The notes below the pieces were generated by a model, which ran no database searches, was not told the origin of the DNA, and saw nothing but the letters and a program-made list of their open reading frames with translations. Shown here piece by piece: positions 1-44,824 of a DNA stretch of 44,824 bases. Each line of letters begins with the position of its first letter. Position 1 is the first letter of the stretch. The position numbers were made by a program, and so were the translations under genes. This DNA is from an uncultured Parvularculaceae bacterium (GTDB lineage Bacteria; Pseudomonadota; Alphaproteobacteria; Caulobacterales; Parvularculaceae): positions 1 through 44,824 of the forward strand of contig CAJXLJ010000023.1 in NCBI GenBank assembly GCA_913055785.1, in the 5' to 3' direction.

Positions 1-124
1 AAATGAAATCCTCGCTGAGGATATCAATATCGTAGCGAGCCGGCTTACCGCGATTAAACTGAGCGGAGGCGGAGGCATTTGTAACAACTATGCTCGCAAC
101 AAGCGCCAACAGAACTTTACTCAT
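1..124 (-). CDS. Exported protein of unknown function, 5' fragment (runs off the window)
   Basis: Only the first 41 codons are inside the window. The product begins MSKVLLALVASIVVTNASA, a short basic start, a hydrophobic core and small residues typical of a signal peptide, with cleavage likely near the Ala-Ser-Ala segment. A good ribosome binding site (GGAGG) lies nine bases before the ATG. The mature part that can be seen (starting around QFNRGKPARYD) matches nothing I recognise. The gene lies downstream of gshA on the same strand, 24 bases past its stop, so it could be the last member of an rsmE-gshA transcript. The function cannot be stated from this fragment. Confidence 0.6.
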   Translation of the reverse strand, partial: MSKVLLALVASIVVTNASASAQFNRGKPARYDIDILSEDFI

Positions 125-148
125 ATCGCATGCCCTCCGTTGATCAAA

Positions 149-1522
149 TTAATACTTGCATTCCTCGAACAGCGCCTTCTTGTCTTCCTTCAAATCCCCG
201 AAGAAGCGCTCGACCGTGTATTCGCCCATCGTAACGCCGCATTCAGCGATCTTCACCAGCGGATCGAGATAGGTGGTCTCGTCTTCCTTGAGGTTCCCCA
301 TGCGCGCGCGTTTCTTCAGACCCGCGCGCGAGATCGCCAGCACTTCCAGCACGATATCCTGCACCGTCCGCCCGCCGACTTCCGCTTTCAACCCGAATCT
401 TGCGGCGTCATCCCGCAATGTTTCGCGCTCTTCGCGCGACCAGCCTTTCGCCACATCCCAGGCGGCGGCGAGCGCGTCGTCATCGTATAGGAGGCCCACC
501 CAGAACGCCGGCAGCGCGCAGATACGCGCCCAGGGGCCGCCATCGGCGCCGCGCATTTCAAGGAAGGTTTTAAGGCGCACTTCCGGAAATGCGGTCGAGA
601 GATGATCTTCCCAGTCGTCCATGGTCGGCTTCTGGCCGGGCGCAGCGGGGAGTTCGCCCTTCAGAAAATCCCGGAAGGACTGACCCGCCGCATCGACATA
701 GCTCCCGTCTCGGCGCACGAAATACATCGGCACGTCGAGCATATATTGAACATAACGCTCAAAACCGAAACCGTCCTCAAAAACGAAATCGAGAAGCCCG
801 GTGCGATCAGGATCGGTGTCGGTCCAGATATGCGCGCGCCAGGACGCATAGCCGGAGGGTTTTCCTTCATAGAGGCCTGAATTGGCGAACAGCGCCGTCG
901 CGATCGGCTGCAGGGCCAGCGACGTTTTAAACTTCATCGCCATGTCGGCTTCCGACGCAAAGTCGAGATTGACCTGAACCGTGCAGGTCCGGTGCATCAT
1001 GTCGAGGCCGAGCTTGCCTTTTGTCGGCATGTAGCGGCGCATTATGTCGTAACGGCCTTTCGGCATGCGCGGCGTTTCATCGAGCGTCCATGTCGGCGCG
1101 AAGCCCATACCCAGAAACGCAACGCCCATCGGGTCGCAGACCTTTTTGATCGCATCGAGATGGCGGTGCACTTCATCGCAAGTCTGATGCACATTCTCGA
1201 GCGGCGCGCCGGAAAGCTCGAACTGGCCGCCGGGTTCGAGCGAGACGCTGGCGCCTTCGCCCTTAAGGCCGATCGGGTGATCGCCTTCCATGATCAGCGA
1301 CCAGCCGGTTTCCTCGCCCAGCGCCTCAAGGACGGCGCGGATGCCGGACGGCCCTTCATACGGCACAGGGCGCAAATTCGTGCGGCAGAAAACAAACTTT
1401 TCATGCTCGGTGCCGATGCGCCATTTGTCTTTGGGTTTGCAGCCCGAAGCGAGATGCGCGGCGAGCTGATCGAGATCTTCAATGAGCGGCGCGTCGCCGG
1501 ACGTTTCCTTAGCGGTCGTCAT
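149..1522 (-). CDS. gshA: Glutamate--cysteine ligase (plant/alphaproteobacterial type)
   Basis: This enzyme joins glutamate and cysteine with ATP to form gamma-glutamylcysteine, the first step of glutathione synthesis in the cytoplasm. The 457-residue product has the alphaproteobacterial/plant-type features: an N-terminal GTEHEKFVF segment, a long substrate-binding core containing TCTVQVNLDFASEADM, and a C-terminal FLEMRGADGG segment. This is not the E. coli gshA family. An in-frame start 20 codons upstream exists, but I chose the ATG at 1522 because GGAGAG lies just before it and the upstream residues are Arg/Gly-rich noise. It follows rsmE on the same strand after 88 bases, an arrangement I recall as common in alphaproteobacteria, so a shared transcript is likely. 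Confidence 0.95.
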   Translation of the reverse strand: MTTAKETSGDAPLIEDLDQLAAHLASGCKPKDKWRIGTEHEKFVFCRTNLRPVPYEGPSGIRAVLEALGEETGWSLIMEGDHPIGLKGEGASVSLEPGGQFELSGAPLENVHQTCDEVHRHLDAIKKVCDPMGVAFLGMGFAPTWTLDETPRMPKGRYDIMRRYMPTKGKLGLDMMHRTCTVQVNLDFASEADMAMKFKTSLALQPIATALFANSGLYEGKPSGYASWRAHIWTDTDPDRTGLLDFVFEDGFGFERYVQYMLDVPMYFVRRDGSYVDAAGQSFRDFLKGELPAAPGQKPTMDDWEDHLSTAFPEVRLKTFLEMRGADGGPWARICALPAFWVGLLYDDDALAAAWDVAKGWSREERETLRDDAARFGLKAEVGGRTVQDIVLEVLAISRAGLKKRARMGNLKEDETTYLDPLVKIAECGVTMGEYTVERFFGDLKEDKKALFEECKY

Positions 1523-1610
1523 GCTCTCTCCGTTCGCCGCTTTTCCTAGCCGCCCTCTAAAGCGCGCGGACGGTTTCGCCAAGCCTTTCCTGCATCACCG
1601 ATGCGTGACG

Positions 1611-2381
1611 TTAGCTGTCGCGCCAGTCGCCGCGCGCCGCCTGAAAGAGCGCCAGCGCCGCAATCGCCGCCGTGTCGGCGCGCAGAATGCGGGGGCCGAG
1701 CGTGACCGCAACCACATCGTCTTTCGCGCGCAACAAGTCGCGCTCTTCTTTTGAGAACCCGCCCTCGGGTCCGGTGAGGATCGCCCATTTGTCAGCAGCG
1801 CTATCGACAGCCTTTAGCGCTTCTAACAACGGCGCGGCGCGGCCTTCGCAGCCGCCCCAGGCTTGCGTATCGTCGTCGCCCGCTTCATCGCAGAAGATGA
1901 GCTTTCGATCCGTAGGCCAATTATCGAGCAGCGCTTCAAGTTTGGCCGGCGTTTTGACGGTGGGAACAGTCAGGCGGCCGCTTTGCTCGGCGGCTTCAAT
2001 GGCGATCGCCTGAAGCCTTTCGGCGTTGATTTTCGGCGCGACAGTGCGCGCGGTGATGACCGGCGCGAAGGCCGCGACGCCGATCTCGGTCGCCTTCTGG
2101 ATGATCGTTTCAAGAGGTCCGCGCTTCACCGGCGCAAAACACAGAACAAGATCCGGCTCCGCCTGCTGCACGCGCGTCTGCGTTCTGATGGCGGCGATCC
2201 CGGCCTTCTTTTTAAGCTCGGCGATCTCGGCTTCGAACTCGCCGTCGCGTCCGTTGAACAAAAGCACCCTGTCGCTTTCCGCGCGGCGCAGCACGTTTTT
2301 CAGGTAATGCGCCTGATCCGCCGTCAGCGGCGCGGCCGCGCCTTCCTGCAATGGCGCATCGATGTAGAGGCGGGGGATCAT
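1611..2381 (-). CDS. rsmE: 16S rRNA (uracil(1498)-N(3))-methyltransferase
   Basis: RsmE is a SPOUT-fold methyltransferase that uses S-adenosylmethionine to methylate N3 of U1498 in 16S rRNA. The 256-residue protein has the expected family length. The N-terminal part carries the PUA-like RNA-binding segment (HYLKNVLR, LLFNGRDGEFEAEI). The C-terminal knot carries the signature GPEGGFSKEER followed by TLGPRILRADTA, where AdoMet binds. The ATG has no clear Shine-Dalgarno sequence, and no better start is visible. gshA follows on the same strand. A palindromic repeat and a GIY-YIG gene lie between this gene and ubiA, interrupting what I remember as a compact ubiA/rsmE/gshA cluster in relatives. Confidence 0.95.
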   Translation of the reverse strand: MIPRLYIDAPLQEGAAAPLTADQAHYLKNVLRRAESDRVLLFNGRDGEFEAEIAELKKKAGIAAIRTQTRVQQAEPDLVLCFAPVKRGPLETIIQKATEIGVAAFAPVITARTVAPKINAERLQAIAIEAAEQSGRLTVPTVKTPAKLEALLDNWPTDRKLIFCDEAGDDDTQAWGGCEGRAAPLLEALKAVDSAADKWAILTGPEGGFSKEERDLLRAKDDVVAVTLGPRILRADTAAIAALALFQAARGDWRDS

Positions 2382-2406
2382 CGTTGATGCAGTAATTTAT
2401 ATCTGT

Positions 2407-2437
2407 GATGGATTCCCGCCTTCGCGGGAATGAGCGG
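2407..2437 (+). repeat. dRS3-like palindromic repeat, copy 1
   Basis: The core at 2412-2431 reads ATTCCCGC-CTTC-GCGGGAAT, a perfect eight-base stem, followed by GAGCGG. It fits the ATTCCC-N8-GGGAAT form described for Neisseria dRS3 elements. It lies 15 bases past the stop codon of the GIY-YIG gene and is inverted relative to copy 2 on the other side of that gene. As RNA it would form a strong hairpin and might also terminate transcription. Confidence 0.85.
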
Positions 2438-2451
2438 TGAAAAGGCGAGCT

Positions 2452-2739
2452 CTATAACATAAGCGTCTCATATAAGTCGTTCCAATCGGGGTTCTCCGTT
2501 TCGATTAGCTCTATCTTCCATACCCGATTCCATTTTTTCATGGCGCGTTCGCGGATAAAGGCGCTTTCCCGGCTCTCATGGACTTCATACCAGACCAGTC
2601 TGTCAACAGCGTATCTGGTCGTAAAACCTTTTGTGAGTTTCTCTTTATGCTCCCATATGCGTTTGGCTAGATCGTCCGTCATTCCGATGTAGAGCGTGCC
2701 GCGCTTTTTGCTGGCGACAAGATAGACATAAAAGGCCAT
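2452..2739 (-). CDS. Small GIY-YIG nuclease family protein
   Basis: This 95-residue protein is a single GIY-YIG domain. Residues 3-16 (FYVYLVASKKRGTL) precede the signature YIGMTDDLAKRIWEHK, and the catalytic Arg of this family (here in AKRIWEH) and a downstream Glu (YEVHESRESAF) are both visible. Stand-alone proteins of this kind (UPF0213/URI type) are predicted to cut DNA, but their substrate in bacteria is generally unknown. AGAGG sits seven bases before the ATG. Base composition is lower in G+C than the neighbours (27 of 60 bases in 2461-2520, counted by hand), suggesting acquisition. The gene is bracketed by inverted copies of a palindromic repeat, one 15 bases beyond its stop and one 17 bases before its start. 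Confidence 0.9.
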   Translation of the reverse strand: MAFYVYLVASKKRGTLYIGMTDDLAKRIWEHKEKLTKGFTTRYAVDRLVWYEVHESRESAFIRERAMKKWNRVWKIELIETENPDWNDLYETLML

Positions 2740-2755
2740 TTACAGACCTCTTCTC

Positions 2756-2786
2756 CCGCTCATCCCCGCGAAAGCGGGGATCCATC
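2756..2786 (-). repeat. dRS3-like palindromic repeat, copy 2 (inverted)
   Basis: Read on the minus strand, the element is GGATCCCCGC-TTTC-GCGGGGATGAGCGG, the same unit as copy 1 with a matching C:G change in the stem, so base pairing is preserved. It lies directly upstream of the ribosome binding site of the GIY-YIG gene, within its leader or promoter. The compensatory change between copies argues that the hairpin or cruciform is under selection, or that the copies belong to different sub-lineages. Confidence 0.85.
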
Positions 2787-2835
2787 CTGAAAACTGTTTC
2801 AGTCTAGCGCTAAAATCACCAGCCTGGCGACAGAG

Positions 2836-2864
2836 TGGATTCCCGCTTTCGCGGGAATGAGCGG
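2836..2864 (+). repeat. dRS3-like palindromic repeat, copy 3
   Basis: The element reads TGGATTCCCGC-TTTC-GCGGGAATGAGCGG in parts, in the same orientation as copy 1, with the ATTCCC-N8-GGGAAT core. It lies about 70 bases upstream of the ubiA start. An apparent in-frame ATG within its GAATGAGCGG tail extends the ubiA reading frame but is not a credible start. Confidence 0.85.
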
Positions 2865-2934
2865 AGTTAGACATTCGCGAGGCGACAAACTGTTTTTTTG
2901 CGCATCGCCGCCTGAAGGACTAAAACCGCAGCCC

Positions 2935-3867
2935 ATGACCAACACCACCGCCGCCACGCCCGACGCCGTTCCGGGAAGCTGGGTCGAGAAGGCGCCCGCC
3001 TTCGCGCGGCCTTATTTGCGTCTCGCCCGCGCCGACCGGCCGATCGGGACGTGGCTGCTTTTGATCCCCTGCTATTGGGGCCTCGCGCTCGCGGCGGTGG
3101 CGGGCCATGGCGGTCTCTATCTCCTTTATTACGCGGGGCTGATGAGCATCGGCGCTTTCGTGATGCGCGGCGCCGGCTGCGCCTATAACGACATTGTCGA
3201 CCGGGACTATGACGCCCGCGTCGAGCGCACCGCCCTGCGGCCCATCCCGTCCGGGCAACTGACCGTGAAGCAGGCATGGGCTTTTCTCGTCGCGCTGTGT
3301 CTCATCGGCCTTGTCATCCTCCTGCAGTTCAATCGCATCGCCGTTCTCACCGGCCTCGCCTCGCTTATTCTCGTTGCGGTCTATCCGTTCATGAAGCGCG
3401 TCACCTATTGGCCGCAGGCCTGGCTCGGCCTTACCTTCAACTGGGGCGCGCTGGTCGCCTTCGCCGCCGCTTCGGGAACGCTGACGACCGCCGCTTTCGC
3501 GCTTTACGCCGCCGGGTTCTTCTGGACGCTGTTCTACGACACGATCTACGCCCATCAGGACAAGGACGACGACGCGCTGATCGGCGTCAAATCGACGGCC
3601 CTGAAACTCGGGGAGCGCACCAAACCCTGGCTCGCCGGTTTCGCGGCGATGACGCTCGCGCTTTTCACACTCGCCGGCGCCCTGCTGAACGCAAGCCCGG
3701 TTTATTACGTCGCGCTCCTTCCCGCCGCGGCGCATTTCATCTGGCAGCTTCAAAAGCTCGACATCGATAATGCTCACAATTGCTTGACCCTGTTCAAATC
3801 GAACCGCGAGGCGGGCTTTCTTTTGTTGCTGGCGCCGATTTGTGAACTGATCCCCGGTTTGCTGTGA
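2935..3867 (+). CDS. ubiA: 4-hydroxybenzoate polyprenyltransferase
   Basis: UbiA attaches the polyprenyl tail to 4-hydroxybenzoate in the inner membrane, the first membrane-bound step of ubiquinone synthesis. The 310-residue product has both Asp-rich magnesium/diphosphate motifs: NDIVDRDYD at 85-93 and YDTIYAHQDKDDD at 201-213. Eight or nine hydrophobic helices surround them, and the length is normal. I chose the ATG at 2935 because the upstream in-frame ATG lies inside a palindromic repeat. A GAAGGA stretch lies about 15 bases before the chosen start, a rather long spacing. The gene is divergent from the GIY-YIG and rsmE genes. Confidence 0.95.
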   Translation: MTNTTAATPDAVPGSWVEKAPAFARPYLRLARADRPIGTWLLLIPCYWGLALAAVAGHGGLYLLYYAGLMSIGAFVMRGAGCAYNDIVDRDYDARVERTALRPIPSGQLTVKQAWAFLVALCLIGLVILLQFNRIAVLTGLASLILVAVYPFMKRVTYWPQAWLGLTFNWGALVAFAAASGTLTTAAFALYAAGFFWTLFYDTIYAHQDKDDDALIGVKSTALKLGERTKPWLAGFAAMTLALFTLAGALLNASPVYYVALLPAAAHFIWQLQKLDIDNAHNCLTLFKSNREAGFLLLLAPICELIPGLL

Positions 3868-3926
3868 TCGGCCCCGGGCCTAAATCTCATCCCGCATGGA
3901 TGGCTTGACAGGCGAAGGAAAGATCG

Positions 3927-4457
3927 ATGACGAAACTGACGAGACGCGGCGCCAGCCTTGGGCTGATCGGCGGCGTTATGGGCGCTGGCCTCGCCGCCTG
4001 CGGCGGCGGTCAGGCGAAGGAGAAAAAAGTGAACAACCGGAACCCCGATCCCGCTGCCATTCCCGACTACGACAAATGGCAGCTTTCCAATGAGGAATGG
4101 AAAAAGCGCCTGCCGGCCGAGGCCTATGCGGTGCTGCGCAAGGAAGCGACCGAACGCGCCGGCACAAGCCCGCTTGAAATGGAAGAGCGCGACGGCGTTT
4201 ACGCCTGCGCCGGCTGCGGCTTCGACCTCTTCCGCGCCGAGGCAAAATATCACAGCGGGTCCGGCTGGCCGAGTTTCGCCGACTACATCCCCGGCGCGCT
4301 CGGGTTTAAAACCGACTTCAAACTGGTCGTTCCGCGCAAGGAATATCACTGCGCGCGTTGCGGCGGCCATCAGGGCCATGTCTTCGAGGACGGCCCGCCC
4401 CCGACCGGCCTTCGATACTGCAACAACGGCGTCGCACTGACCTTCAAACTCGCGTGA
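3927..4457 (+). CDS. msrB: Peptide-methionine (R)-S-oxide reductase, Tat/lipoprotein form
   Basis: MsrB reduces methionine-R-sulfoxide in damaged proteins. Here the enzyme is predicted to be exported: residues 4-8 contain LTRRG before a hydrophobic stretch that ends in the lipobox LAAC (Cys25). This suggests a Tat-type signal with lipid anchoring on the periplasmic side. The catalytic domain covers about 50-176. Zinc ligands are the pairs CAGC (94, 97) and CARC (142, 145), HSGSGWPSF is the substrate loop, and the catalytic Cys165 sits in LRYCNNG, where most relatives have RYC(I/V)NS. A GAAGGAAAG ribosome site precedes the ATG. The 3' end overlaps the convergent DUF2793 gene by 14 bases. The electron donor is not encoded nearby. 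Confidence 0.93.
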   Translation: MTKLTRRGASLGLIGGVMGAGLAACGGGQAKEKKVNNRNPDPAAIPDYDKWQLSNEEWKKRLPAEAYAVLRKEATERAGTSPLEMEERDGVYACAGCGFDLFRAEAKYHSGSGWPSFADYIPGALGFKTDFKLVVPRKEYHCARCGGHQGHVFEDGPPPTGLRYCNNGVALTFKLA

Positions 4458-5850
4458 CAACGCCCGAAGCCTCCTGCGCCTTCACTCGCTGATTAAGCTG
4501 CTCGATCAGCACCGCCTGAATCTCGACGGTCTCGACAAGACGCTGGATCCACGCCCCCGCGGCCATGCCTTTTTCGGGATCGAACGCCGCCTCGTTCGGC
4601 ATCGACGTCAGGTGCCGCTTTTCCTTCCAGTGCCTTGCATACCCGTCGAGCGTCAGCGGATCATGCGAGCCGCCGATGCGCGCCGTAAATTTGCGCAAAG
4701 GCTCATGGGTGCGAACCTCCGTCTCGTCGCGGGTGACTTCTCCGGTTTCGGGATTGCGGGCGACGATCCGCCGATCCGGCACTTTCGCGTCCCATTTGCC
4801 GGCGTCGACGGCGCCGTCGAGCGCCTGATCGAACACATAACAGGTCAAGAGCGCGTTATCGTCGTAAACCGCCTGCGCATTGATCGCGCCGGCGCCCTTA
4901 TGGCCGCCGGTCGGATTGCCGACCATGACCGAGCCGCCGATATCCGTCTCGCCGCCGACATAGCGAAAGGTCAGCCATCCCGTCCATGCGGCGGCGGAGG
5001 CGTCCCATGCGGTGAGCACGACGTCCGGAATGTCGCCGCGAAAATTGAACCGGAAGAAGTCGCCCGCATTCGCCGTTTGCGCCGTCTTCAGATCGAAACC
5101 GACGCGGCCGCTGGCGGTGTTCGTGGTTTCGAGAATGAAGCCGTCATTATTGTCCGGCGACAGGATATGCAGCTTCTTCCCCGGCGCGCCTGTGCCGAGG
5201 CCGATATCGCCATTGTCCCTGTCGATCCAGATCGCTTCGGTCCAGCCCGAGCCGTCCGGACTGACCTTGATGTGGAAATTATCGTCCCCCGCGAGGCCGA
5301 ATTCGGCGCGCCCGGAATAGCCGGTCTGGAAGAGCAGGCTCGCCGTGTCGCCGGCGGCGGCCTTGTTGATCTTCACCTGGCAATCATCATTGCCGGGCGT
5401 GACGTCGTCATGACTGAACAGCACGGCGTCTGATTTGACGGCAAGCCGGTTGGTTGCGTCCGCCGTCGCATTGACGCCGAATTTTTCCGCGCTCTCGCCG
5501 CTCTCGCCGGCGATCCCGGCCCAGGCCGCGCCGTCACAAGCAATGAGCCTGTCTTCATCGGCTACCCAGACGCGAAGCCCTTCCCGCGCGGCGATTTCAA
5601 CCCAGGCGCCGTCCTGACAGGCGGCGATGTTTCCTTCGGCGAAGCCTTCCCAGGCGGCGCCGCTCGCGCCGGCCGGGAGAATATAGGCGTCGCCGTCGGA
5701 CGGCGCGCCAGGCTCGGCGGAAACCGTCCGTGAAAGGACGGTCGACTGCACGAGCTGATCGAGCCGCCGGAAGGTCTCGTTGACGGTGACGTGTTTTTGC
5801 GCCTGGCTCGGCGCGAGATAGGAAAGCGATAATCTGGGCGACTGCTCCAT
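4444..5850 (-). CDS. DUF2793 domain-containing tail-fibre-like protein
   Basis: The N-terminal 110 residues (SPRLSLSYLAPSQAQKHVTV, NETFRRLDQLVQ, AYILPAGASGAAWEG) are a clear DUF2793 domain. DUF2793 occurs on phage tail or fibre-like proteins and on proteins tied to alphaproteobacterial gene transfer agents. The middle (about 150-340) is Gly/Ala/Asp-rich and beta-prone, with an LGTGAPGKKLHI segment like trimeric fibre or adhesin shafts. The last 60 residues (GAWIQRLVETVEIQAVLIEQ) look like a trimerising coiled coil. There are no other structural phage genes in the window, so it is a lone fibre gene, as happens for unlinked gene-transfer-agent loci. The fibre role is an inference. It overlaps msrB tail to tail. 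Confidence 0.85.
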   Translation of the reverse strand: MEQSPRLSLSYLAPSQAQKHVTVNETFRRLDQLVQSTVLSRTVSAEPGAPSDGDAYILPAGASGAAWEGFAEGNIAACQDGAWVEIAAREGLRVWVADEDRLIACDGAAWAGIAGESGESAEKFGVNATADATNRLAVKSDAVLFSHDDVTPGNDDCQVKINKAAAGDTASLLFQTGYSGRAEFGLAGDDNFHIKVSPDGSGWTEAIWIDRDNGDIGLGTGAPGKKLHILSPDNNDGFILETTNTASGRVGFDLKTAQTANAGDFFRFNFRGDIPDVVLTAWDASAAAWTGWLTFRYVGGETDIGGSVMVGNPTGGHKGAGAINAQAVYDDNALLTCYVFDQALDGAVDAGKWDAKVPDRRIVARNPETGEVTRDETEVRTHEPLRKFTARIGGSHDPLTLDGYARHWKEKRHLTSMPNEAAFDPEKGMAAGAWIQRLVETVEIQAVLIEQLNQRVKAQEASGVVTRV

Positions 5851-5910
5851 GAGGGGCGGGCTCCGTAAGCAACTGAACGGTTAAAGCGCATGGTAAGCCC
5901 GGCGCGGAGG

Positions 5911-5980
5911 GGGGTGGATAACTATCCCCATTTACTGGGTTTGCGGGGTGTTTTTCGCGGCTGGCGGGAATAATTCCCGC
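5911..5980. promoter_or_regulatory. Two palindromes upstream of the MscS gene
   Basis: The stretch between the DUF2793 and MscS genes has two tight inverted repeats. GGATA-AC-TATCC lies inside a larger G-run/C-run palindrome at 5911-5929. GCGGGAAT-A-ATTCCCGC at 5964-5980 is a perfect eight-base arm pair around one base. Neither has room for an RNA loop, so they look more like dimeric protein sites than terminators. The second is the palindromic-repeat stem turned inside out. The first also contains an eight-of-nine match to a DnaA box (TTATCCACC on the minus strand). The role is unknown. Confidence 0.4.
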
Positions 5981-6064
5981 TGACGTTGCGCCCTTCACCT
6001 CGCCGGAAGGAACGATTATAGCCTTGGAGCCCACCTGAAAGTTTCTGTTGAAAGGACGTGAGAC

Positions 6065-6910
6065 ATGAGCGCGAACAGCGGCGAGAATCTCGACATTGCG
6101 GTTCAATTTATCGAAGGCATGGTCGACAGGGCGGTCGCCTTCCTGCCAAGCGTCGCCGGCGCGCTGGTCGTTCTCGTCGTCGGCATGTGGCTCGCCGGGC
6201 GCGTCCGCTCCGCGGTCAGGCGCTATTTCCGGAAGTCGGACCGGCTCGACGAAACCCTCGAAGGGTTTCTCTCAAGCCTCATCTATTACGCCTCCGTCGC
6301 CATCGTCATCATCACGACGCTCGGCGTTTTCGGCGTGCCGACGACGAGCTTTGCCGCTGTTCTCGGCGCCGCCGGTCTCGCTGTCGGCTTCGCCCTGCAG
6401 GGAACCCTCGGTCATGTGGCCTCCGGCGTGATGATGCTCGGCTTCCGCCCGTTCGATGTGGGGGATTTCGTCGAAGCCGCCGGGGTTTCCGGCACAGTCA
6501 AGCAGATCGGCCTTTTCACGACGGAAATCGCGACGGTCGACAACAAGAAGATCATCGTGCCGAACGGCAAGATCTTCGACGACGTCATCACCAATTTCGC
6601 CGGTTATGAAACCCGCCGCGTCGATCTCGTGTTCGGCGTTTCCTATAGCGACGATCTCGACAAGGCGATGAGCCTCATCAAGACCGAGCTCGATAAGGAT
6701 TCGCGCTGCAAGAAAGACCCCGAACCGGTCGTCGCCGTCGACAATCTCGGCGCGTCTTCGGTCGATATTATCTGCCGGGTGTGGGTCGAGCGCGCCGATT
6801 ACTTCCCCGTGAAATGGGCGCTGATCAAGAACGTCAAGGAACGCTTCGATGCGGAAGGCGTCTCGATCCCCTTCCCGTGCCGTTCGGTCTACATGGAAAA
6901 GGCGGCGTGA
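6065..6910 (+). CDS. Small-conductance mechanosensitive channel, MscS family
   Basis: MscS channels open in the inner membrane when tension rises, releasing solutes after osmotic downshock. The 281-residue product has the compact MscS plan. Three transmembrane helices occupy about 15-130, the third carrying the pore motif LGAAGLAVGFALQGTL with alternating Gly and Ala. The beta domain follows (FDVGDFVEAAGVSGTVKQI, then KKIIVPNGKIFDDVITN), with an alpha/beta C-terminal domain to the end. AAAGGA precedes the ATG at good spacing. Transcription probably ends at the palindromic repeat 20 bases past the stop. Confidence 0.95.
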   Translation: MSANSGENLDIAVQFIEGMVDRAVAFLPSVAGALVVLVVGMWLAGRVRSAVRRYFRKSDRLDETLEGFLSSLIYYASVAIVIITTLGVFGVPTTSFAAVLGAAGLAVGFALQGTLGHVASGVMMLGFRPFDVGDFVEAAGVSGTVKQIGLFTTEIATVDNKKIIVPNGKIFDDVITNFAGYETRRVDLVFGVSYSDDLDKAMSLIKTELDKDSRCKKDPEPVVAVDNLGASSVDIICRVWVERADYFPVKWALIKNVKERFDAEGVSIPFPCRSVYMEKAA

Positions 6911-6929
6911 CGGCGCGGTGTTTTATGCT

Positions 6930-6960
6930 CCGCTCATTCCGGCGAAGGCCGGGATGACGG
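6930..6960 (-). repeat. Palindromic repeat, copy 4 (diverged)
   Basis: On the minus strand this reads CCGTCATCCCGGCCTTCGCC followed by GGAATGAGCGG. It shares the CTTC loop and GGAATGAGCGG tail with copies 1-3, but the stem uses CCGGC/GCCGG. It lies just past the MscS stop codon and could act as its terminator. Confidence 0.75.
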
Positions 6961-7050
6961 AAGATAACCGATCTTGAAACGGCCGGTCGCCGATTGAAGA
7001 CAGTACGGGCCGCCGGTAGAATGCCTTCAACATTTTAGGAAAAGCAATTC

Positions 7051-7338
7051 ATGTCCGAACAACCACGCCGGAACCGCTTTCTGGGCGACAGCGCCGGGCG
7101 CACGATTATCCGGCTTGTGATCGCCAGCATCATTGTCGGCGCGATCTTCTCGTTCCTCGGGCTCGGCGTGCTCGACTTCTGGGAGGGCGTATTCAGGACC
7201 GTGAAGAACATCGTCAGTTCGCTCGGCGAAAGCCTCGGCGAGATCGTCACTAACCTCGTCACATACCTTGTCATCGGCGCCGCCGTCGTGGTGCCGATCT
7301 GGCTGGTGATGCGGCTCCTGCGGTCGCGGCGGCGCTGA
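7051..7338 (+). CDS. Small membrane protein, DUF6460-like
   Basis: This 95-residue protein has two hydrophobic helices (about 20-42, from TIIRLVIASIIVGAIFSFLG, and 66-87) around an amphipathic linker (EGVFRTVKNIVSSLGESLGE). It ends in a basic LLRSRRR tail, which suggests that the C-terminus faces the cytoplasm. The pattern resembles the short alphaproteobacterial membrane proteins classed as DUF6460, though I rate that assignment only moderate. An AGGAAAAG stretch precedes the ATG. It ends four bases from the convergent winged-helix regulator gene. No function is known. Confidence 0.75.
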   Translation: MSEQPRRNRFLGDSAGRTIIRLVIASIIVGAIFSFLGLGVLDFWEGVFRTVKNIVSSLGESLGEIVTNLVTYLVIGAAVVVPIWLVMRLLRSRRR

Positions 7339-7342
7339 GGCG

Positions 7343-7660
7343 CTATTCCGCCGCTTCGGAATGCATCAACAATTCCATGCGCTTGATATAGGCGATCCAC
7401 GCCTCCCGGCCCTTTTTCGTCAGGTGGCAGATGGTAAGCGGCCGCCTGCCGGCGAATTTCTTCTCAACGCGGATATAAGCCGCCTCTTCAAGCTTTCGGA
7501 TATGAACCGAGAGATTGCCGTCGGTTCCGCCGACTTTTGCTTTCAGCTCGTTGAAGTCGGCTGACCCCGCCCCGGACAGATACGCCATGATCGAAAGACG
7601 CACCCTTCCGTGGATGACGTCGTCGATCTCGCGATAATCAAAGTCCGTAGCGTCGTTCAT
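7343..7660 (-). CDS. Winged-helix transcriptional regulator
   Basis: The 105-residue protein is a single winged helix-turn-helix domain of the MarR/ArsR-like type (PF13601-like). The segment RVRLSIMAYLSGAGSADFNE leads into the recognition helix GGTDGNLSVHIRKLEEAAYI, and the wing is FAGRRPLTICHLTKKG. It has no sensor domain. It is the second gene of a two-gene unit with a multi-spanning membrane protein, starting three bases after that gene's stop. A likely operator (ACTTTA-N5-TAAAGT) lies upstream of the pair, so autoregulation is probable. Such regulator/membrane-protein pairs often respond to membrane-active ligands; none is evident here. Confidence 0.88.
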   Translation of the reverse strand: MNDATDFDYREIDDVIHGRVRLSIMAYLSGAGSADFNELKAKVGGTDGNLSVHIRKLEEAAYIRVEKKFAGRRPLTICHLTKKGREAWIAYIKRMELLMHSEAAE

Positions 7661-7663
7661 AAC

Positions 7664-8302
7664 CTATACGATATCGCGCGGTTCGGCGCGCATCAGCAAC
7701 AGTCCCGGCAACGCCGCACACAAGAACGTACCGATGGAGCCGGCCAGCAATTGATGAACGCTGCCGGCGAACACCAGACAGATTACCGAGAACGCCCAGG
7801 ACAGCGCCGAGAAAATATTGAGCCATGCAAGCCGGGACGCCGTCGCGGTCGCCATGAAGGCGACGCCGTAAAGCCCGAACGCCACCGGGAACATCAACAG
7901 GAAGATGTAAGGCGGCCGGTTGGAGAAGCTCGAAGGCGCATAATGGAGGAGCATGGCCGCGGCGAAGAACACCGTCATGAAAATGCCGACGCCGAGCCAG
8001 GCGGCCATCGCGGTCTTGTTGCCGAGCGTCATTGCGCCGGGCTTCTTCCCCGCCGCCCCGCCGACGGTGAAGGAAAGCGCCCAGCCGAGCGCGCCGGCGA
8101 CGAGCCACGGGACGGCGCCGCCGAACAGACTGAACGTCACGAGGCCGGTCGCCTCCAGATAGGAAACGAGCCCCGCAAGCCCCATCAGCCCGCCCCAGAT
8201 GACATAATACCGCCCGCCGATCAGCGGCGCATCGCGGCCTTCTTCCGCCAGCGTGCGCACATAGGCGAGCTCGCTCACGAGTTCTTCTTTCGACCCGGTC
8301 AT
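7664..8302 (-). CDS. Multi-spanning membrane protein paired with winged-helix regulator
   Basis: The 212-residue product has a short cytoplasmic N-terminus (EELVSELAYVRTLAEEGRDA) and about six hydrophobic helices, beginning with YYVIWGGLMGLAGLVSYLE. I do not recognise a named family or any catalytic motif. I chose the ATG at 8302, which has GGAGG five bases upstream, over an in-frame ATG 18 codons earlier that lies within the promoter palindrome region. It is co-transcribed with the winged-helix regulator, whose start follows its stop almost at once. The pair is divergent from a lipocalin-like secreted protein gene, with the operator candidate in the shared 84-base gap. Confidence 0.8.
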   Translation of the reverse strand: MTGSKEELVSELAYVRTLAEEGRDAPLIGGRYYVIWGGLMGLAGLVSYLEATGLVTFSLFGGAVPWLVAGALGWALSFTVGGAAGKKPGAMTLGNKTAMAAWLGVGIFMTVFFAAAMLLHYAPSSFSNRPPYIFLLMFPVAFGLYGVAFMATATASRLAWLNIFSALSWAFSVICLVFAGSVHQLLAGSIGTFLCAALPGLLLMRAEPRDIV

Positions 8303-8321
8303 GGCAGCCTCCGATGATTTC

Positions 8322-8353
8322 ACTTTACAATTTAAAGTACTTTTGTCTATTTT
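8322..8353. promoter_or_regulatory. Operator-like palindrome and divergent promoter region
   Basis: The inverted repeat ACTTTA-CAATT-TAAAGT spans 8322-8338 in a short A+T-rich island. On the plus strand, TTTACA (8324-8329) and TATTTT (8348-8353), 18 bases apart, form a plausible promoter for the secreted protein gene, and the palindrome covers its -35 element. The winged-helix regulator encoded by the divergent pair is the natural candidate to bind here. That is inference. Confidence 0.55.
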
Positions 8354-8386
8354 CAAGTGCGAGATACCAGAAACTGGAGGATAATC

Positions 8387-8938
8387 ATGAGTTTCAAAAC
8401 CGGAATATGCGCGCTTGCAGGGGCCTTGGCCGCCGCCGGAACCGCCGCGGCGCAGGATTACCCATCACCCAAGGCGGAAGTGAAAGCGGCGATCGAAAAG
8501 CTCGCCTGGCTACAGGGAACCTGGGAGGGAGAGGGCTGGCATTACACGCATGCCGGCAAGCGGGAAACTTACAACATCAAGGAGCAGATCGTCTCGAAAC
8601 TCGACGGGATTATCCTGGCGGTCGAAGGGCGCGGCTGGAGCGTCGACGCCGAGGGTAATGAAATCGAGGTACACCACGCCGTCGCCGTCATGTCTTATGA
8701 CCCATTTGCAAAGGACTATCGCATCCACGCCTTCACCCGCGACGGTTTTCAGACCGCAACGACGCCCGAGGTCGGCGAGATGAGTTACCGCTGGACCGTG
8801 CCGGCGGGGCCCGGCGCGGAGATGCGCTATCACGCCCGCATTGAAGACGGCGAATGGGTCGAAAGCGGCGAACGCTGCGCCGGCGACAAATGCACGCCGG
8901 CGATGGAAATGCGCCTGCGCAAAAAAACCGGCGAATAG
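8387..8938 (+). CDS. Secreted lipocalin/DUF1579-like protein
   Basis: The 183-residue precursor has a signal peptide (hydrophobic core CALAGALAAAGTAAA, cleavage near AAAQD). It is followed by a beta-rich domain beginning LAWLQGTWEGEGWHYTHAGK, the typical opening (W-L-x-G-x-W) of lipocalin-like, nitrobindin-like and DUF1579-type barrels. A Cys pair near the C-terminus (RCAGDKC) may form a disulfide in the periplasm. GGAGG seven bases before the ATG at 8387 decides the start over one ten codons earlier. The gene is divergent from the membrane-protein/regulator pair and shares its palindrome. The ligand and function are unknown. Confidence 0.8.
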   Translation: MSFKTGICALAGALAAAGTAAAQDYPSPKAEVKAAIEKLAWLQGTWEGEGWHYTHAGKRETYNIKEQIVSKLDGIILAVEGRGWSVDAEGNEIEVHHAVAVMSYDPFAKDYRIHAFTRDGFQTATTPEVGEMSYRWTVPAGPGAEMRYHARIEDGEWVESGERCAGDKCTPAMEMRLRKKTGE

Positions 8939-8945
8939 GACCGCC

Positions 8946-9230
8946 TTACTTGTCGATCAGTGAAGGAACGATTTCCCGGCCGAAATAGTTTGCGAACCAG
9001 GACGTGGCGGCGGCGGTGCCAAGCATCATGACCCATTGCGCCGTTGTCGCCAAAATGCCCTGGGACTTCTTAACGTCGCCGCTATCGACCAGGGAAACGG
9101 CTGTTAATAACGACAGCACGAGCGCGCCTGGCCACACCCACCAGGTCGGCCCTTTGATCACGCCGGAATAAACTTCGAGCAGAACGACAGAATAGGCCGT
9201 CGCCGCTGAAAGAATTCTCACCCCAAACAT
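8946..9230 (-). CDS. Small membrane protein of unknown function
   Basis: This 94-residue protein has three hydrophobic stretches, roughly 5-22, 30-47 and 62-80, with WWVWP between the first and second. There is no recognisable domain. AGAGGGG sits six bases before the ATG, and codon use matches the neighbours, so it is probably a real gene. It converges on the lipocalin-like gene with seven bases between stops. Confidence 0.65.
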   Translation of the reverse strand: MFGVRILSAATAYSVVLLEVYSGVIKGPTWWVWPGALVLSLLTAVSLVDSGDVKKSQGILATTAQWVMMLGTAAATSWFANYFGREIVPSLIDK

Positions 9231-9409
9231 ATTCTACCCCTCTATGTAAACTTGATTGGCGGGCAGATTAACCACAGCGGCTCGGCGGCGCAATCGCCTC
9301 AGAGCGCCCTAAATTCAGGCCTGTCATAAAAAGTGCATGCATGTGACTGTATTACCCGCTATAAAGCCGCGATTAGGCCGTTGCCGCGCCGTCCGGGGGG
9401 ATATGCGTC
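9231..9409. other. Divergent intergenic region
   Basis: This stretch separates the small membrane protein gene from the alpha/beta-hydrolase lipoprotein gene. It contains a TATAAA (9360-9365) that could be a -10 element for the plus-strand gene, and a TGCATGCA palindrome near 9335-9342. I see no RNA gene or further coding sequence. Confidence 0.4.
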
Positions 9410-10966
9410 ATGACTGTTTTATCATCTATGCTGCATTGCGCAATTGAGATATTGCGCGCAACGAAATTCAGGCGGCTCGCGCTATTGTTTTGCGCGTTAA
9501 CGCTTCCGGGCTGCGCATCGATCGCGAAGGGCGTGACCCAGGCGATCCTCGACACGGACGACAAGGTCGAAGACCGGTTGTGCCGTGTGGACGGCGAAGG
9601 GTTTAAAGGCCTCGGCGACACGATCGCAGACACCACGACATCCGATAACATCCAGACAATGCGTATGCTGATCGTTCATGGTATCGGCCCGCATGCGGAG
9701 AACTATTCAGAACCTTTTGTCCGAACGATCGCCAGCGGGCTTGGGCTTAAGAAACGCAATGTGGAGCAGAAGCGCATCCGTCTCGGCCGCGCCCGCTGCG
9801 ATTCGCTCGGCTGCGGCGCCTATGGCGGCGATCAGCTCGGCTGGCTCAACATAACGCGATACTACAACACTGCGGAAACGCGCGAACTCCTCGCCTTCGA
9901 AGTGCTGTGGAGCGGCTATAATGAAGGAGCCCGGAAGAAAATTCTGGACTTCGACAAGGACACCGCGCGGCTGCGCGCTTCCGTCAACAACACCGTCAAA
10001 ACCTTCTTCAACCAGCAGGTCATCGACCCGGTCAAATATCTCGGCGACAACGCGACCGACGTGCGCGGCCATGTGCGGCAGGCCTCATGCTGGATGCTGT
10101 CCGGCGACTGGGACGATTATCCGGACTCCCAGTCGATCGACAGCAGCGACTTTGAAGCCTGCCCGCTCATCGACACCGTGAAAGCCCGCCTTGAACCCGC
10201 ACAGGTAAGGGCGGCGGATATCGCCGCCAACGACTCTTTCGTTGCGGTCACGCACTCTCTGGGCAGCCGCATCTTTCTCGACGCCTTCTCCATTCAGGAC
10301 GATGAAAAGCCCGGCGAGATCAATCCCTTCACCAATATCGGCGGCTATCTCAACACCCGCGACGTGACGCTGATCATGCTGGCGAACCAGTTGCCGCTCC
10401 TGCAAGAGGGGTTGCAGGAAGACTTTTTCAGCTTCGCCGGGGTGCCATGGCGGAACAAGAAGAGATACAGCGGCGAATATAAACAGGTCGTCGACAAGAC
10501 AGGAAACCAGCGGTTCGGCTTCGCCGAATACAAAACGCAGGAAGCGCTTTGCAGCGATCCAGACCTGAGGCTTTCCCAGCGCCGGTTCGGCAAGATGTCG
10601 CTGGTCTCTGTTTCAGACCCGAACGATCTGTTGAGCTATCGCCTTCTCGTCGGCGACTTTGTCGAAGATTACGTCGACTGGGCGCTCTGCCCGAGCGTCA
10701 CCGAGGTCCTGATTTCCGTGACCCCGCCGCGCTCGCTGTTCGGGCTCGATTTCGCCGACCCCTCTGCGGCGCATGGCAATTACTGGACCGATGGCGGCCT
10801 GTCGCAGCTTTTAATTCAAGGGTTTAACAAGGATTCGGCCGAGCTTGAATTCGCCACGGACAAGCGCGGCGCGCCGCTTGACTTGGATGATGAAAACGCG
10901 AAAATTCGCTATAAATGCGAGGAAACGCTCTACGAGAAGAAGCGTTCCAAGGGGAGTAAATCTTAG
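9410..10966 (+). CDS. Alpha/beta-hydrolase-fold lipoprotein
   Basis: The 518-residue product begins with a signal peptide ending in the lipobox LPGC, so the mature protein is predicted to be lipid-anchored in the envelope. Two hydrolase hallmarks are present: a first-strand oxyanion motif MLIVHGIGPH (about 86-95) and a nucleophile elbow VAVTHSLGS with Ser283 (G-x-S-x-G relaxed to T-H-S-L-G). The acid and His of the triad cannot be placed with certainty; the HGNYWTDGG region near 460 is a candidate. The fold resembles lipases or esterases of unknown substrate. GGGGGG lies nine bases before the ATG. A small exported Cys-rich protein gene follows after 48 bases on the same strand. Confidence 0.8.
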   Translation: MTVLSSMLHCAIEILRATKFRRLALLFCALTLPGCASIAKGVTQAILDTDDKVEDRLCRVDGEGFKGLGDTIADTTTSDNIQTMRMLIVHGIGPHAENYSEPFVRTIASGLGLKKRNVEQKRIRLGRARCDSLGCGAYGGDQLGWLNITRYYNTAETRELLAFEVLWSGYNEGARKKILDFDKDTARLRASVNNTVKTFFNQQVIDPVKYLGDNATDVRGHVRQASCWMLSGDWDDYPDSQSIDSSDFEACPLIDTVKARLEPAQVRAADIAANDSFVAVTHSLGSRIFLDAFSIQDDEKPGEINPFTNIGGYLNTRDVTLIMLANQLPLLQEGLQEDFFSFAGVPWRNKKRYSGEYKQVVDKTGNQRFGFAEYKTQEALCSDPDLRLSQRRFGKMSLVSVSDPNDLLSYRLLVGDFVEDYVDWALCPSVTEVLISVTPPRSLFGLDFADPSAAHGNYWTDGGLSQLLIQGFNKDSAELEFATDKRGAPLDLDDENAKIRYKCEETLYEKKRSKGSKS

Positions 10967-11014
10967 TCTGAAAAGTCTGGTTTTGAGTAGCCTTGCGAGA
11001 TAGGGGAGACAGAG

Positions 11015-11317
11015 GTGAAAGGAATGAAAAAGATGAAAACAGTGGCGCTTACCGGCGCCGGCGCAGCCGTTATCGGCGCGCTTAGTGTTTTCGCACTGAA
11101 CCTAAGCGCTTCGGCGGCGCCGTCGGACGAGCTCCTGTCACTGTGCAAAAGCGATGACCGGAACTTGCCGCAATGGTGCGAATGCCTCGATGAAGACGCC
11201 ACCGATGCGAGCATCCGGAAGATCCTGATTACGTCGTTTGAGAACGGCCAGTATGTTCAGGATCCGGACGCGAACGAAATCGTTCAGGCCTGCCGCGAGA
11301 AAACCAAAGTCGCCTAA
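11015..11317 (+). CDS. Small exported cysteine-containing protein
   Basis: The 100-residue precursor starts at a GTG with GGGGAG six bases upstream; ATGs three and six codons later are alternatives. A signal peptide (TGAGAAVIGALSVFALNLSA) is followed by a mature region of about 65 residues with four cysteines (LCKSDD, WCECLDED, ACREK), consistent with two disulfides in a helical hairpin. No family is recognised. It overlaps the convergent downstream gene by four bases and may be co-transcribed with the hydrolase lipoprotein gene upstream. Confidence 0.7.
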   Translation: MKGMKKMKTVALTGAGAAVIGALSVFALNLSASAAPSDELLSLCKSDDRNLPQWCECLDEDATDASIRKILITSFENGQYVQDPDANEIVQACREKTKVA

Positions 11318-11937
11318 CCGTCTTCGCCGCGGCGAATAGATAGGCTCGGCGCTTCCGGCGCGCCGTCATTGGCGTACTGGTCTTCAGCGAGATCGACCGG
11401 CTGCGCCGCCTCGCCAAGGGTCATCGCCGAACCGCTCGCCTCGACCAGCGGCACCGTCTTGACGACGCGGTCCTCTGCAAGATTGTAAATCACGATCATC
11501 GCGCCATTCTCACCGTCAACGCGAACCGCAAGCTGGTCGCCGTCAAGGGCGATCGCGCCCGCCTCGCCGCCCAGGGGCAGCGCGATAACGGACCCGTCAT
11601 TCGTCGACGCCGCCGCAACCGGCAACACGACGCCGCGGGTTTCCAGCGCCGGCTCTTCAAGGGTCGCGACCGGGGTCGAGCGCACGGCGCCCGGCGTCGC
11701 GCTGTCCTCGGCGAGACGGTCCTTATCCGGATTGCCGAACACCGCGATGATGGTCATCACCACGACCAGAAACACGAACGGCATCGTGATGATGATGATC
11801 AGGAGGTTTCTTGCGCCGATCGCAGAGGCGAGCGACCCCGCCCCGGACGGCGCGCGGGAAGGCGCGGCGGCCTCAGCGTTATCGAACTCCAGGGGCTCCT
11901 CGGCGCGCCCGTCCTCGTCAGCCAATTTGAATTTCAC
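11314..11937 (-). CDS. Single-pass membrane protein of unknown function
   Basis: This 207-residue protein has an acidic cytoplasmic N-terminus, one strong transmembrane helix (about 44-68, NLLIIIITMPFVFLVVVMTI) and an Asp/Ala-rich periplasmic part. The periplasmic part has repeating short beta segments (GSVIALPLGGEAGAIALDGD, AVRVDGENGAMIVIYNLAED) suggestive of a beta-propeller-like or scaffold domain. There are no catalytic motifs. It is divergent from the RluD-type gene across 72 bases and overlaps the small exported protein gene tail to tail. Confidence 0.7.
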   Translation of the reverse strand: MKFKLADEDGRAEEPLEFDNAEAAAPSRAPSGAGSLASAIGARNLLIIIITMPFVFLVVVMTIIAVFGNPDKDRLAEDSATPGAVRSTPVATLEEPALETRGVVLPVAAASTNDGSVIALPLGGEAGAIALDGDQLAVRVDGENGAMIVIYNLAEDRVVKTVPLVEASGSAMTLGEAAQPVDLAEDQYANDGAPEAPSLSIRRGEDG

Positions 11938-12009
11938 GTTCCTGCTCCTTCGCGGCGACCAAGGCGCCGGTCTGGCCTATCGGCGATCCAGCCGCTAGAC
12001 CGCTGGCTT

Positions 12010-13107
12010 ATGACAAGCGACCGCCCGCCTCTCAACCCCGAAAACGCCGCACCCTCCCCTGAGGGCGACGTTTTCGATTTCGATATCGGCCCCCATCATG
12101 CCGGCGCAAGGCTTGATAAATGGTTGTCGGACGAGATCGAGGACCTCACCCGGACGCGGCTGAAAGCGCTGATCGAAGGCGGCGCGCTCGCCCGCGACGG
12201 CGCGGTTTTTACCGATCCTTCATGGAAGTTGCGGGAAGGTGAAACCTATCGGCTGACGGTGCCGCCGGCGGCAGACCCCGAGCCGAAAGGCGAGGCCATT
12301 CCCCTCAAGGTGGTCTTTGAAGACGCCGATCTCATCGTGGTCGACAAGCCGGCGGGACTGGTCGTTCACCCGGCGGCCGGCAACTGGACCGGCACGCTCG
12401 TCAACGCGCTGATCCATCATTGCGGGATGAGCCTTTCCGGCATCGGCGGCGTCGCGCGACCGGGGATCGTCCACCGCATCGACAAGGATACGTCCGGTCT
12501 TCTGGTGGTCGCCAAGAACAACAAAACCCATCAGGGCCTCACCGAAGCTTTTTCCGTACACGACATAGAACGCGTCTATGCGGCGATCGCCGTCGGCGCG
12601 CCGCGGCCCGGCGTCGGAACCATCGATGCAGCGCTCGCCCGCGCGCAAACCGACCGCAAGAAGATGACGGTCGTTGAAGAGATGGAGTGGGATGACGAAA
12701 CGGAAGACTATGTTCCGCGGCAGGGCGCGCGCCGCGCCGTCACGCATTACAAGGTGATCGAAACGTTCGGGCGGGCCCGCGCAAAACTCAAAGGCGACGC
12801 GCTCGCCTCGCTCATCGAGTGCCGCCTTGAAACCGGCCGCACGCATCAGATTCGCGCGCATCTCGCCTCTATCGGCCACCCGCTGATCGGCGACCAGACC
12901 TATGGCCGGGGCCCCGGCCTTGCCGGTCTGAAACCGGGCGATGAAGCCGCCGACCGGGCGATCTCCGCGATCCGCAAGTTCCGCCGGCAGGCGCTCCACG
13001 CAAAAGTGCTGGGCTTCGTTCATCCGGTCACCGGCGAGGCGTTGCGGTTTGAAAGCGAAGCCCCGGCGGATTTTCAAAAACTCCACGACACGCTGAAGGC
13101 GCTCTGA
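12010..13107 (+). CDS. RluA-family 23S rRNA pseudouridine synthase (RluD-like)
   Basis: Members of this family isomerise uridine to pseudouridine in 23S rRNA; RluD acts on helix 69. The 365-residue protein has an N-terminal S4 RNA-binding domain (about 30-90, LDKWLSDEIEDLTRTRLKAL). The catalytic domain carries the signature VHRIDKDTSGLLVVAKN, with catalytic Asp158. It also has the family's ECRLETGRTHQIRAHLASIG segment and C-terminal RQALHAKVLGFVHPVTG. An acidic insertion (EWDDETEDYVPRQG) of about 15 residues sits before ARRAVTHYKV. No strong ribosome site precedes the ATG. The exact target uridines cannot be told from sequence. Confidence 0.92.
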   Translation: MTSDRPPLNPENAAPSPEGDVFDFDIGPHHAGARLDKWLSDEIEDLTRTRLKALIEGGALARDGAVFTDPSWKLREGETYRLTVPPAADPEPKGEAIPLKVVFEDADLIVVDKPAGLVVHPAAGNWTGTLVNALIHHCGMSLSGIGGVARPGIVHRIDKDTSGLLVVAKNNKTHQGLTEAFSVHDIERVYAAIAVGAPRPGVGTIDAALARAQTDRKKMTVVEEMEWDDETEDYVPRQGARRAVTHYKVIETFGRARAKLKGDALASLIECRLETGRTHQIRAHLASIGHPLIGDQTYGRGPGLAGLKPGDEAADRAISAIRKFRRQALHAKVLGFVHPVTGEALRFESEAPADFQKLHDTLKAL

Positions 13108-13129
13108 GCCTCAAGCGCTGCGGGCGCGG

Positions 13130-13597
13130 CTATCGGGCCAGCGCAATGATCAGCCCCATGCCGGAAACCGCGACCGCGATCGCCGCAGGGATCAGCAAGA
13201 CCTGCAAGGCAGCTTCCTTTCCTGTGATGACGCCCGTCCAGGTTTCAAACGGTTCATCGAGAAAAGCGCCCATGGGCATGACGTCATCGCGCTTTTTGCC
13301 GCCGGCGCGCAGCATCATATAGGGCGTGCCCATATAGGCGGCGAGGTAGACGGCGCTGATCGCCACCATGAACAGGGCTTCCTTGTCTCCCTGGAATGTC
13401 AGCCAGAAAACGCCGAGGATAAATGCATTGATCCCCGCCAGCGCCTTGAAGACGCCGCCATGCATCGCCGTGTTCGCCCGGCGCCCGGCTGACGCGGCCA
13501 CCAGCGCCGGTCTCGGCTTCCTGTCCGGGGAGCGCGCGTCTTCAAGCTCGGCTTCAAGGACCGATGTTTCCAGATTTTGCAGCGCCGCCATGCTCAT
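13130..13597 (-). CDS. Three-helix membrane protein divergent from nsrR-like gene
   Basis: The 155-residue protein has a polar N-terminus of about 45 residues, then three hydrophobic helices (GVFKALAGINAFILGVFWLT; ALFMVAISAVYLAAYMGTPY; LLIPAAIAVAVSGMGLIIAL) with a polar loop (GGKKRDDVMPMG, FLDEPFETW) between the second and third. I recognise no family. AGGAGG five bases before the ATG fixes the start. The gene's upstream region begins with a near-perfect NsrR-type palindrome 18 bases from the ATG, so it is probably repressed by the divergently encoded NsrR-like protein. It may belong to a nitric-oxide response. The direct function is unknown. Confidence 0.82.
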   Translation of the reverse strand: MSMAALQNLETSVLEAELEDARSPDRKPRPALVAASAGRRANTAMHGGVFKALAGINAFILGVFWLTFQGDKEALFMVAISAVYLAAYMGTPYMMLRAGGKKRDDVMPMGAFLDEPFETWTGVITGKEAALQVLLIPAAIAVAVSGMGLIIALAR

Positions 13598-13614
13598 TTT
13601 CGCCTCCTGATTTT

Positions 13615-13637
13615 AAGATGTATATTATATGCATCTT
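13615..13637. promoter_or_regulatory. NsrR-type operator palindrome
   Basis: A 23-base inverted repeat starts AAGATGTATA and ends TATGCATCTT (11-1-11 arrangement), with mismatches only at one position per arm and the centre. It matches the known NsrR consensus form AAGATG(C/T)ATTT-N-AAATGCATCTT closely. It lies between the divergent membrane-protein gene and the NsrR-like gene, close to the start of the former. A second TGCATCTT half-site at 13673-13680 lies near the regulator's own ribosome site. Confidence 0.8.
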
Positions 13638-13694
13638 ATATCTTGCAAAATTCTGAAATTGCAATATATAAAATGCATCTTTTTAGAGGTCCCG

Positions 13695-14132
13695 ATGAGA
13701 TTGAACCTGCAAACCGACTACGCCCTGCGCCTCCTGATGCACCTCGCCGTGAACAAGGACACGCTATGCACCATCGCCGGCGCGGCGGCGCGCTACAGGA
13801 TATCGAAGAACCACCTCATGAAGGTCGCGCACATACTGGGCCGCGAAGGCTTTATCGAAACGGTTCGCGGGCGGGCGGGCGGCTTGCGTCTCGCCGGACC
13901 GGCGCGTGATATCAATGTCGGCGCCGTCGTTCGGCTCATGGAAGCTGACCTCGCGATAGTCGAATGTTTCCAGGGCGGAAAAAACGAGTGCGCCATCACG
14001 CCGGCGTGCCGATTGAAAGGCGCGCTCAACGAGGCCCTGAACGCCTTTCTTGAAGTGCTCGACCATTACACGCTCGAAGACCTGACCGGCCGCAATGCGA
14101 AACTGCGCGCCTTGCTGGCGGAGGCGGCGTGA
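13695..14132 (+). CDS. nsrR: Rrf2-family nitric-oxide-sensing repressor, NsrR-like
   Basis: NsrR is a dimeric iron-sulfur repressor that loses DNA binding when nitric oxide attacks its cluster. The 145-residue product has the Rrf2 winged helix (TDYALRLLMHLAV, recognition helix ISKNHLMKVAHILGREGFIE, wing GRAGGLRLAGPA). It also has the three cluster cysteines Cys91, Cys99 and Cys105 in ECFQGGKNECAITPACRLK. Asp8 sits at the place where NsrR proteins use an Asp as fourth ligand. The ITPACRLK segment is characteristic of NsrR rather than IscR. I chose the ATG at 13695 with AGAGG upstream; the frame extends 22 codons further but covers the operator region. The stop overlaps the start of the haemoglobin-fusion gene (TGATG), so the two are co-translated. 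Confidence 0.88.
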   Translation: MRLNLQTDYALRLLMHLAVNKDTLCTIAGAAARYRISKNHLMKVAHILGREGFIETVRGRAGGLRLAGPARDINVGAVVRLMEADLAIVECFQGGKNECAITPACRLKGALNEALNAFLEVLDHYTLEDLTGRNAKLRALLAEAA

Positions 14133-14851
14133 TGCTTGACAGCATCAGGAGCGCTGATGAGCGCCGCCGTGAAATTCAGGAAAAAGCCGCCGCAATGGGA
14201 ATAGACGAGACGTATATCTCATTGCTTGTCGACACGTTTTACGAACGCGTGCGGGCGCACCCGCTGCTTGCGCCAATTTTCGACGAAGCCATCAAGGACG
14301 ACTGGGCGCCGCATCTTGCGAAGATGAAAGCGTTCTGGGCGTCTGTTGCGCTGAATGCCGGGCGCTATTCCGGCAAGCCTGTGCCGGCGCATCAGAAACT
14401 CGCGCGCGTCAGGCCCTGGCACTTCGAAATCTGGCTGGCGTTGTTCAGGCAGACGCTCGAGGACACCGCCCCCTCGCCCGCCGCCGTCCGGTATTTTCAA
14501 GAGCGCGCCGAACGCATCGCCCAGAGTCTCAAGCTCGCCATGTTCGGCGCGCCGGAACTGGCGGCGGCGGAAGCGTCAAAGACGCCGCCAGAGACTACGA
14601 CCTGCTATGCCGAGACGGAGGTCTTCACGCAGGAAACAGCGCCCGACAAGCTTAGGAGCCTTCATCAAACCAAGCCGGACGTCTGGGGGGAACTGCTCGT
14701 TCTTGAAGGCGCCCTCGATTATGTGATCCCCGGGCCGCCCTTGCGCGAACAGCGCATCAACGCCGGCGGGCATGGCGTGATCGAACCCGCCGTCCCGCAT
14801 TTCGTGCGCCTCACCCGGAACGTCAAATTCAAGATCCGGTTTTACCGCTAG
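14132..14851 (+). CDS. Group III truncated haemoglobin fused to DUF1971 (YeaR/TehB-like) domain
   Basis: The 239-residue protein is a two-domain fusion. Residues about 20-140 form a group III truncated haemoglobin: Tyr37 in DTFYERVRAHPLLAPIF fits TyrB10, WAPHLAKMKAFW is the distal region, and His87 in PAHQKL fits the proximal haem ligand before WHFEIWLALF. Residues about 158-239 match DUF1971, the cupin-like domain of E. coli YeaR and of Haemophilus TehB (APDKLRSLHQTKPDVWGELL, then GHGVIEPAVPHFVRL). A GGAGG seven bases before the ATG favours 14132 over an overlapping GTG. Both domains are linked to nitrosative stress: yeaR is NsrR-controlled in E. coli, and truncated haemoglobins bind NO and oxygen. 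With an NsrR-like gene directly upstream, NO detoxification is the likely role. Confidence 0.9.
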   Translation: MLDSIRSADERRREIQEKAAAMGIDETYISLLVDTFYERVRAHPLLAPIFDEAIKDDWAPHLAKMKAFWASVALNAGRYSGKPVPAHQKLARVRPWHFEIWLALFRQTLEDTAPSPAAVRYFQERAERIAQSLKLAMFGAPELAAAEASKTPPETTTCYAETEVFTQETAPDKLRSLHQTKPDVWGELLVLEGALDYVIPGPPLREQRINAGGHGVIEPAVPHFVRLTRNVKFKIRFYR

Positions 14852-14867
14852 CCTTGCGCGAAAAAAT

Positions 14868-14895
14868 GAGCCCGGCCCCCTGGGGAGCCGGGCTC
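14868..14895. terminator. Bidirectional hairpin terminator
   Basis: GAGCCCGGC and GCCGGGCTC form a nine-base perfect stem with a ten-base loop. It lies between the convergent haemoglobin-fusion and VPLPA-CTERM genes, flanked by an A-run (14861-14866) and a T-containing stretch (GGTTTTC) on the other side. This is consistent with termination in both directions. Confidence 0.8.
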
Positions 14896-14900
14896 TCCCC

Positions 14901-15545
14901 CTAGGTTTTCTTGCGGCGGCCCGCCGCGCCGAGCGCCCCTGCGCCGGCGATAAACAGCCAGAGCGCCGCCGGAAGCGGCACTTCGGAAGCCCCGCCCGTA
15001 TCCGCAACCGTAACCGCGCCGAATGTCGGATCGATCAGGCCGCAAGCGAGATCGTAATTGAAATCGCAGGTGAAGATCGCTGAATAGATCAGGTCCGTCG
15101 ACGTAATACCGCCGAACATGACGCCGGAAGGACTTCCGTAGCCGACTTCCCCAAGCAGCGTTCCCGTACCGTTGAGCCCGCTGTAAATCTGAATGCGTCC
15201 GCCGTCATAGGCGTTCGCCCAGGCGCCGACGCCGGCGACGCCGCCGTCGAAGTTGATGCCGAGGCTCGGCGTGGCGGCGCCAAGAAAAAACTGGCCGTTC
15301 AAAATCAATCCGTCGGACCGCACATAGGACGACGGACCGAAGAATTCGGCGCCCGCTGTTTCTATCGAAAGCTGCTCTGTCGTATCGCCGACATTCGCCG
15401 ATGTATCGATCACCGTGAAACCATCGGTGAGCGCATTTTGAAACGCCGTTTGATCCGAATAAGTGATGACGCCCGCCTGCGCCGCGCCGCCGACAAGCGT
15501 AAACCCGATAAGGGCCGCAACGGCCCTTTTTACGCTGATAACCAT
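14901..15545 (-). CDS. VPLPA-CTERM sorting-domain secreted protein
   Basis: The 214-residue protein has an N-terminal signal peptide (RAVAALIGFTLVGGAAQA) and a Gly/Thr-rich beta-type body. Its C-terminal tail is the VPLPA-CTERM type: EVPLPAALWLFIAGAGALGA followed by a basic cluster (GRRKK). Proteins with this tail are processed by exosortase/archaeosortase-type transpeptidases and are usually sent to the cell surface or exopolysaccharide. Two Cys (FTCDFNYDLACG) could form a disulfide. I chose the ATG at 15545 with GGGGG six bases upstream; the open frame continues far upstream over rpoH but is not coding there. No exosortase gene lies in the window. Confidence 0.88.
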   Translation of the reverse strand: MVISVKRAVAALIGFTLVGGAAQAGVITYSDQTAFQNALTDGFTVIDTSANVGDTTEQLSIETAGAEFFGPSSYVRSDGLILNGQFFLGAATPSLGINFDGGVAGVGAWANAYDGGRIQIYSGLNGTGTLLGEVGYGSPSGVMFGGITSTDLIYSAIFTCDFNYDLACGLIDPTFGAVTVADTGGASEVPLPAALWLFIAGAGALGAAGRRKKT

Positions 15546-15977
15546 GATACGCCCCCATACTGTTACAACTGAAAAGACACTGACGTTATCAGCGTCTCGC
15601 CTTCGCGTTATCAGTATTGGTCCGGCTTGATATTGTAGAAAATCGACAGCACATCCCGGAACGCCGATCTTAACTATAAAAACCGGCCCCGCCGGGCTTA
15701 CGCCGCCCCTTTCGGCGGCGGCATGCGCTCTTCCGGCAACGATCCCTCCCTCACGCCTTTTTGCACGCGTGAGAGCCCCAATTGACTGGAAAACCGCCCT
15801 AATTCCGGCGAAAAAGGGCGCTATCAAGAGATCAAGGCCGTCCGCCCTTGGGATTTCCCCATCAGCCCCCATATAGGAGCCAAACGCCGCCAAGAGCGTC
15901 TTTTCCGGGGACTTCCGCCATTTGGACCTAAACGGCCTCGACGAGTATGATGCTGCGCGAAGGAGAGAGATGCGCCG
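15546..15977. other. Long divergent upstream region of rpoH and the VPLPA gene
   Basis: This 432-base stretch has no credible gene. It holds two hairpins, CGCCG-N8-CGGCG at 15701-15718 and CTCACGC-N10-GCGTGAG at 15750-15773. A sigma-32-type promoter follows at 15847-15874, then a leader of roughly 90-100 bases before rpoH. The length is in keeping with complex control of rpoH. Confidence 0.6.
15847..15874 (+). promoter_or_regulatory. Sigma-32-type promoter of rpoH
   Basis: CTTGGGA (15847-15853), a 13-base spacer and CCCCATAT (15867-15874) match the heat-shock form CTTGAAA-N11-15-CCCCATnT. Autoregulation of rpoH from a sigma-32 promoter is established in Caulobacter, and the same is inferred here. 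Confidence 0.7.
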
Positions 15978-16895
15978 ATGAGTAATGCTTTGACCACCAC
16001 CGCCGCCCTGACGCCGGAAGGCTCGCTGTCGCGCTACCTCGCCGAGATCCGCAAGTTTCCGATGCTGGAGAAGGACGAGGAATACATGCTCGCGAAGCGT
16101 TTCGTCGAGCATGAGGATCCGGACGCCGCGCACAAGCTGATCACCAGCCACCTGCGGCTCGTGGCGAAAATCGCCATGGGCTATCGCGGGTACGGCCTGC
16201 CGATCGGCGAAGTCATTTCCGAAGGCAATGTCGGCCTGATGCAGGCGGTCAAGCGCTTCGATCCGGAAAAGGGCTTCCGCCTCGCCACCTACGCCATGTG
16301 GTGGATCCGCGCTTCCATTCAGGAATACATTTTGCGCTCATGGTCGCTCGTCAAAATCGGCACCACCGCCGCGCAGAAAAAACTCTTCTTCAACCTGAGG
16401 AAGATCAAGGGCCAGATCGACGCCGTCGACGAAGGCGATTTGAACCCCGAACAGGTCGAGCACATCGCCACCAAGCTCGGCGTCACTCATGACGACGTCA
16501 TCAGCATGAACCGGCGGATGTCCGGCGGCGAGGCGTCCTTGAACGCCCCGATGTCGAAGGACGCCGACGGCGGCGGCGAATGGCAGGACTGGCTCGTTGA
16601 CGACGACGCCGTCAATCCGGAAATGAAGCTCGCCAATGACGACGAATACGAGATGCGCATGGGGTTGCTTGAGCAGGCGCTGGCGACCCTGAACGAACGC
16701 GAGCAGCACATCCTCACCGAGCGGCGGCTGAAAGATAATCCCTCGACGCTCGAAGAGCTCAGCCAGGTTTACGGCGTCTCCCGCGAACGGGTGCGCCAGA
16801 TCGAGGTGCGCGCCTTTGAAAAGCTGCAAAAAGCCATGAAGCGCATGGACAAGGAAGCGCGGGCGCCGAAAACCGTCGAAGAGGCGGACGCCTGA
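15978..16895 (+). CDS. rpoH: RNA polymerase heat-shock sigma factor (sigma-32)
   Basis: This sigma factor directs RNA polymerase to heat-shock promoters. The 305-residue product has region 1.2/2.1 (LSRYLAEIRKFPMLEKDEEY), region 2.2-2.4 (LPIGEVISEGNVGLMQAVKR, then ATYAMWWIRASIQEYILRSW), the RpoH box QKKLFFNLRK that sets it apart from RpoD, and a region 4.2 helix-turn-helix (TLEELSQVYGVSRERVRQIE). AGGAGAGAG lies ten bases before the ATG. A three-codon ATG-CGC-CGA-TGA frame overlaps the start codon; it is probably a chance feature. A sigma-32-like promoter lies about 100 bases upstream. Confidence 0.97.
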   Translation: MSNALTTTAALTPEGSLSRYLAEIRKFPMLEKDEEYMLAKRFVEHEDPDAAHKLITSHLRLVAKIAMGYRGYGLPIGEVISEGNVGLMQAVKRFDPEKGFRLATYAMWWIRASIQEYILRSWSLVKIGTTAAQKKLFFNLRKIKGQIDAVDEGDLNPEQVEHIATKLGVTHDDVISMNRRMSGGEASLNAPMSKDADGGGEWQDWLVDDDAVNPEMKLANDDEYEMRMGLLEQALATLNEREQHILTERRLKDNPSTLEELSQVYGVSRERVRQIEVRAFEKLQKAMKRMDKEARAPKTVEEADA

Positions 16896-16980
16896 CGGCG
16901 CCCGTCTCCGCTTTCACTTTCACTTTCGCGGCTTATTCCGCTTCAGCGATCCATTTGATTCGCGCGCGGCGCTGATCAAC

Positions 16981-17391
16981 TCAGCGCTTCTGCGTCAGGT
17001 CTTGATCGGTCAGCACGCCGCGTTCGCCAAGAATTTCGGCGAGATCGAGAAAGGCGGAGTAAACGACGGCGTCAGCCGGGCACATGGCGTCGGGTTTCGC
17101 ATCGATTTCCGACGCAGACCACCACCGCCAGAGGGCCAGCTTATAGAGCGCATCCCTGATCAACGGCGCTTTCAGCGCCGCCGCCTTGTTGAGAATTTGC
17201 GCCTGGGTTTCGATGACTTCGTCGCGCAGCCGGAAGGCGCGCTCATCATTGGCGTCAATCTGGTCGAGCACCTGTTCCGCTTCTGAAAAAAGCTCCAGCA
17301 GCAGCTTCAGGCAGTCATGCACGCTGCCGGTCTCGCTTTGCGCAAGTCTTTCTATTTCCTGCGTTTTCGAGCGTATGGCGCTGATACTCAT
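16981..17391 (-). CDS. Conserved-looking cytoplasmic protein of unknown function
   Basis: The 136-residue product is predicted to be almost entirely helical. The first 80 residues form a heptad-like pattern (KLLLELFSEAEQVLDQIDAN, VIETQAQILNKAAALKA), and LWRWWSASEIDA follows. There is no signal peptide or membrane segment and no family I recognise. Codon usage matches the neighbours. It converges on rpoH and is divergent from the LuxR-type gene. A weak purine-rich stretch precedes the ATG. Confidence 0.65.
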   Translation of the reverse strand: MSISAIRSKTQEIERLAQSETGSVHDCLKLLLELFSEAEQVLDQIDANDERAFRLRDEVIETQAQILNKAAALKAPLIRDALYKLALWRWWSASEIDAKPDAMCPADAVVYSAFLDLAEILGERGVLTDQDLTQKR

Positions 17392-17592
17392 CGATGCAAC
17401 TTTCTTGTAAAAACACCTTCGCCCTCTTGGGGGCCGGGCTGCTTAGGGCAATCGTCCTAGATTGTCTGTCCTGCAAATGCTGGACAAAACTGCGCCGAAA
17501 GCGCTTTTATCGGGGTGTTTTGTATTTCCTCACGGCGATTTGAACTGACGGCGGCCCGACCATGGCGCGCCGCCTCCATGCGTGACGGTGCA

Positions 17593-18300
17593 ATGACGCT
17601 TGAAGACTACCTGCGGCGCCTTCAAGGCGAGAACGATCCGGAAAAGCTCGGCGAGATCCTCCATGAAGCGCTCTCCGGCATGGGCGCAACCGTCTACAGC
17701 GGCCGGGAACTGCCCTATGGCGCGACCATCAGGGGCTCAAACTGGGATCCCATCGTCTCCACATTTTCCGAAAGCGCAAAAGCCGCCTATCAGAAATACC
17801 GCTCCGGCGGCGACCCGTTTTTCGAGGCCGCAATGGCGAATGGCGCGCCCGTTCATTACAATCGCATCAAGAATGACTTTTCCTTCACCGATGAACAAAG
17901 AGCGTTGTTTCAGGCGATGGAGGACTCAGGCCTTAAGGACGGTGTGGCGACGCCGGTCATCGCCAAGCCCGGCGTCGCCGCCTATTTCGTCGCCGCCTTT
18001 CCGGAGCCGCGTCCCGATCTCAAACCCGAAGACCTGCGCCGCCTTCATCTGATCTTCAGCGAGTATTATTACCGCTACCGGGAACTGACGCGCCTGCAGA
18101 AAGCCACGCTTTCCAAACGCGAACGCCAGATCCTGGTCGGCATCATTTCCGGCAAATCCAACATTGAAATCGGCGAGCAACTCGGCCTGTCGAAGGGCAC
18201 CATCGACACATATGTCCGGCGCAGCTTTGACAAACTCGGCGTTAAAAGCCGGATCGAAGCCGCGCTAAAATATTTCAGCCTCGGCCTTCATTTGAGCTGA
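17593..18300 (+). CDS. LuxR-family transcriptional regulator with autoinducer-binding-like domain
   Basis: The 235-residue protein ends in a LuxR-type DNA-binding domain (LSKRERQILVGIISGKSNIE, then LGLSKGTIDTYVRRSFDKLG). The N-terminal 160 residues have the size and layout of the acyl-homoserine-lactone-binding domain of LuxR proteins, but I cannot verify the ligand residues. There is no luxI-type synthase in the window, so this is a solo regulator. The start is uncertain: in-frame candidates are a GTG at 17515 and ATGs at 17578 and 17593. I took the last, which begins MTLEDYLRRL, because the upstream residues look random. No strong ribosome site supports any of them. Confidence 0.82.
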   Translation: MTLEDYLRRLQGENDPEKLGEILHEALSGMGATVYSGRELPYGATIRGSNWDPIVSTFSESAKAAYQKYRSGGDPFFEAAMANGAPVHYNRIKNDFSFTDEQRALFQAMEDSGLKDGVATPVIAKPGVAAYFVAAFPEPRPDLKPEDLRRLHLIFSEYYYRYRELTRLQKATLSKRERQILVGIISGKSNIEIGEQLGLSKGTIDTYVRRSFDKLGVKSRIEAALKYFSLGLHLS

Positions 18301-18312
18301 CCGAACGCCGGC

Positions 18313-21300
18313 CTAATGACCCGGGGCGCTCGCCAGTTCCGCCGCGACCTTATCGCTTTCTGAAATGCGCGGCTGGGACAGCCCGGCGAAAAGCAGGAAC
18401 GCTACAGGCGTCAGGAACAACGTGAAGACCGTTGCAAAGCCGAGCCCGCCGAAAATCACCCAACCGAGCGCCGCGCGGCTTTCCGCGCCCGCGCCGGCGC
18501 CAAGAATGAGCGGCAGACTGGCCAGCAGCGTCGAGATCGCCGTCATCAGGACCGGGCGCAGACGCACCATGGCTGCGGTCTCGACAGCCTCGCGCACGCT
18601 CTTGCCTTCATCGCGCTGGCGATTGGCGAACTCGACGATCAGAATGCCGTTCTTGGCCATGACGCCGATCAGCAGCACCAGTCCGATCTGGCTGTAATAG
18701 TTGATCGAACCGCCGGTAATCAGGATTGCGTAGATCGCCGCGGCGAGACCGAACGGCACCGTCACCATGATGATAAGGGAACTGACGAAACTCTCGAACT
18801 GCGCGGCGAGCACGAGAAAGACGATGAGTCCGGCGAAGGCGAATACGATGAGCGTCGCATTGCTCGACTCTTGCAGAACTTTCGCCTCCCCCAGAAGCGT
18901 TACAGACAGATTGCCTTCCAGCATGTCGGCGGCGATTGCGCGCATTTCCCTCACCGCATCGCCAAGGGGAACATTGTCGGCGAGCTCTGCAGTGACCGGC
19001 ACCGCGCGGCGGCGTTGCTCACGCGCCAGTTCGGCGGCGACAGCGACTTCGCGCACCGTCGCCAGCGAGGACAGCGGCACAAAATCGCCATTGGCGGCCC
19101 GCAGGAAAATATTGGCGAGATCGGTGGGATCGTTTACCGGCTCGCCCGCGCCCGACATCATGACGTTGATGATATCGTCGCCGACAAATATTTCCGCCGC
19201 CTTATATTCGTCGGCGAGCACCTGGACGGTCCGGCTGATGGCGGTCACCGGCACGCCAAGCGCCGTCGCCGCCTCACGGTCGATCTCGATCGTCACCTGC
19301 GGCTGGGATGTCTGGAAGTCGGTGCGCACGTCGGCGAACGAAGGCGAGGCCATCATGCGCGCAGCCATGGCGTCCGCCGCCGCCGCCGCCGCGCCGTAGT
19401 CATCCCCGACGACAGCAAAGCGAAGCCCCTGCCCCGCGCCGCGAATGCCGAGCGAGTTGCCTCTGCGGACATTGATGCTCACGCCGGCGATGTCGCTAAG
19501 GCGATCGCGCACTTTCTGTTCGATCTCATGTTGCGAGAAATTACGGTCCGACCAGTCCGGCAGGATCAGGATCACAAAAGACCGCAACCCGCCGCCGACG
19601 CCGTTGATCGACGTGATCGCCGTCACCTCGCCGCTTTCGGCGAAAGGCTGAAGGCGCTGTTCGATCTCCAGCACCTTGCGGTCAAGATATTGAAAGCTCG
19701 ACCCCTCCTGTCCCGAAAGCGAGATAAATACGCGGCCGCGATCTTCCTCGGGAGTCAGTTCTTTCGGCGCCGCCTGAAAGGCGCCGATCGCGCCAGCGGC
19801 GAAGACCAGCGCGGCGGCGGAAATCAGGACTGGCCGGTTCAATGTAAAACGCAGCGCCGGGCCATATATCCGCGTAAGGGGGCCATCCGGCTGTGTCTTT
19901 TCGCTCCCGTGATCCATTTCAGCGCGATGCTCGCGGCCGAGTTTGACCGTCAGCACGGGACACAAGGTGAGCGCCACAAAGGAAGACACCGCCACGGCGA
20001 AAGCCATCACGAAGCCGAACTCGGAAAACAGCCGGCCCGCCTGTCCCGGCAGGAAAGAAATCGGGATGAAAACGGAAGCCAGCGTGACGGTGGTGGCCAG
20101 AACAGCGAAAACGATCTCGCGCGTGCCGAGGACCGCCGCGGCGCGCTTGCCGGCGCCCTTGCCGCGCCAGCGCTGAATGTTCTCGGTGACGACGACCGCA
20201 TCGTCGACGACCAGCCCCGACGCCATCACCAGCGCCAGAAGCGTGATCAGGTTGATCGAGAAACCCGCAAGATAAATGGCGGCGATTGTACCGAGCAGCG
20301 ATATCGGGATGGTCACCGCCGGAATCATCGTCGCCCGCAGCGACCTCAGGAACATGAAGATCACGAACACGACGATCGCCGTCGCGAACAGGAGACTCTT
20401 GAACACCTCGCGCACCGCTTCGGCGATGAAAATAGAATCGTCGACCGGCACGGTGATCCGCACATTGCTCGGCAGCGATTGTTCGAGTTCGGCGACCGCC
20501 GCGCGGACGCCGGCTGACACCGCCATGGTGTTGGACTGCGCCTGACGGATTATGCCGATGCCGATGCCGGGATCGCCGTCAATGCGCGCCGTTCTTGTTT
20601 CATCTTCATACCCCCACTCAACGACAGCGACGTCGGAAAGGCGGGTCTGGGCGTCAAGGCGCAGGGCCGCGATGTGTTCCGGGGTCGTCGCGGGCGCCTC
20701 GGCGCGGATCAATATCTGCTGCGTATTACTCCTCAGCCGTCCGCTCGGCGTCGATTGCGCCGCCGTCGCGGCGAGCCGCGCAACATCCTCAACCGTATAA
20801 CCGCGCGCCGCGAGAGAGACCGGCAGCACGCGGATGCGAATAAGTTTGTTTCTGACGCCGTAATCGTCCGCCTGCGCCACGCCTTCGACAGCCTGCAATC
20901 GCGGCAGGATCACATCGTCGACAATCCGCGCGATGTCCCCGTCATCCATACCCGAGGCCGACACGCTAAGGCGCATCATCGGCGAACCGTTCGAGTCCGC
21001 CTTGCGCACCCGGGGCAGCTCGATCTCTTCGGGAAGCTCGTCCGATTGCGACGAGATGGCGTTTTGAACATCGGTCGCGGCGATATTGATGTCGACGCTG
21101 CTGGTGAACTCCACCGTTACGTCGCTGTCGCCGAAACTGGACTCAGAAGAGATATTCTTAACGCCGTCGACCTGCGCGACAGCGCTTTCGACTATAGCCG
21201 TCACTTCAGCATCCACGGTTTCGGGCGTCGCGCCGGGATAGCTCGTGTCAATGGATACGACCGGCTGGTCGACATCGGGAAGCTCGCGCACTTCGACGCC

Positions 21301-21423
21301 GAAAAAGGCGGCGAGGCCGGCAATGACGATCAGCAGGCTCAAGACAGCCGCCAGAATAGGCCGCCGGATGAATGCGCCGACAAAACCGCCGCTATAATCC
21401 GATTTCTGATGAGCGGCGGCCAT
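18313..21423 (-). CDS. RND-family efflux permease (HAE-1/AcrB type)
   Basis: This inner-membrane proton-driven pump expels hydrophobic compounds through a periplasmic adaptor and an outer-membrane channel. The 1036 residues and twelve expected helices fit the AcrB plan. The first helix is ILAAVLSLLIVIAGLAAFFG. The proton-relay Asp pair is in ASGLVVDDAVVVTENIQRW. The duplicated half has AKNGILIVEFANRQRDEG. Large periplasmic loops lie at about 50-330 and 560-860. The gene follows the adaptor gene by nine bases with GAGGCGAGGCG before its ATG, so the two form an operon. No TolC-like gene is adjacent, so the outer-membrane partner must be elsewhere. The substrate is unknown. Confidence 0.95.
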   Translation of the reverse strand: MAAAHQKSDYSGGFVGAFIRRPILAAVLSLLIVIAGLAAFFGVEVRELPDVDQPVVSIDTSYPGATPETVDAEVTAIVESAVAQVDGVKNISSESSFGDSDVTVEFTSSVDINIAATDVQNAISSQSDELPEEIELPRVRKADSNGSPMMRLSVSASGMDDGDIARIVDDVILPRLQAVEGVAQADDYGVRNKLIRIRVLPVSLAARGYTVEDVARLAATAAQSTPSGRLRSNTQQILIRAEAPATTPEHIAALRLDAQTRLSDVAVVEWGYEDETRTARIDGDPGIGIGIIRQAQSNTMAVSAGVRAAVAELEQSLPSNVRITVPVDDSIFIAEAVREVFKSLLFATAIVVFVIFMFLRSLRATMIPAVTIPISLLGTIAAIYLAGFSINLITLLALVMASGLVVDDAVVVTENIQRWRGKGAGKRAAAVLGTREIVFAVLATTVTLASVFIPISFLPGQAGRLFSEFGFVMAFAVAVSSFVALTLCPVLTVKLGREHRAEMDHGSEKTQPDGPLTRIYGPALRFTLNRPVLISAAALVFAAGAIGAFQAAPKELTPEEDRGRVFISLSGQEGSSFQYLDRKVLEIEQRLQPFAESGEVTAITSINGVGGGLRSFVILILPDWSDRNFSQHEIEQKVRDRLSDIAGVSINVRRGNSLGIRGAGQGLRFAVVGDDYGAAAAAADAMAARMMASPSFADVRTDFQTSQPQVTIEIDREAATALGVPVTAISRTVQVLADEYKAAEIFVGDDIINVMMSGAGEPVNDPTDLANIFLRAANGDFVPLSSLATVREVAVAAELAREQRRRAVPVTAELADNVPLGDAVREMRAIAADMLEGNLSVTLLGEAKVLQESSNATLIVFAFAGLIVFLVLAAQFESFVSSLIIMVTVPFGLAAAIYAILITGGSINYYSQIGLVLLIGVMAKNGILIVEFANRQRDEGKSVREAVETAAMVRLRPVLMTAISTLLASLPLILGAGAGAESRAALGWVIFGGLGFATVFTLFLTPVAFLLFAGLSQPRISESDKVAAELASAPGH

Positions 21424-21432
21424 CGCCTCGCC

Positions 21433-22560
21433 TCACTCCTGGTCGGCTGCGGATGTCGTTCCGGAAACGCCGCCACGGCTCGATACCGGTTCCGGCAGCG
21501 GCACGCCGCGGCGCACGCGGTCGGCGCCCTCGGAGACGATCACGTCGCCGGGTTTCAGCTCGCCTTCCACCAGCACGGTTTCATCCGTACGCTGCAGAAT
21601 GACGACGCCGGCGCGTTCCGCCACGCCATCCTTGTTACGCCGCCAGACATAGGCGCCCGCACGATCCCACTGCACAGAGAGCCCCGGCGCAGCGACCGCT
21701 TGCTCGCCCATCGCAGTTGTCGAGATGGCCAGCACGGCGCCGGGTATCAGCCGGCCTCGCTCATTGCCGACCCGCGCTTCGACGCGCAGCGTGCGCGAGA
21801 CGGGATCGACCCGGCTGTCGATCGCCGTGATCTCGCCTTCATATGCAGCGCCGATGTCTGACGTCAGCGTCGCGGCGACCGCCTGTCCGATATTGACGAA
21901 ACCCGCCGATTCCTGCGGCACGGCGAACTCAATGATGATCGAAGACGTATCGTCCAGCGTCGTCACGATATCGCCCGCGCGGATATAATCCCCGGGCTCG
22001 AGTTCCGTAAGCCCGGCGATGCCGTTGAACGGCGCCGTGATCTTGCGTTGCGCGACAGCGACTTCGGCGGCGCGCAGTTCTGCTTGAACGGCGTTGAAAT
22101 TGGTCTGGGCCTGCTCGGATTCGAGCGCCGACGCGGCTTCGTCGGATTCAAGATCGCGATAACGCGCGGCGTTGTCCCGGGCGATCGGAAACTGCGCCTG
22201 CGCGCGGGCGAGCGCGACCTGCTGCTGATCGTCGTCGATCTGGACAAGAACGTCGCCCAGTTCGACACGCTGCCCCGGCGCGATATTGACTGCTTCAACG
22301 AGGCCGGTGACTTCCGATGTGATGGAAACGCTTTTCAGCGCGCGCGCGCGTCCGATCACTTCGATAGTGCGCGAAACGGCGGCTTCCTCGGCGAGTGTCA
22401 TGACCACGGTCGGTTGATAGCCGCCGCGGGCCGGTCCGCCGCGCGCATCTTCCTGCGCCCCGCCGTTCCCGCCGACGGACGCCATGAAAAAAGCGGTCGC
22501 TGCAGCGCCAGCGACAAGACCGATCATGGCCCCAGCTATCAATGTTCCGGGTATCTTCAC
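21433..22560 (-). CDS. RND efflux periplasmic adaptor (membrane fusion protein)
   Basis: This protein links the RND permease to an outer-membrane channel. The 375 residues have an N-terminal membrane anchor (LIAGAMIGLVAGAAATAFFM) and the split lipoyl motif (VTGLVEAVNIAPGQRVELGD and, after the hairpin, RKITAPFNGIAGLTELEPGD). Between them is a helical hairpin with QAQFPIARDNAARYRDLE. Beta-barrel and membrane-proximal domains follow. The start is GTG with GGAGG seven bases upstream. It is the first gene of the two-gene pump operon. I see no linked regulator. Confidence 0.93.
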   Translation of the reverse strand: MKIPGTLIAGAMIGLVAGAAATAFFMASVGGNGGAQEDARGGPARGGYQPTVVMTLAEEAAVSRTIEVIGRARALKSVSITSEVTGLVEAVNIAPGQRVELGDVLVQIDDDQQQVALARAQAQFPIARDNAARYRDLESDEAASALESEQAQTNFNAVQAELRAAEVAVAQRKITAPFNGIAGLTELEPGDYIRAGDIVTTLDDTSSIIIEFAVPQESAGFVNIGQAVAATLTSDIGAAYEGEITAIDSRVDPVSRTLRVEARVGNERGRLIPGAVLAISTTAMGEQAVAAPGLSVQWDRAGAYVWRRNKDGVAERAGVVILQRTDETVLVEGELKPGDVIVSEGADRVRRGVPLPEPVSSRGGVSGTTSAADQE

Positions 22561-22698
22561 CCAAACGCCTCCAAGCCCGCTACTCTATAAAATCAGCAGG
22601 CCGGGAAAGATATATCAAACCCTCGCTTAATAGCCTCATAATTCGGCGCCGGGCCGCCTCACAGCACCGTGAGACGGCTGGTAATCTACGAAAAGATT

Positions 22699-22730
22699 AC
22701 GCCCGGCCGCCATGAAAGACAGCCGGGCGT
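22699..22730 (-). terminator. Hairpin terminator downstream of the sterol-desaturase family gene
   Basis: ACGCCCGGC and GCCGGGCGT form a nine-base perfect stem with a 14-base loop. On the minus strand it is followed by AATCTTTTC, a short T-tract. It lies 25 bases past the stop of the fatty-acid-hydroxylase family gene. Confidence 0.7.
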
Positions 22731-22754
22731 TTACGCTACTATGGGGGAGAACCG

Positions 22755-23585
22755 TTAAGCCGTCCTTGTTTCCGGAGACGGCGTTTTGCGTCCCGTCGAG
22801 ATCAGCGGCCAGACGAGCTGTTCGCCGAGGCTCGTCTCGGGGAGATTTTCGACGCCGAACTCTTTCGGGTACCGGCGCGTGATCAGCGCCGTACCGAACA
22901 GGACGTCCCAGAAAAACAGAAGATTGCCGTAATTGCCCTTGTAGTTGGTGACGCCGTCGGCCTTGTGCTTGCCGTGATGGGCGTGGTGGGTCGCCGGCGT
23001 CGAGATCACGCGTTCGACCAGCCACATGACCGGCGCGGTGAACCTGTTTTCATAAAGCGGCCTGTCCCAGCGCACGTCCGAATGGGCGCCGTAGATCACC
23101 GCCATTTTGATGACGATGTAGAAAGCATAAACCCAGCCGAGACCGAGATAGACAAGCGCGCCCGAAAGCCACAGGCCCGGCATCAGCGCGTAATAGAAAA
23201 TGTTGTTCCGGTAGACGACGCGGATCGACATATAGGCGGCGTCATGATGGGGACGGTGCAGCTTGTAGAGCCAGGGGAGCGAATGCGACGCGCGGTGCCA
23301 CCAATACTGCGTCAGGTCGTCGAAGATGAGGAACAACGCAAAACCCGCGATGAACGGCAGGCCGGCGAGCGCGCCTTCCGCCTGCGGCGCGATCAGCGAT
23401 GTGACATAGGCGCCCATGAAAAGCGCGAAAGGCTGGGTGAAGAACACCAGCGCCAGGACGCTGAGGATTTCGAAAATCCCGTCCCGTTTTTTCTGACCGT
23501 TCTTGTGGAACAGGTCCGTACGGAAAAACTCAATGACGCCGAAGGAAAAGAAAATCCCGAGGATAACCAGCATTTCCGGTTTCAT
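22755..23585 (-). CDS. Sterol desaturase / fatty acid hydroxylase family protein
   Basis: This family comprises membrane-bound di-iron oxygenases acting on lipids. The 276-residue product has several hydrophobic helices and the expected three His clusters: HRASH (in QYWWHRASH), HRPHH (in YKLHRPHHDA) and HHAHH (in TPATHHAHHGKHKAD). A further His (YGAHSDVRW) completes a plausible metal set. The bacterial members act on hopanoids, carotenoids, ornithine lipids or fatty acids, and the substrate cannot be named here. GGGAGG precedes the ATG. It is divergent from a Crp-like regulator across 77 bases, which may control it. Confidence 0.9.
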   Translation of the reverse strand: MKPEMLVILGIFFSFGVIEFFRTDLFHKNGQKKRDGIFEILSVLALVFFTQPFALFMGAYVTSLIAPQAEGALAGLPFIAGFALFLIFDDLTQYWWHRASHSLPWLYKLHRPHHDAAYMSIRVVYRNNIFYYALMPGLWLSGALVYLGLGWVYAFYIVIKMAVIYGAHSDVRWDRPLYENRFTAPVMWLVERVISTPATHHAHHGKHKADGVTNYKGNYGNLLFFWDVLFGTALITRRYPKEFGVENLPETSLGEQLVWPLISTGRKTPSPETRTA

Positions 23586-23662
23586 GACGACCTCCCTGAT
23601 GTCGTGCTTGCGGAGAAGTATGGCACGGGCTAGGCTCGCAAAATGCTAACTTCTTTGCATTT

Positions 23663-24370
23663 ATGGCGCGCCCCATGAAAACCCCGCCTGAGGCGGCGCT
23701 GGGCGGCCTTTTGCGCGACATGCCGCCCGATCTGCAGGCTGATCTCGCCCGCATCGGCGCGCTGGTCCGCTACCGCCCCGGTCAGCTCATTCACCAGCGC
23801 GGCGACCGCAAGCCGGGTCTTTCGATTGTTGTCAGCGGCGCCGTCCTGTTCAGCGCCACCGATGCGGAGGGCGTGAGGGTGGCGACGACGCGCATGAATC
23901 CCGGCGACAGTTTCGGCGAGTTCACGCTATTCGCCGGCCTGCCGCGCACCCATGACGCAACCGCTATCGGCGAAACTGAAATCAACCAGATTACGCGCGC
24001 GCCGTTCTTCGCGCTGCTCGACCGGCGGCCGGCGCTGCGCGACCATCTCTTGAAACATTTAACGCGCAATCTCGCCCTTGCTGTCGGCTGGCTCGACGAC
24101 GAAAGGCGGCTGCCGTTGCGCACGCGCCTCGCCAAGCGGCTGCTGGAATTCGCAGCGCCCGATGAAGACACGCATGTCGTTAATATCACGCAGCATGAAC
24201 TCGCCGAAACGCTTGGGGTCTCGCGTGTGGCGCTCGGACAGGCGGTCGCGTTTCTGCGCGGGGAAGAACTCATCGAAACCGGCTATGGCGCGATCATCGT
24301 TCGCGACATCGAAGCGCTTTCCGGCTGGATCGCCGCCGAAACCGGCCTTGAGCCGCTGACGGTTGAATGA
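23663..24370 (+). CDS. Crp/Fnr-family transcriptional regulator
   Basis: The 235-residue protein has an N-terminal cyclic-nucleotide-binding-like barrel (YRPGQLIHQRGDRKPGLSIV, MNPGDSFGEFTLFAGLPRTH), a long dimer helix and a C-terminal winged helix (ITQHELAETLGVSRVALGQA). No N-terminal Cys cluster of the FNR type is present. The recognition helix is SRVALGQAVAFL, so the Arg-Glu-Thr of Crp is not conserved and the target site probably differs. No Shine-Dalgarno sequence precedes the ATG, so it might be leaderless; an ATG four codons later is possible. It is divergent from the fatty-acid-hydroxylase family gene. The effector is unknown. Confidence 0.9.
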   Translation: MARPMKTPPEAALGGLLRDMPPDLQADLARIGALVRYRPGQLIHQRGDRKPGLSIVVSGAVLFSATDAEGVRVATTRMNPGDSFGEFTLFAGLPRTHDATAIGETEINQITRAPFFALLDRRPALRDHLLKHLTRNLALAVGWLDDERRLPLRTRLAKRLLEFAAPDEDTHVVNITQHELAETLGVSRVALGQAVAFLRGEELIETGYGAIIVRDIEALSGWIAAETGLEPLTVE

Positions 24371-24456
24371 CGGAAAGAGCGCAATAACCGGGTGGCTGGA
24401 AACCGCGCCAGTGATACCCTCTTCCGTAGTCAATACTCAAAAGCATGGAACCGAAC

Positions 24457-25272
24457 ATGACCGACACAGAAAAAACCGCCCGCTTCCGCGCCATGCACAC
24501 GCCCGGCGCGCCGCTGATCGTTCCCAATCCGTGGGACGCCGGTTCGGCGCGCATTCTTGAAAGCCTCGGCTTCAAAGCGCTGGCGACGACGAGTTCCGGT
24601 TTCGCGCTCACCAGGGGACGGCGCGACTATGGCGTGACGCGCGAGGAAACCCTCGCCCATTGCCGCGAGGTAGCGGGCGCCGTCGACATCCCGGTCTGCG
24701 CCGATCTTGAAAACGGGTTCGGCCTCGCGCCGGAGGATGCGAGCGAAACGATCCGGCTTGCAGCCGGGACCGGCCTTTGCGGCGGCTCGATTGAGGATTC
24801 CACCGGCGACCGCGACGCGCCGATCATCGAGCGCGCGCTGGCGGTAGAACGCATCGCCGCCGCCGCAGAAGCGGCGCGCGGGTCGGCGAACGGTTTTGTG
24901 CTCACCGCCCGCGCCGAGGCGTTTCTTTACGGGAAGAGCGACCTCGATGAGACGATTTCAAGGCTCTCCGCTTTTGCCGACGCCGGCGCCGACATCCTGT
25001 TCGCGCCGGGCCTGCCGGACATGGACGCGGTGCGCGCCGTTTGCGCTGCGGTTTCAAAGCCGGTCAACGCCCTTGCGATAGGCGCGCTTGCGCACTGCGC
25101 CGTTGCGGATTTCGCCGAAGCCGGCGCCGCGCGTATTTCAATCGGCGGCGCGCTCGCCCGTAAGGCCTATGCGAGCCTCGCCGCCGCGTCGCAATTGCTG
25201 AATGACGGCCGATTCGACTTCGCCCTACTGGACGGCGAAAGCAGCAAGACCGTCGATCGCGCCTTACGCTGA
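24457..25272 (+). CDS. Isocitrate lyase/phosphoenolpyruvate mutase superfamily protein
   Basis: The 271-residue enzyme has the PEP-mutase/ICL barrel. IVPNPWDAGSARILESLGF opens it, ADLENGFG supplies the metal-binding Asp, and GGSIEDSTGD follows with the family's Glu/Asp. RAEAFLYGKSDLDETISR and FAPGLPDMDAV close it. The KKCGH catalytic loop of isocitrate lyase is missing, so it is a PEP-mutase-like member, possibly a C-C or P-C lyase on 2-oxo acids. The exact reaction is unknown. An ATG four codons upstream (24445) is an alternative start; neither has a strong ribosome site. It overlaps the convergent sulfotransferase gene by nine bases. Confidence 0.88.
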   Translation: MTDTEKTARFRAMHTPGAPLIVPNPWDAGSARILESLGFKALATTSSGFALTRGRRDYGVTREETLAHCREVAGAVDIPVCADLENGFGLAPEDASETIRLAAGTGLCGGSIEDSTGDRDAPIIERALAVERIAAAAEAARGSANGFVLTARAEAFLYGKSDLDETISRLSAFADAGADILFAPGLPDMDAVRAVCAAVSKPVNALAIGALAHCAVADFAEAGAARISIGGALARKAYASLAAASQLLNDGRFDFALLDGESSKTVDRALR

Positions 25273-26079
25273 GGGTTTGAGCCTCGCCTTCAACGCCGCG
25301 AGAAAACCCACATGGCCGAGAAGCATCCAGAGCGCTTTCAGGCGCCGCCGTTTTTGCATGTTTGCATAGGCTTTGGACTGGTCGCCGTCGCCCCAATAGC
25401 TCGGTGTTTCGTCAGGCGCGACGCCCTCAAGCTCGCCTTCCCAGGCAACGCCGGTTTCGTAACCGAAAGCGATCAGGTCTTCCGTAATCGGCCCGTGCAA
25501 CTTCAGTTGTCCCGCAACGCGGGATTTGTGCTGGCGCCAGTTGCCAATGCTTGAAGAGGAAATCGGCCGTACGGAGCCCATCGCCTTTTCCGCATCCGCT
25601 GAGGGCTTCGCCGCCTCATGAAAGCGCGAGAACGGCGCCTTCGGTTTCAGGAACGGCATCTCATTTTCGAGCGCCGCCTGCACGCCGTCCGGATCGCGCA
25701 CAAGATCTTCATAGCGCACGACCAGAAAACGCGGATGGCCGCGGAGTTTCTTCAACAACGGCGCGCGGTTCTTCCAGAAATTCAGGCCGGCCCAGTAAAG
25801 ACCGTCTTCGCTGTGACGATGCTTGCTGACGATCATGTCGCGCGGATCGCGGATCATGCAGATCACATAAAGATATGGATTGGCGCGCAGCGCGGTTTCT
25901 GCAACGAGCAGATCGCGCGGACGCTTGGTCAGATAAATCCGCCCGGCGCGCGGCGGCCAGCGCCAGATCGGGTCTTCATGATTGCCGATCATATCCACAT
26001 CGCAACAGGCGGCGATCGCCTCGACCATCAAGGTCGTGCCGGTGCGCGGGCCGGTTCCGACGACGTGAATTCTATGCAT
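25264..26079 (-). CDS. Sulfotransferase family protein
   Basis: The 271-residue product has the PAPS-binding loop near its N-terminus (VVGTGPRTGTTLM, the 5'-phosphosulfate motif). It also has the 3'-phosphate-binding region (MIRDPRDMIVSKHRHSEDG) and a family LVVRYEDLVRDPDGVQ segment. These features indicate sulfate transfer from PAPS to a hydroxyl or amine acceptor, whose identity is unknown. A reading frame 25 codons longer exists, but the ATG at 26079 places the P-loop about eight residues from the N-terminus, as is normal. No clear ribosome site is visible. It converges on the PEP-mutase-like gene. Confidence 0.88.
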   Translation of the reverse strand: MHRIHVVGTGPRTGTTLMVEAIAACCDVDMIGNHEDPIWRWPPRAGRIYLTKRPRDLLVAETALRANPYLYVICMIRDPRDMIVSKHRHSEDGLYWAGLNFWKNRAPLLKKLRGHPRFLVVRYEDLVRDPDGVQAALENEMPFLKPKAPFSRFHEAAKPSADAEKAMGSVRPISSSSIGNWRQHKSRVAGQLKLHGPITEDLIAFGYETGVAWEGELEGVAPDETPSYWGDGDQSKAYANMQKRRRLKALWMLLGHVGFLAALKARLKPSA

Positions 26080-26283
26080 CAGCAAAACCGTTTTCTTTTG
26101 CGTTGCATCAACACTGCACCGTAAGGCGATGCGCCGGTGCGTCTCAATGGTCACAATCTCTCAAAACCGCGTTTATCCGGGCTTAACCCCGCCCCCAGGC
26201 GGTTTATCCGCCGAATATTTCTGCTACATCGGGCCCGCGTTCCACGGATATCCCGCCGGGACGACACAGCAACAACGGCGACA

Positions 26284-27702
26284 ATGACGACGAGCCCCAT
26301 CGATCTGGGCGCCGGGCAGGCGCCTTGGCGGCGCGAGTTCTTCGCGCTGATGTCCATCGGCCTTCCGATGGCGGCGACCCAGCTCGTCCAGTTTTCAATC
26401 AACACCGTCGACGTCCTGATGATCGGCCAGCTCGGCCCCGAAGCGCTCGCCGGCGCCTCGCTCGGGCTCGTCATCTTCTATGCAATGTTTCTGTTCGGCT
26501 TCGGTCCCGCCATGGCGGTCTCGCCGATGGTCTCACAGGCGCTCGGCGCCAACCCGAACGATACGGACGACGTCCGCCGCTCGGTGCGCATGGGGCTGTG
26601 GACGATCGGCGTCGGCATTCCGCTTCTGTCGATCGTTTTCTTTTTCACCGAACATATCGCGCTGGCGCTCGGCCAGCCGGCAGGACCCGCGGCGCTCGCA
26701 AAGCCCTATGTGCTGGCGCTTGCGCCGGGCCTTCCGTTCGCGCTCGGCGTGATGGCGCTCAGAAACTTTCTCGCCGCCATCGACCGCACGCGCGCGCCGC
26801 TAGTCTTCATTATCCTGACGACGTTTTTCAACGCGTTTTTGAACTGGCTGCTGATCTACGGCAACTGGGGCTTTCCCAGACTCGAACTGGTGGGCGCGGG
26901 GATCGCCTCGTCAATCTCGCATATGGCCGGCTTCCTAATGCTGGTCGTCTACATTCACTATGAGAAGGAAAGCCGGCGCTTCGAGCTGTTTCGGAATTTT
27001 CTGAAGCCCTGCTGGAAACGGCTCCGCGAGATCGCCAATTTAAGCTGGCCGATCGGCTTTACGATGTTCTTCGAGGCGATGCTGTTCAACGCCGCCGTGT
27101 TTCTCATGGGTCGCATCGGCGTCAACGAAATGGCCGCCTATCAAGTGGCGCTCAATGTCGCCGCCATCGCCTTCATGACGCCGCTCGGCCTTTCCATGGC
27201 GGGCGCGGTGCGCGTCGGGCTGATGGAAGGCGCCGGCGACCGGGACGGCGTACGGCGGGCCGCAGTTATCTCGATCCTCGCCTGCATCGCGGCGATCATG
27301 GTTTTCGCCGTGCCGATGCTGCTCATCCCCGAGGCGATCGCAGGACTTTATCTGAATGCGGACAATCCGGACAACGCGCGGGTGCTGGCGCTGGTCGCAG
27401 CGTTTTTGCCGATTGCGGCGACCTTCGCCCTCTTCGATGCGACGCAGGTCGCCGCCAACCAGGCGTTGCGCGGCCTAAAAGACGTGCGCGTTCCGATGGC
27501 GGTAACATTCGTCAGCTACTGGGCGATCGGCTTTCCGGTCGCTGCCGGGCTCGGCCTTGCAACGCCGCTCGGCGCGGTCGGCGTCTGGTACGGGCTGCTT
27601 GTCTCTCTCGCCTCGGCGGCGATCCTTCTCGGGGCGCGGCTCTGGATGATTACGCGGCCCTCGCGCCCCTTCCCGGCCGGCGAGGCGGAGCCTGCGGGCT
27701 AG
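26284..27702 (+). CDS. MATE-family multidrug exporter (NorM-like)
   Basis: MATE transporters exchange sodium or protons for drugs or metabolites across the inner membrane. The 472-residue product has about twelve helices in two related halves, with the typical opening LMSIGLPMAATQLVQFSINT followed by DVLMIGQLGPEALAGASLG. The second half has LSWPIGFTMFFEAMLFNAAV and MGRIGVNEMAAYQVALNVA. The ATG at 26284 is preferred over one 49 codons upstream, whose extension is basic and random-looking and overlaps the sulfotransferase start. Substrate and coupling ion are unknown. Confidence 0.93.
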   Translation: MTTSPIDLGAGQAPWRREFFALMSIGLPMAATQLVQFSINTVDVLMIGQLGPEALAGASLGLVIFYAMFLFGFGPAMAVSPMVSQALGANPNDTDDVRRSVRMGLWTIGVGIPLLSIVFFFTEHIALALGQPAGPAALAKPYVLALAPGLPFALGVMALRNFLAAIDRTRAPLVFIILTTFFNAFLNWLLIYGNWGFPRLELVGAGIASSISHMAGFLMLVVYIHYEKESRRFELFRNFLKPCWKRLREIANLSWPIGFTMFFEAMLFNAAVFLMGRIGVNEMAAYQVALNVAAIAFMTPLGLSMAGAVRVGLMEGAGDRDGVRRAAVISILACIAAIMVFAVPMLLIPEAIAGLYLNADNPDNARVLALVAAFLPIAATFALFDATQVAANQALRGLKDVRVPMAVTFVSYWAIGFPVAAGLGLATPLGAVGVWYGLLVSLASAAILLGARLWMITRPSRPFPAGEAEPAG

Positions 27703-27797
27703 GCGACGGGCAATGCGCCAATATCGCGCTTGTTGACTCGCCCGTTCCCGTGAGGTCACAATCTTGATGATATTCTGTTGCGAGAGGAGGGAGTCTC

Positions 27798-28361
27798 GTG
27801 GCGTTTTTTTCTAGATTGCCAATACTGGCCGCGGTGGGCGCCGCCACGTTTGGCGTGGCCGCCGCGCAAGACAGGACGACCGGCGACGATAAGGATGCGG
27901 CCCAGCGCCAATCCGAAATTTCGGCAACGCAGCAGCAGAATCTGTCGCGCGCGCAAGTCGCCGTCACCTATCAGGATCGCGAGAACATTGCGGAAAACGG
28001 CGTTGTCTTCAGGCCCGCCGATTCGAAAATGCTTTATCAGCTTGGCCTGCGCGAACTCGGCGCGCGCATCGAAAAGGCGCCGGAAGAGGCGTTGAAAAAG
28101 ACTACCATCTTCGTCGCCTCGGCCGACGTCGCGAGCCTTCCCGGACCCGAGGCTGTCGCCTTCGTCAAAGGGCCGGTCACCTGCGGCCGGGTCGGTTGCA
28201 AGCTGGTGATTGTCGGTCTGATCGACGGCAAGAAGACGACGCTCCTCGAAACGCTCGGTGAAACCATCGATGCGCCTTCGATCGACAAAATCATCGTCAA
28301 CCGGGGAACGGAGTTTGAGGTCGTCTGGGAATTCGACGGTGAAGCGTTTGTCGAGCAATAA
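27798..28361 (+). CDS. Exported protein of unknown function
   Basis: The 187-residue precursor starts at GTG, with AGGAGG seven to eight bases upstream. A signal peptide (RLPILAAVGAATFGVAAAQD) is followed by a Gln/Ser-rich linker and a domain with an AFVKGPVTCGRVGCKLVIVG segment in which two Cys flank a short turn, a likely disulfide. I do not recognise a family. A lysozyme-like lipoprotein gene follows after 26 bases on the same strand, so they probably share a transcript. Confidence 0.75.
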   Translation: MAFFSRLPILAAVGAATFGVAAAQDRTTGDDKDAAQRQSEISATQQQNLSRAQVAVTYQDRENIAENGVVFRPADSKMLYQLGLRELGARIEKAPEEALKKTTIFVASADVASLPGPEAVAFVKGPVTCGRVGCKLVIVGLIDGKKTTLLETLGETIDAPSIDKIIVNRGTEFEVVWEFDGEAFVEQ

Positions 28362-28387
28362 TTGACGCCAGCCGTTTCGAGGGGAGC

Positions 28388-29065
28388 ATGGATATGAACG
28401 CGAAATCAGCGGGTCTTCTGATTTTCCTTGCGGCGTTGCTTGCGGCCTGCGAGCAGGAACCGGCGGCGCCCGAAGGACCGGCGCCGGCGGAACCCGCCGC
28501 CGAAGAACCAACCGTCGAGGAGCCGGCCGACCCCGTCGAGCCGGAACCGTTGCCTTCGCCCAGTTTTGAGGACTACCTCGCCGCCCTCGCCTTGCGCGAG
28601 TCGAGCGGCAATCCGAATGCGGAGAACTCGCTCGGTTATCTTGGCCTCTACCAGACCGGGGAGATCGCGCTGATCGATGTCGACTGGTACCGGGAAACGC
28701 CGCCGGACGAGACGCGCAGGAACGACTGGGCCGGCGCCTGGCTATCCAGAGCGCAGACCAATGGAACCAACTCCAAAGCGACCTATCTCGGCAATGTCCC
28801 GGCGCAGAACGCCGCGATCCGGCGCTATTACGACAAGGTCTGGATCTACATCAAATATTACGGTCTCAACGACTACGAAGGCGAGACCGTCAACGGTATT
28901 GTCATCACCCGCTCGGGCCTTCTGGCCGGCTGGCATCTCCTCGGCGGCGGGCTCATCGATTACCTTGAATCAGGCGGCGCCGATACGCCGGCGGACGGCT
29001 ACGGCACCACCATCGAGGAATATATTTCAACCTTCGGCGGCTATGACACGCCGTACACGGATTGA
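28388..29065 (+). CDS. Lipoprotein with lytic-transglycosylase/lysozyme-like domain
   Basis: The 225-residue precursor has a signal peptide with lipobox LAAC and then a Pro/Glu/Ala-rich tether of about 40 residues, enough to span part of the periplasm. The domain starts with FEDYLAALALRESSGNPNAE, NSLGYLGLYQTGEIAL. The Glu in the RESSG motif, followed by a GLYQ-type motif, is the arrangement seen in the catalytic part of SLT-type transglycosylases. This suggests peptidoglycan cleavage, but the rest of the domain is divergent, so activity is not certain. GAGGGGAGC precedes the ATG. Confidence 0.78.
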   Translation: MDMNAKSAGLLIFLAALLAACEQEPAAPEGPAPAEPAAEEPTVEEPADPVEPEPLPSPSFEDYLAALALRESSGNPNAENSLGYLGLYQTGEIALIDVDWYRETPPDETRRNDWAGAWLSRAQTNGTNSKATYLGNVPAQNAAIRRYYDKVWIYIKYYGLNDYEGETVNGIVITRSGLLAGWHLLGGGLIDYLESGGADTPADGYGTTIEEYISTFGGYDTPYTD

Positions 29066-29072
29066 TGCGCGA

Positions 29073-29843
29073 TCATATAATCACCTTGTCCGCGCGGATC
29101 GTGCGCCACATCCAGAACAGGCCCCAGCCGAAGAAGATCAAGCCGCTGATCACAAGCGACGGCGCCATCTCTACCTGCTGCAACGCCGCGCCGAACCCGC
29201 CTGTCGCGGCAAGCCCAATCGTATCGCCGAGGAAGTGAAACAGCATCGCGGGCAGAACCGATCCGCTGCGCAAAGTCATCACCGCGAACACCGATCCGAC
29301 GCCGAACGCCGCGAAAACCTGCGCCAGCACGAATACAGGCTGCCCGCCGTCATTGAGGTTGAACAGGTGCAGACATCCGAATGCGATTGAGGAAAGAATG
29401 AACGCGGCCATAGGGCGAAGGCTGCGCAACAGACCGCGCAACATCAAACCGCGGAAGATGACTTCCTCATTATAGGCGACGAGCAAGGCGATTGCGCCCC
29501 AGAGCAGCGCCTTCTCCGGTGCGGCGGAGAGCGCTTCAAGCGCCTGGGGGATTGGCCCGATGACGCCGAGCCATAACGGCCCTGCAAGCCACAGCCACGA
29601 AAAACCCTTCGGAAACGTCAGCCCGGCGAACCGGCCCCTGCGGCCAAACGCGATATAGCCGGCGGTAAAGACAAAGAGGACGGCTTCAAAGGCGAGGATA
29701 TTGTAATCCGGATCGGCGATCTCCGGGCCGAAATCCCGGTAAATCCAGTCAAGCATCGCGATCAGCGCAAACGGGATGACCAGCCAGCTCAGATTGTAAA
29801 TCCTGACCTTGACGCTTTCTGCTGCAAATTCGTTCTCGCTCAT
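29073..29843 (-). CDS. CPBP-family intramembrane metalloprotease
   Basis: CPBP (Abi) proteins are membrane-embedded proteases related to eukaryotic Rce1. The 256-residue product has about seven helices and both key motifs: EExxxR as NEEVIFRGLMLRGLL and a downstream FGCLHLFNLN with the metal-binding His. A further segment (AMLFHFLGDTIGLA) carries the second conserved His/Asp. AGGAGG precedes the ATG. The gene is divergent from a TetR-family gene across 170 bases and is a likely target of that repressor. The natural substrate is unknown. Confidence 0.92.
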   Translation of the reverse strand: MSENEFAAESVKVRIYNLSWLVIPFALIAMLDWIYRDFGPEIADPDYNILAFEAVLFVFTAGYIAFGRRGRFAGLTFPKGFSWLWLAGPLWLGVIGPIPQALEALSAAPEKALLWGAIALLVAYNEEVIFRGLMLRGLLRSLRPMAAFILSSIAFGCLHLFNLNDGGQPVFVLAQVFAAFGVGSVFAVMTLRSGSVLPAMLFHFLGDTIGLAATGGFGAALQQVEMAPSLVISGLIFFGWGLFWMWRTIRADKVII

Positions 29844-29945
29844 CGCGATCCTCCTGCGGTTGCCTTATGCGAACAGGAATCCACCTTCACATTATAGAGC
29901 TGCTTGATTTGGTCCGTTGGAAGCCGCGCGAAACAACGCCTTTGC

Positions 29946-29993
29946 TTGACTTCCCGCCCAAATTGATCTAAATGCGAATGTGAATTCATATTC
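29946..29993 (+). promoter_or_regulatory. Promoter and TetR-type operator palindrome
   Basis: TTGACT (29946-29951) and TAAATG (29969-29974) are spaced 17 bases apart and could drive the TetR-family gene. Overlapping the likely start of transcription is an 18-base near-perfect palindrome, GAATGTGAA and TTCATATTC (29976-29993), typical in size for a TetR dimer site. Control of the divergent CPBP gene is inferred. Confidence 0.55.
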
Positions 29994-30013
29994 CTAATAA
30001 TCATGGAACGTCG

Positions 30014-30658
30014 ATGAGTCAAGGAGAAAAACCCGCCTATCAGGAGCGCTCCCGCGCAACCCGGGAAAAGATCGTCGCCGCGCTAGACGAAGCGCTAAAG
30101 GAAAAGCCTTTCGATCAGGTCTCGGTGGCCGAGCTGGCCGAACGCGCCGGGGTCGCTGTGGGGACGGTCTACCGCCGCTTTGAAAACAAGGATGCGCTGA
30201 TCCCGGTGATCCTTGAGATCTACAAGCAAAGGCTAGAGACGGGCGCCGCCGGCGGCGCGGTGGAAATCGAAGCGAACGATGATCTTCGCGAGGTTTTGAG
30301 AACCCTGATGCAAAAAGCCTGGGCTATCCTCGCCAAGGAAGCTCACCTTCTTCGCGCCGTTCATCTTTATGCGCGCCTCAAACCGGAGCTCACCGAAGAC
30401 GACAGCTGGGACAAATATGAAGCGCAGTCCTATCAGGGCGTCGAACAGCTCATCACTCACTACGCCGATCACATAAAACGCAAGGACCTGAAACGCGCTT
30501 CCGCCGTCGCCGCGTATTTTCTGAACGCGATTTTTCTGGAGAAGGGTCTATACCCGACCATGTCGCCCGCATCGCATTTTCGATATAGCGGCAAAACCCT
30601 CGCCGACGAAGCCGCCGACATGGTCTATGCCTATCTGCAATTGCCGGAGCGCGCCTAA
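30014..30658 (+). CDS. TetR/AcrR-family transcriptional regulator
   Basis: The 214-residue protein has a typical TetR N-terminal helix-turn-helix (RATREKIVAALDEALKEKPF, DQVSVAELAERAGVAVGTVY, RRFENKDALIPVILEIY) and a helical ligand-binding domain of about 150 residues with no recognisable ligand signature. The ATG is preceded by only a weak ribosome site. The gene overlaps the convergent DUF2461 gene by four bases. An 18-base palindrome about 20 bases upstream is a likely autoregulatory site. Confidence 0.9.
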   Translation: MSQGEKPAYQERSRATREKIVAALDEALKEKPFDQVSVAELAERAGVAVGTVYRRFENKDALIPVILEIYKQRLETGAAGGAVEIEANDDLREVLRTLMQKAWAILAKEAHLLRAVHLYARLKPELTEDDSWDKYEAQSYQGVEQLITHYADHIKRKDLKRASAVAAYFLNAIFLEKGLYPTMSPASHFRYSGKTLADEAADMVYAYLQLPERA

Positions 30659-31350
30659 AACGGCGCGCCCGTCGCGTCGCACAGGAATTTCATCAGCGGC
30701 CTGGCGTCGGCGAAAGCCGCGGCGACATCGTCCGGAAAGCCGGGTTTTTTCGCGGCGGCTTGTTTGCTGTTCGCCATGGCGAAGAAACTCTTGCGCTTCA
30801 AATCTTCAATCGCCGGGTGATCGGCGTCGAACCCCTTGGGCGGGCGCATCAGCCCGTCGCCGCGCATACCGCCGAAGCGTTTTTTGAACGCCGCGCCGCC
30901 GGTCGCCTTGTTCCAGGCGGCGGTTTTATCGCGGATAGCTTCCCGGACCTTCAAAAGGTTTGGCGGATGCGGCGCCCAGACGCCGCCGCCGTAAAACACT
31001 TCATCGGGCGCAAGGTGAACGTAAAAGCCCGGCGCATGGGCGTCCTTCCCGAGCGCATGACGGAATTGCACCGCGCCATGAGTCTTGTAAGGCGACTTGT
31101 CCCTTGAAAACCGCACATCCTTGTAGATGCGGAACACCGAACCGCCATTGAGGCGTGGATCGGCGACGATATGCTTAGTAATCTTTTTAAGCCGCGGCGC
31201 CATCGCCTCGACAAACGCCGCGAGCGGCTCCTGCACGCTGGACCGAAAACGCGGCTTGTTATCGTTGAACCATTCGCGAGTGTTGTTTTCGCGCAGCTCG
31301 TTGAAAAACTTGAAATAGTCTGCGGGTAGCCCCTTAAAGTCGCCGCTCAT
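30655..31350 (-). CDS. DUF2461 family protein
   Basis: The 231-residue protein opens with YFKFFNELRENNTREWFNDN and has the DUF2461 signature segments RIYKDVRFSRDKSPYKTHGA, GFYVHLAPDEVFYGGGVWAP and RLNGGSVFR. DUF2461 proteins are widespread; their biochemical role is not established. Translation start overlaps the stop of the L7/L12-like membrane protein gene (ATGA), so the two are translationally coupled. Confidence 0.9.
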   Translation of the reverse strand: MSGDFKGLPADYFKFFNELRENNTREWFNDNKPRFRSSVQEPLAAFVEAMAPRLKKITKHIVADPRLNGGSVFRIYKDVRFSRDKSPYKTHGAVQFRHALGKDAHAPGFYVHLAPDEVFYGGGVWAPHPPNLLKVREAIRDKTAAWNKATGGAAFKKRFGGMRGDGLMRPPKGFDADHPAIEDLKRKSFFAMANSKQAAAKKPGFPDDVAAAFADARPLMKFLCDATGAPF

Positions 31351-31658
31351 AGCGCCCCCATGCTCGCCCGGCGCGCATCCACCGCCAGCTTCGATTCGCG
31401 CAGGCCCGCGCCGGAATACTCCCGAACGATCTTGATCGCTTCAATAATTTTACCGGCTCTGATCCGCTCATCGACCTGCTGTTGCGCATCGGGTGAAAGG
31501 CTGGAGAACAGTTGCGCCGCCTGTTGACGCTGCTCCATCCTCTTATGCTCGCGTTCTTCCGGCGACGCGCCGCCAGCCGTCGCGCGACCGAACAGAAAGG
31601 CGGCGTAAGCGACCGCCCCCATCAGCAGCCAGAGTTGATAGGGCTCGAGGTTTTCCAT
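31347..31658 (-). CDS. Membrane-anchored protein with L7/L12 C-terminal-like domain
   Basis: This 103-residue protein has one N-terminal transmembrane helix (YQLWLLMGAVAYAAFLFG). A charged linker leads to a C-terminal 40 residues with the fold pattern of the ribosomal protein L7/L12 C-terminal domain: GKIIEAIKIVREYSGAGLRE followed by SKLAVDARRA. In ribosomal L7/L12 the corresponding helix docks translation factors. Its membrane form is not part of the ribosome and its role is unknown. The gene is coupled to DUF2461 by a four-base overlap. Confidence 0.8.
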   Translation of the reverse strand: MENLEPYQLWLLMGAVAYAAFLFGRATAGGASPEEREHKRMEQRQQAAQLFSSLSPDAQQQVDERIRAGKIIEAIKIVREYSGAGLRESKLAVDARRASMGAL

Positions 31659-31831
31659 GGCGCTTTCCCGTTATTGCGACCTTCAACACATAGCCGAGCC
31701 CGCCGGGGAAGGGAAACGACGCTTCCCAGGCCGCCGCGGCTTGCAATTTCACAAGGTTTGCATTGGGTGAAAGAGGTTCCTAGACTTGGGCCGTATCGGG
31801 ACAGGACGTCCCAGTCGTGCGGAGGTGTGTA

Positions 31832-32302
31832 ATGAAATTTCGGGCTTTTTTCCTGCTGGCGGCGCCGTTTCTGGCGTCAGCGAGCGCGCAGGCGGCGGAT
31901 GTTGACGAACACCTAGCCCTTAAATCCTACACCGCCTTCAAGTGTCATGTTTATGCGGCGCAGTCCCTTCAGACCGAAGAAAGCCAGCGGCTGTTCCGTC
32001 TCGGTTTCAAATCCGGCAAGGACTTCCTCGAAATCCTCGAAGACGGGATTTTCGCTTCGGAAGTCGTCAATGACACCGTGCCGGGCGTGGTGATGGAAAT
32101 GGTCAATCAGGGCCTTACCAATGAGGAATTCGTTCTCGGCCGGATCTACGAGAATACGCGGCGCGAAGCATTCGACGATGTCATCAAGAAAAGCGCCGCC
32201 GGCTTTGAACTGCCGCCAAACCAATGGCGCCGGGACGACCAGTCGAAAGGCGCGCGCGCCATGTCGCTATACAAGGAAGCAAACTGCGCGCTGCTGAAAT
32301 AG
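31832..32302 (+). CDS. Small periplasmic protein of unknown function
   Basis: The 156-residue precursor has a signal peptide (FRAFFLLAAPFLASASAQAA) and a helical mature part with two Cys (FKCHVYAAQSLQ and EANCALLK) likely joined by a disulfide between its ends. No known family is recognised. GGAGG six bases before the ATG at 31832 supports that start over an upstream ATG. It converges on an acyl-CoA dehydrogenase gene with five bases between. Confidence 0.75.
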   Translation: MKFRAFFLLAAPFLASASAQAADVDEHLALKSYTAFKCHVYAAQSLQTEESQRLFRLGFKSGKDFLEILEDGIFASEVVNDTVPGVVMEMVNQGLTNEEFVLGRIYENTRREAFDDVIKKSAAGFELPPNQWRRDDQSKGARAMSLYKEANCALLK

Positions 32303-32307
32303 GCGGC

Positions 32308-33528
32308 TTACGCCATATTCGAATGCTTCTTGAACTCCATGCGGGCGATGGCGCGGCAATGGACTTCGTCGGGACCGTCGGCGAGGCGCAATGTGCGCAG
32401 CATCGAATAGGCCCGCGCAAGACCGAAATCGGTGGTGACGCCGGCGCCGCCATGGGCCTGGATCGCGTCGTCGATAACTTTGAGCGCAACCCTTGGCGCG
32501 GCGACCTTGATCATGGCGATCTCGCCTTGCGCCGCCTTGTTGCCGACCGTGTCCATCATCCACGCGGCTTTCAGCGTCAAAAGCCGCGTCATCTCGATAT
32601 CGATGCGCGCCTCGGCGACCCGCTGCTCCCAGATTGAATGTTTGAAGATCGGCTTGCCGAACGCCTCGCGCGTGAGGATGCGCTTGACGAGCTTTTCGAG
32701 CGCGACTTCCGCCGCGCCGATGGTGCGCATGCAATGATGAATGCGGCCCGGCCCGAGCCGGCCTTGCGCGATTTCAAAACCGCGCCCAGGCCCGAGAATG
32801 ATATTTTCCTTCGGTACACGGACGTCTTTCAGCGTCACTTCCATATGGCCGTGCGGCGCGTCGTCATAGCCGAAAACCGGCAGGTGCCGCTCGATGGTCA
32901 CGCCTTCCGCGTCGGCGGGCACGAGAATCATCGACTGCTGCAGGTGGCGCTCGGCGTTCTTGTCGGTCTTGCCCATGACGATATAGATCTTGCAGCGCGG
33001 ATCGCCGGCGCCCGACGACCACCATTTGCGGCCGTTGATGACGTAATGATCGCCGTCGAGCCGGATATCGGTCTCGATATTGGTGGCGTCGGAGGAAGCG
33101 ACGGCGGGCTCCGTCATTAAAAACGCCGAGCGGATTTTCCCGTCGAGCAGCGGCGCCAGCCATTCTTCCTGCTGTTCCGGGCTCCCGTATTTCATCAGGA
33201 CTTCCATATTGCCGGTGTCGGGCGCCGCGCAGTTGAAGACTTCCGGCGCGATGTGACAGCGCCCCGTCAGCTCGGCGATGGGCGCGTAATCGGCGTTCGA
33301 AAGGCCGGGTCCGAAACGCGTGTCCGGGTGAAACATGTTCCACAGGCCTTCCGCCTTCGCTTTGGCTTTAAGCTCCTCGATGACGGGCGGCACTTTCCAG
33401 CGCCCTTCCGGGCCGAACGCCGCGTGCTGGCGCTCATAGACTTCGTTTCCTTCATAGACGTATGCCTCCATGAAATCGGAAACCCGTTTCATGTAATCCT
33501 TGCAACGGTCGGAATAGGCGAAATCCAT
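32308..33528 (-). CDS. Acyl-CoA dehydrogenase family protein
   Basis: This flavin enzyme oxidises acyl-CoA at the alpha-beta bond, usually in beta-oxidation or amino-acid breakdown. The 406-residue product has the standard three-domain layout: an N-terminal helical domain, a middle beta domain with [20 protein letters not shown] and [19 protein letters not shown], and a C-terminal helical domain with [20 protein letters not shown] and [20 protein letters not shown]. The C-terminal [11 protein letters not shown] is typical of the ACAD10/11-like subgroup. Chain-length preference cannot be told. Purine-rich GGAGCGCC precedes the ATG. Confidence 0.93.
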
Positions 33529-33594
33529 GGGGCGCTCCTTTTGTTGCGGCGATGATAGCGCTGCAGAGCGGACTGGAAAGCCCGGATCGCAGTC

Positions 33595-34047
<453 letters not shown>

Positions 34048-34057
34048 CGGGGCGTTC

Positions 34058-34807
34058 TTACGCCGCCGTCTTCTCCTGCGCCAGCGCGGCGGGCTTTTCC
34101 GCGAGACAAAAGGCGGTGACGCCGGCGATCCGGTTGAACGGGAAGAGCGCCGCCCGTTCGATATCGTGGATCGCCACAAGAGACTTGTTGAGCCATTCAG
34201 GCGCCGGCCTTAACTGGCTTTCCGCAGGCTTTTCGCCTTTCGCCAGGCTGCGCTCGGCGAGCCGGACCGCCGCCGCGGCAGGGAACAGGAGCCCGAAGAA
34301 ATAACGCTCGCGCACCGGCGTCAGGCCAGCCGCCTCCACCGTGCGGCGCAAATCTTCGAGCGTATAGCGCCGGCGATGCTCCAGAAATTCATCATGCGAG
34401 GACCACAGGAACTGAAATGCCGGAACGGACACCAGAAACCGCGCGCCGGGCTTTGCCCGATTCGCATAGTCGCGGATCAGCGCGACATCGTCGTCCACAT
34501 GCTCGATCACGTCGATCATCAGCACCGTGTCGGCGTAGACCTCGTCGACCTTGCGCACATAGGAGATCCTGTCGGCGCTGCGAGCGCCGACGAATTCCTG
34601 TTCATAGCCGGGATCAAGGCAGACAGCGCTTTCCGCCCGGCCTTCCTCGACCAGCATTTTCGAAAAAACGCCCGAACCGGCCCCGACATCCAGCACTGAG
34701 GAAATCGGCTCCGGGCCCAACAGCGCCTTGATCGCCCGGCCCTTTGATATGTAGTACCAATGGGCCGCCGGATCGCCGCCGATCGACTTTTCTTCCTTGA
34801 GATCCAT
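34058..34807 (-). CDS. Class I SAM-dependent methyltransferase
   Basis: The 249-residue protein has the AdoMet-binding motif I (SVLDVGAGSGVFSKML), an acidic motif II region (ADTVLMIDVIEHVDDDVALI) and FLVSVPAFQFLWSSHDEFLE, like the methyltransferases that act on small molecules or polyketide/sugar lipids (methyltransf_11/23 type). The acceptor is not known. It is divergent from the pseudouridine synthase gene and probably co-transcribed with tadA. Confidence 0.9.
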   Translation of the reverse strand: MDLKEEKSIGGDPAAHWYYISKGRAIKALLGPEPISSVLDVGAGSGVFSKMLVEEGRAESAVCLDPGYEQEFVGARSADRISYVRKVDEVYADTVLMIDVIEHVDDDVALIRDYANRAKPGARFLVSVPAFQFLWSSHDEFLEHRRRYTLEDLRRTVEAAGLTPVRERYFFGLLFPAAAAVRLAERSLAKGEKPAESQLRPAPEWLNKSLVAIHDIERAALFPFNRIAGVTAFCLAEKPAALAQEKTAA

Positions 34808-34867
34808 CGCCTTCGCCTCTGGCTCAAACCGCGACTTAACCGTGATTGCATTAAGGACAGCTTAACC

Positions 34868-35626
34868 ATGAACAGCAATGCCGATGACGGAACCGCGGAA
34901 CGGATCGCGAAATACCTTGCCCGGGCGGGCGTCGCCTCGCGGCGGGAAGCCGAAAAGCTGATCGAGCAGGGCCTCGTCACCGTTGACGGGAAAACCCTTG
35001 AAACGCCCGCGTTCAAAGTGACGCCGGAGATGGACATTCGCGTCGACGGAACCCGCGTCGGCAAACCCGATGCGCCGCGCCTGTGGCGCTATCACAAGCC
35101 GGACGGTCTTGTGACGACCCACAAGGACCCGCAAGGCCGGCCCACCGTGTTCGAAGCGCTCGAGGGCCGGCTGCCCCGCGTCATTTCCGTCGGGCGGCTC
35201 GATCTCACGACGGAAGGCCTCCTGCTGCTCACCAATTCAGGCGCGCTCGCCCGGCGGCTGGAGCTGCCCTCGACCGGCTGGACGCGCCGCTATCGGGTGC
35301 GCGCCTATGGCCGGACCAGCCAGGCGGCGCTCGACAAGCTGAAGGACGGCGTCGAAATCGACGGCGTTCAATACGGCCCCGTGCGCGCCGCGCTCGATCA
35401 GACGCAAGGCGGCAACGCATGGATCACCCTCGCCATCAATGAAGGCAAGAACCGCGAGGTGAGAAACCTGATGCGTCATCTGGACCTCACCGTGAACCGG
35501 CTCATTCGCACCGCCTACGGACCGTTTCAGCTCGGCAAGCTCGCCAGGGGCGAAGTCGAGGAAGTTCCGGGCAAGCAACTTAAAGAACAGCTCGGCCGCA
35601 AGATCTGCGAGGAGATCGGGCTGTGA
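34868..35626 (+). CDS. RsuA/RluB-family pseudouridine synthase
   Basis: This family makes pseudouridine in rRNA. The 252-residue product has an N-terminal S4 domain (IAKYLARAGVASRREAEKLI) and the catalytic segment SVGRLDLTTEGLLLLTNSGA, where the Asp of GRLD is the catalytic residue. INEGKNREVRNLMRHLDLTV follows near the end. Both 16S (RsuA) and 23S (RluB/E/F) targets exist in the family; the S4 domain and length slightly favour RluB. AAGGA lies upstream of the ATG at 34868; the frame runs 36 codons further without a better start. Its stop overlaps the start of the DUF4169 gene. Confidence 0.93.
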   Translation: MNSNADDGTAERIAKYLARAGVASRREAEKLIEQGLVTVDGKTLETPAFKVTPEMDIRVDGTRVGKPDAPRLWRYHKPDGLVTTHKDPQGRPTVFEALEGRLPRVISVGRLDLTTEGLLLLTNSGALARRLELPSTGWTRRYRVRAYGRTSQAALDKLKDGVEIDGVQYGPVRAALDQTQGGNAWITLAINEGKNREVRNLMRHLDLTVNRLIRTAYGPFQLGKLARGEVEEVPGKQLKEQLGRKICEEIGL

Positions 35627-35805
35627 GCGACATTGTCAATCTGGGCCGCTACCGCAAAAAGAAAGCGCGCGCCGACAACGAAAAGCGCGCGGAGGAAAAC
35701 CGCGCCAAACACGGCCTCACCAAGGCGGAGAAGGCGAAATACAAGCGCGACATGGAAAAGCTCGCGAGCCATCTCGACGGCGCCAAGCGTGAGGACAGCG
35801 ACTAA
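35623..35805 (+). CDS. DUF4169 family protein
   Basis: This 60-residue basic protein (DIVNLGRYRKKKARADNEKR, HGLTKAEKAKYKRD) matches the DUF4169 pattern found in alphaproteobacteria. It starts at a GTG that overlaps the pseudouridine synthase stop by four bases (GTGA), with GGAGA upstream, so the two genes are translationally coupled. It is probably helical and RNA-associating by charge, but the function is unknown. Confidence 0.9.
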   Translation: MSDIVNLGRYRKKKARADNEKRAEENRAKHGLTKAEKAKYKRDMEKLASHLDGAKREDSD

Positions 35806-35820
35806 CAGGCGCCGCTCCGA

Positions 35821-36426
35821 TCAATAAACCCTGATGCGCGCCAGAAAGGACGTTCCATACCATTCCTGCGGCGACAAAACCCTACGGCCGCGACCGGGCC
35901 AGGGGTCGCGCACGATCGCCTGATTGACGTCGCCGCGGCCATAGGCGTCTCGCACATAAACGAGCGAGGTCAGCACCATGGCGTGGCCTTGCGTGCCGAT
36001 AATCAGCGGCTGATCGCTCGCGAGATCCTGCGCCGCCGTGATCGCATTCGCCGAATAGGCGTCGCCCCGCGCGGTGAAACGCGCGCCGCGGTCGTCGGTC
36101 CAGCTCCGGTTGAGCGCCGACAAAATCGTTCCCGGCTGCGCCGGCCAGTTGACCATAGTCCCGAACGTTTCGGACACGATGCGCTGCTGCGATATCGGAT
36201 GGCGGTGATAAAGGAACACCATCTGGATGCAGGCGGCCCAGCACCATTGCGTCATGTTCTGGCGCTCGGAAATGCTGACATTGGCGATCTGCGAGGATAT
36301 TCCCGCCTCGCATTGCTGAAGCCCGTTCGGCGCCGGTTGCGAACAGCGAAGCCGCGCTTCGGCGTTCGATGCGGCGGCGGCGACAGGCAGACCGGCCAGG
36401 CCGGCCAGAAGTTGGCGTTTGTTCAT
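35821..36426 (-). CDS. Exported papain-like cysteine protease (C39/AvrRpt2-like)
   Basis: The 201-residue precursor has a signal peptide (LLAGLAGLPVAAAASNAEA). Its mature domain carries the catalytic Cys62 in QWCWAACIQMV, the typical papain-like opening W-C-W-A-A, and the catalytic His148 in TQGHAMVLTSL. The acid is likely Asp174 in VRDPWPGRG. This arrangement matches the peptidase C39-like/papain-like (AvrRpt2-type) group. It would act in the periplasm or outside the cell, on an unknown substrate. AGAGGGA precedes the ATG. It is divergent from rsmD. Confidence 0.88.
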   Translation of the reverse strand: MNKRQLLAGLAGLPVAAAASNAEARLRCSQPAPNGLQQCEAGISSQIANVSISERQNMTQWCWAACIQMVFLYHRHPISQQRIVSETFGTMVNWPAQPGTILSALNRSWTDDRGARFTARGDAYSANAITAAQDLASDQPLIIGTQGHAMVLTSLVYVRDAYGRGDVNQAIVRDPWPGRGRRVLSPQEWYGTSFLARIRVY

Positions 36427-36564
36427 ATTCCCTCTTTTTCTGTCTTTTCCCCAAAAGACGGGCTGGATTTCGCCGTCATGTTGCGGCAGATGCCGGTGAT
36501 GGCGCGCAACGCATACTGGTGCTGAGCCTGCCACGATATTGTGACATTTGGAACAAGAAGCATC

Positions 36565-37128
36565 ATGCGCATTATCGGCGGAAAATTCAGCGGCAGGCGG
36601 ATCATCGCCCCGAAAGGCGCGGTCTCGCGCCCGACCACCGACCGCACGCGGGAGTCCCTGTTCAACATTCTCTCCGCCCGCGACGACTTTGACTTCGAAG
36701 GGGCGCGGGTGATCGATCTGTTCGCCGGCTCCGGCGCGCTGGGACTGGAAGCGCTCTCGCGCGGGGCGGCATGGTGTCTGTTTGTCGAAACCGATGCGGC
36801 GGCCCGCGGCGCAATTCGCGACAATGTCGAGGCGCTCAGCCTTTTCGGCGTCACCCGCATTCACCGCCGCTCGGCGGCGACCCTCGGCGCCAAGCCCGCC
36901 GGCGTCGGCCCGCCCTTCACCCTCGCCTTTCTCGATCCGCCCTACCGGCAGGACTTGTGCCCGCCCGCCATGGCGACGCTGAAAGCCGGCGGCTGGCTCG
37001 CCGAAGGCGCGCTCGCAATCGCCGAGCAGGCGAAGGATGAAACGCCCGCCGCGGCGGAAGCGTTTGAGGAAGTCGACCGCCGATTCTACGGCGACACGCA
37101 AATCGGCGTTTACCGTTTTTTCAGTTAA
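36565..37128 (+). CDS. rsmD: 16S rRNA (guanine(966)-N(2))-methyltransferase
   Basis: RsmD methylates G966 of 16S rRNA during 30S assembly. The 187-residue product has the expected N-terminal MRIIGGKFSGRRIIAPKGA, a DRTRESLFNILSAR segment, motif I VIDLFAGSGALGLEALSRG and the catalytic FLDPPYRQDL (the DPPY motif of N-methyltransferases). The length is normal. The ATG at 36565 gives the canonical start; the frame extends eight codons further upstream. Confidence 0.95.
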   Translation: MRIIGGKFSGRRIIAPKGAVSRPTTDRTRESLFNILSARDDFDFEGARVIDLFAGSGALGLEALSRGAAWCLFVETDAAARGAIRDNVEALSLFGVTRIHRRSAATLGAKPAGVGPPFTLAFLDPPYRQDLCPPAMATLKAGGWLAEGALAIAEQAKDETPAAAEAFEEVDRRFYGDTQIGVYRFFS

Positions 37129-37254
37129 CCAGTTATCTCCCTGATGCGCCGGCGCACGGTCGCCGAACACTGCATGAATTGCATCAAGATTTTTACCGGG
37201 ATTTCAGGGAAATTTTAGGTTTGCATGGTGAAACTCATCATGCGGAGGATACGC

Positions 37255-37530
37255 ATGTTCACTGTCTTCGATATTTTCTCGCTCGCCCTGTTGCTGGCTT
37301 CGATGACGCTCTTCGTGCATCGATATCTCAAGGCGAACCCGCCGGTGTACCCGTACCTGATCATCGCCTGCACCTGCCTTGTGGCGAACTGGCTGGGCGA
37401 AGCGGGCGGCGGCCTGTTCGCGCTGACCTTGCTGGTCGCCGCGGCGTTTTCGTTTCTCGGCTGCCTGCTCTACCCGCAATGGCGGTCCATGAGCTCGCGC
37501 AAACCCGCGGTTCAGTCCAGCGAGAACTGA
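37255..37530 (+). CDS. Small membrane protein, possibly XrtV sorting accessory-like
   Basis: This 91-residue protein has three hydrophobic helices (MFTVFDIFSLALLLASMTLF; YPYLIIACTCLVANWLGEAG; LFALTLLVAAAFSFLGCLLY) and a basic tail. The pattern TVFD at the start, a PP-x-Y-PYL turn and a VANWLGE motif resembles small accessory proteins that NCBI calls XrtV sorting system accessory proteins. This match is from memory and is tentative. GGAGG at 37241-37245 supports the ATG at 37255. It overlaps the convergent XRE regulator gene by 19 bases. Confidence 0.65.
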   Translation: MFTVFDIFSLALLLASMTLFVHRYLKANPPVYPYLIIACTCLVANWLGEAGGGLFALTLLVAAAFSFLGCLLYPQWRSMSSRKPAVQSSEN

Positions 37531-37730
37531 AAAACCTCTTCAAAACCGACGCCGAATTCACGCGCGATGCGGAATGCGAGCTCCAGCGAGGGCGCGTATT
37601 TTTCCTGCTCGATAGCGTTGATCGTCTGACGCGTGGCGCCGACGCGCAGGGCGAGCGCCTCCTGGGAAAGCCCCGCGGCGGTGCGCAGGGCCTTGATGTT
37701 ATTCCCTATACGCCCTTTTGCGACCGCCAA
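37512..37730 (-). CDS. XRE-family helix-turn-helix regulator
   Basis: The 72-residue protein is a single lambda-repressor-type helix-turn-helix domain (NNIKALRTAAGLSQEALALR, VGATRQTINAIEQEKYAPSL, LAFRIAREFGVGFEEVFQF). Its gene follows a DUF2178-like membrane protein gene after three bases. Regulators of this YozG-like type are often paired with such membrane proteins. Two 19-base direct repeats upstream of the pair are candidate operators. Confidence 0.92.
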   Translation of the reverse strand: MAVAKGRIGNNIKALRTAAGLSQEALALRVGATRQTINAIEQEKYAPSLELAFRIAREFGVGFEEVFQFSLD

Positions 37731-37733
37731 TCC

Positions 37734-38201
37734 TCACCCTGACCTTGAATAGAGGTAAAGCGCTGAAACAAGCTTCACCCAGTGACCCGCAAAAAGAACG
37801 CTGAAGAGCGCAAACAAGATGCTCGCCGGACTGTCGAGAGCAAACGCCTCCCAGAAACCGATGATCGTATGGTCGGGAAACGCGCCGGCCGCCAGCGCGT
37901 AAAAGATGATGATGTTGAGCGCGGCGACGACAAAGAGGCCGGCGTTGGCTTCAGCCCTGGCGTCGATCGCATGGTCGCGTTCGTCCATGTCGACGCCGCC
38001 TTTGCTCCGGGCGAAAACGAAGCCCGCCAAAACGCTCTCGGCGATGATCGCCAACACGACCACCGTCCCGTAGGTCCAAAACAGCGCATTGACCGGGCGG
38101 TCGACCACCTGCCAGCCGTCGAGCATCCGCTCCTGGAAGAAGAAATAGATCAACCCGGTCGTAACCAGCGACCCCAATGCGTAACGTTGCGCGTTTGACA
38201 T
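37734..38201 (-). CDS. DUF2178-like membrane protein paired with XRE regulator
   Basis: The 155-residue protein has four predicted helices and the acidic cytoplasmic loop VDMDERDHAIDARAEANAG between helices two and three, a pattern typical of DUF2178-type proteins. The function is not established. A GGTGAG stretch precedes the ATG. It is transcribed before the XRE regulator gene, from a region with two direct repeats that overlap a possible promoter. Confidence 0.85.
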   Translation of the reverse strand: MSNAQRYALGSLVTTGLIYFFFQERMLDGWQVVDRPVNALFWTYGTVVVLAIIAESVLAGFVFARSKGGVDMDERDHAIDARAEANAGLFVVAALNIIIFYALAAGAFPDHTIIGFWEAFALDSPASILFALFSVLFAGHWVKLVSALYLYSRSG

Positions 38202-38260
38202 AACTCACCCTTCCCCGGCGGCGCCCGCCGCTGACCCACCCCAAAGCCCCACGCCCTGAG

Positions 38261-38316
38261 TGTCCAAGATATTTTACATATAGGGGCCATTCCAGAATGT
38301 CCAACATTTTTTACAT
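38261..38316 (-). promoter_or_regulatory. Promoter with two 19-base direct repeats (operator candidate)
   Basis: TGTCCAAGATATTTTACAT (38261-38279) and TGTCCAACATTTTTTACAT (38298-38316) match at 17 of 19 positions, with starts 37 bases apart. On the minus strand, TTGGAC (38304-38299) and TATATG (38282-38277), 16 bases apart, form a promoter for the DUF2178/XRE pair. One repeat covers the -35 element and the other the start of transcription. This is the layout expected for repression by the XRE protein. The plus-strand copy nearest the 6S RNA candidate ends six bases before that RNA. Confidence 0.6.
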
Positions 38317-38321
38317 CCCGC

Positions 38322-38485
38322 GCCCTGGCCCTTTACGGAGCTCCGGTCCGCACTTAAATATCGGCGGCTGCCCGGCCCGTTAGGATGACATTCCCCGGGG
38401 CCTTATCTCTTCCATCGGGAGCTGCCTCTGGTCTGGACCGTGGTCCTAATTACGCGGCGCCCACCTGAACCTTAGGGTCCAGGGC
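38322..38485 (+). ncRNA. ssrS: 6S RNA candidate
   Basis: 6S RNA mimics an open promoter and binds the housekeeping RNA polymerase holoenzyme. Three points support the call. The stretch lies directly upstream of the 5-formyltetrahydrofolate cyclo-ligase gene, as ssrS does in many proteobacteria. Its ends pair as a closing stem (GCCCTGGCCC near 38322 with GGGTCCAGGGC at 38475-38485). Its length of about 164 bases is usual. The middle has the expected G/C-rich arms around a less-paired area (CATTCCCCGGGGCCTTATCT with CATCGGGAGCTGCC). There is no alternative reading frame of note. I could not fold it or run a covariance model. Confidence 0.75.
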
Positions 38486-38544
38486 GAAGCAAAATCCGAC
38501 GACCGGGCGGCATTCATTTCCATATTCGTCATGCGACCGCGCCC

Positions 38545-39129
38545 ATGCTTCCGCCGATCAGCTTTTTTTCCAGCCCCAAGAAAATCCTGCGGGAAAAGAT
38601 GAAGGGCGAGCGCCGTCTCGCCGCCGAAGCGCGGCCCGACGCCGCCCGCCATGCGGCGCGTAACTTCATGAGCGCGATCGATGTCGCGCCAGGCGCCGTC
38701 GTCTCGCTTTATCACGCCATGGGCGACGAGCTTTCGACCGGACCGCTGATGGAAGCCCTCATGGAAAAAGGCGCTTTGCTCACGCTTCCGGTCGTTGCGA
38801 AAAGAAAAGCGCCGCTGGTTTTTCGTCGCTTCCGCCCCGGCGACATGCTCACCGACGGCGTCTATGGAGAGCTGACGCCGCTGGAGGACGCCGGCGAAAG
38901 CGTTCCCTCGATCCTTGTCGTCCCGCTGCTCGCCTTCACACGGGATGGCGGCCGGCTCGGCTATGGCGGCGGCTATTACGACCGCACGCTCGAAGCCTTG
39001 CGCAAGTCGGGCGATATTCTGGCGGTCGGCTACGCCTATGGCGCTCAGGAAGTTGACGCGCTCCCCTTAAGCCCCCTAGATCAACCTCTCGACTGGGTCG
39101 TCACCGAACGCGGGGCGATCCGCTGCTAG
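38545..39129 (+). CDS. 5-formyltetrahydrofolate cyclo-ligase
   Basis: This enzyme uses ATP to turn 5-formyltetrahydrofolate into 5,10-methenyltetrahydrofolate. The 194-residue product has an N-terminal basic segment (REKMKGERRLAAEARPDAAR) and central beta-strands with FRRFRPGDMLTDGVYGELTP. The ATP/substrate-binding signature LGYGGGYYDRTLEAL lies near the end. No Shine-Dalgarno sequence precedes the ATG. The gene sits 60 bases past the 6S RNA candidate and is followed after one base by a YmdB-type phosphoesterase gene, so both are likely in one transcript. Confidence 0.93.
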   Translation: MLPPISFFSSPKKILREKMKGERRLAAEARPDAARHAARNFMSAIDVAPGAVVSLYHAMGDELSTGPLMEALMEKGALLTLPVVAKRKAPLVFRRFRPGDMLTDGVYGELTPLEDAGESVPSILVVPLLAFTRDGGRLGYGGGYYDRTLEALRKSGDILAVGYAYGAQEVDALPLSPLDQPLDWVVTERGAIRC

Positions 39130-39130
39130 A

Positions 39131-39961
39131 GTGGAAAGCGGGGCGGCTTTGCGGATCGGTATTTTCGGCGACGTCATGGGACGGAGCGGACGCACCGCGC
39201 TGTTGGACCGCCTGCCCGGCATCCGCCGGAAGCACCAACTCGACTTCGTGATCGTCAATACGGAAAACGCCGCCGGCGGCTTCGGCGTGACGCGGCGCAT
39301 CTGCGAGGAGCTTTTCGAAGCCGGCGCCGATGTATTGACGACCGGCAATCACGCCTATGATCAGCGCGACGAAATCGACATCTACGACAAGGAAACGCGG
39401 CTTTTAAGGCCGGTGAATTTTCCCGCCACGAATCCCGGGCGCGGCAGCGGCATGTATCAGGATGCGGAAGGCCGCAACGTGCTTGTCATTCACGCTCAGG
39501 GGCAGCGCGGCATGTTTCCGATTGACGACCCTTGCGCCGCCGTTGACCGCGAACTTGAAGGCGTCAAGCTCGGACGCGAAGCGGATGCGGTGATTGTCGA
39601 TTTCCACGCCGAGGCGACGTCGGAGAAATACTCCATGGGCCACTTTCTCGACGGACGGGTGAGCTGCGTCGTCGGCACCCACACCCATGTTCCGACCGCG
39701 GACGATCACATCCTTGAAGGCGGCACCGGCTACATCACCGATCTCGGCATGTGCGGCGACTACAACTCCGTCATCGGCATGGAAAAATCCGAGCCGTTAC
39801 AGCGCTTCATCACAAAAATTCCCGGCGGCCGGTTTTCACCGGCCGCGGGCGACGCGACGATCTGCGGCGCGATCCTCGAGACCGACCCGGCCACCGGGCT
39901 TGCGGCGCGGTTCGACGCCTTCCGCTGGGGCGGGCGGCTGAAACCGGCCGGCGGCGGCTAG
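39131..39961 (+). CDS. YmdB-type metallophosphoesterase (TIGR00282 family)
   Basis: YmdB-type proteins are metal-dependent phosphodiesterases (2',3'-cAMP among known substrates of Bacillus YmdB). The 276-residue product carries the family's metal ligands: GDVMGRSGR (Asp, near the start), [28 protein letters not shown] and the closing [10 protein letters not shown]. The start is a GTG, with the next gene upstream ending one base before it, consistent with coupling. It overlaps the convergent YjhX-type gene by four bases. The role in alphaproteobacteria is not well established. Confidence 0.92.
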
Positions 39962-40218
39962 GCCCGGTTATCGAGCTGCGAGCGCACCGAACACCGACCG
40001 AGATAGGTGATCCGGTAAGGCCCGCCGTTTGACGAAGCGATCAGCCGCTTGCGTTTCAGTTTCCTGAAGACGGCCAGGGTGCAGTCGGCGAGGGTCCAGC
40101 CCTCGCGGCTTGCGCAATTGACTTCGATAATCTTGCCCGCCCCGTCTTTCTCGACAAGGATCGCGCCCCCGCGCGCGAGGACATGGAGCGTACGCTGCTC
40201 CGCTCTTGAAATGTTCAT
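39958..40218 (-). CDS. YjhX-family (UPF0386) toxin-like protein
   Basis: The 86-residue product matches E. coli YjhX closely in pattern. It opens [19 protein letters not shown], then [20 protein letters not shown] and [16 protein letters not shown], and ends in the family's RSQLDNR. YjhX was reported as a toxin paired with the acetyltransferase YjhQ. No acetyltransferase gene is adjacent here, so it may be solo or have lost its partner. It is a small winged-helix-like protein. The ribosome site is weak. Confidence 0.88.
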
Positions 40219-40433
40219 GGAAGGTTAGTCCGAAATACGCTGACGCCGGACGCACGTTTCCCCTCAAGGGCTCATGCGCCATTCAAAGCGGTTCAGCGGA
40301 TAACAAGCTCGGACATAAATCTCTCTTCGAAGTCTCCTTATCAGCCCGGCCGGCGACGCGCAACAGACTCGCCTATTGGCGCGAGGGCGCCTAAACTGGA
40401 AACAGTTCACCCGTAAACGTGCGAGGGGCAATC

Positions 40434-40583
40434 ATGTCTGTTTTCCGGTCGGCTGCACGTGTAGCCGGAGTTGATAAGCTGCGCGCGACAACAGCCGGCA
40501 CGCCGACTGAACAGGCCGTGGAGTATGTGCTTGAGGGCCTCGAGGCGCATTGCGCGGATTTTTTACAACTGGCCGGACGGTAA
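40434..40583 (+). CDS. Small protein gene (49 residues) upstream of MDR oxidoreductase
   Basis: A 50-codon frame (SVFRSAARVAGVDKLR, TTAGTPTEQAVEYVLEGL, AHCADFLQLAGR) starts at ATG with GAGGGG at 40424-40429, an unusually good ribosome site. It ends nine bases before the MDR gene start, and no other reading frame is credible in this strand segment. The residues form a plausible amphipathic helical protein. I found no family. Third-position G+C looks lower than in the long genes around it, so this is moderately rather than strongly supported. Confidence 0.5.
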   Translation: MSVFRSAARVAGVDKLRATTAGTPTEQAVEYVLEGLEAHCADFLQLAGR

Positions 40584-40592
40584 GCGGCGTTC

Positions 40593-41585
40593 ATGAAAGC
40601 TGTATATTTCGACCGCTATGGACCGCCCGACGTTCTTGACGTCCGCGACATTCCAAACCCCGACCCCCAGGAAGGGGAGGTTCTCCTGCGCACGCGCGCG
40701 GCGACTATAGCAAAAGCGGATTGCGAGTTGCGCGGCTTTGTTTTTCCACGCTGGCTGTGGCTGCCAGTGCGGGCGATGTTCGGCGTTTTTCGCCCGCGCA
40801 TTCACATTCTCGGTCAGGAGGTCGCCGGCGACATCGAAGCCGTCGGGGCGGGCGTTGAAGGTTTCGAGCCCGGAGAGCGCGTCTTCGCCGCCATCGAAGG
40901 CTTCGGCGCCCACGCGGAATATGTTTGCCTTAAAGCCGACAGCGCCATCGCGAAAATTCCTGAGGGAGTTTCCTATGAGGAAGCGGCGGCGACAACAGTT
41001 TTCGCGCTCAACGCTTTGCACTTCATCAAAAAAGCGGCGCTCGCGCGCGGCCAGTCAATTCTCGTCAACGGCGCCGGCGGCTCTATCGGAACCGTCGCCG
41101 TTCAGCTTGCAAAGCTTGAAGGCGCAACTGTCGCCGCCGTCGACAGCGCCGACAAGCTCGACATGCTGCGCGCCATCGGCGCCGATCGCGTTGTTGATTA
41201 CACGAGCGAAGAAGTCGCGCCAGCAGGCGCCGGATACGACGTCATCCTCGATATTGCAGGAACCATTCCCTTTTCGCGAGCCATGGCGGCCTTGCAAGAC
41301 AATGGCCGTTTAGTCCTCGCAAACCCCATGCTCGCGCCAATGCTCGCCGGGCTCTGGTCGAATATCACCGGCGGCGCGAAGAAGACATTTTTCGAGTTTG
41401 CCGCCTATCGACGCGAAGATCTTGAAACGCTCGGGGCGCTTCTCGCCTCTAAAAAGCTCAAAGCCGTCATCGACTGCCGCTTCGCCCTTAGCGAGGCTGC
41501 CGACGCGCACCGTTACATTGAAACCGGTCGCAAGAAGGGCCATGCCGTGTTCATTCTGGACGAGGCGAAGCCTCAGCGCACGTAG
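40593..41585 (+). CDS. Quinone-oxidoreductase-like MDR superfamily protein
   Basis: Zinc-independent MDR enzymes reduce quinones or enones with NAD(P)H. The 330-residue product has the N-terminal catalytic domain (LDVRDIPNPDPQEGEVLLR, LGQEVAGDIEAVGAGVEG) and the Rossmann nucleotide-binding loop VNGAGGSIGTVAVQLAKL, followed by GATVAAVDSADKLDMLRAIG. No zinc-binding Cys cluster is present, which suggests the quinone-oxidoreductase branch. The function is not specific enough to name a substrate. It overlaps the convergent SDR gene by 13 bases. A small gene ends nine bases before it. Confidence 0.9.
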   Translation: MKAVYFDRYGPPDVLDVRDIPNPDPQEGEVLLRTRAATIAKADCELRGFVFPRWLWLPVRAMFGVFRPRIHILGQEVAGDIEAVGAGVEGFEPGERVFAAIEGFGAHAEYVCLKADSAIAKIPEGVSYEEAAATTVFALNALHFIKKAALARGQSILVNGAGGSIGTVAVQLAKLEGATVAAVDSADKLDMLRAIGADRVVDYTSEEVAPAGAGYDVILDIAGTIPFSRAMAALQDNGRLVLANPMLAPMLAGLWSNITGGAKKTFFEFAAYRREDLETLGALLASKKLKAVIDCRFALSEAADAHRYIETGRKKGHAVFILDEAKPQRT

Positions 41586-42328
41586 CTCGCGCCGTTGATA
41601 TCGAACGTGGCGCCGGCCGCCGACGGACAGGCGCCGGAAAGAAGAAACGCGATCATCGCGGCGACTTCCGCCGGCTCGGCGACGCGACCGAGGGGAATCT
41701 CCTTCACCGCCAGTTTGCGGTCCTCGATGTCTTTCGGCGCCATGCGCGTTTCGACCCAGCCCGGCGCAATGGCGTAGAAGAGAATGTTTTCGCCGGCGAG
41801 GCCCCTCGCCCAGGTCTTGGTCATGGCGAGTACGGCGCCTTTCGATGCGGCGTAGGCGGCGTTCTCGACGCCATCGCCGCGGTGGCCGGCGCGGCTTGCG
41901 GTATTGACGACGATCCCGCTCCCGCCCCGCTTGCGGAAATGCGCGACGGCCGCGCGGCAGATATCCGCCGGCGCCTGAACGTTGACCGCCATGGTCCGCG
42001 CCCAGCCATCGTTCCAGTCCGCGATATCGCCTGCGAGCGGCGACGGCGTGAATATCCCCGCATTGTTGACGACCCCGTCGAGACGGCTGGTCCTGGCGAG
42101 CGCCGCCTCGACAAGCCGCGTCCCGGCGCCCGACTGCGCGAGGTCTTCAAACAGAAAGTCTTCGACTGTCTGGCCGGCGGCCTTCGCCGCCGCTTCCGCC
42201 GAAGCGCTGGCGGCGGTCGCATGAAGCAGCGCCGCGCCGCCCGCTTCATGGACGGCTTTCGCCGCAGCGGCGCCGATGCCGCGCGACGCGCCGGTAATCA
42301 ACACGGTTTTGCCTTTGAGCGCGCTCAC
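41573..42328 (-). CDS. Short-chain dehydrogenase/reductase
   Basis: The 251-residue protein is a classical SDR: the NAD(P) motif LITGASRGIGAAAAKAV, VVNNAGIFTPSPLAGD, a Ser-containing IVVNTASRAGHRGDG and the catalytic Tyr-x-x-x-Lys in AAYAASKGAVLAMTKTW. The start is GTG with GGAGA upstream. It follows the halogenase gene by 29 bases on the same strand, so it likely acts in the same pathway, reducing a carbonyl or oxidising an alcohol of the halogenase product or its precursor. That link is inference. Confidence 0.92.
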   Translation of the reverse strand: MSALKGKTVLITGASRGIGAAAAKAVHEAGGAALLHATAASASAEAAAKAAGQTVEDFLFEDLAQSGAGTRLVEAALARTSRLDGVVNNAGIFTPSPLAGDIADWNDGWARTMAVNVQAPADICRAAVAHFRKRGGSGIVVNTASRAGHRGDGVENAAYAASKGAVLAMTKTWARGLAGENILFYAIAPGWVETRMAPKDIEDRKLAVKEIPLGRVAEPAEVAAMIAFLLSGACPSAAGATFDINGASYVR

Positions 42329-42357
42329 GTCTTGTCTCCAATCGGAATGTGCGTCTT

Positions 42358-43911
42358 TTACCCGGCTTCGCCGCGGATGGAGCGGAGCAGATCATAGTGA
42401 CCGGGCAGACGGTTCAGCAGGACCTGCTGCTGCTGCCGGAAGGCCTGCAGATAGTCGCGCCATTGCGCTTCCGGCACCGGCGAGGCTTGCGGGAAATCGC
42501 GCCCTTTATAAAAACCCTTGCTGATCAACGCCGAACGATAGGCTGTCGGAGAAAAGAAGATCCAGTTTCGCAAATCAGTCTGCTCCGGCATCGTATGCCG
42601 CCAGACATCAAGATTTTCCTGAAGACCCGGCGGTATCTCAACGTCGTTGCGAACGGCGCGCCAGTAGGGCGTGTCGTCGCGATTGCTGAGATAAAAATGC
42701 AGGCAGATGAATTCCTTGAATTCCGTATAGAGATCGTCAACCAGCCGATTGTACCGCGCGAGCAGAGCCGGGTCGTAATCCGTATCGGGGAAGTAATTGA
42801 AGAACCAGTGCAGCGAGAGCTGCACTGAATAAATCGCCGTCGCCTCGAGCGGTTCGACAAACCCGCTGGAAAGGCCGACTGCGAGGCAGTTCTTGACCCA
42901 TGACCGCCGCGTCTTGCCGATTCTCATGCGGATGATGCGCGGCTCGGCGTCAGCCGCCGTCGGCCCGGAAACCGCCTTGAATTCGGAAATCGCCTCGTCG
43001 TCCGAAATGAACTTGCTCGAGAAGATATAGCCCGACCCGATGCGGTTATAGAGCGGCACGCGAAAGCACCACCCCGCCCTCATGCCCGTCGCCCGCGTAG
43101 TCGGTTCGATTCGCGTTGGGTCCGGGTGCGGAATTTGCGCGACCGCCGCCCGGTCGTTCAGGAGAAATTTATCGAACGGCTCGAATGGCTCGCCCAGCAC
43201 CTTGCCGATAATGATGGACGCAAAACCTGTTGCGTCGATGACGAACTCGATCGGGTGCGTTCCGTTCTCTTTGAGCTGCAACTCGCTGACATAACCTTTT
43301 TCATCAAGCCGCACCTCCTCGACGTCATCGAGAATATGCCGAACGCCCAGCGCCTTGCCGCGCTCCATCAGCATCTTCGCCAGCTCCGTCGCATCGATAT
43401 GATAGGAGTAGGGAACGTCTGACTCATATTCCGGCGTGTTGAGCCGTTTCGGCCCCCTTTGCTGACGGATCAGCGCCGGGCAGATTGACGTAACGTCGGT
43501 GTAGACCTCCCTCTTGGGCCCGCCGTCTTTCTCCATCGCGTAGGCCGCGTAGAGATAGCCGGGATTGATGCCCTGAATATCCGGCTGCGAGATGAACGGA
43601 TTGACCCAGGTGACGGGCCGCCCGTGCTCGTCCGTCTCCCAGTTCGTGAAATATCCGCCGAGCTTGAAGGTGGCGTTGCTGCGCCTGATGAATTCGGCTT
43701 CCGGCACGCCGATGATCCGCAACAGGTCGGCGATCGGCCGCGCCATCGATTCCCCAACGCCGATAATCGCGATCCGGGGGCTTTCGATGAGCGTGATCGC
43801 CATCTCGCCGGCGCGGATTTTTCTTTCAAACATGCGCGCCAGATAGGATGCCGCGATCCATCCTGACGTGCCCCCGCCGACAACGGTGATATTGCGAATT
43901 GGAGCAGCCAT
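42358..43911 (-). CDS. Flavin-dependent tryptophan-halogenase family protein
   Basis: Flavin-dependent halogenases use reduced FAD, oxygen and halide to make a halogenating species that a Lys relays to the substrate. The 517-residue product has the FAD motif VVGGGTSGWIAASYLARM (about 9-27), GVGESMARP at 51-59, the catalytic Lys83 in FKLGGYFTNW and the SSGFVEPLEATAIY segment near 360. The signature normally written WxWxIP reads WCFRVP (281-286), with the second Trp replaced by Phe and Ile by Val. Length and layout are normal. Members like this are common in alphaproteobacteria without a known product. It is transcribed with the SDR gene. The flavin reductase partner is not in the window. Confidence 0.9.
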   Translation of the reverse strand: MAAPIRNITVVGGGTSGWIAASYLARMFERKIRAGEMAITLIESPRIAIIGVGESMARPIADLLRIIGVPEAEFIRRSNATFKLGGYFTNWETDEHGRPVTWVNPFISQPDIQGINPGYLYAAYAMEKDGGPKREVYTDVTSICPALIRQQRGPKRLNTPEYESDVPYSYHIDATELAKMLMERGKALGVRHILDDVEEVRLDEKGYVSELQLKENGTHPIEFVIDATGFASIIIGKVLGEPFEPFDKFLLNDRAAVAQIPHPDPTRIEPTTRATGMRAGWCFRVPLYNRIGSGYIFSSKFISDDEAISEFKAVSGPTAADAEPRIIRMRIGKTRRSWVKNCLAVGLSSGFVEPLEATAIYSVQLSLHWFFNYFPDTDYDPALLARYNRLVDDLYTEFKEFICLHFYLSNRDDTPYWRAVRNDVEIPPGLQENLDVWRHTMPEQTDLRNWIFFSPTAYRSALISKGFYKGRDFPQASPVPEAQWRDYLQAFRQQQQVLLNRLPGHYDLLRSIRGEAG

Positions 43912-44049
43912 AGCGGACCAATGTTCCCGAGGCCGCCTTTCCGGTCAAGCTCGGGGCGGCGCGGGCGAGGGCGCCTTGAAATTGCAGCCCTCAATGCGCT
44001 ACATGGCGGCGCTTCCAATCAGCATGCAGGATGAGGGCGGGGTCGCGAC

Positions 44050-44796
44050 ATGGCCGGACACAGTAAATGGGCGAATATCCAGCACCGGAAGGGCCGTCAG
44101 GACGCCAGGCGCTCCAAGATGTTCTCGAAGCTTTCGAAGGAAATCACCGTCGCCGCGAAGATGGGCGCACCGGACCCCGATTTTAACCCGCGTCTCAGGC
44201 TCGCCATCCAGGCGGCGAAAGCCCAGTCCATGCCGAAAGACAATATCGACCGGGCGATCAAGAAATCCACCAGCGCCGACGAAGCGAATTTCGAGGAAGT
44301 GCGTTATGAAGGCTTCGGTCCCGCCGGGGTCGGCGTCATCGTCGAAGCATTGACCGACAACCGCAACCGCGCGGCGAGCGAAGTTCGCACGGTCTTTTCG
44401 AAGAATGGCGGCAATCTCGGCGAGACGGGCTCGGTCTCCTTCATGTTCGACCTTGTCGGCTATATCGAATATCCGGCTTCCGTCGGAACCGAAGACGAAA
44501 TGCTGGAAGCCGCGATCGAAGCCGGCGCGGACGATGTGCAGTCGTCAGCGGAAAGCCATGAAATCTACTGCGCGTTCGATGCGCTTGCAGAAGTCGCCTC
44601 AGCACTCGAAGCAAAGTTCGGGGAAGCGCAATCGGCCAAGCCCTTCTGGCGGCCGCAGAACACGATCGATGTGGAAGGCGACAAGGCCGCGACCCTGATG
44701 AAACTGATCGACGCTCTCGAGGACTGCGACGACGTTCAGAACGTCTATGCGAATTTCGAGATTTCAGACGAGGAAATGGCCCGCCTCGCGGACTAG
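44050..44796 (+). CDS. yebC: YebC/PmpR-family transcriptional regulatory protein
   Basis: YebC-family proteins bind DNA and influence transcription, and recent work also links them to translation of difficult proline stretches. The 248-residue product opens with the family hallmark [20 protein letters not shown], then [17 protein letters not shown]. Its three-domain layout and length are normal. In many bacteria this gene sits next to ruvC, but the window ends too soon to tell. GAGGGCGGGG lies about 15 bases before the ATG. Confidence 0.95.
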
Positions 44797-44824
44797 CGGA
44801 GCTTGTGAATTTGACCTTTGAGAA

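Follow-up and report, generated by a model that had tools for sequence, protein, structure and literature searches.

Within the window, by which we mean the whole stretch of 44,824 nucleotides analysed from an uncultured Parvularculaceae bacterium, lies a cassette of closely packed genes (Table 1). An NsrR-type repressor gene of the Rrf2 family is followed by a gene for one chain that joins an N-terminal group III truncated haemoglobin to a C-terminal DUF1971 cupin of the YeaR/TehB-N type, and a small membrane protein gene is read away from both, with an NsrR-type operator between the two divergent genes. The original prediction dealt with the globin, the DUF1971 domain and the regulator; the 155-aa minus-strand frame lay within the span that it covered, was left undescribed there, and belongs to the cassette. 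The DNA beyond the cassette holds a minus-strand frame (14904-15560) for a protein with a PEP-CTERM sorting signal, barely above the Pfam cut-off, a downstream sigma-70 family factor gene (15978-16895; regions 1.2, 2 and 4) with no evident link to the cassette, and, from the list of open reading frames, a LuxR-type regulator frame (17515-18300) that adjoins an RND-permease-like frame (18313-21423).

Table 1. Features of the cassette in the window and of related loci elsewhere (locus handle given where coordinates are not those of the window).
Feature	Position	Strand	Remarks
Small membrane protein	13130..13597	-	155 aa; read away from nsrR; also present in related cassettes
NsrR-type operator	13617..13635		0 mismatches to gATGyAT-N5-ATrCATc
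Possible second operator, weak	13661..13679		3 mismatches; chance matches this weak are expected
nsrR-type Rrf2 repressor gene	13695..14132	+	145 aa; Asp8, Cys91/99/105
Fusion gene	14132..14851	+	ATG start; alternative start GTG at 14129
Group III truncated haemoglobin domain	14174..14548	+	PDB match, alignment, Foldseek
Linker, former gene junction	14549..14599	+	no start codon in frame between 14540 and 14723
DUF1971 cupin domain	14600..14848	+	invariant His179, His224 (numbered from GTG)
Terminator-like hairpins	14868..14900		3' of the fusion gene; weak: 3 in scanned stretch vs 1.8 in shuffles
Globin-membrane protein fusions	L045 2684-3547; L222 3959-5032; L223 4222-5100		287-357 aa frames, same-genus genomes
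Group III truncated globins annotated TatC protein translocase	L213 3989-4372; L214 3992-4429		

The claim that globin and DUF1971 share one chain is borne out by a single open frame of 240 aa (from the GTG) or 239 aa (from the ATG), within which both domains were matched. As had also been claimed, the gene overlaps that of the repressor: its ATG and the regulator's stop form TGATG, which suggests coupled translation. No ATG, GTG or TTG stands in the DUF1971 frame across the former junction, so a separate DUF1971 product is unlikely. The same absence bears on whether a sequencing or assembly error has joined two real genes, a reading we find scarcely credible: the source is a draft assembly of 85 contigs and no second genome of the species was among the relatives searched, but a separate DUF1971 gene would have no start codon and the window differs from its sister genomes at several places across the junction.

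Profile searches of the two halves gave a divided answer. DUF1971 (PF09313) was matched over residues 163-235 with 58.1 bits (E 9.1e-16; cut-off 23.1), whereas the predicted globin match failed in Pfam, where Bac_globin reached 19.3 bits (E 0.0013) against a cut-off of 21, and was recovered in the PDB through the group III truncated haemoglobin of Campylobacter jejuni, 2ig3 (E 3.5e-15). The Bac_globin model is weak for this group, in that a close relative with a single domain likewise falls short (20.3 bits) and three of six other fusions pass it by a margin of about 1 bit. The N-terminal half is a group III truncated haemoglobin, an assignment that rests on 2ig3 because Bac_globin stayed below its cut-off. 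The DUF1971 half also matches 3dl3, a TehB, and by profile search the chain lacks the reductase domain by which an Hmp is recognized. Structure prediction of the full chain returned known folds for both halves: the AlphaFold2 model, built on a 63-row alignment (the window plus 62 of 100 listed rows), has a mean pLDDT of 93.5 and a pTM of 0.70 and is weakest at the block 141-150 between the domains, and Foldseek paired its first domain with 2ig3 (2ig3_B, rmsd 1.5, TM by target 0.87) and its second with 3dl3 and 3bb6. Tyr37 and the proximal His87 had been named correctly, counted from the ATG; counted from the GTG, as in what follows, Tyr38, His62, His88 and Trp102 align with 2ig3, and we take His88 to be the proximal ligand and the other three to be distal residues of the haem pocket. 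In an alignment of 53 globin-DUF1971 pairs, every row has His62, His88 and Trp102, as well as His179 and His224 of DUF1971, and 52 rows have Tyr38.

The regulator is a member of the Rrf2 family by profile (122.9 bits), and its NCBIfam scores, 138 bits for RirA and 126 bits for NsrR, both lie below cut-off; it is because the NsrR equivalog threshold is missed (125.9 vs 182 bits) that we write NsrR-type. With neither model reaching its cut-off the profile scores are not decisive, and the decision falls to residue 8, which in NsrR is an Asp that serves as the fourth cluster ligand and in RirA is an Asn, according to the accessible text of PMC10510648. The protein carries Asp8, on which RirA identity was ruled out, and its Cys91, Cys99 and Cys105 align with those of its top PDB match, NsrR 5n07; all four residues are those originally named. 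That the regulator is nonetheless a RirA-type iron sensor, with a cassette answering iron or Fe-S damage and not NO, is very improbable, since its slightly higher RirA score is opposed by Asp8, by the best PDB match and by a perfect NsrR operator. That operator follows the consensus of Rodionov et al. 2005, as given in the text of PMC1274295 available to us, and is the sole zero-mismatch copy both in the window and in the 3.26 Mb assembly, where the one other place with a single mismatch lies inside a 292-codon open frame. We scored 68 regions upstream of Rrf2 genes that have such a globin nearby: the best-matching site carries 0-2 mismatches in 44 regions and 3-5 in the remaining 24 (5, 12, 27, 8, 8 and 8 regions with 0, 1, 2, 3, 4 and 5 mismatches). 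These regions are related to each other and are not independent tests. In loci of the same genus and the same family the operator mostly stands 58-63 bp before nsrR.

Such arrangements recur well beyond the window. Among 80 globin loci in the matches listed, 29 have a DUF1971 gene within 1.5 kb and 32 an Rrf2 gene (both in 20, DUF1971 only in 9, Rrf2 only in 12, neither in 39), so that 9 of the 29 DUF1971-linked globins stand without an Rrf2 gene at that distance; the two neighbours are nevertheless associated (Fisher p 1.1e-4, uncorrected for kinship), which answers the survey of co-occurrence with NsrR that had been suggested, and 18 of the 20 Rrf2 genes at listed loci with both neighbours encode Asp8 and the three cysteines. 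In Rhizorhabdus, Agrobacterium and Sphingomonas, plasmids that type as conjugative (L213, L214, L215, L216) carry the globin-DUF1971 pair or fusion next to Hmp, NO reductase or alternative oxidase, which means that the cassette can probably travel; the RW1 plasmid shows no Rrf2 gene within the stretch shown. Hmp also lies in the operon of relatives. A search of the window's own genome with one Hmp matched the reductase part only; a search for NnrS gave no match, nor did it in control genomes; and a COX1 search gave two matches, the weaker of which looks by eye like a cbb3-type subunit, so NorB is likely, though only likely, to be absent.

These neighbours also bear on the thought that the globin is a sensor of NO or O2 which switches DUF1971, in the manner of globin-coupled sensors, and does not destroy NO. 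A partner domain C-terminal to the globin, in one chain, is what such a sensor would look like, and some of these operons already hold Hmp, a dedicated NO dioxygenase. We nevertheless judge a sensor unlikely: the two parts are encoded by separate genes in most cassettes, DUF1971 is not a known signalling domain, and no Hmp was found in the window's genome by the one-query search, so that something else must remove NO there.

The small membrane protein, for which neither Pfam nor NCBIfam holds a family above cut-off, appears to be a third partner of the globin and DUF1971. It adjoins cassette genes in the window's genus and in the G114 group; a search of 60 relatives gave it in 11, every one in the window's genus. 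In sphingomonads, where nsrR is divergent from the operon, a more distant membrane protein sits between globin and DUF1971. In three genomes (G027, G022 and G011) the membrane protein is itself fused to a related group III-type globin, with an Rrf2 gene within about 0.6 kb. Membrane proteins that follow Hmp in L214 and L216 apparently belong to another family and were left uncounted. Such an exchange of partners classically hints at physical association without proving it, and it is possible, if rather doubtful, that globin, DUF1971 and membrane protein are parts of a single NO-handling complex attached to the membrane, in which evolution would have tied the globin covalently to either partner. 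Were this so, DUF1971/YeaR would be the globin's working partner, and the first mechanistic lead on the orphan YeaR of Escherichia coli would be at hand.

How the fusion came about can be traced among close relatives. A match was found in 67 of 149 relatives searched and in 12 of 28 genomes of the same genus, and of these 12 the window's alone has the unbroken fusion. In four sister genomes (G004, G025, G008 and G022) a separate DUF1971 gene lies directly 3' of the globin, and by this the window's fusion looks derived; in G017 and G021 the DUF1971 gene lies beyond the membrane protein. In G008 a TGATG stop/start overlap follows the hexamer TCAAAG, which is also present in the window, where the window has TCAAAGACG; we infer that a deletion removed the stop and shifted the globin tail into the DUF1971 frame. 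Such a loss of the stop between co-transcribed genes could be a neutral accident, leaving a working globin with a DUF1971 half that is decaying or merely tolerated, and the restriction of the fusion to the window's species among the globin-bearing genomes of its genus is what one would expect of it. So is the faster change of the DUF1971 half (dN 0.39-0.45 in the window vs 0.10-0.22 in the sisters), as under loosened constraint. Despite this divergence, the half keeps every residue invariant in the 53-row set, dN/dS is below 0.4 where computable (dS being near saturation), no other DUF1971 match was found in the genome, and fusions of the same order recur elsewhere, so we regard an accident of this sort as improbable.

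The recurrence spans several lineages. In-frame fusions occur in Caulobacter-type genomes, in Rhizobiaceae, in a sphingomonad and in an Alcaligenaceae record, and in a scan of named genomes, which kept loci of at least 80 of 541 relatives, 6 of 80 were fused among the matches listed (Parasphingorhabdus flavimaris, an Alcaligenaceae strain, Caulobacter, two Ensifer and one Rhizobium record). In the G114 family the fusion is unbroken in 9 of 249 genomes among the matches listed, all of one genus; the 245-aa protein of one of the nine (G1014) is identical to that of Caulobacter sp. UNC358 (L165), and three of the nine, seen in full, have NsrR divergent from fusion, Hmp and membrane protein, in that order. 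Class-wide, DUF1971 was found in 31 of 385 genomes, and of the 30 loci fetched from 36 places, 4 (window included) are fused to such a globin and 12 have one close by, 16 in all; among 398 genomes sampled across the phylum, the only match spanning both domains was the window's own. A tree of the 53 pairs, 18 of them fused, calls for at least 5 changes of fusion state. Bootstrap trees require 5-6, well-supported branches alone imply at least 3, and separate DUF1971 (58 rows) and globin (53 rows) trees give 6 each. Identical pairs were counted once (L165 is identical to L106), L110 and L139 were excluded as doubtful pairs, and L079, L107, L147, L202 and L069 (partial, doubtful or very long) were removed before the concatenated tree was built. 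A single change explaining all fusions was found in 0 of 200 bootstrap trees, in an analysis that does not separate gains from losses. The worry that fusion and neighbourhood might be absent from all relatives, as a frame artefact would be, thus finds no support, and the window's fusion seems to be neither unique nor ancestral. That the same two genes have been joined more than once in related bacteria is a hint that both proteins work together. Three plasmid-borne single-frame matches, among those listed, are named only "DUF1971 domain-containing protein", which may explain why the globin half went unnoticed; a full-text literature search, one part of which was confounded because "yeaR" also matches "year", found no paper on a globin-DUF1971 fusion. 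The parts and the control of the cassette are of kinds already known; it is for their combination that this search found no paper.

Expression data from other organisms point to NO. By RNA-seq of Sphingopyxis granuli, in the data as excerpted from PMC6472365, DETA-NO raised SGRAN_3394-3396, which diverge from nsrR, 142-229-fold, and this is the response that the original prediction would lead one to seek in an operon of matching layout. SGRAN_3394 is labelled TatC, and the authors left the function of the operon open in the portion of PMC7713065 at our disposal; the same label is carried by group III globin matches in two Rhizorhabdus records. By layout and label, and not by sequence match, the Sphingopyxis operon would be this cassette. 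The control of E. coli yeaR by NsrR, also part of the prediction, is established in the excerpted text of PMC5320621, where the gene, given as one for a hypothetical protein, counts among the known targets of NsrR and among the genes most induced on nitrate, and is up 160-fold in anaerobic nitrate cultures of a CFT073 mutant; nitrate was the NO source in those cultures, and the rise may partly reflect nitrate itself. In the accounts available in part, an E. coli NsrR ChIP-seq study missed yeaR, E. coli could do without yeaR-yoaG for one NO-scavenging activity, and an nsrR mutant of Salmonella showed no rise in tehB (PMC2884951).

We consider it likely that the locus is an NsrR-repressed NO-detoxification cassette in which globin and DUF1971 act together. 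The original proposal of a compact module against nitrosative stress, equipped with a local sensor of NO, agrees with the NsrR-type residues, the single exact operator, the recurring layout, the Hmp, NO reductase or alternative oxidase neighbours and the Sphingopyxis induction. In such a cassette NO would damage the Fe-S cluster of the regulator and release the operator, whereupon two transcripts would start, leftward for the membrane protein and rightward for nsrR and the fusion; derepression by NO is what we would predict for this organism. With its haem the globin half would bind O2 and NO, and its most likely reaction would be the conversion of NO to nitrate. The DUF1971 cupin, with its two invariant histidines, might take part in this pathway, with the haem or the globin's product as its probable target, a role at which we can only guess; the globin might, as had been suggested, supply NO or oxidised nitrogen chemistry to it. 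The fusion itself would have arisen in an older cassette, by loss of the stop and start that separated two adjacent genes. On this reading the recurrent globin fusion and the three-gene cassette give YeaR a candidate partner, and the cassette may explain the most NO-induced operon of Sphingopyxis, so far labelled as protein transport.

Among known systems, the C. jejuni haemoglobin 2ig3, to which the N-terminal half is closest in sequence and among the closest in structure, is presumably Ctb, and the C-terminal half has the fold of the TehB-type 3dl3 and of E. coli P64488 (3bb6), which we take to be YeaR, stand-alone proteins that lack a globin. Ctb is a single domain controlled by NssR, as the consulted part of PMC3820574 has it, whereas the window's globin is fused and its gene adjoins that of an NsrR-type regulator. 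The NsrR regulon of Rodionov et al. shares the operator consensus and counts tehB homologues among its predicted targets, and in Legionella an operon of glbN and a ferredoxin reductase is the sole NsrR target, much like the single exact site here; in contrast to the window, the targets given in the text at hand include neither a globin with DUF1971 nor a fusion, and NsrR orthologues in Alphaproteobacteria are given for one Rhodobacter strain only (PMC1274295, available in part). Similar in layout is S. granuli SGRAN_3393-3396, an nsrR divergent from a three-gene operon whose genes are listed separately and are not fused, so far as the excerpts of PMC6472365 and PMC7713065 extend. Finally, Hmp and the nitrate reductase-truncated globin chimera of raphidophytes, as described in the section of PMC3820574 consulted, are likewise NO-related and place a globin and a partner domain in one chain, but there the partners are reductase domains, whereas in the window the partner is DUF1971.
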